Origin: Bacteroidales bacterium
GTDB lineage: Bacteria > Bacteroidota > Bacteroidia > Bacteroidales > DTU049
Length of the DNA stretch: 43,336 nucleotides
Direction: 5' to 3'
Assembly (NCBI GenBank): GCA_016937255.1
Contig: JAFGWG010000070.1
Span: forward strand, 1 to 43,336
In this document: one piece after another, positions 1 to 43,336 of the stretch
How positions within the stretch are numbered: the first letter of the stretch is position 1
Layout of the letters: every line of letters begins with the position of its first letter
Notes under the pieces: generated by a model
Databases searched by the model: none
Seen by the model: only the letters and a program-made list of their open reading frames with translations
Told to the model about the DNA's origin: nothing
Program-made: the position numbers and the translations under genes

Positions 1-310
1 ACTAAAAAAGAGACGCAATGCCATGAATATGGGATGAAGAAAAAAAATGTAATTATCTTGATTTTTAACACCCCACCTCCAAGGTTTTAAAAACCTGCCT
101 GCGCAAGTTTATGCACGTACCTGCGCGACATTATACATTATTATATGCAAAATGAAAAATAATATTTTTTTTTAAAAATAATTATCAACTTAACCATCTG
201 CATTACTGCACTTTAAACACAGAAATAAAGGTAAATCAAACACCTATTATTAATAAGGTATTTGGTCAATCCAAATTTTATTGTTTTAATTTGCGGAAAA
301 TTTGAAAAGA
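1..310. other. Leader region before topA, no gene
   Basis: No coding sequence is evident in these AT-rich 310 bases. They hold a small inverted repeat (AGGTTT/AAACCT around 80-95), a heptamer CCTGCGC occurring twice about 30 bases apart, and the putative topA promoter described separately. The 3' end of whatever gene lies to the left is not in the window. Confidence 0.5.
261..293 (+). promoter_or_regulatory. Candidate Bacteroidetes-type promoter of topA
   Basis: TTTG at 261-264 is followed after 21 bases by TTAATTTG at 286-293, a 7-of-8 match to the Bacteroidetes -7 consensus TAnnTTTG. The transcript would begin near 300, which favours the ATG at 311 over the in-frame TTG at 302. This is a motif match only. 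Confidence 0.35.
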
Positions 311-2692
311 ATGGGGAAAAATCTTGTAATTGTAGAGTCACCTGCCAAAGCTAAAACCATTGAGAAATTTCTTGGTAAAGATTTTACGGTCATGTCGAGT
401 TACGGTCATGTTCGTGATTTACCAAAAGAAGATATCAGTATTGACCTTGAAAACAACTTCGAACCGAAGTATAAGGTTCTACCGGATAAAGAAAAAATCA
501 TTAGTGAATTAAAAAAAGCCAGCAAAAATGCTGAGTTCATTTGGCTTGCAACTGATGAAGACCGTGAGGGAGAAGCAATTGCATGGCACCTAGCGGAAAC
601 ATTAAACATTGACAAGAAGAAGCTCAAGCGAATTGTTTTCCATGAGATTACAAAAAACGCCATACTTCAGGCTATAGAAAATCCACGCGAACTGAATTAT
701 AAACTGGTAGATGCACAACAAGCACGCAGAGTACTCGACCGTATTGTAGGCTATGAATTGTCGCCTGTGCTCTGGAAAAAGGTAAAACCATCTTTGTCGG
801 CCGGTCGCGTACAATCTGTTGCTGTTCGCCTTATTGTGGAACGCGAAGAAGATATTAAAAACTTTGATTCTGTATCAGATTTCAAAGTTACGGCTGAATT
901 CAGTAATACTAAAAATGAAATTCTGCCTGCAGAACTCAACGTACGCTTTGAAGGCGAACGTCAAGCACTCATATATCTGGAATCTGTAAAAGACAGCTCT
1001 TTCAGTGTTGACTCGGTGGAAAAGAAGCCTGCTACACGTAAGCCCGCACCTCCTTTCACTACTTCCACGCTACAACAAGAAGCAGCCAGAAAACTTGGAT
1101 TTAGTGTAAGTCAAACCATGACCATTGCTCAGCAATTATATGAAGCAGGTCAAATCACCTATATGCGTACAGATAGTGTGAATCTTTCTGATTTGGCTCT
1201 TGGTGCCGCAAAAAAAGAAATTGAAAGCCAATTTGGGAAAGAGTATTCCAAAACCCGCAAATACACCACTAAAAGCAAAGGTGCTCAGGAAGCTCACGAA
1301 GCTATTCGTCCGGCTTATTTAAACAAAAAGAATATTGAAGGCACAGCCACACAGAAAAAATTATATGACCTGATTTGGAAAAGAACCATTGCTTCTCAAA
1401 TGGAAGAAGCTAAAATGGAAAAAACTCAGGTTCAAATTGTGACTCCAAATGTTAAAGAGTTTTTCATTGCCAGAGGTGAAGTTATTCAATTTGACGGATT
1501 CTTAAAAGTTTATGAAGAATCAAGTGATGATGAAGGTGGCGAAGGCAAAGGAAAAATTCTTCCTCAGGTAAAAAAAGGCGATAACCTGAAAAGTGAAGGT
1601 ATTAGTGCCATACAGAAATTTTCATTGCATCCTCCTCGTTATTCTGAAGCGGCTTTAGTTAAAAAGCTTGAAGAACTTGGAATTGGTCGTCCTTCTACTT
1701 ATGCGCCTATTATATCTACGATTCAAAAAAGGAACTATATTGTTAAGGAAAGTCGTCTTCCAGAAACCAGAAAAATAGTTCATCTTATTCTTAAGAAGAG
1801 TGATATTAAGCGGAGTCTTAACAATGAAAATTACGGCAGTGAGAAAAACAAGTTATTCCCAACAGACCTAGGATCGGTGGTCACCCACTTCCTAAAAGAA
1901 TTTTTCAACGACATCATTAATTATGATTTCACCGCCAATGTAGAAAAAGAATTTGACGAAATTGCCGACGGAAAAGTTGAGTGGCATAAAACCATAGGAA
2001 AGTTTTATAAAGACTTTCATCCTCAAGTAACAGAGACCTTGCAAAACACCGGAAAATATCATGGTGAAAGACTGCTTGGCGTTGATCCGGAGAGCAAAAA
2101 GAATATTTATGCAAAACTTGGCCCTTATGGTGCCATGGTTCAAATCGGAGAGAGTTCTGATGAAGTAAAACCCCGTTTTGCATCTTTACTGAAAGGTCAA
2201 TCCATTGAAACTATTGTATTGGAAGAAGCCCTATCATTATTTAAGTTTCCCAAGAAAATCGGCGAATTGGATGGTGAAGAAGTCATTGTTTCTATTGGTA
2301 AATATGGACCCTATGTTCGTCATGCTGGGAAATTCTATTCCATCCCCGCAGAAATAGATCCCTGTGCTGTAGAACTTAATGAAGCCTGCGAAATAATTCA
2401 ACTTAAAAAGGAAAAGGATCAAAACAATATTTTGCGTACTTTTGAAGAAGATACAGAAATTCAGTTGATGAAAGGGCGCTATGGGCCTTATATTAAGTAT
2501 AAAGGGAAAAATTATCCACTTGGCAAGAAAAATGACCCAGAAAAGGTAACGCTAGAGGAAGTCAGAGATATTGTCAAAGCCAAAGATGAAAGCAAACCTA
2601 GCGGCAAAACTGGTAGCAAGCCAAGTAGAAAAACAGTTGGCAAAACTGGCAGTAAAACTATCAAAAAGAAAAGCAGCCCAAAAAAGAAATAA
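311..2692 (+). CDS. topA: DNA topoisomerase I (type IA)
   Basis: Relaxes negatively supercoiled DNA through a transient 5'-phosphotyrosine link. The protein opens with the TopA signature LVIVESPAKAKTIEKFLG. The Toprim acidic cluster TDEDREGEA puts metal-binding acids at D82, D84 and E86, and the catalytic tyrosine is Y284 in ITYMRTDS (numbered from the ATG at 311). The C-terminal third carries KYGPYV/RYGPYIK repeats (topoisomerase C-terminal repeats) in place of cysteine zinc fingers, then a Lys/Ser/Gly-rich tail of about 40 residues. Length (793 residues) is normal for Bacteroidetes TopA. An in-frame TTG at 302 would add only three residues; the ATG is preferred because homologues start M-x-KNLVIVES. 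The next gene begins 2 bases after the stop, so the two are probably co-transcribed. Confidence 0.97.
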   Translation: MGKNLVIVESPAKAKTIEKFLGKDFTVMSSYGHVRDLPKEDISIDLENNFEPKYKVLPDKEKIISELKKASKNAEFIWLATDEDREGEAIAWHLAETLNIDKKKLKRIVFHEITKNAILQAIENPRELNYKLVDAQQARRVLDRIVGYELSPVLWKKVKPSLSAGRVQSVAVRLIVEREEDIKNFDSVSDFKVTAEFSNTKNEILPAELNVRFEGERQALIYLESVKDSSFSVDSVEKKPATRKPAPPFTTSTLQQEAARKLGFSVSQTMTIAQQLYEAGQITYMRTDSVNLSDLALGAAKKEIESQFGKEYSKTRKYTTKSKGAQEAHEAIRPAYLNKKNIEGTATQKKLYDLIWKRTIASQMEEAKMEKTQVQIVTPNVKEFFIARGEVIQFDGFLKVYEESSDDEGGEGKGKILPQVKKGDNLKSEGISAIQKFSLHPPRYSEAALVKKLEELGIGRPSTYAPIISTIQKRNYIVKESRLPETRKIVHLILKKSDIKRSLNNENYGSEKNKLFPTDLGSVVTHFLKEFFNDIINYDFTANVEKEFDEIADGKVEWHKTIGKFYKDFHPQVTETLQNTGKYHGERLLGVDPESKKNIYAKLGPYGAMVQIGESSDEVKPRFASLLKGQSIETIVLEEALSLFKFPKKIGELDGEEVIVSIGKYGPYVRHAGKFYSIPAEIDPCAVELNEACEIIQLKKEKDQNNILRTFEEDTEIQLMKGRYGPYIKYKGKNYPLGKKNDPEKVTLEEVRDIVKAKDESKPSGKTGSKPSRKTVGKTGSKTIKKKSSPKKK

Positions 2693-2694
2693 CA

Positions 2695-3864
2695 ATGAAC
2701 GATCTTAACTTGTATTTTTCTCCTGTCGAAGAGGCTGTATGCGATGTAGAATATAACGCATTTCAAATTGGTGCAAGTATAAACATACACAGTGAAGGCG
2801 TATTTCCAGATATTGAAAACGCCAGAATCGCCATCATTGGAATTCCTGAATCGAGAAATAATATTAGCGGAAAGGACAATAACCTTTCCCCTGATATTTG
2901 CCGACAATTTCTATATAAATTAAGCAATCATTTCCCCAACCTTACTATTGTTGACTTGGGCAACCTAAAAACAGGAGAAAGCACAGACGACACTTACGAA
3001 GCTGTTGCTGAGATTTTACATGAACTATTAAACGAAAATATTATTCCTCTTATTATTGGAGGAAGCCAGGACCTCACATACGGTAATTACCTGGCATATG
3101 AAAAATCGGGTAGAGTTATAAATATTGCATCCATTGATTCCCGCTTCGACATTGGCAAACCCAGTGCCGATTTCAGCAATGAATCATGGTTAAACAAAAT
3201 TATACTGCGCGATCCAAATTTCCTTTTCAATTTTACAAATATTGGATATCAATCGTATTTCATTGACCCTGAAGCTATTACCCTACTTAAAAAACTCTTT
3301 TTCGATTATATTCGTCTAGGTATTGCCCGCGAAGATATTTCAGAAATTGAACCTTTGATTCGAAATGCCGATCTGCTTACCATAGATATGTCTGCCATTC
3401 GTCAGGCAGATGCCCCTTTCACAAGTCATCCTTCCCCAAACGGATTCAGTGGCGAGGAGCTTTGTCAGCTGGCAAGATACGCAGGCATGAGCGATAAATT
3501 ATCTTCATTCGGATTGTATGAGTTCTGTGCGGGAAATGATCCACAAGGACAAACCGCTCATTTAGCAGCTCATATCATCTGGCATTTTCTTGAAGGTGTC
3601 TCCATGAGAAAAGGTGATAAGCCTCACAAAAACAAGGACTCATTTATGAAATACATTGTTTCCACATCTGAGCAGGAATCTGATATCATATTCTATCGCA
3701 GTCAATTATCAGACCGCTGGTGGATGGAAGTTCCATGCCCTGGAAATTTAATGAGCAAATACGAACGCCACTATATGGTTCCATGCACATATAAAGATTA
3801 TCAGCAAGCATTGAAAGAAATTATTCCAGATCGATGGTGGCAAACTTATATAAAATTCATGTAA
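2695..3864 (+). CDS. Ureohydrolase-fold (arginase/formimidoylglutamase family) protein with degenerate metal site
   Basis: 389 residues with the ureohydrolase layout: IIGIPE near residue 50, GGSQD at 122-126, SIDSRFD at 147-152 and LTIDMSAIRQADAP around 228-241. In active arginases and formiminoglutamases these motifs read GG-x-H-x, DAHxD and SxDxDxxDP, supplying two Mn ions with two His and four Asp. Here the first His is Q125, the second is R150 and the second Asp of the last motif is S233. Only D148, D152 and D231 remain, so hydrolysis by the usual binuclear Mn mechanism is unlikely. The C-terminal half, rich in Trp and Tyr (RWWMEVP, RWWQTYIKF), is not typical of catalytic arginases. It starts 2 bases after topA and precedes the T9SS operon. 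A structural or regulatory role is possible but unproven. Confidence 0.8.
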   Translation: MNDLNLYFSPVEEAVCDVEYNAFQIGASINIHSEGVFPDIENARIAIIGIPESRNNISGKDNNLSPDICRQFLYKLSNHFPNLTIVDLGNLKTGESTDDTYEAVAEILHELLNENIIPLIIGGSQDLTYGNYLAYEKSGRVINIASIDSRFDIGKPSADFSNESWLNKIILRDPNFLFNFTNIGYQSYFIDPEAITLLKKLFFDYIRLGIAREDISEIEPLIRNADLLTIDMSAIRQADAPFTSHPSPNGFSGEELCQLARYAGMSDKLSSFGLYEFCAGNDPQGQTAHLAAHIIWHFLEGVSMRKGDKPHKNKDSFMKYIVSTSEQESDIIFYRSQLSDRWWMEVPCPGNLMSKYERHYMVPCTYKDYQQALKEIIPDRWWQTYIKFM

Positions 3865-4148
3865 TTTTCTCTTCTAGTGAAAATTTTTACTTACTAATAA
3901 ATCATTACTAAACATCTGTTATTCTGTTCTTTACTCAATATATTCAATCTATTCACCTATTTATATTCATAGGATTATTCATAAAACACAATATTCCTTT
4001 ACAAAAAATCATTATTAATTAGACAGGAGACTTCATTTTTTTCAACAAACTTTTTAACACAAAAATGAACAAATATTTGTTGGTTTGAAATATTATTCGT
4101 TATTTTATGCACTTTTTTGTTGAATATTGAATAAAAAAAATAATAATC

Positions 4149-5141
4149 ATGAGGAAAGTTTTTCTTTTCTTAATTGTTGTATTTGCGGGCATCTCTTCTA
4201 GTTATGCTCAGCAAGAAGCGCAATTTACCCAGAACATGTTCAATAAAATCGGGGTGAATCCCGGTTTTGCGGGTATTAACAAAGCAATATGTGCTACTGC
4301 TATTTTCCGCCAGCAATGGATGGGGTTTACTGAAACCGTAGGGGATCAGGAAAACAATGTTGCTCCTCAAACCATGTTATTTTCATTGCATTCCAATGTT
4401 GATCCAATTCACGGTGGTTTAGGTTTAGTTATTTACAAAGATAAACTTGGCTATGAAGACAATATTGGAGTAAAATTCGGCTACTCTTTCATTCAACCAC
4501 TGAATGGTGGATATCTTGGGTTGGGAATCATGGCCGGCTTTCTGAACAAAAAAATTGATTTTAGCCAATTCAACCCTATTGATGCAGGAGATCCTTTATT
4601 GAATGGTTCTGCAACCGAAAGCGATATGGTTTTCGACCTTTCCTTCGGCGCATATTATGAGAAGCCTGGGCAATATTATGCAGGTATTTCATCCAGTCAA
4701 CTTATGGAAAGCGCATCATCTTATGGTGTTGACCTTGCAAGCCCCCAACTAAAAAGACATTATTACTTAATGGGTGGTTACCAATGGCAAATTCCAAATA
4801 ATCCAGAGTTAGAGCTACGTCCAAATATTTTTATTAAAACAGACTTTGCTGCAACTCAATATGATATTAACGCTTTAATGTATTACAGAAGCCAGTTTTG
4901 GGGAGGCATTAGTTACCGTCCACAAGATGCCGTTGCTGTTTTGATTGGAGCACAACCCTTTTTGAACTCTGGCAACAAGAGTCTTGAAAAATTGATGATT
5001 GGCTATAGTTACGATGTAACAACCTCTGCGATGGGCAGTAATAGTAGAAGTAGCGGGAGCCATGAAATCATGTTACATTATTGTTTTAACATAGTAATAC
5101 CTGATATTCCTTCCAGCTATAGGAATGTGAGGTTTCTATAA
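4149..5141 (+). CDS. porP: PorP/SprF family type IX secretion outer-membrane protein
   Basis: 330 residues with a Sec signal peptide of about 20 residues ending SSYAQ. The mature start QEAQFTQNMFNKIGVNPGFAG is typical of the PorP/SprF family, as are the following beta-strand-like segments (GGLGLVIYKDKLG, GYLGLGIMAGFLNKKIDF) and the near-terminal SGSHEIMLHYCF. PorP is an outer-membrane component of the T9SS, and the order porP-K-L-M-N here matches the Porphyromonas gingivalis operon. The next gene starts about 75-100 bases downstream. A second family member lies at 26831, so the window holds one copy with the machine and one with an adhesin. The 284 bases upstream hold no gene and presumably the operon promoter, but I found no full consensus match there. 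Confidence 0.92.
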   Translation: MRKVFLFLIVVFAGISSSYAQQEAQFTQNMFNKIGVNPGFAGINKAICATAIFRQQWMGFTETVGDQENNVAPQTMLFSLHSNVDPIHGGLGLVIYKDKLGYEDNIGVKFGYSFIQPLNGGYLGLGIMAGFLNKKIDFSQFNPIDAGDPLLNGSATESDMVFDLSFGAYYEKPGQYYAGISSSQLMESASSYGVDLASPQLKRHYYLMGGYQWQIPNNPELELRPNIFIKTDFAATQYDINALMYYRSQFWGGISYRPQDAVAVLIGAQPFLNSGNKSLEKLMIGYSYDVTTSAMGSNSRSSGSHEIMLHYCFNIVIPDIPSSYRNVRFL

Positions 5142-5201
5142 AATTTTTAAAAAAACGAAACCTGAGAGAAAAAAACTCGTTAGAATAGAGATAGGTTTTA
5201 C

Positions 5202-5209
5202 TAAATTTG
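5202..5209 (+). promoter_or_regulatory. Candidate internal -7 box before gldK
   Basis: TAAATTTG matches the Bacteroidetes -7 consensus TAnnTTTG exactly. A GTTAG at 5179-5183 sits at about the right distance but is not a clean TTG -33 box. A transcript starting near 5215-5220 would leave the ATG at 5240 with a short leader, while the ATG at 5216 would be almost leaderless. The site could give gldKLMN its own promoter within the porP operon. Confidence 0.35.
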
Positions 5210-5239
5210 CACCCAATGAAGTACAACACGAGATTTGAT

Positions 5240-6622
5240 ATGAAGCACCTATTCGTCATTTTCACGATGGGCCTCTTCCTTGCTAGCTGTAGCAATTCGG
5301 ACAGAGGCAATCTGGTAGGCGTCCAAGATAGAGACCCTTGGTACCAGCCTGATCCCTTCGGAATGCTTTTCATTCCAATGGGAAGTTATGTTATGGGACA
5401 AAACGATCAAGATGTTCCCTACAACCAGATTCAAACGGCAAAAACAGTGTCGTTGCAGGCATTCTATATGGATGAGACCGAGATTACAAACAACGAATAT
5501 CGTCAGTTTGTAAACTGGGTAAGAGATTCTATTGCCCGCAGAATGCTTGGTGAAGCGAATGAAGAATACTTTATCATGACCAATGAATACGGTGAAGACT
5601 TGGATCCTCCTTATCTTAACTGGAAAGAACGTTTCAGATGGGATGATGACGACGAAGAAGTTCGTGAGACATTGTCTGAAATGTACATTGAGGAGCATGA
5701 GCAGTTTTATCGCAGAAAAGAAATTGACACGAGAAAATTGAATTTCGAATATATGTGGGTTGATTTTAGAGCTGCTGCTAAAAAACAATTTGGCGAGCCT
5801 GGCCCTGATGTAAAAGCTTATGATGGCAGAGAAGTTGATATGGCTGCATGGGCAAACAGACCTCAAGGATATGAAGATCGTTCTGTCTTTATCAAAAAAG
5901 AAGTAATCAATGTTTATCCTGATACATTGTGCTGGGTGCACGATTTCACATATTCATACAATGAGCCAATGACTCAGAATTATTTCTGGCATCCTGCCTA
6001 TGATAATTATCCAGTAGTGGGTGTTAACTGGAAACAGGCAAGAGCATTTTCTATTTGGAGAACAATGTACTTAAACGCATATTTAACCACTCTTGGACAA
6101 GCAATCGTAAACGATTTCAGATTACCAACTGAAAGCGAGTGGGAATGGGCCGCAAGAGGAGGATTAGATCTTAGCCCATATCCATGGGGTGGACCTTATA
6201 TCAGAAATTCAAACGGATGTTTCCTTGGAAACTATAAGCCTTTGCGTGGTAATTATCCCGATGATGGTGGATTGCACTCTATCGTTGTAGGTCACTATGC
6301 TCCAAACGATTATGGTTTATATGATATGGCTGGAAACGTATCAGAATGGACAAGCAATGCTTTTGATGAGTCTGCTTATCAATTTGCACATGATTTGAAC
6401 ATGAATTATCAATATGAAGCTAAGAAAACCGATGCTGAAATACTGAAACGTAAGGTTATCCGTGGTGGTTCATGGAAAGATATAGGTTACTATATGCAGG
6501 TTAGTAGTAGATCTTATGAATATCAGGATACAGGAAAATCTTATCTTGGATTCAGAAACGTACAGACTTATCTTGGACGTATGAAAGGTGATGGGCCGAA
6601 TTCATCCAATGTTTACAGATAA
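5240..6622 (+). CDS. gldK: GldK/PorK, T9SS ring lipoprotein
   Basis: From the ATG at 5240 the protein begins with a lipoprotein signal, MKHLFVIFTMGLFLASC, with the acylated Cys at 17. The body has the formylglycine-generating-enzyme/sulfatase-modifying-factor fold seen in GldK: FGMLFIPMGSYVMGQND, FYMDETEITNNEYRQFVNW, FRLPTESEWEWAARGG, YDMAGNVSEWTSNAF and VIRGGSWKD. In the family, GldK and GldN form the periplasmic ring attached to the outer membrane that links the GldLM motor to the translocon. The enzyme activity of the fold is not expected in this family. Alternative in-frame starts (ATG 5216, TTG 5207) would add 8-11 residues before the signal peptide. It is followed by gldL after 55 bases. 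Confidence 0.95.
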   Translation: MKHLFVIFTMGLFLASCSNSDRGNLVGVQDRDPWYQPDPFGMLFIPMGSYVMGQNDQDVPYNQIQTAKTVSLQAFYMDETEITNNEYRQFVNWVRDSIARRMLGEANEEYFIMTNEYGEDLDPPYLNWKERFRWDDDDEEVRETLSEMYIEEHEQFYRRKEIDTRKLNFEYMWVDFRAAAKKQFGEPGPDVKAYDGREVDMAAWANRPQGYEDRSVFIKKEVINVYPDTLCWVHDFTYSYNEPMTQNYFWHPAYDNYPVVGVNWKQARAFSIWRTMYLNAYLTTLGQAIVNDFRLPTESEWEWAARGGLDLSPYPWGGPYIRNSNGCFLGNYKPLRGNYPDDGGLHSIVVGHYAPNDYGLYDMAGNVSEWTSNAFDESAYQFAHDLNMNYQYEAKKTDAEILKRKVIRGGSWKDIGYYMQVSSRSYEYQDTGKSYLGFRNVQTYLGRMKGDGPNSSNVYR

Positions 6623-6677
6623 AAAGCAAAAACAAAGAACAAAATAAAACAGGTTAAATTTAAAACAACAAGAGGTT

Positions 6678-7736
6678 ATGGGTATTAAACAAATCGTTGA
6701 AAGTAAAGGGTACAAAAACTTTATGTCGAAGCTCTATGGTCTTGGCGCTTCTGTAGTTATCCTTGGTGCACTATTTAAAATTATGCACTATCCTGGTGCC
6801 GAAATCATGCTTTTAGCAGGTATGGGTACAGAGGCTGTAATTTTTGCCATGTCATCATTTGAGCCACTTCACGTTGAAGCTGACTGGAGTTTGGTATATC
6901 CTGAATTATGGGGATTATATCACCCAGATGAAGCTGAAGAACTTGGCTGGGAACCAAAAAAATCAGGTCCTGAAAGTAAGAAAGGATCGGTTACGGAGGA
7001 ACTCGACAAAATGCTTGAAGAAGCAAAAATAGGTCCCGAATTAATTCAAAGTCTTGCTTCAGGCATGCAAAATCTTAGCGAAAACGCCAATAAAATGACA
7101 GGTGTTGCTGATGCTGCAGTTGCTACTGATGGATTCCTTGAGAATCTAACAAAAGCAGGAAACAGTGTCTCAGGACTTTCAGAAGTCTATAATAAGACAA
7201 CCGAAACATTAAATAAAACCGTAGGTGTTAATGAAGAGTATGTAGAGTCTGTAAAAAGCGCTACCCAAAATGCAAACGGAACATCCGAAGCATTCCACAG
7301 TGTAGCTCAAGCACTCAACAATGACATCAATGCAACCGAAGAGTATGTAACCAGCATTAAGTCTGCAACTACAGCAGCACATTCACTTGCTGAAAAATAC
7401 AACAGCAGCGCCGAGTCGCTGACTAAATCTGCGGAAGCCATTGATTTCAGTAAGGTTGATGGTCAATCTTATGGTGATCAGATTCAGAGAATCACCAAAA
7501 ACTTGGGTGCTCTTAATGCTGTTTACGAATTGCAATTACAGGGTTCACAAGCTCAGCTCGACAAAGCAGAACAAATGGGAGAAGGTATTTCAACATTTAT
7601 CAATAATATGAACGATACCATGACCGCACTAAACCAATACCGCGATCAGGCTAATGCAATGGCTCAAAACCTTGCCGCCCTGAACAATGTATATGGTAAT
7701 ATGCTGTCAGCCATGAATGTTAATGTCAGCAAATAA
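6678..7736 (+). CDS. gldL: GldL/PorL, T9SS motor stator protein
   Basis: Inner-membrane half of the proton-powered GldLM rotary motor. Two N-terminal membrane helices (about residues 20-37 and 43-60) flank a short loop. The charged residues that matter in Flavobacterium johnsoniae GldL have counterparts here: K34 and H37 (LFKIMHYPG) and E52 and E62 (TEAVIFAMSSFE). The cytoplasmic part (about 75-352) is long and Ala/Ser/Asn-rich, probably coiled coil. It includes a near-duplicated segment, NEEYVESVKSATQNA against TEEYVTSIKSATTAA. At 352 residues it is longer than flavobacterial GldL and closer to PorL. AGAGG lies a few bases before the ATG, one of the few SD-like sites in the window. Confidence 0.95.
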   Translation: MGIKQIVESKGYKNFMSKLYGLGASVVILGALFKIMHYPGAEIMLLAGMGTEAVIFAMSSFEPLHVEADWSLVYPELWGLYHPDEAEELGWEPKKSGPESKKGSVTEELDKMLEEAKIGPELIQSLASGMQNLSENANKMTGVADAAVATDGFLENLTKAGNSVSGLSEVYNKTTETLNKTVGVNEEYVESVKSATQNANGTSEAFHSVAQALNNDINATEEYVTSIKSATTAAHSLAEKYNSSAESLTKSAEAIDFSKVDGQSYGDQIQRITKNLGALNAVYELQLQGSQAQLDKAEQMGEGISTFINNMNDTMTALNQYRDQANAMAQNLAALNNVYGNMLSAMNVNVSK

Positions 7737-7768
7737 TTAACTCGATCATTAACAAAAAATATTAAACT

Positions 7769-9412
7769 ATGGGAGCTACAAATTGTCCGGAAACCCCGCG
7801 GCAGAGGATGATCTCGATGATGTACTTGGTACTTACTGCACTTCTAGCGCTGAACGTGTCGAAAGATATCTTGAATGCATTTGTCGTGGTTAACGATAGT
7901 ATTGTTGAAACTAAACGAATATTCCAAGCTAAGGTTGAAGGAAACTATATAATGTTTGAACAAGCCAAAGCTATTTCTCCTGAAAAAGTGAAGGAGAATT
8001 ATGATAAAGCCCAACAAGTTAAACTACTTGCTCAGGAGCTAGTAGATTATATTGAGAATTCCAAACTCGAAGTTATTGCCATTACAGCAAAAATGACTGT
8101 TGATGAAGTAGCAGCACTTGAAAAATCTAGCCAGGAAGAAGGCATGAGTTTTCTTGGGCAGATTAATGGTAGGGATAAATATGATGAACCTACCCGTTAT
8201 TTCATAGGCAATACTAATGATGGAACAGGTGATTGTAAAGCACAGGAAATGAAGGATAAAATTATTGCCTTCAAAGTGAAAATGGAAGAAATACTAGGGC
8301 CAAAATTATTCCCGACTGTGAACCTCGGACTTAATGTGGAGAAAGATTTCCCCAATATTGAGAATGATGGTGTAGAAAACTGGCAAATGACAAACTTCTA
8401 CCATACTATTCTTGCTGCTGATGTTGTTCTTTTGAATAAACTTGTTTTGGAAGTTCGCAATGCAGAAGCCGATGTTGTTGCTGCACTCTACTCAGCCGTT
8501 GATGCAGATGATTTCTCATTTGACCAGGTTGGAGCCAAAGTTGTTTCTAAATCTAATTATGTACTTGTTGGCGATGAATATGAAGCAGAAATTTTTGTTG
8601 CTGCTTATGATTCAAAACAACAACCAACCATTATCATCGGATCAGGTGTTGATACATTAACCAATGAAGTACTTGGCAACGCAGAAACCATTGAAGGTGA
8701 AAACGGAATGGGTCTTTATAAAGTATCTGCATCAGGTACAGGTGAACAAACATTTGGTGGTGTTATTAAAGTTAAATCAAAATCAGGAGCCGAAACTGCT
8801 TATCCTTTCGAATCTTCATACTTTGTAGGTCAACCTTCTGCAAGTGTTTCGGCCGACAAGATGAATGTATTCTACATTGGTGTAGACAATCCTGTTACCG
8901 TTTCTGTTCCCGGTGTTCCTATTGACAAAGTTAGAGCCAATATCTCAAACGGCTCTATGAGCCCAACAGGTAATGGTAAATATACGGTTAGAGTAACCGG
9001 TGGTGCTACAACAACTATTTCTGTATCTGCAGAATTAGAAAGCGGATCAAGATCTATGGGCTCAACTGAGTTCAGGGTTAAGCCTCTGCCAACACCAAAA
9101 CCTTATGTTGCAAACAAACCAGGTGGAAACTATAGTGCTTCTGAGCTCATTGCTTCACCTTTTGTTACTGCCGTAATGGAAAACTTTGATTTTGCTCTCA
9201 CGTACACTGTAGTTTCTTATACATTTCTTGCTAAAAACAATGCAGGTGACCTCATCCCAAAACAGGGTGTTGGTTATGCGTTTAACGCAGAAATGAAATC
9301 TCTTATTCAGGGTTCCAGAAGAGGTACTCGTTTTTGGGTAGAAGATATTATTGCTAGAGGTCCTACAGGTAATGTAAATCTTGGCTCTGTAAGCATTCGG
9401 ATAACGAATTAA
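7769..9412 (+). CDS. gldM: GldM/PorM, T9SS motor shaft protein
   Basis: 547 residues. The N-terminus carries the family signature TPRQRMISMMYLVLTALLAL: a short cytoplasmic tail, then a single membrane helix at about 16-34. R11 corresponds to the conserved arginine that faces the GldL glutamate in studied motors. The rest is periplasmic: a helical first domain (about 35-225) followed by three beta-rich domains forming the long GldM shaft that reaches the GldK/GldN ring. The C-terminal segment with PYVANKPGG and FRVKPLPTPK matches the family's last domain. Spacing is 32 bases after gldL and 10 before gldN, consistent with one transcript. Confidence 0.96.
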   Translation: MGATNCPETPRQRMISMMYLVLTALLALNVSKDILNAFVVVNDSIVETKRIFQAKVEGNYIMFEQAKAISPEKVKENYDKAQQVKLLAQELVDYIENSKLEVIAITAKMTVDEVAALEKSSQEEGMSFLGQINGRDKYDEPTRYFIGNTNDGTGDCKAQEMKDKIIAFKVKMEEILGPKLFPTVNLGLNVEKDFPNIENDGVENWQMTNFYHTILAADVVLLNKLVLEVRNAEADVVAALYSAVDADDFSFDQVGAKVVSKSNYVLVGDEYEAEIFVAAYDSKQQPTIIIGSGVDTLTNEVLGNAETIEGENGMGLYKVSASGTGEQTFGGVIKVKSKSGAETAYPFESSYFVGQPSASVSADKMNVFYIGVDNPVTVSVPGVPIDKVRANISNGSMSPTGNGKYTVRVTGGATTTISVSAELESGSRSMGSTEFRVKPLPTPKPYVANKPGGNYSASELIASPFVTAVMENFDFALTYTVVSYTFLAKNNAGDLIPKQGVGYAFNAEMKSLIQGSRRGTRFWVEDIIARGPTGNVNLGSVSIRITN

Positions 9413-9422
9413 AAAAAATATC

Positions 9423-10274
9423 ATGAAAACACTGATTTTAAGCTGCTTATTATTTATGGGTATTAGTCTGGGAGCATTTGCCCAGGTAATGGATACACCC
9501 ATGGATAATTTCTATGATGACAGAAATGGTGAGAATACCATTTCAAGGGAACCAGTTCCTTATCAACATGTTAGAAAAGCCGATGTATTTTGGGCAAAAA
9601 GAATTTGGCGCGTAATTGATTTACGTGAAAAAATCAATCACCCTTTATACTATCCGCTTGATGAAACAAATGGAAGAACCAGTTTAATGAGTGTGATATT
9701 AAATGGAATTCAAGAAGGTTCAGTAACTGCCTATAATGTAGAAAGTGATGAATTCAAAACTCCATTATCTGATGGCGAAGTCAAAAACATCTTGATCAAG
9801 TATGATACGATTCGAAATCGCTTCGACCCAATGACAGCTGAGCAATTGCCGGATACTGTAATTGAAGATCCTTTCGATCCATCAACAATTACCATGCTTC
9901 GACTAAAAGAAGACTGGTTCTTTGACAAGCAACGTTCTGTTATTGAGGTTCGTATTCTTGGAATATGTCCTGTAAAAGAAAAGTATGGTGATGATGGCGA
10001 ATTTCAAGGAAATGTTCCAATCTTTTGGGTCTATTTCCCTGAAGCCCGTCAGGTTTTTGTCAAATACGAAGTTTTTAACCGATTTAATGATGGTCAAAGA
10101 CTAAGTTATGATGACTGGTTCTTTAAAAGGTTCTTTAGCAGTTATGTCATAAAAGAGTCAAATGTATATGACAGATATATACAGAATTATACTACTGGAA
10201 TGGATGCTCTGCTGGAAAGTGAAAGAGTTGAAGAAGCAACTTTCGTATTCGAACATGACCTTTGGGAATACTAG
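9423..10274 (+). CDS. gldN: GldN/PorN, T9SS ring protein
   Basis: 283 residues with a Sec signal peptide, MKTLILSCLLFMGISLGAFA, cleaved before QV; there is no lipobox, so it is a soluble periplasmic protein. Recognisable GldN features are ADVFWAKRIWRVIDLREKIN, the HPLYYPL segment, LKEDWFFDKQRSVIEVRILG and the late SYDDWFFKRFFSSYVIKESN. It partners GldK in the periplasmic ring. It is the last gene of the operon, and a strong intrinsic terminator follows 24 bases after the stop. Confidence 0.95.
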   Translation: MKTLILSCLLFMGISLGAFAQVMDTPMDNFYDDRNGENTISREPVPYQHVRKADVFWAKRIWRVIDLREKINHPLYYPLDETNGRTSLMSVILNGIQEGSVTAYNVESDEFKTPLSDGEVKNILIKYDTIRNRFDPMTAEQLPDTVIEDPFDPSTITMLRLKEDWFFDKQRSVIEVRILGICPVKEKYGDDGEFQGNVPIFWVYFPEARQVFVKYEVFNRFNDGQRLSYDDWFFKRFFSSYVIKESNVYDRYIQNYTTGMDALLESERVEEATFVFEHDLWEY

Positions 10275-10297
10275 AATTACGAAACAATCATGATATT

Positions 10298-10327
10298 AAA
10301 CCTCGTTATTTTTAACGGGGTTTTTTT
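10298..10327 (+). terminator. Rho-independent terminator of the T9SS operon
   Basis: Perfect 10-bp stem (AAACCTCGTT with AACGGGGTTT, one G-U pair), a 6-base loop and a run of T directly behind it. It lies between the gldN stop and the convergent yifB stop at 10335. The AAAs at its left edge give some T-tract on the other strand, so it may serve both genes. Confidence 0.88.
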
Positions 10328-10334
10328 ATGCAAT

Positions 10335-11870
10335 CTACAAACCCCATGTATCGCGATCAAGACTTCGGTATTGTATAGCCTCTGCCAAATGATGAGTTTG
10401 TACCTCTACGGAATGATCAAGATCAGCAATGGTGCGGGCAAGTTTTCTAATCCTATCATACGCACGCGCACTCAGATTCAATTTTTCCATTGCATTACTC
10501 AACATACGACTGCTATTTTCATCCAAATGGCAAAATTGCTCCAACTGGTTGGGAGCGATTTGAGCATTGCAAAACAAATGATCGTAGCCTTTAAATCGTT
10601 GTAATTGATAATTTCGAGCTGCCACTACACGCTTCCTAACATCGGCCGAGGACTCGCCTTTTTCCATAGATGATAAATCATTTATAGCTACTGGAACAAC
10701 CTCTACATGAATATCAATTCGATCTAGAAGTGGCCCGGAAATTCGGCTAAGGTATTTTTTTACAGATCCCGGCACGCAACTACATTCTTTTCCCGGATGG
10801 TTATAATAGCCACATGGGCAGGGATTCATTGCCGAAACCAACATAATTGATGCAGGATAATCTACACTTAAGCGAGCTCGTGATATGGTTACCACACGAT
10901 CTTCAAGAGGCTGACGCATCACTTCCAAAACTGTACGTTTGAATTCAGGAAGCTCATCTAAAAAGAGAACTCCATTATGGGCTAAACTTATTTCGCCCGG
11001 CTGAGGATATGTCCCTCCGCCCACTAAAGCTACATCGCTAATGGTATGATGCGGAGATCTAAATGGTCGAACCTGCAACAAGCCGCCATTATTTCCAAGT
11101 TTCCCCGCAACAGAATGAATTTTTGTAGATTCTAGTGCTTCTTCTGGCGTAAGAGGAGGCAAAATACTTGGTATTCGTTTAGCCAACATGGTTTTACCAG
11201 ATCCAGGAGGACCAATCATAATGGCATTATGCCCGCCAGCCGCAGCAATTTCCAATGCTCGCTTTACATTCTCCTGACCTTTTACATCGGAAAAATCGAA
11301 AGGATAATCGGCATTGAATTCATCGCCAAATATATTGATGAAAACCGCTGGTTCCCTCTCTTCCCTACCCTCAAAAAAATTACATAAAGCCGAAAGTGTT
11401 GAAAACCCATATATATCAAGCCCCTCAACAACTGATGCTTCCTTCACGTTGACATCTGGTAAAACTAAAGATTTATAACCCCTGTTTCGCGCTTCTATTG
11501 CAATAGAAAGTGCACCTCTAACCGACATTATGCTTCCATCTAATGAAAGTTCACCAACAATTAAAAAATCGCTAAAATCGTGTCGCCGAATTTGCTCTGA
11601 TGCCGATAATATTCCAACTGCAATTGCTAAATCATAAGAAGATCCCTCTTTCTTAACATCTGCAGGAGCAAGATTTATAGTTACTTTTTTCCCCGGATAG
11701 AAAAACCCGCTATTTTTTAATGCCGGTTCGATTCTGGAACGACTTTCCTTTACCGCATTATCAGGCAAGCCAGCCATAAATGTTCCCAACCCAGAACTCA
11801 TATCAACTTCCACAGATACTACAAAAGCATCAATTCCTTGTAAAGCGCACGCATAATTTTTAACAATCAT
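10335..11870 (-). CDS. YifB/ComM family Mg-chelatase-like AAA ATPase
   Basis: 511 residues. The N-terminal ChlI/Lon-S5-like domain (about 1-190) contains FMAGLPDNAVKESRSRI and VTINLAPADVKKEGSSYDLA. The Mg-chelatase AAA domain has Walker A GPPGSGKT at 220-227 and Walker B VLFLDE at 301-306. A four-cysteine cluster, NPCPCGYYNH...CSC, sits near 350-368, and arginine-rich sensor regions (SRISGPLLDRIDIHVEV) follow. ComM of naturally competent bacteria is a helicase that promotes branch migration during transformation; the role in Bacteroidetes is not established. The ATG at 11870 is the only plausible start. The gene runs divergently from a small lipoprotein and convergently to gldN. Confidence 0.93.
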   Translation of the reverse strand: MIVKNYACALQGIDAFVVSVEVDMSSGLGTFMAGLPDNAVKESRSRIEPALKNSGFFYPGKKVTINLAPADVKKEGSSYDLAIAVGILSASEQIRRHDFSDFLIVGELSLDGSIMSVRGALSIAIEARNRGYKSLVLPDVNVKEASVVEGLDIYGFSTLSALCNFFEGREEREPAVFINIFGDEFNADYPFDFSDVKGQENVKRALEIAAAGGHNAIMIGPPGSGKTMLAKRIPSILPPLTPEEALESTKIHSVAGKLGNNGGLLQVRPFRSPHHTISDVALVGGGTYPQPGEISLAHNGVLFLDELPEFKRTVLEVMRQPLEDRVVTISRARLSVDYPASIMLVSAMNPCPCGYYNHPGKECSCVPGSVKKYLSRISGPLLDRIDIHVEVVPVAINDLSSMEKGESSADVRKRVVAARNYQLQRFKGYDHLFCNAQIAPNQLEQFCHLDENSSRMLSNAMEKLNLSARAYDRIRKLARTIADLDHSVEVQTHHLAEAIQYRSLDRDTWGL

Positions 11871-11923
11871 AGTACCGTAATGTCCAATAAAAATACGATT
11901 TTTTCATTATTTAAGAAGATAAT

Positions 11924-11955
11924 TTTGCTTTTTAGCTATATTGGAATTATTTTTG
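11924..11955 (+). promoter_or_regulatory. Bacteroidetes-type promoter of the 11980 lipoprotein
   Basis: TTTG at 11924-11927, 20-base spacer, TATTTTTG at 11948-11955: exact matches to the Bacteroidetes -33 and -7 boxes at standard spacing. The expected start near 11962 leaves a leader of about 18 bases to the ATG at 11980. Confidence 0.6.
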
Positions 11956-11979
11956 TGTAATACTGTAAAAACAAAAAGG

Positions 11980-12399
11980 ATGAAAAAGTCAGCATTTCTA
12001 TACTTTGCTCTTGCCAGTTTATTTGCAATTACCATACTATCATGCCAACCCGACGATCCGGATGATAATATCAACACGGACGATCGCACAAAATTTGATG
12101 CTGCTTGGCTTTGTACCGAAAGCTCACAAATGACATATACTGTAAATATTGATATAGATAGCAGCAATACTACACAAATTAAACTATATAATTTCCATCA
12201 CCTTGGTTTTGAGGAAATGGTTTCTGGAATTGTGAGTGGAAACACCGTTACACTTCCAAGTCAAACTGCTTGTCAGGGAACCATCACTATTGAAGGTACT
12301 TCCAGTATGCAAAGTAATCAAAACATAATTGATTTTTATTATACCGTAAACGATGGTGTAAATTTAGATACAATAACTGCTGTGTATACCAAACAGTAA
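11980..12399 (+). CDS. Small hypothetical lipoprotein
   Basis: 139 residues from the ATG at 11980; an in-frame TTG at 11941 lies upstream of the predicted transcript start and is rejected. The protein begins with a lysine pair and a hydrophobic stretch ending ITILSC, a lipobox with the acylated Cys near residue 22. An acidic Asp/Pro-rich linker (QPDDPDDNINTDDR) follows, a common arrangement in surface-directed Bacteroidetes lipoproteins. The remainder looks beta-rich (FDAAWLCTESSQMTYTVNID; ITIEGTSSMQSNQNIIDFYY) and small enough for one beta-barrel or lipocalin-like domain. I do not recognise a named family. Its stop codon abuts that of the convergent DUF4296 gene with no gap. Confidence 0.8.
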   Translation: MKKSAFLYFALASLFAITILSCQPDDPDDNINTDDRTKFDAAWLCTESSQMTYTVNIDIDSSNTTQIKLYNFHHLGFEEMVSGIVSGNTVTLPSQTACQGTITIEGTSSMQSNQNIIDFYYTVNDGVNLDTITAVYTKQ

Positions 12400-12759
12400 T
12401 TAGTTTTCAATAGGTCCCAAATTGGTTTCTATTATAATCAAACTATCCTGCACATTCTGATTTATTCTTTTTATAAGTTCAGGCCTTGCACAATAATAAT
12501 CGAAAGATCGAAATAATATTGTGGTATCTATTTTATGCTTTTCAAACATCAAGGTATAGTAATGTTCGCTATAATACACATTATTCTGACCCTCACGCTC
12601 TTTCTGACGAATTAAAGCTTCAGTCATATACATATCAAACATCACTGCTTCCATTTGAGCTTCTGTAAGCACTGAGTCATGGAGGGAAGACTCATTTTCT
12701 TTAGACCCAGAACATGAAATCAAACCAAAAAGAAAAATAAGAATCAGCCATTTTTTCAT
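12400..12759 (-). CDS. DUF4296 family lipoprotein
   Basis: 119 residues from the ATG at 12759 (a TTG two codons upstream is less likely). The signal ends GLISC with a conserved lipobox. The body fits DUF4296: LTEAQMEAVMFDMYMTEALI, then YYTLMFEKHKIDTTILFRSF, YYCARPELIKRI and NVQDSL. This all-helical family is widespread in Bacteroidetes and has no assigned function. The gene faces the small lipoprotein tail to tail with abutting stops. Upstream it has an exact -7 box overlapped by a 19-bp palindrome, so regulated expression is likely. Confidence 0.85.
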   Translation of the reverse strand: MKKWLILIFLFGLISCSGSKENESSLHDSVLTEAQMEAVMFDMYMTEALIRQKEREGQNNVYYSEHYYTLMFEKHKIDTTILFRSFDYYCARPELIKRINQNVQDSLIIIETNLGPIEN

Positions 12760-12796
12760 AAACAAGAAACGCTAATTAGAAAATGCTATTGTGCTA

Positions 12797-12804
12797 CAAA
12801 GATA
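12797..12804 (-). promoter_or_regulatory. -7 box of the DUF4296 gene
   Basis: Read on the minus strand this is TATCTTTG, an exact TAnnTTTG match. It puts the transcript start near 12788, about 28 bases before the ATG at 12759. No clear -33 TTG is seen; the expected place is partly filled by the palindrome at 12801-12819, which may mean an activator- or repressor-dependent promoter. Confidence 0.5.
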
Positions 12805-12819
12805 AGAATGATTCTTATC
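12801..12819. promoter_or_regulatory. 19-bp perfect palindrome, Fur-box-like operator
   Basis: GATAAGAATGATTCTTATC: two perfect 9-bp arms around a central G. It shares 14 of 19 positions with the classical Fur box (GATAATGATAATCATTATC). It overlaps the minus-strand -7 box of the DUF4296 gene by four bases and lies about 46 bases before the -7 box of the DUF1338 gene. Binding by an iron-type regulator is inferred from the resemblance only. Confidence 0.55.
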
Positions 12820-12864
12820 ATTTTTACAGATCATTGCCAGTATAAAATTGGACCAAGATCGTTG

Positions 12865-12872
12865 TAAATTTG
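12865..12872 (+). promoter_or_regulatory. -7 box of the DUF1338 gene
   Basis: TAAATTTG is an exact TAnnTTTG match, 22 bases before the ATG at 12894. It overlaps the in-frame TTG at 12870, which therefore cannot be the start if this promoter is used. No -33 TTG at the normal distance was found. Confidence 0.45.
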
Positions 12873-12893
12873 TATAGTAAAAAACGCAAAATC

Positions 12894-13700
12894 ATGAATT
12901 ACGACAAATTATTCTCAAAACTATGGGCTGATTATACTGAAAAGAACCCACAAGCCCTAAAAATATACGAATCTTTTGTGGCCAATGGCGAAAAAGTCAT
13001 TAATGACCATATAGCATTTCGCACCTTCAATTTACCTGAAACTTCTATTGAAGTGCTTTCAAAAGCATTTCTTGAAGTTGGATTTGTGGAAAAAGGCTCT
13101 TATGTATTTGAACAGAAAAAACTATTTGCAAAGCATTTTGAGCATCCTGAAAGACCAGATGCACCAAGGGTTTTTATTAGTGAGTTGAAAATTGAAGAAT
13201 TCAGCCCTGAACTTCAAAAAACCGTAAAAGAAATCGTTGGCAAAATTCCACAGCAAATTCTTCAATCGCCTGAGATTATTCTGGCCGGCAATCAATGGGG
13301 GAAACCTTCGCATAAAGTATATGAAAAGCTAAGAGAAGAAAGCGAATACGCCGCATGGCTCTATGTAAACGGTTTTACGGTAAACCATTTTACGGTAAGT
13401 GTTACACATCTGGAAAAGATGAACGACATTTATGCCGTAAATGATTTTCTTAAAAACCAAGGCTACCTGATGAACGACGGCGCCGGTGAGGTACAGGGAA
13501 CACCAGAAGAACTACTGGAGCAATCGTCGGTAAAAGCTGAGCTGAAGGATGTGGAATTTGAAGAAGGCACGTATCAGGTTCCGGCTTGCTATTACGAGTT
13601 TGCCAAACGATATCCCGATGCCAATGGAAAGCTCTATAATGGATTTATAGCCAAATCTGCAGACAAGATTTTCCAGAGCACGGATTTTTATGAGAAATAG
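12894..13700 (+). CDS. DUF1338 family protein (2-oxoadipate dioxygenase/decarboxylase-like)
   Basis: 268 residues. The DUF1338 family includes HglS, an Fe(II)-dependent enzyme turning 2-oxoadipate into 2-hydroxyglutarate in lysine catabolism. Family features: NDHIAFRTFN near residue 43 with the first metal His, NGFTVNHFTVSVTHLEKMN in the middle with the second, and the late VPACYYEFAKRYPD with the likely metal Glu. These map onto the two-His/one-Glu iron site, so the site looks intact. The first HglS-type work was in Pseudomonas; the exact substrate here is inferred. The start follows the -7 box at 12865. It converges on recG with 18 bases between stops. Confidence 0.85.
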   Translation: MNYDKLFSKLWADYTEKNPQALKIYESFVANGEKVINDHIAFRTFNLPETSIEVLSKAFLEVGFVEKGSYVFEQKKLFAKHFEHPERPDAPRVFISELKIEEFSPELQKTVKEIVGKIPQQILQSPEIILAGNQWGKPSHKVYEKLREESEYAAWLYVNGFTVNHFTVSVTHLEKMNDIYAVNDFLKNQGYLMNDGAGEVQGTPEELLEQSSVKAELKDVEFEEGTYQVPACYYEFAKRYPDANGKLYNGFIAKSADKIFQSTDFYEK

Positions 13701-13718
13701 GTTTGGGTCTTCTAAAAC

Positions 13719-15824
13719 CTAAGCAATATTCAAAAACGAATTTTTGCCACCGTATTGTATAAAGGCATTGCGGAGGCATTGGTTTTCGGGTTTTACCAAC
13801 TCGGGGTCGTCTTCTACGATTTCTGCAGCTAGTTTTTTGGCGTAATTGATAATTTTGAAATCGCGAATCAAATCGAGCCATTTGAAATCGAGTTCGCCGC
13901 TTTGACGTGTACCCAGAATATCGCCGGGGCCACGCATTTTCATGTCTTCTTCTGCAATAACAAACCCGTCGTTAGAGGAAAGCATAGCATTGATACGGGC
14001 TTTACCCTCATCGCTGAGTTTATTTCCACCCATTAACACACAATACGATTGATCGGCTCCCCTGCCCACGCGGCCACGCAATTGATGCAATTGTGCCAGA
14101 CCAAAACGCTCGGCATTTTCTATCACCATCATGCTGGCATTAGGAACATCAACGCCAACTTCAATTACCGTAGTGGACACCAAAATGTCTGCAATTCCCC
14201 TCTTGAAGCGATCCATAGTGCGATCCTTATCATCGTGTTTCATTCGCCCATGAAGGATTCCAACTTCAAAAGGCGGCATTGGGAAATCGCGAACTACGCC
14301 TTCATAACCACTTTCCAAAGCAATAAGATCTAGCTTTTCGCTTTCACTTATAAGAGGATAAACAATATAGATTTGTCTTTTCTGCGCCAGCTGCTGCTTC
14401 ATGAGCTTAATAACCTTATTGCGGGTGCTTTCGGTGAAAAACAAAGTCTGAACAGGTTTGCGTCCGGGCGGAAGTTCGTCAATAATACTTACATCAAGAT
14501 CGCCATATACCGACAAAGCCAGAGTTCTCGGGATTGGAGTCGCCGTCATGACCAGTACGTGAATAGGATCGGTACTTTTCTTCTGAAGTTTAGCTCTTTG
14601 TTTTACTCCAAAACGATGTTGCTCATCAATTACAGCTAATGCAAGTTTTTGAAATTTCACGGGATCTTCAATCAGTGCATGTGTACCCACAATAATATTG
14701 ATACTACCCTCTTCAAGTTCCTGAAGGATTTCTCTTTTCTCTTTAGCCTTAGTGCTCCCAGTTAAAAGGCGAACACTCACCTTCATATCTCTAAGCAAAT
14801 TCCTAATGGTATTATAATGCTGCTGCGCAAGAATTTCTGTTGGAGCCATCATGCAGGCTTGATATCCGTTATCGACTGCGATAAGCATAGACATGAGTGC
14901 CACCACGGTTTTGCCGCTACCTACATCGCCTTGCAATAGACGATTCATGCGATACGCTCCCGCTAAATCTTTATGAATATCCTTCATCACCCTTTTCTGA
15001 GCTCCGGTGAGTTCAAATCCGAGGTTTTTATAGTAGAAATAGTTGAAATGCTCGCCAACCGTTTTCAAAACAATATTACTTTTGGCTTGCTTACGTCTTT
15101 TCACTTGTATGCGATGGCGCAATTGCAGAAAAAGAGCCTCTTCGAAGCGAAATCTTTTCAGGCTACGATCGAGCAATTTCGAATCGTCAGGAATATGTAC
15201 ATTTTTATACGCCTCATCAATAGAAGGCAAGAGAAGTTTCTCTCTTAATGCATCGGGCAAGGTTTCGGCAAATTGACCTCTGCATCGCACCAGAGCTTCG
15301 GCCATCAGTTTTCCAATGGCTTTTGAGTCCAGCCCTTTTGATTTCAGTTTTTCAGTGCTATTATACACCGGTTGCATTTTACCAGAAAAATAGACCGCCT
15401 TAAACTCATCAATACTCATCATTTCCGGGTGAGGAATATATAGTTGACGGTTGAACATATTCACTTTTCCAAAAAGAATGAATTTGGTATGTGGGTTGAT
15501 TTTTTCAAGCACCCAGTTATGGCTTTTGAACCAAATTACAGTGATGGATCCACTTTCATCAGAGAAATTGACACTTAATCGGCTTGCACGACCTCTGCCC
15601 TGCACTTCAGCACCAGAAAAATAACCGGAAATTTGAACCATGCCGGAGTCGATTTTAACATCGGCAATTTTATTCATTCCAGATCGATCGATATATCGAA
15701 ATGGAAAATAGTTCAGTAGGTCGCCAAAACTAAAAATACCAAGCTCTTTTTTGAATAAATCTGCGCGAGCCGGTCCAACTCCCTTGAGGTATTCAATTTC
15801 CGTATCTATAATTTTAGCAGACAT
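13719..15824 (-). CDS. recG: ATP-dependent DNA helicase RecG
   Basis: 701 residues, the usual length. Unwinds branched DNA and remodels stalled forks. An N-terminal helix-hairpin-like stretch (LKGVGPARADLFKKELGI) leads into the OB-fold wedge domain (about 60-135; ISGYFSGAEVQGRGR). The SF2 helicase core has Walker A GDVGSGKT at 299-306, DEQH at 400-403, TATPIPRTLALSVYGD, and motif VI QLRGRVGRGADQSYCVLM. The C-terminal TRG-type region (MRGPGDILGTRQSGELDFKW) is present. The ATG at 15824 is the likely start. A TAnnTTTG match at 15829-15836 (minus) would make the transcript nearly leaderless, so the true promoter is uncertain. Confidence 0.97.
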   Translation of the reverse strand: MSAKIIDTEIEYLKGVGPARADLFKKELGIFSFGDLLNYFPFRYIDRSGMNKIADVKIDSGMVQISGYFSGAEVQGRGRASRLSVNFSDESGSITVIWFKSHNWVLEKINPHTKFILFGKVNMFNRQLYIPHPEMMSIDEFKAVYFSGKMQPVYNSTEKLKSKGLDSKAIGKLMAEALVRCRGQFAETLPDALREKLLLPSIDEAYKNVHIPDDSKLLDRSLKRFRFEEALFLQLRHRIQVKRRKQAKSNIVLKTVGEHFNYFYYKNLGFELTGAQKRVMKDIHKDLAGAYRMNRLLQGDVGSGKTVVALMSMLIAVDNGYQACMMAPTEILAQQHYNTIRNLLRDMKVSVRLLTGSTKAKEKREILQELEEGSINIIVGTHALIEDPVKFQKLALAVIDEQHRFGVKQRAKLQKKSTDPIHVLVMTATPIPRTLALSVYGDLDVSIIDELPPGRKPVQTLFFTESTRNKVIKLMKQQLAQKRQIYIVYPLISESEKLDLIALESGYEGVVRDFPMPPFEVGILHGRMKHDDKDRTMDRFKRGIADILVSTTVIEVGVDVPNASMMVIENAERFGLAQLHQLRGRVGRGADQSYCVLMGGNKLSDEGKARINAMLSSNDGFVIAEEDMKMRGPGDILGTRQSGELDFKWLDLIRDFKIINYAKKLAAEIVEDDPELVKPENQCLRNAFIQYGGKNSFLNIA

Positions 15825-16030
15825 AGAACAAATGTACGCATATTACAATAAAACTTAAGACCGAAAAGCATTTGTTTGATTATTAAGAGAAAAAACACCA
15901 AAAAGACTTTTTTTAATATAAATCGTCTAAATGGGTCATTTTTTATATATAATGGCAAATATCATCGCTCTGAATTTTCTTTTCCATGCAATATTTAACG
16001 ATTTTTAACGTATGATTGTCAGCATCGTTC

Positions 16031-16038
16031 TATCTTTG
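16031..16038 (+). promoter_or_regulatory. -7 box of the SNF2 helicase gene
   Basis: TATCTTTG, an exact TAnnTTTG match, 26 bases before the ATG at 16065. No TTG at the standard -33 distance. The surrounding 240-base divergent region between recG and this gene holds no other feature I can support. Confidence 0.45.
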
Positions 16039-16064
16039 TACATTGCTAATTCTGAATATAGAAA

Positions 16065-19001
16065 ATGAGGCAAAAAGAGGAAGTAAAATATAAACTTGTA
16101 TTTGCCATTGTAAAAAATGATGTTTTTACATGGATGCTGGAGCCCTATGCCGTGCAGGTAATGAAAAGCGGTATGTTTGCCTATAATCACCAGCGAATTT
16201 CTTCCAATAATGTCTTAAACTATATTAAAGAATTAAGCGAAGAAGAGGAAACGGCTATTCGCTTGCTTGATGATTGTCGTGCAGATGCTATTAATCGCAT
16301 TTTTGGGCAAAATAAATTCAGATCTGGAAATTTTGTTTCGGATCTTCATAACAATAGTTCTCTTCTTAGAATGGTAATTGCTTATCTACGAGAAAAAACG
16401 GATCAGGCCATTCAAGTTTTAGCTAAAGCAAAAATTCCATTACATTTTAAGGGAGAAAAAGCTGATTTAATAAACGAAGAGCCCATCATTCCGGTTCACG
16501 AAAAGCTGAAATTCAATTTTAATTTCTCCCTCAACGAAGAAGGATTGGTTTATACCATTAAAACTAGTCTGGACGGCAGAACCCTTAATCTTACTGAAGA
16601 AAACACATTAATTCTGAACTATGACCCTTGTTGGCTTATACATAAAGGTCAGTTTATTCAGGCAGCAGACAATGTTGATGGTAAAAAGCTTCAACCGTTT
16701 CTATCAAAAGACACTCTGCTAATTCCACAAAGTCAAACAGATGCATATTTAAGCAAGTTTGTAAAACATATAGTTGGGCAATACCCTTTCAAACTTGAGG
16801 GAATGACCCACAGTTACTGGGATGGAACACCAAAAGCCCGTTTGGAGATTGAAAACAGTTTACAAAACAGACCAGCGCTTGTACTTCATTTTGCGTACGA
16901 CACTGTTCTTTACCGATATGCTTCAGAGGCAAAATATCACGTTGACCTTAAAAAAGAAAAAGGGCAATATCATTTTCGTATCGTTCAGCGCAATCAAGAT
17001 TTTGAGAAAGAAATTAAGAGCTGGTTGCTCGACAATGGCTTGATTCACATTAGTGGATCTTCATTTCAATTTTTTGAAACTGAATTCAAGGACAATGACA
17101 AGAAAAAAGGTGCCATTTTCGACATCATCAGTCTTGTGAATTTAAATCGTGATGTATTTTCCGAAAAAGGTATTGACATTGTATATCGTCATAAACAGGA
17201 CTATTTTACGGGAAAGATTGAGCTTAAACAGCAATTTATTGAAGATGCGGATTGGTTTGATTTGAAGATTTACGTCATGTTTGATGATCTCAGAATTCCA
17301 TTCTCTGCGTTGAAGAAGAATATTGTTGAGAATAATCGAGAATTTTTACTTCCCAACGGGAATATTGCCATATTGCCTGCGGAATGGTTTTCAAAATTCC
17401 GCGATCTGGCGCTAATTAGTGATAGTGATGGAGAAGAGATAAGGGTTAAAAAAAGCCAATTTAATTATATCAAGCCGTTTCTTACAGAGAATTCCAGAAT
17501 TGACAATTTCATTGAGAACAGTACGAAAGGGCATATTCCGTTGCAAGAGAAACCTCTGTCTTTTATAAAGACGCTCAGGCCTTATCAATTAAGGGGGATG
17601 AGTTGGTTTATGTATTTACATGAAAACAATTTTGGGGGTTGCTTGAGCGATGATATGGGCTTGGGAAAAACCATACAAGTTCTTGCATTTATTCAGAAAA
17701 TTAAAGAGCTTTCTGAAGATTCAAAAAACGAAGGAAGACAGATGAATCTGTTTAGTAAAAATAGCAAGGGCACTTCGTTAATAGTAATGCCGCTATCTCT
17801 AATTCACAATTGGGAAGAAGAAACAAGAAGCACTGCTCCTGAGCTGAAAGTCATGCGACACACAGGCATACATCGTCGTTTTTCAAAAGAAGTATTTTCC
17901 AATCACGACATTATTCTAACCACTTATGGTGTGGTGCGTAATGATATTGAAAAACTGAGTTCCTTCGATTTTAAGTTCATCTTTCTGGATGAAAGTCAAT
18001 ACATCAAAAACCCTGAAAGCAAAATATTTCATGCGGTATCACGGCTTAAAGCTGAGCAAAGATTTGTGCTTACCGGCACACCTATTGAAAATAGTTTACT
18101 TGATTTGTGGTCGCAATTAACCTTTGTAAATCCGGGCTTGCTGGGAGATCTTCGTTTTTTCAGGAATAAGTTTTATCAACCTATTGAAAAACATGGGTCT
18201 GAAAGTTCTGAAAAGAAATTCCACCAAATCATCAACCCTTTCATTCTACGAAGAACAAAAGCGGCCGTTGCGCCTGAACTTCCAAACTTAACTGAGAAAA
18301 TTCACTATTGCACCATGACGGAGGAGCAGAGTGAGCTTTATGAAAAAAGAAAATCAGAAATTAGAAATTATATCCTTGAAGGCACACAAAAATATGGTAT
18401 GGACAAAATGTACATGGTCATCCTTTCAGGCTTAATGCGATTGAGGCTTATTGCGAACCATCCCATCATAAATGAAAAAGACTATACAGGGGAATCAGGC
18501 AAATTTAATGAAGTAAAAGAAAACATTGAAAAAGTGATTGGTGGAGGACATAAAACTTTGATTTTCAGTCAATTTGTAAAACACTTATCCATTTATAAGT
18601 CATATCTCGAATCGAAAAACATTCCTCATTTAATGCTCACTGGACAAAGCAGCGCCCAGAATCGGGAGAAAATGATTCATGCTTTTCAGACCACCAATGA
18701 CTTTCCTGTATTTCTAATCTCGCTCAAAGCCGGAGGTGTGGGGCTCAATTTAACCGCAGCCGACTTTGTATTTATGTTAGATCCGTGGTGGAATCCAGCT
18801 GTTGAACAGCAAGCGATTAACAGAACCCATAGAATTGGGCAAGATAAAAAGGTGATTTCCTATAAGTTCATCACACAAGACACGATAGAAGAAAAAATAC
18901 TAGCTCTTCAGCAGAAGAAAACCGATCTTTTCAACACCATTATTAATAATAAAACGGTTAAGAGTTTTAGTGAGGAACAAATCCATGAACTATTATCCTA
19001 A
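16065..19001 (+). CDS. SNF2/RAD54-family DEAD/DEAH-box helicase
   Basis: 978 residues. The N-terminal half (1-500) is the divergent region common to Bacteroidetes SNF2 proteins; I see no SWIM-type CxC...CxH cysteine cluster. The SNF2 ATPase begins with LRPYQLRGMSWF and has Walker A DDMGLGKT (GLGKT at 532-536). Motif II is DESQ from D642, where bacterial relatives more often read DEAQ or DEAH. Next come LTGTPIENSLLDLWSQL and the helicase C domain: LISLKAGGVGLNLTAADFVF, DPWWNPAVEQQAINRTHRIG and TIEEKI. It is an ATP-driven DNA translocase of unassigned role. The gene ends 7 bases from the convergent response regulator stop. Confidence 0.94.
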   Translation: MRQKEEVKYKLVFAIVKNDVFTWMLEPYAVQVMKSGMFAYNHQRISSNNVLNYIKELSEEEETAIRLLDDCRADAINRIFGQNKFRSGNFVSDLHNNSSLLRMVIAYLREKTDQAIQVLAKAKIPLHFKGEKADLINEEPIIPVHEKLKFNFNFSLNEEGLVYTIKTSLDGRTLNLTEENTLILNYDPCWLIHKGQFIQAADNVDGKKLQPFLSKDTLLIPQSQTDAYLSKFVKHIVGQYPFKLEGMTHSYWDGTPKARLEIENSLQNRPALVLHFAYDTVLYRYASEAKYHVDLKKEKGQYHFRIVQRNQDFEKEIKSWLLDNGLIHISGSSFQFFETEFKDNDKKKGAIFDIISLVNLNRDVFSEKGIDIVYRHKQDYFTGKIELKQQFIEDADWFDLKIYVMFDDLRIPFSALKKNIVENNREFLLPNGNIAILPAEWFSKFRDLALISDSDGEEIRVKKSQFNYIKPFLTENSRIDNFIENSTKGHIPLQEKPLSFIKTLRPYQLRGMSWFMYLHENNFGGCLSDDMGLGKTIQVLAFIQKIKELSEDSKNEGRQMNLFSKNSKGTSLIVMPLSLIHNWEEETRSTAPELKVMRHTGIHRRFSKEVFSNHDIILTTYGVVRNDIEKLSSFDFKFIFLDESQYIKNPESKIFHAVSRLKAEQRFVLTGTPIENSLLDLWSQLTFVNPGLLGDLRFFRNKFYQPIEKHGSESSEKKFHQIINPFILRRTKAAVAPELPNLTEKIHYCTMTEEQSELYEKRKSEIRNYILEGTQKYGMDKMYMVILSGLMRLRLIANHPIINEKDYTGESGKFNEVKENIEKVIGGGHKTLIFSQFVKHLSIYKSYLESKNIPHLMLTGQSSAQNREKMIHAFQTTNDFPVFLISLKAGGVGLNLTAADFVFMLDPWWNPAVEQQAINRTHRIGQDKKVISYKFITQDTIEEKILALQQKKTDLFNTIINNKTVKSFSEEQIHELLS

Positions 19002-19008
19002 TTTATCC

Positions 19009-19659
19009 TTAAAGAGTATAATAGCCATTTTTAATAGCAAAAGTAACTAAGTGAGCCGTATTTTTCACCCCTGCTTTGGAAATAATATTTGCTCGGTGTC
19101 CGTCAACTGTACGCTGGCTAATAAATAATTCATCGGCAATTTCTTGGTTAGTATAACCATCGCAAACCAGCTGAAGAATCTCAAGCTCACGTTTTGAAAA
19201 CTGCACAAGATCTTCCTTCTCTTCGTCTTTTTTCGGATTTTTAAGCAGATCCATCAGAATACTAAGCAATTCAGAAGAGAAATAGCTTCTACCTTGGTGC
19301 ACGGTTTTCACAGCTCTTTCGAGCTCATCCATACCAGTGTTTTTCACAAGAAACCCCTTCGCACCAGCATTAAGCATACTTTCGAGGTATTCTTCTTCTC
19401 CAAACATAGATAATGCAACAATTTTAATTTCAGGATATTTCTCAATGGCACGCTTTGTAGTTTCAATACCATCCATCATTGGCATGCGTATGTCCATTAA
19501 AACCACATCGGGTATTCCATTTTCTAATTTCATTAAAAAATCTGATCCATTAGATGCCGTATTCACCACTTCAGCAATATCGCTTGTTTCAAATAGCACC
19601 TCAATTCCTTGGCGAAAAATCTCATGATCATCTACAACAAAGATCTTTATTTTACTCAT
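19009..19659 (-). CDS. NarL/FixJ-type response regulator (REC-LuxR HTH)
   Basis: 216 residues. Receiver domain about 1-120: acidic pair D10-D11, phosphoacceptor D56 in VVLMDIRMP, S84 and K106 (FLVKNTG). C-terminal LuxR-type helix-turn-helix about 148-210: FSKRELEILQLVCDGYTNQE and LFISQRTVDGHRANIISKAG. No histidine kinase is adjacent, so it is an orphan in this window. It is transcribed away from the large adhesin gene, and the shared 333-base region contains a 15-bp palindrome. Control of the adhesin module is a reasonable guess but unproven. Confidence 0.94.
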   Translation of the reverse strand: MSKIKIFVVDDHEIFRQGIEVLFETSDIAEVVNTASNGSDFLMKLENGIPDVVLMDIRMPMMDGIETTKRAIEKYPEIKIVALSMFGEEEYLESMLNAGAKGFLVKNTGMDELERAVKTVHQGRSYFSSELLSILMDLLKNPKKDEEKEDLVQFSKRELEILQLVCDGYTNQEIADELFISQRTVDGHRANIISKAGVKNTAHLVTFAIKNGYYTL

Positions 19660-19697
19660 AATCTAATATTTTAGATAACTGCACTAATTACAATCTT

Positions 19698-19729
19698 CAA
19701 ATATAAAACTAATTCTTCACAATTCACAA
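19698..19729 (-). promoter_or_regulatory. Bacteroidetes-type promoter of the response regulator
   Basis: On the minus strand: TTG (complement of 19727-19729), 21-base spacer, TATATTTG (complement of 19698-19705). The -7 box is an exact match. The expected start near 19690 leaves about 30 bases of leader to the ATG at 19659. Confidence 0.55.
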
Positions 19730-19758
19730 CAGAAATCATTTGTTGATGTGAAAAAAAC

Positions 19759-19773
19759 TGCAATTAAATTGCA
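19759..19773. promoter_or_regulatory. 15-bp perfect palindrome in the divergent region
   Basis: TGCAATTAAATTGCA: 7-bp arms around a single A. It lies about 30 bases beyond the response regulator -33 box and 220 bases before the adhesin start. Size and symmetry suit a dimeric DNA-binding protein such as a NarL-type regulator, but the binder is unknown. Confidence 0.4.
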
Positions 19774-19992
19774 TCAAACCCCAATTAAAGGGAAGCCCAA
19801 AACATGAATCAGAAAAGGATCTACGGGTGCTAAGAGAAAGAAAAACACATTTTATACAAGAAATTTGCTCATTGAATTTCACGTAAAAATACGGATCAAA
19901 TAAGTAGAAACACGGAATAGCAAATAATGTATAAACACTGTTTAAATACGAATAGTGGCAATGTACTTTTAACTACTTAAAATTTAATCACC

Positions 19993-22900
19993 ATGAATCG
20001 TCTCCACTATCTCCTCCGTTTGGCTGCTGCATTCACTATTACACTTTCCTCTTTTAGCCTTGCTGCACAAAGTGTTAGTTGCAACATTATCCCATCAGAT
20101 ACATTAATATATGTATGTCAGGGCGAGCCACTAGATTTGAATGGCAATCCTCAAAATGGAGTAATACCCTATCAACATGAATGGTATGGCGATTCCGCAT
20201 TACTTGATGTAACAAACCAACAATTTGTGGAATTCATTTCAAATATTCCAGGCACTTATACATTATATTATCGTGTAAAAGATAATTTGGGTGATACAGC
20301 CCTCGACAGTGTTCATATTCGAGTGCTTCCGCTACCTATTATTACAACGAGTGGCGACACTAGCATTTGCTTTGGGCAATCGGTTAACTTATCAGCCTCA
20401 GGAGCAACAACCATTATTTGGTTTGATGAAGGTGATAATCTTATTGCATGGACACCAAGCACAACGGTGTCACCAGTTACCAGTACCTTTTACACAGTTG
20501 TAGGTATCACCAATGGCTGTTCGAATAATAAAGAAATAAGTGTAGACGTTCTGCCTCAGGCGCTTATAAATGCAGGACCCGACGACAGCATTTGTGCGAG
20601 TTCTGATTTTAGCTGCAGTGCGGCCTCAGGCTCAGATTACACAGCAATAAACTGGAGCAGTAGCGGTAATGGGAGTTTTTCTGACCCATCTGTATTAAAC
20701 CCAATTTACACTCCTGGATCTCAAGACATTACAAACGGCAGTGTTACTTTGTACATTACTGCATTTGGAATTGGTCCTTGTCCAGACATTACCGATTCTC
20801 TGATTTTGGGAATTACAAATCCTGGGCCCATTGTTATTTCTGGAGACACAGTCCTTTGCGAAGGGAATACCGGCATACTAAGTGTACCCCCAGCAGATTC
20901 ATATTTATGGAGCACAGGAGAAATCACACAATATATTACAATATCGCCATTAAGTTTAGAAACTTACAGTGTAACAGTAACTATTGGTGCATGTACAATC
21001 ACCGATGACGTACTTGTTCAAGTGATGTTAAACCCGGGAGTTGATGCTGGCACCGACACTTCAATTTGTCTCGGAGAAAACATTGACCTTACTGCAACCG
21101 GTGCAATTGATTACTTGTGGAGCACAGGAGCTACAACACAAACCATTACAGTTAGTCCTATCAGCACACAAATATATACCGTTACCGGAACAATAAACAC
21201 TTGCACAGCTAGTGCTCAGATAACCGTAAACGTAGTATTACCTCCAACACCTGTAGTTAGTCCAGATACAAGCATTTGTGAAAACAGCACGGCTACTTTA
21301 ACTGCCAGCGGTGGGACATCCTATTTATGGAGCACTGGAGACACTTCACCTACAATTGCAGTTACCCCAACAGATACAACAACCTACTATGTTACTGTAA
21401 GCAATGGCGTATGCGAAGCCAATGACAGTGTAGTCGTAAATGTAAAACCATTACCGATTGTAGATTTAGGCGCGGATACTACTCTCTGCACAGGAACTTC
21501 TATAACACTTTGTGCAGGATTTGCTGACTCTTATATTTGGAATGCTGGCTGCATTGCTCCCTGCATTACCGAAACTCCAATCGACACCATGACATATTCT
21601 GTTACAGCAACACTAAATGGATGTACTGCTTCAGATTCCATTACAATAAATGTTTTGCCCTATATTCCTATTTCAGCAGGCCCCGATCAGTTTATTTGTC
21701 TTGGCGACTCTGCAACATTAACAGCCAATGGTGGCCTCTCCTATGTATGGAGTACCGGAGACTCAACACAAAGTACCGTTGTTAGCCCAAGCACTGACAT
21801 GACATACTGGGTTACCGCAACAACTGGGCTATGCACAGCATGGGATCAAGTTATGGTATTCATTAACATACCTCCAATAGCTGATGCAGGACCATCACAA
21901 GCCATTTGCGATGGAGATGCAACTACACTGAATGCAAGTGGTGGCACAAACTATGTTTGGAGTACTGGAGACACTATTGCGAATATAAGCGTAACACCAA
22001 CTAGCTCTGAATATTATTATGTAACTGTAAGCGATGGGATTTGCTCTGCTGTTGACAGTACATTTATAGATATTATTCCATTACCAAATGTTGATGCCAC
22101 AGACACCGCATATGTGTGCCCAGGTTCCTCGGTAACCCTAAACGTAAGTGGAGCAAGCAACTATATTTGGGATGGTGGAAGCACAGGAAGCTCTCTAACA
22201 ATGACCCCAAGTGGAGACACTATTGTTTACGTTACAGGATATGAAGCTGGTTGCAGTAATATCGACAGCAGCATTGTTATATTTTTATCATCTCCAAATG
22301 CCGATGCAGGTATAGATTTGGAAATTTGCGACGGAGATTCAGTAATGCTTTCTGCACTTGGAAACGATACTTTCCTCTGGAGCACCGGTGAAACAACACC
22401 CGATATTTGGGTAAGCCCTATTTCAAATACAAGCTACTATTTAACCGTAAGTTTAGGCAGCTGCCTAGAATACGACACCGTAGAAGTTATTGTTCATCCA
22501 AAGCCAACCCTTCCTGCTTTAACAGATCAGAGTATTTGCCCAGGAGACAGTGCATCTCTCACAAGCGGTGGTGGCGGAACATATCTTTGGAATACCGGAG
22601 ACAGCACATCATCAATTAGCGTAAGCCCCATAACAACAAGCGAATACAGCATCACTGTAACAAATACATTTGGATGTAACAGCACAGACTCAGCAATCAT
22701 TACCGTATTCCCAATTCCTGTAGCAAACGCAGGTATCGATCAGAACATCTGTCTTGGAACAAGTGCTACATTATGTGCAAGTGGAATTGGATCTTATCTT
22801 TGGAACACAGGCGATACATCTTCATGTATTATTATTAGTCCTACAGATACATTACAGTATTATGTCACTGTTGATAATGGCGTTTGTCAGGCTACAGACA

Positions 22901-24309
22901 GTGTTATCGTAAACGTACTACAGAACCCAATAGCAGATGCTGGAATAACACAGTATATCATTCAAGGTGATACTACTATTGTAAATGGAAATGGTTCTGG
23001 AACTGGACCATATATCTACACATGGACACCTGATAGCAGTGTTTCAAATCCTAATGATTCTTCAAGCTTATCATATCCTGATATTACTACACTGTATACA
23101 CTTTTTATTCAGGATGCTAATGGTTGCACAGCATGGGATACTACCAGCGTCATTGTTTATGCTCCCGGAATTTATACCACAACATGTGGCGACACCACAA
23201 TTTGCTCAGGCGATACTATTCAACTTATGGTAGATGTATTTCTTGGTGGTCAAGCACCTTATACATACGCATGGACTCCTGCAACAAGCATTATTGACAG
23301 CAGCAGTAAAAAGCCTTGGGTTTTCCCAAATACCAGCACCATGTATTATGTAACTGTAAGTGATTCTAATGGTCTTTCAACTGTTGATTCTATCTATGTA
23401 ACCGTGAATGAGACCCCTAATGTGAATCTTGGAAACTTCATCGATATTTGTTCAGGAGACAGCATTATTCTCTTTGACAGCAATATTGGCAATAAGTTAT
23501 GGAGCACAGGAGAAACAAGCGATACCATCTATTTTGCCCCTGCAGATAGCGGAGTAGTGTATCTAACCGTTGATAATAACTCTTGTATTGGAACCGACAC
23601 ACTATTGATTAATGTTAATCCAATGCCAGCCATCAATGTAGGTCCAGATAAAGAAATCTGTTATGGCGATAGTGTACTTATTCTTAATTACAACAATCCT
23701 TTCTCACAAGATATCACCAAAGACTTCTCTTATGAGCTAATTTTCCCAACCTCTGACACTACTATTTACTATTCTATGGACCAAAACGGATGTACATCAT
23801 ACGAAGAATTAAACATCACTGTACACCCCCTTCCAATATTTGATCTGGAATCCAGCAACGATGAGTTCATAAACGGAGAGACTGTAATGCTTGAAGTAGT
23901 ACCAGCTATATATTACGATTACACTTACTATCTCAACAACAGTTTCGTAGAAACCAATTACGATGGAACCCATTATTTTGATAATCTATACACAGGAGAT
24001 ACCGTAAGAGTTATTGTTACCAATGACAACGGTTGCTTTAGCGAAAGACTTTGGTTCGGTGAAATGAATGACATCCCCAACGCCTTTACACCAGATGCCA
24101 ATGGAAGCAACGACCTATTCATGGAAGGCTATCAAATTAAGATTGTTAATCGCTGGGGTCAATTGATTTACGAAGGCAAAAATGGTTGGGACGGAACCTA
24201 TAACGGCCAAATCGCCAACGCAGGCACCTACTATTATATCATCACATTACCAAACCCAGAAAGCGGACAAGGAATCAGCCTTAATGGCAGTGTATTACTA
24301 ATCCGATAA
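19993..24309 (+). CDS. Large repeat adhesin with gliding-motility type B sorting domain (SprB-like)
   Basis: 1438 residues. A Sec signal peptide (about 24 residues, ending SLAAQS) is followed by roughly 15 Ig/PKD-like repeats of about 75-80 residues. A recurring core reads Y-[LVI]-W-S-T-G-[DE], then a [TS]P-x-x-[TS]-x-x-Y-x-V-T-V strand, and D-A-G-x-D-x-x-I-C-x-G-[DE] at repeat borders; about ten copies carry the W-[SN]-T-G form. Each repeat has one or two Cys, so disulfides are likely. The last 85 residues (NDIPNAFTPDANGSNDLFM ... IVNRWGQLIYEGKNGWDGTY) are the gliding-motility-associated C-terminal domain (TIGR04131-type). Such type B substrates are exported by the T9SS with help from SprF-like partners, and one is encoded two genes downstream. 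Probable role: cell-surface adhesion or gliding. Confidence 0.92.
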   Translation: MNRLHYLLRLAAAFTITLSSFSLAAQSVSCNIIPSDTLIYVCQGEPLDLNGNPQNGVIPYQHEWYGDSALLDVTNQQFVEFISNIPGTYTLYYRVKDNLGDTALDSVHIRVLPLPIITTSGDTSICFGQSVNLSASGATTIIWFDEGDNLIAWTPSTTVSPVTSTFYTVVGITNGCSNNKEISVDVLPQALINAGPDDSICASSDFSCSAASGSDYTAINWSSSGNGSFSDPSVLNPIYTPGSQDITNGSVTLYITAFGIGPCPDITDSLILGITNPGPIVISGDTVLCEGNTGILSVPPADSYLWSTGEITQYITISPLSLETYSVTVTIGACTITDDVLVQVMLNPGVDAGTDTSICLGENIDLTATGAIDYLWSTGATTQTITVSPISTQIYTVTGTINTCTASAQITVNVVLPPTPVVSPDTSICENSTATLTASGGTSYLWSTGDTSPTIAVTPTDTTTYYVTVSNGVCEANDSVVVNVKPLPIVDLGADTTLCTGTSITLCAGFADSYIWNAGCIAPCITETPIDTMTYSVTATLNGCTASDSITINVLPYIPISAGPDQFICLGDSATLTANGGLSYVWSTGDSTQSTVVSPSTDMTYWVTATTGLCTAWDQVMVFINIPPIADAGPSQAICDGDATTLNASGGTNYVWSTGDTIANISVTPTSSEYYYVTVSDGICSAVDSTFIDIIPLPNVDATDTAYVCPGSSVTLNVSGASNYIWDGGSTGSSLTMTPSGDTIVYVTGYEAGCSNIDSSIVIFLSSPNADAGIDLEICDGDSVMLSALGNDTFLWSTGETTPDIWVSPISNTSYYLTVSLGSCLEYDTVEVIVHPKPTLPALTDQSICPGDSASLTSGGGGTYLWNTGDSTSSISVSPITTSEYSITVTNTFGCNSTDSAIITVFPIPVANAGIDQNICLGTSATLCASGIGSYLWNTGDTSSCIIISPTDTLQYYVTVDNGVCQATDSVIVNVLQNPIADAGITQYIIQGDTTIVNGNGSGTGPYIYTWTPDSSVSNPNDSSSLSYPDITTLYTLFIQDANGCTAWDTTSVIVYAPGIYTTTCGDTTICSGDTIQLMVDVFLGGQAPYTYAWTPATSIIDSSSKKPWVFPNTSTMYYVTVSDSNGLSTVDSIYVTVNETPNVNLGNFIDICSGDSIILFDSNIGNKLWSTGETSDTIYFAPADSGVVYLTVDNNSCIGTDTLLINVNPMPAINVGPDKEICYGDSVLILNYNNPFSQDITKDFSYELIFPTSDTTIYYSMDQNGCTSYEELNITVHPLPIFDLESSNDEFINGETVMLEVVPAIYYDYTYYLNNSFVETNYDGTHYFDNLYTGDTVRVIVTNDNGCFSERLWFGEMNDIPNAFTPDANGSNDLFMEGYQIKIVNRWGQLIYEGKNGWDGTYNGQIANAGTYYYIITLPNPESGQGISLNGSVLLIR

Positions 24310-24320
24310 ATACCATCATC

Positions 24321-26819
24321 ATGAAAACAATAATTGTCACCATCATTTGCATGATTAGCCAAATAAGCTATGGTCAGCAAAGCTTCGAGAAAATTGAAAA
24401 ACTCAGCGAGCAACACCTATTTCAGGACGCTATTGATGCCTACGAGCAGGTTCTGAAAAAGTCGCCTGAATCTGGCGAAGCTGCTTTCAAACTTGGCGAA
24501 TGCTATTTCAACCTAAACGACTATTCAAACGCTGTTCTGTACTTTGAAAAAGCCAGAGAATTAAGCTACGAAAGCATTGATTTGCTTTACCAACTCGGTC
24601 AATGTAAATTACATCTGTTGAAATATGCAGAGGCCGAATCCTTATTTTCTCTTGCCAAAGATCTTCAGGCAGAAACCGACCAGGAAAAAAGCATGCAAAA
24701 AGAATGCTGTAGCAAAGCACTTTGCGCCCATTCGTTAAAAACTAAGACGAAATACGAAAGCAATATTGCAATTGAAAACTTAAGTTTTATCAATTCTCCT
24801 TACAGTGATTATGGAATAAGTTTACAAGGCAATAGCATGTATTTTTCTTCCATGCGAATGGACAAAAAAGACCAAACGGATCAAAGGACATTACAGGGAT
24901 TTAGCGACCTATATGTTTGCAATTTGGAAAGACAGAATTTCGAAAATTCAGAGTTGATGAGCCTAAACAGCTCCTTCAATAAGAAAAAATTTAATGAAGC
25001 TTGCATCGTTTTCAATGAAGATGAAAGTAAAGCATATTTTATGCGCTGCTTTGGCAAACCTACCCATTGCGAAATTCTTGAATCATCGAAAAGTAAAAAA
25101 GGAGTTTTTAATTCCGGAAACAAAATAAATCTTGTTTCAAAAGAGCACAGCATTGGCCACCCAACCCTTAGTTCAGATGGAAACACCATGGTCTTTGTTT
25201 CTGATATGGACGGAGGATTTGGTATGCGCGATTTGTATATCAGCACTAACGATGGTCAGAAATGGAGTGATCCTCAAAATCTCGGATCAACTATTAATAG
25301 CAGTTCTGACGAAATGTTTCCTGCATTCTATTCTGACAACATCTTGGTTTTTAGCTCCAACGGACACGGCAGTAATGGAGGCCTCGACATCTTCATTTCA
25401 CGCTTTGAAAGTGGAAAATGGAGCACACCGAAACAATTGGCAACTCCAATTAACACTGGCGCCGACGATTTTGGTCTTGTATTCAAAGAATCTGAAGAGC
25501 ATGGATATTTTTGTAGCAATCGCCCAGGAGGTTCAGGATCAGACGATATCTACGCTTTTAATGGCTATCCAGTAATGGTGAAATTTTCTGCAAAAGTAGT
25601 TGACACAGAAAGTGGTGATGCTATTAATAATGCTATGATTATCATTGAAAACACAAATGGAAACGACACCCTTTTCACCAATGAAAACGGACAAACCTGC
25701 ATGGAATTCCCTTTCAACTGCAAGTATATCCTGAATATTCAAAAAGACGAATATTTTTCACTGGCTGACAGCTTAGAAACCCATGCAGAAAAAAGTTTAT
25801 TCCCGGAAACGATATATAAAACTTTCGCAATTAGTCCTGATACAAGAGGCACTACTGTAGAAGGTGTTATAACCGATAAAGTCACACAAACTCCGATTAG
25901 CGAGCAGCAATTAATGATTATGGGTGACAATGGATATATAAACCAGGCAACGACTAATAACGATGGTCATTATGAATTTACACACCTAAACGATCAAACT
26001 GAATATACCTTATTGTTGGCTAAAAAAGGATATTGGACCATTACCAAAACACTTGAAGTTCCTGAACTGGAAAACCACAAAAACTACTCATTATCAAACG
26101 GATATGACTTTGACTTCGAACTCGTTCCCATTCCAACCAACGAAGAAATTGTAATCAACAATATCTATTACGACTTTAATAAAGCCAGCCTCAGACAAGA
26201 ATCTGAAAGCGAGTTGATGAAATTATCGAATATGCTAAATCAAAATCCAAACATTGTAATAGAAATTAGCTCGCATACCGATAGTCGTGGTTCAGATGAG
26301 TATAATATGCACTTATCTCAAGCAAGAGCCGAGAGTGTTGTTGATTTCCTTATTGAACAAGGAACAAGCCTAACAAGACTTATTGCAAAGGGCTATGGCG
26401 AGAATATGCCACTAATTGCCAATGCACAAAGTGAAGGAGACCATCAAAAAAACAGAAGAACTTCATTTAAGGTACTGGAAATCAAAGACGTTAACATGGA
26501 TGACATCATGAATCACATGGCTCCAGAAAATCCTCTAGAAGGCAATACCGAAGCTATTGATGCTAGTGAATTAATTTATAAAGTTCAGGTTTGTGCGTCA
26601 AAAAGCCCAATGGAAAATGAAAACTATTTTGATAAAATCACCAATTCCCTAAGTGATATTATTATTGTAGAAGAAAAATATCCCGATGGATTTTACAGAT
26701 ACATAGCCGGAACCTTCATTTCATATAGTGATGCTCAATTATTACGAGATAAAATTGTAAATCTTGGCTATAGCGATTGCTTTATCGGAGTATTTAAAAA
26801 CAACAAAAGGATCAAATAA
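24321..26819 (+). CDS. TPR-PD40-OmpA-SPOR envelope protein (PorE/SprD-like)
   Basis: 832 residues with a signal peptide ending SYGQQ. Domain order: TPR-like helices (about 25-130; YEQVLKKSPESGEAAFKLGECYF), a PD40/WD40-like propeller (about 145-410; LSSDGNTMVFVSDMDGGFGM, FSSNGHGSNGGLDIF), and two carboxypeptidase-regulatory-like beta domains (about 420-590). An OmpA domain follows (about 608-720) with the peptidoglycan-binding signature NMHLSQARAESVVDFL. Last comes a SPOR-like segment (about 750-828; YKVQVCASKSP ... FYRYIAGTF). PorE of the T9SS shares the TPR-propeller-OmpA plan and tethers the machine to peptidoglycan. The extra SPOR-like end is unusual. Intergenic gaps of 11 bases on each side mark an operon with the adhesin and the SprF-like gene. 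Confidence 0.9.
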   Translation: MKTIIVTIICMISQISYGQQSFEKIEKLSEQHLFQDAIDAYEQVLKKSPESGEAAFKLGECYFNLNDYSNAVLYFEKARELSYESIDLLYQLGQCKLHLLKYAEAESLFSLAKDLQAETDQEKSMQKECCSKALCAHSLKTKTKYESNIAIENLSFINSPYSDYGISLQGNSMYFSSMRMDKKDQTDQRTLQGFSDLYVCNLERQNFENSELMSLNSSFNKKKFNEACIVFNEDESKAYFMRCFGKPTHCEILESSKSKKGVFNSGNKINLVSKEHSIGHPTLSSDGNTMVFVSDMDGGFGMRDLYISTNDGQKWSDPQNLGSTINSSSDEMFPAFYSDNILVFSSNGHGSNGGLDIFISRFESGKWSTPKQLATPINTGADDFGLVFKESEEHGYFCSNRPGGSGSDDIYAFNGYPVMVKFSAKVVDTESGDAINNAMIIIENTNGNDTLFTNENGQTCMEFPFNCKYILNIQKDEYFSLADSLETHAEKSLFPETIYKTFAISPDTRGTTVEGVITDKVTQTPISEQQLMIMGDNGYINQATTNNDGHYEFTHLNDQTEYTLLLAKKGYWTITKTLEVPELENHKNYSLSNGYDFDFELVPIPTNEEIVINNIYYDFNKASLRQESESELMKLSNMLNQNPNIVIEISSHTDSRGSDEYNMHLSQARAESVVDFLIEQGTSLTRLIAKGYGENMPLIANAQSEGDHQKNRRTSFKVLEIKDVNMDDIMNHMAPENPLEGNTEAIDASELIYKVQVCASKSPMENENYFDKITNSLSDIIIVEEKYPDGFYRYIAGTFISYSDAQLLRDKIVNLGYSDCFIGVFKNNKRIK

Positions 26820-26830
26820 ACCCCACTACC

Positions 26831-27730
26831 ATGAAAAATATAATACTAATTTCCGCCCTTGTCATGTTTTCATTTGCCGCTCAGGCACAAAATGACATCC
26901 AACTTAGCCAGCAATCTTTTAGCCGGATATATTATAACCCTGCAGCAACAGGCCAGAGCGAATATATGACCTTCAATCTTCTAAACCGCTCGCAATGGAT
27001 AGGTGTAAACGATGCACCACAAACCATGATGTTCAACATGCACAAATTTCTTTCAAAACTCAATTTTGGGATGGGTTTATGCGTGGTTAATGATAAACTT
27101 GGACTCGAAAACAATTATAATATTAAAATGGCCTATGCCTACCATTTAAAATTTAATGATAATCTTTGGTTATCAATGGGAATTGGTGCGGGAGTTTTAT
27201 CAAAAAACATTGATTTTGGTCAAATGACAATGGAAGACCCTGAAAACCTCAGTACTGACATGGAAAATCAATGGAAACCTGATTTTGATGCTGGTTTAGA
27301 ATTGGCCTGGAAAAATCTTACAGTTGGAGCTAGTGTAACGCATGTTCACCAATCTAAAGATGCCAGCGACTTGTATTCTGTGCCAAGACATTTTTACTTG
27401 TATACCCGTTATCAGGCAAATATTTCCGAAAATACAGTTATCTCTCCAGCATTTTCAGTAAATTCATGTTTCTACAGAACTCAATATGAGTTAAACGTAT
27501 CAGCATTTTCAAACGAATTTCTGTATTACGGATTAAGCTATCGTTTTGAAGAGGCCATTGTATTGCTCGCCGGAGTACAGATTAATGAAAGATTCAGATT
27601 GAATTATTCATACGATATTCCTTCAGGGCCAATGATTAATCAAAACAGTGGTAGTCATGAAATTTTATTGCAAATAAGACTGGGTTCAGGAGGAAATATA
27701 GTTCAACCCTCGCCAAGATTTTTCGATTAA
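26831..27730 (+). CDS. PorP/SprF family outer-membrane protein, adhesin partner
   Basis: 299 residues with a signal peptide ending FAAQAQ. Family hallmarks: DIQLSQQSFSRIYYNPAATG, RSQWIGVNDAPQTMMFNMHK, LNFGMGLCVVNDKLGLEN and the C-terminal SGSHEILLQIRLG. It resembles the PorP at 4149 in layout but is clearly a paralogue. In Flavobacterium johnsoniae, SprF is needed to export the adhesin SprB; position behind an adhesin with a type B sorting domain suggests the same job here. Confidence 0.92.
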   Translation: MKNIILISALVMFSFAAQAQNDIQLSQQSFSRIYYNPAATGQSEYMTFNLLNRSQWIGVNDAPQTMMFNMHKFLSKLNFGMGLCVVNDKLGLENNYNIKMAYAYHLKFNDNLWLSMGIGAGVLSKNIDFGQMTMEDPENLSTDMENQWKPDFDAGLELAWKNLTVGASVTHVHQSKDASDLYSVPRHFYLYTRYQANISENTVISPAFSVNSCFYRTQYELNVSAFSNEFLYYGLSYRFEEAIVLLAGVQINERFRLNYSYDIPSGPMINQNSGSHEILLQIRLGSGGNIVQPSPRFFD

Positions 27731-28033
27731 AAAATATTGCTTCTCAAGATTTGTGCAGACAGAGTGAAGTTGATGTGATGGAGATGAGAATAAGAATGAG
27801 TGATGATGTGTGGTGTTCAGAACAGGTGAAAAGATTCAAATTAAAAATGTGTGATGACGTGTGGTGACGTGTGGTGATGTAAATTTGAATCAAGTGAAGT
27901 TAACGTAAAAAAATGAGTGAAAGAATGAGTGATGATACTTGTTCAGAACAAATGTTGATTATGTGAAGGGTGATGAGGGAATGAGAAGCAAATCGAAGAT
28001 GCGCGAGTACGAAAGTGCTTGCGCATTCTTGTT
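27731..28033 (+). repeat. C-depleted repetitive 3' region behind the adhesin module
   Basis: About 300 bases without a convincing gene. From 27757 to 27990 the plus strand is almost free of C (about 12 in 235 by my count) while G is frequent. Two copies of an element AGAATGAGTGATGAT...GTTCAGAACA occur at 27793-27824 and 27922-27950. A 10-base unit TGACGTGTGG is tandemly repeated at 27855-27874, with a partial third copy after it. The stretch lies between the SprF-like stop and a strong terminator, so it is probably transcribed as a long 3' UTR. Confidence 0.7.
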
Positions 28034-28035
28034 TT
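27999..28035 (+). terminator. Rho-independent terminator of the adhesin module
   Basis: 12-bp stem (ATGCGCGAGTAC with GTGCTTGCGCAT, two G-U pairs) closed by a GAAA tetraloop and followed by TCTTGTTTT. It overlaps the stop of the convergent ABC permease gene by two bases. Confidence 0.88.
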
Positions 28036-29110
28036 AATTAAGCTTCACCCTAGGATCGAGCCAGCGATACGATAAATCCAAAATAATATTTATTACCACG
28101 AAAATCAGTGCGATTAATAGCAAACAGCCCATTAATACGGGCAAATCAAAAGTTTCTAAACTCTTTACCACCAAATATCCTATGCCTTTCCAATCGAATA
28201 CATATTCCACAAAAACTGCTCCGGCAAGAAGAGATGCAAACCATGCACTAGCAGCAGTAAGAACCGGATTCAGTGCATTTTTAAGCGCATGGCGAAGATA
28301 TATATGCCCTGTTTTTAAACCTTTGGCCTTTGCCGTTCGGATATAATCGCTGGCCAGCACATCCAGAAATGAATTTCTCGACAAACTAATAAATACAGCA
28401 AGCGGGCGCACAGCCAATGTAAATGCCGGTAAAATAAGATTTTTCCAGGCAATATATTCTCCCCTGCCCAAGTCATCTACTTCATAAAATGAGCCGAACA
28501 TATTTAATCCGGTATAATCTTTTAAGAGAAAGGCAAAAACCCATGCAATTAAAACGGCAGCAAAAAACGATGGCACAGACATGCCAAGCACAGAAATTGT
28601 CATTAACGAACGATCCAGCCACGACCCTTTGAATCGAGCCGAAACCGCCCCGAGAAACACACCAACAATAAATGCAAAAAACATAGCCACTACCGCCAGA
28701 ATAGCTGTATTTGGAAAAGCCTGTTTCAACACATTAATTACCGGAAGATTTGATTGATAAGAACGTCGAAGATAGGGTGCTTTTAATACTAATGCGGAAG
28801 AGGATGAGAAAGGTATAAGATTAATTATTCCGCCATAATCTTCATGCTGATAAAAAGGCTTTTCAGAATTTTCCTGCAAAAATGCCAGCGGAGAAACATC
28901 GTTAAGATACATTGCATATTGCACCATAAGTGGCCGATCGAGTCCTAATTCCTTGCGAATAGCATCTTCAGAAGCCTTATCGCTTCGCTGTCCCATTAAC
29001 ATTCTGGCAGGGTCTGAAGGCAATGCATGAAAAATAAAAAATAAAAGTGTAAGCACTCCCCACAAAATGAGAAGTCCGTTTAGAAATCTTTTAAGGAGAA
29101 ACCTTATCAC
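28034..29110 (-). CDS. ABC transporter permease, DppB/OppB family
   Basis: 358 residues, inner membrane. The N-terminus FLLKRFLNGLLILWGVLTLL and HALPSDPARMLMG are typical of dipeptide/oligopeptide permeases. About six membrane helices are visible, and the EAA loop reads RTAKAKGLKTGHIYLRHALK. The start is GTG at 29110, overlapping the upstream stop as GTGA, which suggests translational coupling. No DppC-like permease, ATPase or binding protein is adjacent in this window, so the rest of the transporter must be elsewhere. An insertion of roughly 50 residues (about 85-130) between the first helix and the second is usual for the Bacteroidetes forms. Confidence 0.92.
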   Translation of the reverse strand: MIRFLLKRFLNGLLILWGVLTLLFFIFHALPSDPARMLMGQRSDKASEDAIRKELGLDRPLMVQYAMYLNDVSPLAFLQENSEKPFYQHEDYGGIINLIPFSSSSALVLKAPYLRRSYQSNLPVINVLKQAFPNTAILAVVAMFFAFIVGVFLGAVSARFKGSWLDRSLMTISVLGMSVPSFFAAVLIAWVFAFLLKDYTGLNMFGSFYEVDDLGRGEYIAWKNLILPAFTLAVRPLAVFISLSRNSFLDVLASDYIRTAKAKGLKTGHIYLRHALKNALNPVLTAASAWFASLLAGAVFVEYVFDWKGIGYLVVKSLETFDLPVLMGCLLLIALIFVVINIILDLSYRWLDPRVKLN

Positions 29111-30234
29111 TCTACGGGTTTAAGATATTCGCTTTCCAAGTTTTCCAAATCTATTTCAGATAAATCAGGAAGGTCGCGCCATGCCCATTTGCCCAGGATC
29201 GTTCCATCCTTCATGAGAATAAAGCCAGGATTCGCACGCACAAGCATTTTCAAAACGATATCATCTGCATAATAGAATGGAAGGGCAATCTGTTTATCAT
29301 GTCTGATGGTTTCTGTATCCTCATAAGGTGTGGCGGTGATACCCGCAATGGCTATTTCAGCTGACTCACACTGAGCTGCAAAATTGCGAACCTTCTCGAA
29401 TCCCTCATCTGAAACTTTCTCCAAATCATACATTACTGCAAGAAACTGAAAATCGGGATTTAGCATTACCTCATCACTGTGGTCATTATTTTCTTCATCT
29501 ACCACAAAAACCAGATATTGAGGCACTTCGGCTTTCACAACACGTTGCTCAACAAATTCATTACTGGCCATCCAGAGTGAATCATCCCATGGAAAATCAT
29601 CGGCTGGATACTCTTTTACTTCACCAGTTCTATTGTCTTTATAGCTTACAAAATACTGATCTTTTTGATCGGGATCAGGCTTCATACTTAAACCCGGCTC
29701 ATAAGGAAGGAACTCCATTAGTGGTAAATGGCGCAAGCCATGAAACGAAATAAAAAGAATTGCAACAGTAAAGATTGCAACAGGAACCCATTCCAACTGG
29801 CATTTCATATAATGACCAAACTTCTTTCGATACATGAATATAAAACCCACTAAAACAATGATAATGAGATTCTTGTAAAAGGTCTCCCAATTTGTAAGAA
29901 TTATGGCATCACCAAAGCAGCCACAATCGGGTACTGCATTCGTAATAGCGAGATACAATGTAATTGGCGTAAAAAGAATCATAAAGAGCAAAGCGCTCCA
30001 TGTGCTCAGCTTTGGCTTAATGCCCAAAAGAAAAGCGATTCCAATAATAAATTCAGCCATAGAAAGCAAAATACCCATTACCATTGCAGCTGGCATAAGC
30101 CAATCCCAGCCAAAGGCAATGAAATAATCTTCGAGCTTAAACTGAAAACCCCAGGGATCAACAGCTTTTACAAAGCCGGAATAAATAAATACAACACCAA
30201 GCAATAATCGGATTATAATAGCAGCAATTCTCAT
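29107..30234 (-). CDS. BT_3928-type DoxX/MauE-like membrane protein with thioredoxin-like tail
   Basis: 375 residues from the ATG at 30234 (a TTG seven codons upstream lies inside the -7 box). The N-terminal half has about four membrane helices with DoxX/MauE features: RLLLGVVFIYSGFVKAVDPW, a LEDYF motif and the loop DCGCFGDAI. The C-terminal half (about 215-370) resembles a thioredoxin/peroxiredoxin-like domain (FLAVMYDLEKVSDEGFEKVR; RANPGFILMKDGTILGKWAW) but has no CxxC active site. This matches the BT_3928 family of Bacteroidetes as I recall it; function unknown. It is the first gene of a pair with the ABC permease, which it overlaps by four bases. Confidence 0.85.
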   Translation of the reverse strand: MRIAAIIIRLLLGVVFIYSGFVKAVDPWGFQFKLEDYFIAFGWDWLMPAAMVMGILLSMAEFIIGIAFLLGIKPKLSTWSALLFMILFTPITLYLAITNAVPDCGCFGDAIILTNWETFYKNLIIIVLVGFIFMYRKKFGHYMKCQLEWVPVAIFTVAILFISFHGLRHLPLMEFLPYEPGLSMKPDPDQKDQYFVSYKDNRTGEVKEYPADDFPWDDSLWMASNEFVEQRVVKAEVPQYLVFVVDEENNDHSDEVMLNPDFQFLAVMYDLEKVSDEGFEKVRNFAAQCESAEIAIAGITATPYEDTETIRHDKQIALPFYYADDIVLKMLVRANPGFILMKDGTILGKWAWRDLPDLSEIDLENLESEYLKPVE

Positions 30235-30608
30235 AAGACAATCAATTTTCTTCAAAATTAAGAAATATCTATGAAACCTGAATTCTTAAAGCATAGTTTT
30301 ATGAAATGAATTGGAGGGAGGTAGAAGAATTGAAGGAATATATAACAGATATAGCAATGACCCAACTTTTATGGCAAGTTTATTTTACCGTAAGTTAGTT
30401 ATCTGCATATTAACCTTTCATAGTCATATAATTCAACTCTCCGAATTGTCGTTCTGGAAATTTTATCCTGTTTTATTTTTTGTTAATTGTTTCAGTAAGA
30501 CAATAGCTGACATTTAGTTTAAAACAGTATTTATATAGAAAACTTTCAGTTGCGCAAAACTTTCCCATCAAGTTAGTAGAAAAGTTAAACCGGATAATGA
30601 TTGTAATA
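30235..30608. other. Intergenic region without a recognisable gene
   Basis: 374 AT-rich bases between two minus-strand genes. The -7 box of the DoxX-like gene (minus-strand TAATTTTG at 30253-30260) lies at the left end. The rest holds a repeated AAAACTTTC (two copies near 30540-30570). The T-rich stretch around 30460-30485 loosely resembles part of the 60-bp repeat at 33395. No coding potential or RNA is supported. Confidence 0.45.
30253..30260 (-). promoter_or_regulatory. -7 box of the DoxX-like gene
   Basis: TAATTTTG on the minus strand, an exact TAnnTTTG match about 19 bases before the ATG at 30234. It contains the TTG codon of the longer reading, which argues for the ATG start. No -33 TTG seen. 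Confidence 0.4.
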
Positions 30609-31670
30609 TTACTCACTATCACTGCTAATGTTCTTATTCATTGTTATAGCCAATTCTTTCTCAATCTCTTCTATCGTAGGCAATTCAGGCCTTAAATCAG
30701 CCGGTATAGAATTAACTATTTCATATTCTGCAACTCCAATAGGTTGAGTCGTTCCACGAAGCGCATATTCAGCAATTACTTCTGATTTACTTTTACAGAG
30801 AAGAAGTCCAATTGTAGAGTTTTCACTATCACTTTTCATTAAATCATCAACGGCTGAAAGATATAAGTTCATTTTCCCAGCATACTCTGCTCTAAACTTT
30901 ACTGATTTCAGCTCTACGACTACATAACATTTCAACTTTATATGATAAAAAAGCAAATCAATGTAGAAATCCTCTTCATCAATTTTTATTGGCACTTGCC
31001 GACCCACAAATGAAAAACCACCTCCAAGTTCAAGCAAAAAAGATGTGATATGATTTACCAGCTGCTCCTCAATGTCTTTCTCTAGCGCTTTTTCACTTAA
31101 AGTCAAAAAATCAAATTTGTATGGGTCTTTAAGTGTCTCAATTGCCAGTTCTGATTGAGGAGTTGGCAAGGTATCAGGAAAGTTTGTAGTGGCTTTGCCT
31201 GAACGGTTATAAAAATCCAAATCAACTTGATGAGCTAAAACTGCCCTTGACCAATTATTCTCAATTGTTTTATTTATATAAAACATTGCCTCTTCAATAC
31301 TTTCTACTTTCGAAATAATCAACACATTATGTCCCCATGGAATTCGTCCAACAAGTTGCTGGACTTTTTCAATTTCAAGACCTGAGCTGATATAAAACTC
31401 ATACCATTTTCTCATTGAAAATAGATTTGAGCGAGAAAACCCTTGTTGGTTTGGGAAATAACGCCGTAAATCTTTTGATGCATTTTCAACAACTGAAGCT
31501 CCCCATTTCCCAATATTGATTTTCTCAGAAATTGACTTGCCAATTTTCCAGTACAAATCTAAAAGTGCGTGATTAACAGAAATTGCAGCTTTAATCTGAG
31601 ATTTTTGAATCTCTGACTACAATTCTTCAATCCATTTTCTATATTCGTTCGAATTTTGAATGAATTCCAT
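30609..31670 (-). pseudogene. DUF1016 (YhcG-like) PD-(D/E)XK nuclease gene interrupted by an amber codon
   Basis: Read from the ATG at 31670, this is a 353-codon frame whose only internal stop is TAG at codon 18 (31617-31619, minus). Before it the peptide is MEFIQNSNEYRKWIEEL; after it come SEIQKSQIKAAISVNHALL and DLYWKIGKSISEKINIGKWG, exactly the conserved DUF1016 N-terminal region. The rest is intact: DLRRYFPNQQGFSRSNLFSM, RIPWGHNVLII and a PD-(D/E)XK-like core with D238 (FYIDLLFYH) and E253/K255 (VVVELKS). The family is predicted nuclease, often in restriction or mobile contexts. A one-base change (for example CAG to TAG) explains the break; sequencing error or re-initiation at the TTG at 31556 are alternatives. 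An exact -7 box precedes it. Confidence 0.85.
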
Positions 31671-31686
31671 TTTTTGACCTTTTCAA

Positions 31687-31694
31687 CAAAGATA
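31687..31694 (-). promoter_or_regulatory. -7 box of the DUF1016 gene
   Basis: TATCTTTG on the minus strand, exact TAnnTTTG, 16 bases before the ATG at 31670. A TTTG lies 15 bases further upstream (complement of 31710-31713), closer than the usual 19-21. It shows the full-length frame from 31670 was the expressed gene. Confidence 0.4.
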
Positions 31695-31878
31695 AACTTT
31701 TAATATTTTCAAAGCCTAACCAACTTATAACTAGTCTTTTCCCTAAAGAAGAACGCTCCACAACAAACTTACAGATTTTTGCTAAATAAATCAAGCAATT
31801 AAGATAAAAGACTAATAATCAAATCTATTCCACAAAAAACAATAAAGATTTTCAATCGGCGTTTAAAACCAAAAACAA

Positions 31879-33381
31879 ATGAAAGTAAAATTCCTGCCTC
31901 AGGTTTTTGTATTTGCCTTAATTTATACGGTATTATTTTTTCAAAAGAAATTTGGCCTAAACCTACTGTTTCTTGATGTTCTTGTGATTTCTTGGTTCAT
32001 TGTCAGCAAACAATTGAAACTGAAAAATATAAATCAGTCATTCAGTTTAGCAGGAATGCTACTTACTGCCATTTTCAGCGTTTTATACTATTCAAAACTT
32101 GCTCATATTTCGCATGTCATTTTTGTGGTCTACTTCATAGGTGCACAAAGTCTGATCAATGCAAAAAGTCCGGGGATGGCAATTGCCAACTCTATAACAA
32201 ACATGTTCTACGCCCCATTGGCGCTTATTCAAAAATTATTCTCATTTAAAATAAAAGGAAAAAGATTTGGCCGATGGCTATGGAATCTAAAATTCTATTT
32301 CCTACCCATTATTCTAATTATCTTTTTTATTGCCATTTATCGAATCAGCAATCCTGTGTTTAATAATCTTGTTCGCAATATTAACCATTGGCTTGGCGAT
32401 AATATTTTCTGGTTTTTCAGCTCCATTGATGGACGGGTTATTTCAACTTTTCTGGGAGCCATGTTAATTGGAGCCTTTGTTTTCTACAAGAAGGTAATTC
32501 AAGGAGTTCAGAACCAAAACGATTCAAGCACCGATCAACTTCTGAGACAAAAGAAAAAACATATATTCAGATTTAACGGACTCAAAACCGAAAATAAAGT
32601 AGGCATATTTCTATTTGTGGTTTTGAATTTCATCTTGCTCATTATCAACATCATAGATATCGATTGGGTTTGGTTTAATTTCCAGTGGGAAGGACAATAT
32701 CTCAAACAATTTGTACACTCTGGCACCTATTTGCTTATTCTCTCTATCATTGTCAGCATTTTTGTAGTTCTCTATTTCTTTAGAAATAATCAGAACTTCT
32801 ACTCAAAAAATAAATTCCTGAAAATCCTCTCCTATATTTGGATGGGGCAAAATGCCATTCTTGCGATTTCCGTAGCCATAAGAAACATATATTATATTTC
32901 CATATTCAACCTCGCATTTAAGCGAATTGCCGTTTTTATGTTTCTGGCTTTCATTCTTTTCGGACTCTTTAGCGTAATTGTAAAAATTCTCCGTAGAAAA
33001 AGCGTTTTTTACCTTGTAAAGGTGAACGTGTTTTCTCTTCTAACAATATTATTGCTCAGCAATTTCGTAAACTGGGACATCTTTATTGCAAAATACAATT
33101 TCAATCATTCCAATACTGCTTTTATTCATCTTGATTATTTATCAGACCTTTCAGATAAAACCCTGCCCTATCTTGATAAAAGCATGAAGGAACTTGAAAA
33201 GATTTCGCAAACTCAGGATTCAAATTTTCGATTCGACTATTATTATATGTCGCCAGAGATATATTTTAAGCATATACAAACAAGAAAAGAATTATTTAAG
33301 CAAAAATGGGAGCGCAAAACATTTCTGGAATGGAATTATGCTGAATACCAAGCATATCATAATTTAAGGGAAAATCAGTAA
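31879..33381 (+). CDS. DUF4173/DUF4153-like polytopic membrane protein
   Basis: 500 residues with about ten to twelve hydrophobic segments spread from residue 8 to about 395, then a soluble tail. Features fitting DUF4173: GLNLLFLDVLVISWFIVSKQ near the start, the RRKSVFYLVKVNVFSLLTIL region, and the tail FIHLDYLSDLSDKTLPYLDK, which matches the family's conserved Tyr-x-x-x-Leu-Ser-x-Asp pattern. Function unknown. It begins 208 bases from the DUF1016 pseudogene on the other strand. Downstream, a 60-bp repeat starts 13 bases after its stop. Family assignment is by pattern memory, so moderate. Confidence 0.75.
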   Translation: MKVKFLPQVFVFALIYTVLFFQKKFGLNLLFLDVLVISWFIVSKQLKLKNINQSFSLAGMLLTAIFSVLYYSKLAHISHVIFVVYFIGAQSLINAKSPGMAIANSITNMFYAPLALIQKLFSFKIKGKRFGRWLWNLKFYFLPIILIIFFIAIYRISNPVFNNLVRNINHWLGDNIFWFFSSIDGRVISTFLGAMLIGAFVFYKKVIQGVQNQNDSSTDQLLRQKKKHIFRFNGLKTENKVGIFLFVVLNFILLIINIIDIDWVWFNFQWEGQYLKQFVHSGTYLLILSIIVSIFVVLYFFRNNQNFYSKNKFLKILSYIWMGQNAILAISVAIRNIYYISIFNLAFKRIAVFMFLAFILFGLFSVIVKILRRKSVFYLVKVNVFSLLTILLLSNFVNWDIFIAKYNFNHSNTAFIHLDYLSDLSDKTLPYLDKSMKELEKISQTQDSNFRFDYYYMSPEIYFKHIQTRKELFKQKWERKTFLEWNYAEYQAYHNLRENQ

Positions 33382-33394
33382 TACTTTTCGGGTA

Positions 33395-33454
33395 TTTTTA
33401 TAATATTAGAGGATTTCATTCCTGTTTTATTATGTTTTTTTTGGATTCTATTCC
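33395..33454 (+). repeat. 60-bp direct repeat, upstream copy
   Basis: Matches 34607-34666 at 54 of 60 positions with no gaps; the first 22 bases are identical. It contains two GGATT...TTCC boxes (33411-33422 and 33443-33454) about 20 bases apart. Its right end supplies the TTTG -33 box of the ATPase gene. Confidence 0.85.
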
Positions 33455-33471
33455 GCGTATTACTATATTTG
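33440..33471 (+). promoter_or_regulatory. Bacteroidetes-type promoter of the DUF4143 ATPase gene
   Basis: TTTG at 33440-33443, 20-base spacer, TATATTTG at 33464-33471: both boxes exact. The expected start near 33478 lies about 10 bases before the ATG at 33488. The GGATTCTATTCC box of the direct repeat falls between the two promoter boxes, the right place for an operator. Confidence 0.62.
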
Positions 33472-33487
33472 TATAAATATTTCCGAT

Positions 33488-34606
33488 ATGATTAAGCGAG
33501 AAATTGAAACTCAGATTAAAACGCAGCTACATAAAAAGAAGACCATACTGCTATTTGGTCCAAGACAGAGTGGTAAAACAACTATACTTAAAAGTCTAAT
33601 GGAAGACGATCCAGAAAATTTTGTATTTCTGAATGCCGACGATCCAAAAGTATTGGCAACCATGAACCGGCCCAATACAGAAGAGCTTAGGCAAATAATT
33701 GGAACAAACACAGTTTTCATTATTGATGAAGCACAGAGAATACCAGAAATCGGCATTACGGCAAAACTCATTCACGACACCTTCCCAAAAGTACAGCTCA
33801 TTTTGAGTGGCTCATCTGCATTTGAGCTTGCAAACAGAACACATGAACCATTAACCGGCAGGAAAAGGGTGTTTAATCTTTGGCCTGTTTCGTTTAATGA
33901 ATATCAGAATCATTTTGGGTATTTGCATGCAGAATCTGATCTGGAAAACCGACTGGTATATGGGTTTTATCCCGAAGTACTATCTGGCACTGATGATAGC
34001 GAACTCATTATCAACGAAATAGCTGACAGTTATCTGTACAAAGATATTTTAATGTTTGCCAATCTGAAAAAACCAACAGAAATAATGAAGCTCCTAAAAG
34101 CCCTAGCATTTCAGGTGGGGAGCGAAGTTACATTCACAGAACTCGGCCGCACCTGCAATCTCGATCCAAAAACGGTTGAGCGGTATATTGACATTCTTGA
34201 AAAAGCCTATGTAGTATTCAAACTTCCATCTTTCAGAAGAAACCTCAGAACAGAAATTAAAGAAGGAAAGAAAATATATTTCCGGGATAATGGTGTTAGA
34301 AATGCAGTTATTGGCCAATTTCAAGACATCAAAAACAGAAATGATGTTGGTGCACTATGGGAAAACTTCCTTGTAAGTGAGCGTATGAAAAGAAATTCAT
34401 ACATAAAAAGCAATGCAAATGGCTATTTTTGGAGAACCATTCAGCAACAGGAAATTGACTATATAGAAGAAATAAATGGGCAACTCACAGCCTTTGAATT
34501 CAAATACAGTGAGAATAAAACCATTAAATTTTCAAAGACATTTTCAAAGAATTACACAGCAGAATTTACCGGTATTAACCGTAAGAATTTCAGAGACTTT
34601 CTATAG
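33488..34606 (+). CDS. AAA ATPase with DUF4143 domain
   Basis: 372 residues. N-terminal AAA domain: Walker A GPRQSGKT at 24-31, Walker B-like FIIDEAQRIPEIG with D80-E81, sensor region LILSGSSAFEL, and RVFNLWPVSFNEY. The C-terminal DUF4143 domain follows: LGRTCNLDPKTVERYIDIL, a winged-helix-like part, YVVFKLPSFRRNLRTEIK, and a nuclease-like end with WENFLVSERMKR, IDYIEEINGQLTAFEFKYS (restriction-endonuclease-like fold, Glu-x-Lys-type). These proteins are numerous in Bacteroidetes, often strain-specific; function is not established. The gene is flanked by a 60-bp direct repeat beginning right after its stop codon and ending 33 bases before its start. Confidence 0.92.
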   Translation: MIKREIETQIKTQLHKKKTILLFGPRQSGKTTILKSLMEDDPENFVFLNADDPKVLATMNRPNTEELRQIIGTNTVFIIDEAQRIPEIGITAKLIHDTFPKVQLILSGSSAFELANRTHEPLTGRKRVFNLWPVSFNEYQNHFGYLHAESDLENRLVYGFYPEVLSGTDDSELIINEIADSYLYKDILMFANLKKPTEIMKLLKALAFQVGSEVTFTELGRTCNLDPKTVERYIDILEKAYVVFKLPSFRRNLRTEIKEGKKIYFRDNGVRNAVIGQFQDIKNRNDVGALWENFLVSERMKRNSYIKSNANGYFWRTIQQQEIDYIEEINGQLTAFEFKYSENKTIKFSKTFSKNYTAEFTGINRKNFRDFL

Positions 34607-34666
34607 TTTTTATAATATTAGAGGATTTTATTCCTGTTATATTATGTTTATTTTGGATTTGAATCC
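34607..34666 (+). repeat. 60-bp direct repeat, downstream copy
   Basis: 54/60 match to 33395-33454. It begins at the base after the ATPase stop codon. It keeps the -33-like TTTG but is not followed by a TAnnTTTG box, so it does not form a promoter. Its right end contains GGATTTGAATCC, a near-perfect palindrome. Confidence 0.85.
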
Positions 34667-34681
34667 TGAAATTTTGACATC

Positions 34682-35980
34682 CTACTTCAAATACCGCACA
34701 AAATACACGTCAACGCAGTTGCCGCCACCTACGCCCGGGTGAGCCTGAGATGTGGAAATAAGCAGGTAATTATTCTTTCTCAAAGCAAGTCCCACTGGGA
34801 AAGAATCGGCCTTAATTTCAGTAATTTTCACCATGTCTTTTGCGCGGATAACAACAATTTTAGATTCATTGTTTACTGCCACAAAAATATACTTTCCATC
34901 GTCGCTAACTTCAATGGTTCGGGCACCAATTCCGGCAAAAGCCTCTTTCCAATTGGTATATTGCTCATTGGTTTTATTCGAATCCAAAGCATGATTTATA
35001 AAATCCGCAATTGGAGTTTTCTGAATATAACCGGTGCGGTTACTACTCAGGAATAAATATTTATCTGTAACCACAAGGTGGCGCACATTAGGACGCATTC
35101 CAAAAACAGTATTTATATACTTCCTTGTTTTCATATCGAAAACAGCAATTCCGCCACCACCCATACGACCAACAAGAAGATATTTGCTGTCTTTTGTAAA
35201 AGCAGTGCCCCGCAAACAATATCCACACTGTGAGTCACGGTTTATTGAACCCTGATTCTGAGAAGCAGAAAACTGAGCCTGATATCCTACCACAAAATGT
35301 TCTACAAATTTGAAATCTTTGTAATTATCTGATGAAATATCCACAATTCCAATGGTATTATCTCCCCAATGGGTAACGGCCAAGAATTTTCCATCAGGAG
35401 AAGCAGCAATCATTTTAGGCAGAGGACCAGTTGGCATTACACGAACAATTTCATCTGTTTCAGTATCAATAATTGCCATGGCAGATGGCTCAATAGCATT
35501 GGGATCGTAACTACGACGATAATAGGTAACCCAGAGATATTTTCCGCTATGAGTAAGACAACACTCAACTGGCTTCCCCATAAAAACATTGGGATTTGGA
35601 CGATCCTGAAGAAAATGATAATTCAGCACATTGGTTTCCTGAAAAAGACCAGCGTCTTCCTTCTTAAAATCGTGATGTATGCTTTTTTTCTTGCGGAATG
35701 TTTTCATATCAAACACCACTGTCATATACCCTTCCAGACTATTGACATAAAATTTCCCTTTCTCTTCCAAAAAAATTGCAGATTTTGGAGAAATGATATC
35801 GGGTTCGTAAATATCGTATGTGTCGTATGTTTTTGGTGTGTGACTGTGAATTCGAGCAATTAACGTAAGCTTAATTTCCCCGTTTTCTGGATTAGAAGTG
35901 CGCCCAAGTGGAGGGTGAATTACCTGTGCAAATGAAATCATTGCAAAAAGGACAAATATAAGGGTGCTGAAAATCTTCAT
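34682..35980 (-). CDS. Secreted YncE-like beta-propeller protein
   Basis: 432 residues from the ATG at 35980; a longer reading to 36127 is rejected because its extra 49 codons precede a good signal peptide (MKIFSTLIFVLFAMISFAQ). No lipobox and no T9SS sorting domain are seen, so the protein is probably periplasmic. Propeller blades repeat a pattern of Asp-Gly-Lys-x-[LI]-x-V turns: HSGKYLWVTYYR, SPDGKFLAVTHWGDNTIGIV, TKDSKYLLVGRMGGGGIAVF, SDDGKYIFVAVNNESKIVVI. Paired cysteines (ECC; CGYC) are notable. It is divergent from the B12 riboswitch operon, separated by 715 bases; whether it takes part in that pathway is not known. Confidence 0.83.
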   Translation of the reverse strand: MKIFSTLIFVLFAMISFAQVIHPPLGRTSNPENGEIKLTLIARIHSHTPKTYDTYDIYEPDIISPKSAIFLEEKGKFYVNSLEGYMTVVFDMKTFRKKKSIHHDFKKEDAGLFQETNVLNYHFLQDRPNPNVFMGKPVECCLTHSGKYLWVTYYRRSYDPNAIEPSAMAIIDTETDEIVRVMPTGPLPKMIAASPDGKFLAVTHWGDNTIGIVDISSDNYKDFKFVEHFVVGYQAQFSASQNQGSINRDSQCGYCLRGTAFTKDSKYLLVGRMGGGGIAVFDMKTRKYINTVFGMRPNVRHLVVTDKYLFLSSNRTGYIQKTPIADFINHALDSNKTNEQYTNWKEAFAGIGARTIEVSDDGKYIFVAVNNESKIVVIRAKDMVKITEIKADSFPVGLALRKNNYLLISTSQAHPGVGGGNCVDVYFVRYLK

Positions 35981-36004
35981 AATATTATTGTATTTATTAC
36001 TGAA

Positions 36005-36012
36005 CAAAGGTA
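36005..36012 (-). promoter_or_regulatory. -7 box of the propeller gene
   Basis: TACCTTTG on the minus strand, exact TAnnTTTG, about 25 bases before the ATG at 35980. It supports that ATG and argues against the longer reading frame. No -33 TTG at the usual distance. Confidence 0.45.
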
Positions 36013-36047
36013 AAGTTTGTTTTTGAATGTGGACATAATTTACGCAT

Positions 36048-36095
36048 AAAACCTGACAGGTTTTCACCAATACTGCGTTAAACCAGTCAGGTTTA
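36048..36095. repeat. Pair of AACCTG-type palindromes
   Basis: AAAACCTGACAGGTTTT (36048-36064) is a perfect 8-1-8 palindrome. TAAACCAGTCAGGTTTA (36079-36095) has 6-bp arms around AGTCA. The two share the CAGGTTT end. Elements of this kind recur between genes in Bacteroidetes as I recall; they could act as a bidirectional terminator or a dispersed repeat. Confidence 0.6.
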
Positions 36096-36150
36096 GTAAA
36101 AACGATTTTTCTCACAGAATAAGCCAAGCCTTTCCCATTTTTAGACTAAG

Positions 36151-36303
36151 CCACGCCCCGGCGTAGCCCGGCACCCCGCAAAGAACGGGGATGATGTGGT
36201 GCACTGCGAGCAAAAGCGAGGGGAGTGAGCTCTTTGCTCGTAGTTTGCAGCAGCAACACACAGCCCCGGACTGCGGAGTATAGGGCGAAGACGGATAAGG
36301 CGC
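36151..36303. repeat. GC-rich structured intergenic element
   Basis: About 63% G+C by my count in otherwise AT-rich DNA. Internal inverted repeats: ACGCCCCGGCGT (36153-36164), CCCCG/CGGGG (36174-36190), and CGAGCAAA/TTTGCTCG (36207-36240) with outer CTGC/GCAG. The sharp composition change and nested hairpins suggest a dispersed repeat or a structured RNA rather than a gene. Confidence 0.6.
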
Positions 36304-36382
36304 AAAAAAATTACAAATCAACAAAGAATTAAAAAATAATCAAAGAATTTTCACAAGCCCATAAAGCGATAAATTTTTATCG

Positions 36383-36390
36383 TACATTTG
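36383..36390 (+). promoter_or_regulatory. -7 box of the B12 riboswitch transcript
   Basis: TACATTTG, exact TAnnTTTG. The expected transcript start near 36398-36400 falls right at the 5' edge of the cobalamin aptamer. No -33 TTG at standard distance. Confidence 0.5.
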
Positions 36391-36399
36391 CCCCCGACA

Positions 36400-36560
36400 A
36401 AAGGTTCAATTTGATTAAAAGGGAACAGGGTGAAAAACCCTGACTATCCCCGTAGCTGTGAGTTCTATTTATATTTTGACCAAAATGCCACTGTCATGCT
36501 AAAGGCAAGATGGGAAGGCGGCCAAAATCGGAACAAGTCAGAAGACCTGCCCAATGTCAT
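36400..36560 (+). ncRNA. Cobalamin (adenosylcobalamin-type) riboswitch
   Basis: Carries the conserved cobalamin aptamer blocks in order: AAAAGGGAAC near 36417-36426, the GGTGAAAAACCCTGAC-type hairpin, CCCCGTAGCTGTG (36448-36460), GCCACTG (36487-36493), GGGAAGGCG (36512-36520) and the B12 box AGTCAGAAGACCTGCC (36536-36551). The 5' leader of an operon encoding an exported DUF4465 protein, a TonB-dependent receptor and a propeller lipoprotein. Ligand binding is expected to switch the operon off when B12 is plentiful. Confidence 0.93.
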
Positions 36561-36568
36561 TATATTCT

Positions 36569-36629
36569 GAGCTTCGGGAGAAAGCTATGAATAGGTTGAA
36601 AAACCTAATTATTATTCCCCTGAAGTTTT
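36569..36629 (+). promoter_or_regulatory. Possible expression platform of the B12 riboswitch
   Basis: Two mutually exclusive pairings are visible: a short hairpin AGCTT (36570-36574) with AAGCT (36582-36586), and a longer pairing of CTTCGGG (36572-36578) with CCTGAAG (36619-36625), followed by TTTT. An inner hairpin TAGGTT/AACCTA (36592-36607) would be enclosed by the second. Switching between them could give an attenuator; the short T-run makes this tentative. Confidence 0.4.
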
Positions 36630-36695
36630 GGAAATCAAAAAAATTCTGAATGAAAGTTCAGATAAAGTAATTATTGATTAACCAAAACTTGAACA

Positions 36696-38405
36696 ATGAA
36701 AAAAATTGTATTTCTAATGACAGCCATGTGCCTTAGCTTCTTAGCTTATGCGCAAGGGCCTTACGATCCTCCGGCTGGGCAAATTGGATCAGAGGCAATT
36801 TCTAAAGACTCATCTGCCATTCAATCGTGGGCAACTGGAATTGAAATTTGCAGAGGCCCGGTTAAAATAGACGACCCCAATATTTGGGATCAGGGCTCCA
36901 ATCATGCTTCATTTGGAATAGCATCTAATGCACTTTTTGCGGCTGAAGGCAATTCAAACGACATTGTAAGTCTTGGCGATAGCGGTTATGCTACCTTAAC
37001 TTTTGAGCACCCTATCATAAATGGAAGCGGAAATGATTTTGCTGTTTTTGAAAACAGTTTTAGTGATACATATCTGGAATTGGGCTTTGTAGAAGTGAGT
37101 TCAGATGGCGAGCATTTTTCGCGTTTTCCAACACATTCAGTAACTCAGTTTACCATGCAAATTGGTGGATTTGGAAGCCTGTACGCAACTGAAATTGACG
37201 GTTTTGCAGGAAAATATCGCCAGGGTTATGGCGTTGGCTTTGATCTTAACGAGCTAACCGACACTACAAATATCGATCTCAATAACATTCGATTTGTGCG
37301 CATCATCGACTGTATCGGAAGCATAGATACTGTGCATAGCACCTACGATTCTTATGGAAATATTGTGAACGACCCCTTCCCTACTCCTTTTTGGAATTCA
37401 GGTTTCGATCTTGATGCCATTGGGGTAATCCATCAGGCACCGGCTTTTGAAATTTCGGAAACAGACGAGCTCCCATTATCTCTAGACACGTATTGGAATG
37501 GTTCAGATCTTAGCGGAGGCTTTAACTCCGGCATAGCAACCTTCATAAACACTTACGATACAACATTTTACAGCTGGCTGGGATTTTCATATACCAATAT
37601 GCGTGATGACACAACAGCAAGCTGGTTAAATCAATACAGTGCAATTTGTGCAGGTGGAATGTATGCCCCGGATAGTGGCGGCACTAATTATATTATCGGG
37701 TATATGCAACCCGATTTCATGTCTCCAACATACGATCCGATTCCCGCCGAAATAACCTGGACCGATACCAATGCTCACATTGCAAGCGGTTTTTATGTTT
37801 GCAATTCAACCATGGCCTATTTTAGCATGCTTGATGGCGATGCTGTTGCAAAACAATTTGGTGGTGCATCTGGAAACGACCCCGACTATTTCAAACTTTT
37901 GATCTATGGCGAAAGAGCAGATAGCTCCATTACCGATACTGTTGAGTTTTATCTGGCAGATTATCGTTTTGCAGACAATACCAAAGACTATATCATTGAC
38001 AAATGGACATGGGTTGATTTGATGGAATTGGGCGAAGTGAAAAAGCTCTGGTTTAGTATGGCTTCAAGTGATGTTGGCTCTTATGGAATTAATACTCCCG
38101 GCTATTTCTGCATGGACAATCTGATGGTCTATCCAACAGAAGACAATACATTCATTGCTGAGAACAATAATGAAAACAAAGTAAATGTTTATCCGAATCC
38201 TTCTAATGGGCAATTTAGGGTAAATACTGGCACAAACGATGCTTACAATGTCTTTGTTTTAGACTTTAGCGGAAGAATTGTAGCACAATTCAATAATACA
38301 GACGACCAAGAGACTTATAATCTCAGCCATTTGAACTCTGGCATATATCTACTTCAGATTACGAATAATGATATCAATGGAAGCACACAGATTATAATTG
38401 AATAA
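36696..38405 (+). CDS. T9SS-exported DUF4465 protein in B12 operon (BtuH-like candidate)
   Basis: 569 residues. Signal peptide ending LAYAQ. An N-terminal beta domain (about 25-250) contains GNDFAVFENSFSDTYLELGF and FVEVSSDGEHFSRFP. A DUF4465 domain (about 260-455) has YWNGSDLSGGFNSG, SWLGFSYTNMRDDT and FKLLIYGE. The last 75 residues (VNVYPNPSNGQFRV ... LNSGIYLLQI) are a type A T9SS sorting domain, so the protein should be exported and attached to the cell surface. It is the first gene after the cobalamin riboswitch. In gut Bacteroides, surface B12-binding proteins (BtuG, BtuH) accompany BtuB; I believe BtuH is DUF4465-related but could not check. B12 binding is inferred. Confidence 0.85.
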   Translation: MKKIVFLMTAMCLSFLAYAQGPYDPPAGQIGSEAISKDSSAIQSWATGIEICRGPVKIDDPNIWDQGSNHASFGIASNALFAAEGNSNDIVSLGDSGYATLTFEHPIINGSGNDFAVFENSFSDTYLELGFVEVSSDGEHFSRFPTHSVTQFTMQIGGFGSLYATEIDGFAGKYRQGYGVGFDLNELTDTTNIDLNNIRFVRIIDCIGSIDTVHSTYDSYGNIVNDPFPTPFWNSGFDLDAIGVIHQAPAFEISETDELPLSLDTYWNGSDLSGGFNSGIATFINTYDTTFYSWLGFSYTNMRDDTTASWLNQYSAICAGGMYAPDSGGTNYIIGYMQPDFMSPTYDPIPAEITWTDTNAHIASGFYVCNSTMAYFSMLDGDAVAKQFGGASGNDPDYFKLLIYGERADSSITDTVEFYLADYRFADNTKDYIIDKWTWVDLMELGEVKKLWFSMASSDVGSYGINTPGYFCMDNLMVYPTEDNTFIAENNNENKVNVYPNPSNGQFRVNTGTNDAYNVFVLDFSGRIVAQFNNTDDQETYNLSHLNSGIYLLQITNNDINGSTQIIIE

Positions 38406-40413
38406 CTTGCGTTCCCTTTCATTTTTCATATTATTACTCCTTGCATTTTCTGTTTTTGGACAGGAAAAACCTGACACCATTAAAATCAATGAAGTTATCA
38501 TTACTGGTGAGGCTATTTTTGACCCCATGAAAGCAGGAATGCAAATCATCAGCACTGACTCTCTTATTCTAGAAGATAAACAAGGAAATTCCTTAGCCAC
38601 TTTATTGTCGGAAAACACTGCAGTATATATTAAATCGTATGCGCATGGCAGCATGTCCACCGCTTCCTTTAGAGGAACAGCCTCAAGTCATACACAAGTG
38701 GAATGGAATGGTCTTGAAATAAATTCTCCGATGCTGGGCATGGTCGATTTTTCATTAATTCCAGTGACCTTGATTGACGAGCTTTCAATTTATCAGGGGA
38801 ATTCATCAACCGCACAATCCAGTGGAGGTTTAGGCGGCGCAATTGAACTCAAAAACAATGCAAACTGGAACAATTGCTTTTCAACAGAATACACACAAGT
38901 TATTGGAAGCTATCATAATAATCACGAGTATTTTAAAGTGGATTTTGGCAATCGCAGGTTCCAATCTAAGACAAGAATTTATCAGATTAATGCGAAGAAC
39001 GACTTCACTTTCGAGAATAAAAGCATTGGAGATTTTGACCCTATTAGTGGTGAAATTATTCATCCAATGGACACCAATTCACAGGGTGCTTTTCACTCAA
39101 AAGGATTAATGCAGGAATTGTACTGGCAGGCAAATGAAAACAATTTTCTAAGTCTTCAATACTGGGGGCAAAAATCTGACAGAAATCTACCGAGAATTTC
39201 ATCTTATGAGGGACCCGATAATAGTTCTATAAACTCCAATAAAGAAGAAAGTCACCGTATTTCATTTCATTGGAAATCGTTTGGCGAAAAACAAATAAAC
39301 AAATATAGAACAGCTTTTGAGTACCTCGACATGCAATACAAACTCGAAAATTCTGTTCCCGGGCTTGGAGTAGTTCCAGTAAATAATTCAGGCAGTAATT
39401 CATTGCGCTTTGTTCAAAGTCTGCAGCATGAACGCCAAATTGGAAAGAAAAGCAAATACACTTTTGAAATTAAACATCAATGGATTGAAGTACAAAGTTT
39501 AGATACTGTTTCATTAAGCGGATATCACAAAAGCCTTAATGAAATATCGCTCAAAAATGCTTTTTTTACTGAGATTGGAAAGAAAATTCATACATCGTTC
39601 ATTCTGAGAAGCGAATTTTATGGCAATCAAATAAAACCAATCATTCCGTTTATTGGAATAGATTATAAGCCTTCAGATAGTATTCCTTTCGTTATAAAAA
39701 TGTCTGCCTCATCCAATTACCATTTCCCTTCCCTAAATGATTTGTACTGGTCACCCGGGGGGAATCCAGACTTGAAGCCTGAACACGGAATAAGCTATGA
39801 AGGAGGATTGCACTATATTTTCAGCAAAAAGAAATACTCCATACAATCATCCATCAGTTTATGGCATTCAAATATCAGCGATTGGATTATCTGGCTTCCA
39901 TCTGTTCAAGGTTTCTGGGAGCCACAAAATATTCGCAAAGTCAGAACTCAGGGCATAGAGGCAAGCATACAAGCCAAATACCAAAATAAAGATTTTCGCA
40001 TGTTTACCAATGTAATTTACAGCTACGGAAGCAGCATTAACCTTGGCGACAGCAGTGTTTGGGGTGGAGATTCTTATGGGAAACAGCTCAGTTTTATCCC
40101 AAAACAGTCTGCAAATGTCTTTCTGCAAGTCAGCTGGAAAAAATTCTTTGTAAACTATCAACACAACCATTACGGGGAAAGATTTACCAGCAGCAGTAAT
40201 GAGCCGGGGCGTCGATTCAGATTCTATCCATATTTCATGAACAATGTATCCATTGGGAAAAAACTTACTTTTAAAAACACAGAAATCTTTGCTGAGTGCA
40301 AAGTCAATAATCTCTTTAATGAAACTTATCATAGCCTTTTAATACAACCCATGCCCGGGCGCAATTACATGCTCATATTTCGAATAAAATATAAAGTTCC
40401 ATGCAAAGATTGA
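38398..40413 (+). CDS. btuB: TonB-dependent outer-membrane receptor, BtuB-like
   Basis: 671 residues. No ATG is available near the start; the TTG at 38398 overlaps the preceding gene's end by 8 bases and leads straight into a signal peptide (SFFILLLLAFSVFGQ). A TonB box-like DTIKINEVIITGE is followed by the plug domain (about 40-150; STASFRGTASSHTQVEWNGL, SSGGLGGAIELKNN). The barrel includes YWSPGGNPDLKPEHGISYEG, a common TonB-receptor segment, and the C-terminus YMLIFRIKYKVP. Size fits BtuB rather than the larger SusC type, and there is no N-terminal carboxypeptidase-like domain. The cobalamin riboswitch upstream makes B12 or a related corrinoid the likely substrate. It overlaps the next gene by 13 bases. 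Confidence 0.88.
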   Translation: MNNLRSLSFFILLLLAFSVFGQEKPDTIKINEVIITGEAIFDPMKAGMQIISTDSLILEDKQGNSLATLLSENTAVYIKSYAHGSMSTASFRGTASSHTQVEWNGLEINSPMLGMVDFSLIPVTLIDELSIYQGNSSTAQSSGGLGGAIELKNNANWNNCFSTEYTQVIGSYHNNHEYFKVDFGNRRFQSKTRIYQINAKNDFTFENKSIGDFDPISGEIIHPMDTNSQGAFHSKGLMQELYWQANENNFLSLQYWGQKSDRNLPRISSYEGPDNSSINSNKEESHRISFHWKSFGEKQINKYRTAFEYLDMQYKLENSVPGLGVVPVNNSGSNSLRFVQSLQHERQIGKKSKYTFEIKHQWIEVQSLDTVSLSGYHKSLNEISLKNAFFTEIGKKIHTSFILRSEFYGNQIKPIIPFIGIDYKPSDSIPFVIKMSASSNYHFPSLNDLYWSPGGNPDLKPEHGISYEGGLHYIFSKKKYSIQSSISLWHSNISDWIIWLPSVQGFWEPQNIRKVRTQGIEASIQAKYQNKDFRMFTNVIYSYGSSINLGDSSVWGGDSYGKQLSFIPKQSANVFLQVSWKKFFVNYQHNHYGERFTSSSNEPGRRFRFYPYFMNNVSIGKKLTFKNTEIFAECKVNNLFNETYHSLLIQPMPGRNYMLIFRIKYKVPCKD

Positions 40414-41507
40414 AGCCCTACATATTATTCCTGATTTTAGGCTGGGTTTTATCTTCCTGCATGCACGATGAAGAACTATGGGAACAAGATCCGCTCAATA
40501 TTGGTGTATTGACAGATAGTAGTCGCGGAGTATTTATTATAAATGAAGGCAATTTCATGTACGATAATGCATCGCTGAGTTATTTCGACATTGACAACGA
40601 CAGCATATACAATGACATCTTTTTAAATACCAACGGTTTGCCTCTTGGTGATGTAGCCATCAGTATAGAAATACACGGAGATCTGGCTTACATCGTCATC
40701 AACAATAGTGGGAAAATCTATATCATCAATAAAAATGATTTTTCTTATCAGGGGAAAATAACCGGTTTGACCTCCCCGAGATATATATATTTCATTAGCG
40801 ATGAAAAAGCGTACGTGAGCGATCTATATGCCAGGTCTATTACGATTATCAATCCTCAAACACAGTCTATTACAGGATATATTAATGTCAATAATGGAGA
40901 AACACAGTATTATCAGCATCCCACGGAAGAAATGGTGCAGATTGGACCTTATGTTTTTGCAAGCTGCTGGAGTTACGACAATAAAATTCTCGTTATTAAT
41001 ACTCAAACCGATGAGCTTATTGATTCAATTACAGTTGGCATTCAGCCAAAATCGATGGTGCTTGACAAAAACAATATGCTTTGGGTAGGCTGCGATGGAG
41101 GCTTTCAGGGCAGCACTTATGGATACGAAGAAGCCAGTTTGGTTAAAATTAATACTACTACACTACAAATTGAACAGGAATGGATTTTTGAGCTGGAAGA
41201 CGATATTGGCAGGCTTGCCATAAATGGAAGCCGTGACACTCTTTATTTTCTAAACAAGAATGTATTTTACCAACCCGTAGAATCAACCGGAAATCCACAA
41301 ATAATAATTCATTCTCCATATTCTGGAAATTTTGAAGGCTTTAACGGGCTGGGTATTGATCCTGTCACTTCTGAAATATATGTGGCTGATGCCAAAGATT
41401 TTAACCAATCAGGGCGTATTATAAAATATAGTTCTAATGGAACAGCAAAAGACACTTTGAATTGCGGGGTTATACCATCGTTTTTTCTGTTTCGGGAATT
41501 AGATTAA
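40401..41507 (+). CDS. YncE/DUF5074-type propeller lipoprotein, BtuG-like candidate
   Basis: 368 residues. A lipoprotein signal ends WVLSSC with the acylated Cys at 20, then an acidic stretch MHDEELWEQD of the kind linked to surface export of lipoproteins. Propeller-type blades follow: GVFIINEGNFMYDNASLSYF (the usual start of DUF5074/YncE-like Bacteroidetes proteins), YIINKNDFSYQGKITGL, VLVINTQTDELIDSITVG-like strands and MLWVGCDGG. BtuG of gut Bacteroides is a propeller lipoprotein that captures B12 for BtuB. Location directly behind the BtuB-like receptor, with a 13-base overlap and under the riboswitch, supports that role; the affinity is not shown. Confidence 0.85.
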   Translation: MQRLKPYILFLILGWVLSSCMHDEELWEQDPLNIGVLTDSSRGVFIINEGNFMYDNASLSYFDIDNDSIYNDIFLNTNGLPLGDVAISIEIHGDLAYIVINNSGKIYIINKNDFSYQGKITGLTSPRYIYFISDEKAYVSDLYARSITIINPQTQSITGYINVNNGETQYYQHPTEEMVQIGPYVFASCWSYDNKILVINTQTDELIDSITVGIQPKSMVLDKNNMLWVGCDGGFQGSTYGYEEASLVKINTTTLQIEQEWIFELEDDIGRLAINGSRDTLYFLNKNVFYQPVESTGNPQIIIHSPYSGNFEGFNGLGIDPVTSEIYVADAKDFNQSGRIIKYSSNGTAKDTLNCGVIPSFFLFRELD

Positions 41508-41524
41508 TCTTAGAATAATTTCTA

Positions 41525-41554
41525 TTGCTTTCTGCCATATTTTTCCGACCTTTG
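41525..41554 (+). promoter_or_regulatory. Candidate promoter of the aldolase gene
   Basis: TTG at 41525-41527, 19-base spacer, GACCTTTG at 41547-41554, which keeps the CTTTG half of the -7 box but has GA instead of TA. The transcript would start about 30 bases before the ATG at 41592. Confidence 0.35.
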
Positions 41555-41591
41555 TTAGCAGAACTTATATTCTTAATCAAAATTCAGAAAA

Positions 41592-42671
41592 ATGGAAAAC
41601 TTATCATCAATTATAGCACCGGGCGTTGTTTTCGGTGAAAATCTCAGAAAACTATTAGAATTTGCAAAAGCGAATGAATTTGCAATACCTGCCGTAAATG
41701 TTGTTGGAAGCGATAGTATTAATGCAGTACTTGAAGCAGCAAAAGAAGCTAATTCACCAATTATTGTTCAGTTTTCTAATGGTGGTGGACAATTTAACGC
41801 AGGTAAAGGCCTCGATAATAGCGATTATAAAGCCAGTATTGCAGGAGCTATTTCAGGAGCAGAGCACGTGCATCGAATGGCAGAACTATATGGTATTCCC
41901 GTAATTATTCATACCGATCATGCTGCCAAAAAACTTCTTCCCTGGATTGATGGATTGCTTAATGAAGGAGAAAAACATTTCGAGCGAACCGGAAAACCAC
42001 TTTTCAGTTCACACATGTTGGATCTTAGTGAAGAAACACTGGAAGAAAATATTGAAATCAGCAAAAAGTACTTCACTCGCATGGCTAAAATCGGCATGAC
42101 ATTAGAGATTGAATTAGGCGTAACCGGTGGTGAAGAAGACGGAGTAGACAATACCGATATTGACAACTCAAAACTCTATACTCAACCCGAGCATGTTGCT
42201 TATGCATATGAAGAATTAAGCAAAATTAGTCCTGATTTTACTATAGCAGCGTCCTTTGGAAATGTTCATGGTGTTTACAAACCCGGAAATGTTCATTTGC
42301 AACCTAAAATTTTGAAAAATAGTCAGGAATACATTAAAGAGAAATATAATCTTAATGACAATAAGCCTGTAAACTTTGTATTTCATGGTGGAAGTGGTTC
42401 TGCTCAAAGCGAAATCAGAGAAGCACTTACTTACGGAGTAATCAAAATGAATATTGACACCGATACCCAATGGGCATTTTGGGATGGTGTTCACGGCTAT
42501 TATAAAGAGAAAAAGGACTACCTGCAAACTCAAATCGGAAATCCAGAAGGTGCAGACAAGCCAAACAAAAAACATTACGACCCACGTGCTTGGTTGCGTG
42601 CAGGTGAAAAAGGGATGATAAAACGCTTGTTGCAGGCCTACGATGACCTGAATTCGCTAAATCGCTATTAA
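41592..42671 (+). CDS. fbaA: Fructose-bisphosphate aldolase, class II
   Basis: 359 residues, the exact length of the long class II enzymes such as E. coli FbaA. Zn-dependent cleavage of fructose 1,6-bisphosphate to dihydroxyacetone phosphate and glyceraldehyde 3-phosphate; cytoplasmic, glycolysis and gluconeogenesis. Visible features: PAVNVVGSDSINAVLEAAKE at the N-terminus, the HTDHAAKK motif with the catalytic Asp and a Zn-binding His, LEIELGVTGGEEDGVDN, SFGNVHGVYKPGNVHLQP with another Zn His, and the phosphate loop FHGGSGSA followed by KMNIDTDTQWAFWDG. The next small gene begins one base after its stop. Confidence 0.97.
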   Translation: MENLSSIIAPGVVFGENLRKLLEFAKANEFAIPAVNVVGSDSINAVLEAAKEANSPIIVQFSNGGGQFNAGKGLDNSDYKASIAGAISGAEHVHRMAELYGIPVIIHTDHAAKKLLPWIDGLLNEGEKHFERTGKPLFSSHMLDLSEETLEENIEISKKYFTRMAKIGMTLEIELGVTGGEEDGVDNTDIDNSKLYTQPEHVAYAYEELSKISPDFTIAASFGNVHGVYKPGNVHLQPKILKNSQEYIKEKYNLNDNKPVNFVFHGGSGSAQSEIREALTYGVIKMNIDTDTQWAFWDGVHGYYKEKKDYLQTQIGNPEGADKPNKKHYDPRAWLRAGEKGMIKRLLQAYDDLNSLNRY

Positions 42672-42672
42672 A

Positions 42673-42879
42673 ATGATTCGTGCTGATATTGAAGTTGAAG
42701 AATTGATTGAAATAATACCGGAGTCCGTTGATTTTCTCCGTCAGAAAGGCATTGTTTGTGTATTGTGTGGAGAACCTGTTTGGGGAACTCTCGAAGAACT
42801 GGCAATTGAAAAAGGTTTTTCTAAAGACGACATTCAGCAGATAGTCAATGAAATAAACTCCTTACCTTCGGCAAAATAA
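42673..42879 (+). CDS. DUF1858 redox-disulfide domain protein
   Basis: 68 residues. Fits DUF1858 (the small domain often associated with hybrid-cluster proteins): VEELIEIIPESVDFLRQKG followed by VCVLCGEPVWGTLEELAIEK and a helical end. The C-x-x-C pair (CVLC) is the likely redox disulfide or metal site. It sits one base after the aldolase stop, so it should be translated from the same message. Target unknown. Confidence 0.85.
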   Translation: MIRADIEVEELIEIIPESVDFLRQKGIVCVLCGEPVWGTLEELAIEKGFSKDDIQQIVNEINSLPSAK

Positions 42880-42889
42880 TTATACGCTT

Positions 42890-43327
42890 ATGAAACTCGA
42901 TAATTTTAAGTCCTTCCTCGGCATTGAATATGGTAATACCATAGACAAAGCAATAGAGCTATTTGGAAAGCCGGATGACGAATATCGTAATGATGATAAT
43001 CATTATGGGGTGTACTATTATAAAAACAAAGATGAAGATATTTTGTCTATTAGCTTCAATAAAGAAAATAATATTATTGAAAGCATGTACCTTGGTCAGC
43101 ATAAAGCTGAGAATGTTTGGTCATGGCTGGAAATGCATCAGATAAATGATGAAAAAGCCTCCTTGCTTGACAAACATATTGATGAAATCATTGACATGTT
43201 TGGAGTTCCTAGTGAAGAGGAGATTAATGATTTTGTTTACGTATCAGAAAAGATGGAAATAGACTTTCATTGCCCGGAAGAAAGTGACTTTTCCTGCCAG
43301 CGTATATTTCTAAACTGGTATTTCTAA
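42890..43327 (+). CDS. Hypothetical protein with internal duplication
   Basis: 145 residues, acidic, no signal peptide. I do not recognise the family. It appears to consist of two related halves. One (about 12-70) contains GNTIDKAIELFGKPDDEY, then short strands ending LSISFNKENNIIESMYL. The other (about 91-145) contains LDKHIDEIIDMFGVPSEEE, then strands ending CQRIFLNWYF. The helix-turn-strand pattern (I-x-x-x-x-x-x-F-G-x-P) is reminiscent of BamE/SmpA-like modules. It starts 10 bases after the DUF1858 gene, so is probably in the same operon; a role cannot be assigned. Confidence 0.75.
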   Translation: MKLDNFKSFLGIEYGNTIDKAIELFGKPDDEYRNDDNHYGVYYYKNKDEDILSISFNKENNIIESMYLGQHKAENVWSWLEMHQINDEKASLLDKHIDEIIDMFGVPSEEEINDFVYVSEKMEIDFHCPEESDFSCQRIFLNWYF

Positions 43328-43336
43328 GCGCTAAAA

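What the first reader, a model, noticed from the sequence alone, without database searches (positions are those of the whole stretch)
33395..34666. ATPase gene bracketed by a 60-bp direct repeat: a possible mobile cassette
The AAA/DUF4143 gene at 33488-34606 lies between two ungapped 60-bp direct repeats (54/60 identical). The downstream copy begins at the base after the stop codon. The upstream copy provides the exact TTTG -33 box of the gene's own promoter, and the -7 box lies just outside it. Each copy has two GGATT...TTCC boxes. One reading is a cassette gained or lost by recombination between repeats; another is that the protein binds the repeats and controls itself. The next gene to the left is a DUF4173-like protein and beyond it a decayed DUF1016 gene, so the neighbourhood looks accessory. 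I know of no described element of this form.
Basis: partly seen in the sequence, partly recalled or inferred. Interest (0 to 1): 0.62.

Follow-up and report, generated by a model that had tools for sequence, protein, structure and literature searches.

The report
Nuclease-ATPase gene flanked by own binding sites
The 60-letter repeat on both sides of this bacterial gene is probably a pair of landing sites for the gene's own protein, a very common but uncharacterised anti-virus candidate that moves between genomes as a single gene, and one amino acid of the protein predicts which DNA letters it reads.

Summary
The repeat is real: 33395-33454 and 34607-34666, 54/60 identical, two copies in the genome. 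Each copy is two imperfect dyad boxes (GGATT..ATTCC type) 32 bp apart. Such arrays lie just upstream of most close relatives of the gene (offset 32 or 33 in 87 of 128; controls 7 of 510). The box letters differ between genes and follow one residue, window K228, at the start of the recognition helix of a predicted winged helix. In 65 new loci, 48 of the 51 boxes called in genes covered by the rule agreed (shuffles at most 26), and the link recurs on independent branches. So the ATPase very probably binds these boxes and controls itself. Array, promoter and ORF travel between genomes as one unit. A second array at the stop codon is a minority state, scattered over nine tips of a 193-protein tree; whether it drives movement is open. 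The protein matches PDC-S01, a very common, unvalidated phage-defence candidate. Flanking direct repeats, some of them duplicated host-gene 3' ends, are enriched around the family: 43 of 163 against 10 of 510.

The parts
33395..33454 (.). upstream two-box array (copy 1 of the 60-bp repeat)
   Evidence: period-32 array as in most close relatives
33411..33422 (.). box 1, GGATTTCATTCC
33443..33454 (.). box 2, GGATTCTATTCC, overlapping the TTTG (-33) element 33440-33443
   Evidence: promoter element assignment recalled
33464..33471 (+). TATATTTG (-7) promoter element
   Evidence: consensus recalled
33488..34606 (+). AAA_14/DUF4143 gene (PDC-S01): AAA domain, winged helix with K228, PD-(D/E)XK-like C-terminus (E322, D324, E337, K339)
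34607..34666 (.). downstream two-box array (copy 2), abutting the stop codon
34623..34634 (.). downstream box 1, GGATTTTATTCC
34655..34666 (.). downstream box 2, GGATTTGAATCC
30256..34681 (.). accessory block (DUF1016 30609-31556 -, DUF4153 31879-33381 +, DUF4143) absent from the corresponding site of three relatives (L182, L183, L184)

Best explanation
The 60-bp repeat is a two-site, 32-bp-period binding array for the gene's own product, present once at the promoter and once at the stop codon. Steps: (1) SHOWN by comparison: most close AAA/DUF4143 genes carry such an array just upstream, with box letters that differ from gene to gene. (2) SHOWN by comparison: the letter class follows residue 228, which lies at the start of the recognition helix of a predicted winged helix, so the protein is inferred to read the boxes. 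(3) INFERRED: two protein dimers, three helical turns apart, bind the promoter array, cover the -33 element and repress the gene. (4) SHOWN by comparison: array, promoter and ORF form a horizontally mobile unit that ends near the stop codon. (5) SHOWN by comparison: the downstream array is a scattered minority state in which the gene's own array is duplicated. Its job (second operator arm with DNA looping, insulation from read-through, or an element end used in movement) is INFERRED only; I favour cooperative repression across the gene by looping, with mobility a real rival.
For: Period: best self-repeat of score 10 or more has offset 32 in 78 and 33 in 9 of 128 close-family upstream regions, against 4 and 3 of 510 control genes. 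Code: in 63 loci with a class (of 128), residue 228 is K in 23 of 25 GGA, N in 19 of 20 TGA, E/Q/D/G/A in 11 of 11 CG; mutual information 1.55 bits, z 21.4, next column 8.5. Hold-out of 65 loci: strict caller 22 classed, 21 with a residue covered by the rule, 21 right; word-count caller 59 covered, 51 called, 48 right, shuffles mean 15.3, maximum 26 of 2000; the same caller on the first 128 loci: 117 covered, 101 called, 91 right, shuffles at most 48. Independent branches: K/GGA 7.1 of 8 pairs the same way, none opposite; N/TGA 6.7 of 10, 0.1 opposite; acid-amide/CG 6.2 of 7, none opposite. Model: helices 216-223 and 227-239, strands 243-248 and 261-265, mean pLDDT 91.5. Specificity: the exact two-box GGA pattern has 10 sites in 295 genomes, 9 beside a DUF4143 gene, none with the pattern reversed. 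Unit: matching DNA of gene pairs stops at the array and near the stop codon. Two-sided state: nine loci, nine changes on a tree of 193. Between copies, core box letters differ in 3 of 74 positions, other letters in 86 of 604, p 0.010.
Against: No binding, transcription or repression was measured. Class I/TCA is weak (4 of 8 in the hold-out; one of four pairs informative), and residue N also occurs with TCA (3 of 7). With the word-count caller 10 of 101 called first-set loci and 3 of 51 hold-out loci break the rule. The set kept only loci with one of four classes (63 of 128), and the word-count caller was written after I had seen the hold-out upstream sequences (the residue rule was fixed before). 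The tree kept the residue-228 column. The window's own array is imperfect and scores 11.6, below the control 99% point of 16.4; 54 of 128 close relatives also fall below that point. The core-letter test is post hoc and small, took cores from regular expressions that either copy had to match, and left L034 out because none matched. Looping is a guess.
Confidence: 0.78

Rival explanations
1. The two arrays are the ends of a protein-driven mobile element: the ATPase-nuclease binds arrays at both sides, cuts there, and moves or circularises the unit between them, so that the direct repeat is the mark of insertion.
For: The unit ends near the stop codon in loci from unrelated contexts; the downstream copy starts at -10 to +10 of the stop in 14 of 56 repeat-bearing loci; in L013 an array-gene-array block sits inside an outer 81-bp duplication of an amino-acid-kinase gene 3' end; PD-(D/E)XK-type residues are invariant in 44 sequences; AAA proteins of transposition (TnsC 7plh, Z 12.8 over 169 residues; MuB 8xvb, Z 12.0 over 173) are among the structural neighbours, tied with many other AAA proteins.
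Against: Only 8 of 154 classed loci have an own-class dyad box at -10..60 after the stop, so most mobile relatives do without a downstream array. No junction or circle was looked for or seen, and I found no near-identical copies within one genome. Target duplications seen elsewhere in the family mostly lie outside the array.
Confidence: 0.2
2. The downstream copy is a remnant of a tandem duplication of array plus gene, of which the second gene was deleted.
For: Tandem DUF4143 pairs exist, with an array before the second gene (L268, L269); gene deletions that leave arrays occur (L317 keeps the array and residues 329-372).
Against: Nine separate changes with a break at similar places, 18 to 45 bp before the start codon, would be needed; nothing of a second start codon or gene follows the window's copy; in the two pairs printed, the second array lies some tens of bases after the stop.
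Confidence: 0.25
3. The gene was inserted by a process that duplicates long stretches of target DNA, and the arrays stand on both sides only because the target already held an array.
For: Host-gene 3' ends are duplicated around family members: dihydroorotate dehydrogenase (L043), MnmE (L070), photolyase (L018), DUF4846 protein (L115), SSF symporter (L142), amino-acid kinase (L013). In L115 host 3' end and array are repeated together.
Against: The propeller-MauE site of three relatives holds no such array, although these intergenic stretches are too diverged to be conclusive. In L115 the array part of the repeat is identical while the host part is not.
Confidence: 0.15

Closest known systems
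PDC-S01 (PADLOC phage defence candidate, single gene)
   Same: Protein scores 520 bits to PDLC04789 over its full length; ATPase fused to PD-(D/E)XK as described (PMC12988326, passages).
   Different: The passages I saw describe abundance, structure and evolution; no operator, DNA code or mobile unit was mentioned in them.
Archaeal ATPases SSO1545 (2fna) and PABY2304 (2qen)
   Same: Best structural neighbours over residues 1-276 (Z 15.9 and 16.3, rmsd 3.5 and 3.4, 254 and 252 aligned).
   Different: Identity 18 and 14%; the comparison does not reach the C-terminal nuclease-like part.
Autoregulated genes with dyad operators overlapping their promoter (recalled as a general kind)
   Same: Dyad boxes over the promoter, and the product carries a predicted helix-turn-helix.
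   Different: The regulator is itself an ATPase with a nuclease-like domain, the spacing is fixed at 32, and the specificity is rewritten gene by gene.
Integron gene cassettes (recalled)
   Same: Single gene followed at once by a repeat of about 60 bp that also precedes it.
   Different: In the window the repeat is an operator-like array private to one gene; no attC model was run.

Membership tests
AAA_14 + DUF4143 (Pfam) | profile matches over cut-off | tested here: met
   PF13635 137.8 bits (cut-off 28.1), PF13173 98.8 bits (27)
PDC-S01 (PADLOC) | match to its protein model | tested here: met
   PDLC04789, residues 1-372, 520.5 bits
PDC-S01 (PADLOC) | protects against phage | not testable with these tools
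   validation described as pending for most such candidates (PMC12988326, passages)
PD-(D/E)XK nuclease fold | core strands with acidic residues and E-x-K | tested here: inconclusive
   E322, D324, E337, K339 invariant in 44 sequences and on predicted strands 311-317, 322-329, 332-338; in the other alignment of 18, K339 is only nearly invariant; the structure comparison barely tests this part; activity not tested
Autoregulated operator | dyad sites overlapping the gene's own promoter | tested here: met
   the window's own boxes are imperfect dyads and the promoter elements are recalled
Autoregulated operator | product binds the sites | not testable with these tools
   indirect support from residue-base covariation
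Classical DDE transposon | terminal inverted repeats at the ends of the unit | tested here: inconclusive
   one weak pair brackets the gene (33201-33225 with 34657-34681, 80% over 25 nt); its left arm is inside the DUF4153 gene and it is no stronger than several of the other 13 pairs listed
Classical DDE transposon | encodes a transposase | tested here: not met
   the only gene between the repeats matches AAA_14 and DUF4143, no transposase family
STAND ATPase | fold of known members | tested here: inconclusive
   Z 16.3 to 2qen, then CED-4 and plant NLRs at 13.6 and below; sequence signature not tested
Integron cassette | attC site with paired core sites | not tested
   no attC model was run on the window

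The most novel reading that the evidence does not exclude
DUF4143/PDC-S01 genes are self-contained, one-gene mobile elements whose ATPase-nuclease recognises private period-32 arrays. In the two-sided form the arrays are the element's working ends, and rewriting of residue 228 and the boxes together lets many copies live in one genome without cross-talk. Their abundance in defence surveys would then partly reflect selfish spread.
Probability: 0.2. Interest if true: 0.87.

Novelty: new variant of a known kind. Interest (0 to 1): 0.68.

Why it matters
PDC-S01 is reported as the fourth most common defence candidate across prokaryotes (PMC12988326, passages) and the most frequent single locus in a rumen survey (PMC13356809, passages), with no mechanism in the passages I saw. 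A one-residue DNA code gives an immediate, cheap test of what the protein binds, suggests that it regulates itself, and helps define the mobile unit. If true, any model of its defence role must account for a private DNA target beside its own gene.

Tried and rejected
Anonymous recombination repeat: rejected as the main reading, because the repeat has the array structure of the family. Array as a dispersed element or regulon: rejected for this genome, which has two copies by BLAST and two exact two-box matches, both in the window; weaker sites were not sought. Intrinsic terminator between convergent genes: no terminator-like site in 33300-34760; the RNA fold of the repeat is better than shuffles (z -3.0, -2.6 and, other strand, -3.8), as expected of dyads, so a structural RNA role is not excluded. 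Repeat present at the relatives' empty sites: not found, but the DNA there is too diverged to decide; a fourth relative with the propeller gene (L185) has a different next gene. Empty site in the same genus for a recent-looking repeat (L157): the flanking pieces recur elsewhere in that genus side by side, in a unit that resembles integron attC sites by my reading, so it does not bear on the window. Flanking repeats as a general trait of accessory genes: DUF1016 genes 3 of 31 against DUF4143 43 of 163, p 0.06, so a general trait is not excluded; among the ten control genes with repeats are, by my reading of their sequences, a DUF1016 gene, a REP-type transposase and a KilA-N-like gene. Not all 43 repeats are target duplications: several (for example L014, L042, L081, L110, L141, L157) look dispersed, simple or multi-copy.

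Literature: searches for DUF4143 with direct repeats, DUF4143, COG1373, PDC-S01, DUF1016/ATPase/direct repeats/insertion, phage defence candidate terms, SSO1545 and guilt-by-embedding. No listing pointed to an operator, a DNA code or a mobile unit for this family; only open-licence papers are held, so this is no proof of absence. I saw passages of three papers, no whole text.

Full report
OBSERVATION. BLAST at E 0.001 finds no third copy in the genome. Between the copies lies one gene, 33488-34606, with AAA_14 and DUF4143 domains. The score of the repeat, 46.8, compares with a maximum of 16.8 in 300 random pairings of flanks of different loci.

OTHER DUF4143 GENES. I compared 500 bp upstream with 500 bp downstream of 163 DUF4143 genes (of 168 found; those too near a locus end or duplicated were dropped) and of 510 other ORFs of the same stretches (of 627, dropped likewise). 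A direct repeat of score 18 or more was found in 43 of 163 and 10 of 510 (p 7e-20). In later loci it was 13 of 64 and 1 of 34. DUF1016 genes gave 3 of 31. Repeat sequences differ from locus to locus; only those of the window and of L157 were searched in their genomes, and the latter recurs. Some repeats are duplicated 3' ends of host genes: dihydroorotate dehydrogenase (L043), MnmE (L070), photolyase (L018), DUF4846 protein (L115), SSF symporter (L142), and, as an outer layer, an amino-acid kinase (L013). Others look dispersed or simple, so 43 is an upper bound for target duplications.

WHAT THE WINDOW'S REPEAT IS. Lining up the region upstream of 128 close relatives (profile score 250 bits or more) shows dyad boxes at a fixed period. 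The best direct self-repeat, where it scores 10 or more, has offset 32 in 78 and 33 in 9 of 128 genes; in 510 controls it is 4 and 3. A combined dyad-plus-period score passes the control 99% point (16.4) in 74 of 128 and in 5 of 35 more distant DUF4143 genes. The window's repeat is such an array: boxes GGATTTCATTCC and GGATTCTATTCC upstream, GGATTTTATTCC and GGATTTGAATCC downstream, 32 bp apart in both copies. The window's own upstream array is imperfect and scores 11.6, under that point. Box 2 overlaps the TTTG that would be the -33 element (element recalled).

A ONE-RESIDUE CODE. Half-sites fall into classes GGA, TGA, CG and TCA. In the 63 loci (of 128) that could be placed, one alignment column stands out, window residue 228: K in 23 of 25 GGA, N in 19 of 20 TGA, E/Q/D/G/A in 11 of 11 CG, I (4) or N (3) in the 7 TCA (z 21.4; next column 8.5). 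I then took 65 new loci. With the original strict caller 22 could be classed; 21 had a residue covered by the rule and all 21 agreed. With a simpler word-count caller, written after I had seen these upstream sequences but with the residue rule unchanged, 59 had a covered residue, 51 were called and 48 agreed (shuffles: mean 15.3, maximum 26 of 2000); on the first 128 loci it gave 117, 101 and 91. Hold-out agreement was 19 of 19 for K, 9 of 12 for N, 8 of 9 for E, 5 of 5 for Q, 2 of 3 for D, 1 of 1 for G, 0 of 2 for A (no box called) and only 4 of 8 for I. On a tree of 193 proteins (residue 228 kept in) the links recur on independent branches: K/GGA 7.1 of 8 pairs the same way and none opposite, N/TGA 6.7 of 10, acid-amide/CG 6.2 of 7, I/TCA 1 of 4; sign-test medians 0.016, 0.016, 0.03 and 1. 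The AlphaFold2 model (mean pLDDT 91.5) puts residue 228 at the second position of the second helix of a helix-turn-helix followed by two strands. The simplest reading is that the protein binds the boxes.

SPECIFICITY. An exact two-box GGA pattern occurs 10 times in 295 genomes of the order, never in the reversed control: two in the window, seven just upstream of other DUF4143 genes, one (L307) with no DUF4143 nearby on a contig that ends 295 bp away. The TGA pattern has five sites: four upstream of DUF4143 genes, one (L317) touching a remnant that matches residues 329-372 (E 3e-5 in a 3-kb search). These patterns are strict and miss most real arrays.

THE MOBILE UNIT. Of the 60 best DNA matches listed between DUF4143 loci, 9 are overlapping windows of one locus. 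The other 51 have 76-86% identity; apart from rows with the split gene L100, they start between 126 bp before and 27 bp after the start codon, mostly at -40 to -90, and end within 51 bp of the stop codon, mostly within 25. Matches that do not overlap the gene were not listed. So array, promoter and ORF seem to move together. In the window's own lineage, three relatives (L182, L183, L184) have the beta-propeller gene followed directly by the MauE/DoxX gene (60-65% identical to the window's) with 204, 311 and 108 bp between; a fourth (L185) has another gene there. In the window 4.4 kb with DUF1016, DUF4153 and DUF4143 lie between them. DUF1016 matches PDC-S02 and DUF4143 matches PDC-S01, so this looks like an insertion spot for accessory genes.

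THE DOWNSTREAM COPY. Among 154 classed loci with enough sequence, 8 have an own-class dyad box at -10 to 60 after the stop, against 0.83 on average for other classes; 99 of 162 have one in the 130 bp upstream. I count nine loci with two-sided arrays (window, L013, L034, L046, L053, L063, L115, L231, L234; list assembled by hand), with residue 228 K, N, G, A, V or I; on the tree of 193 they need nine changes (direction of change is not inferred by the method). A tenth, L151, has a 76-bp repeat that covers its upstream array and starts 32 bp after the stop; I had left it out. In seven of the nine the downstream copy starts within 7 bp of the stop codon, L053 overlaps the gene end, and L231 starts 74 bp after it. 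Between copies the core box letters differ in 3 of 74 positions and other letters in 86 of 604 (p 0.010, post hoc, eight loci). So downstream arrays turn up again and again in unrelated members and may be kept by selection.

MECHANISM. Most likely the protein represses its own promoter from the upstream array; the downstream array would strengthen this by looping or mark the other edge of the unit. The protein also carries an AAA domain and PD-(D/E)XK-type residues (E322, D324, E337, K339, invariant in 44 sequences), and its first 276 residues resemble archaeal SSO1545 and PABY2304 and, more weakly, CED-4 and plant NLR proteins. A role of the arrays in movement is possible (confidence 0.2) and would be the more striking result.

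KNOWN. PDC-S01 is described as the fourth most common defence across prokaryotes with an ATPase fused to PD-(D/E)XK, validation pending for most such candidates (PMC12988326, passages). Searches of the open library listed nothing on its operators, DNA code or mobile unit.

Noticed in passing
L157 / G217:C10:46929-50928: A DUF4143 gene lies between pieces of a dispersed unit found many times in this genus; by eye another copy (L178) has paired GCCCAAC...GTTGGGC ends like integron attC sites.
   Followed up: partly
L033 (G000:C137:10400-15500): A DUF1016/YhcG gene in the same genome as the window is bracketed by an 86-bp duplication of the 3' end of a Peptidase_M90/SEC-C gene, next to another DUF4143 gene.
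   Followed up: partly
L307 (G016:C41:21638-21681): A two-box GGA array with no DUF4143 gene or remnant detected, beside genes that look like ATP synthase subunits by my reading; a possible footprint of a lost unit.
   Followed up: partly
L317 (G268:C95:6196-6241): A TGA-class array touching a C-terminal DUF4143 remnant (residues 329-372), as if the gene body had been deleted.
   Followed up: partly
L013 (G029:C5): Nested layers: inner two-sided array within an outer 81-bp duplication of an amino-acid-kinase gene 3' end.
   Followed up: partly
window 30609-31556: DUF1016/YhcG (PDC-S02) gene, probably truncated at its N-terminus, without a flanking direct repeat above chance.
   Followed up: partly
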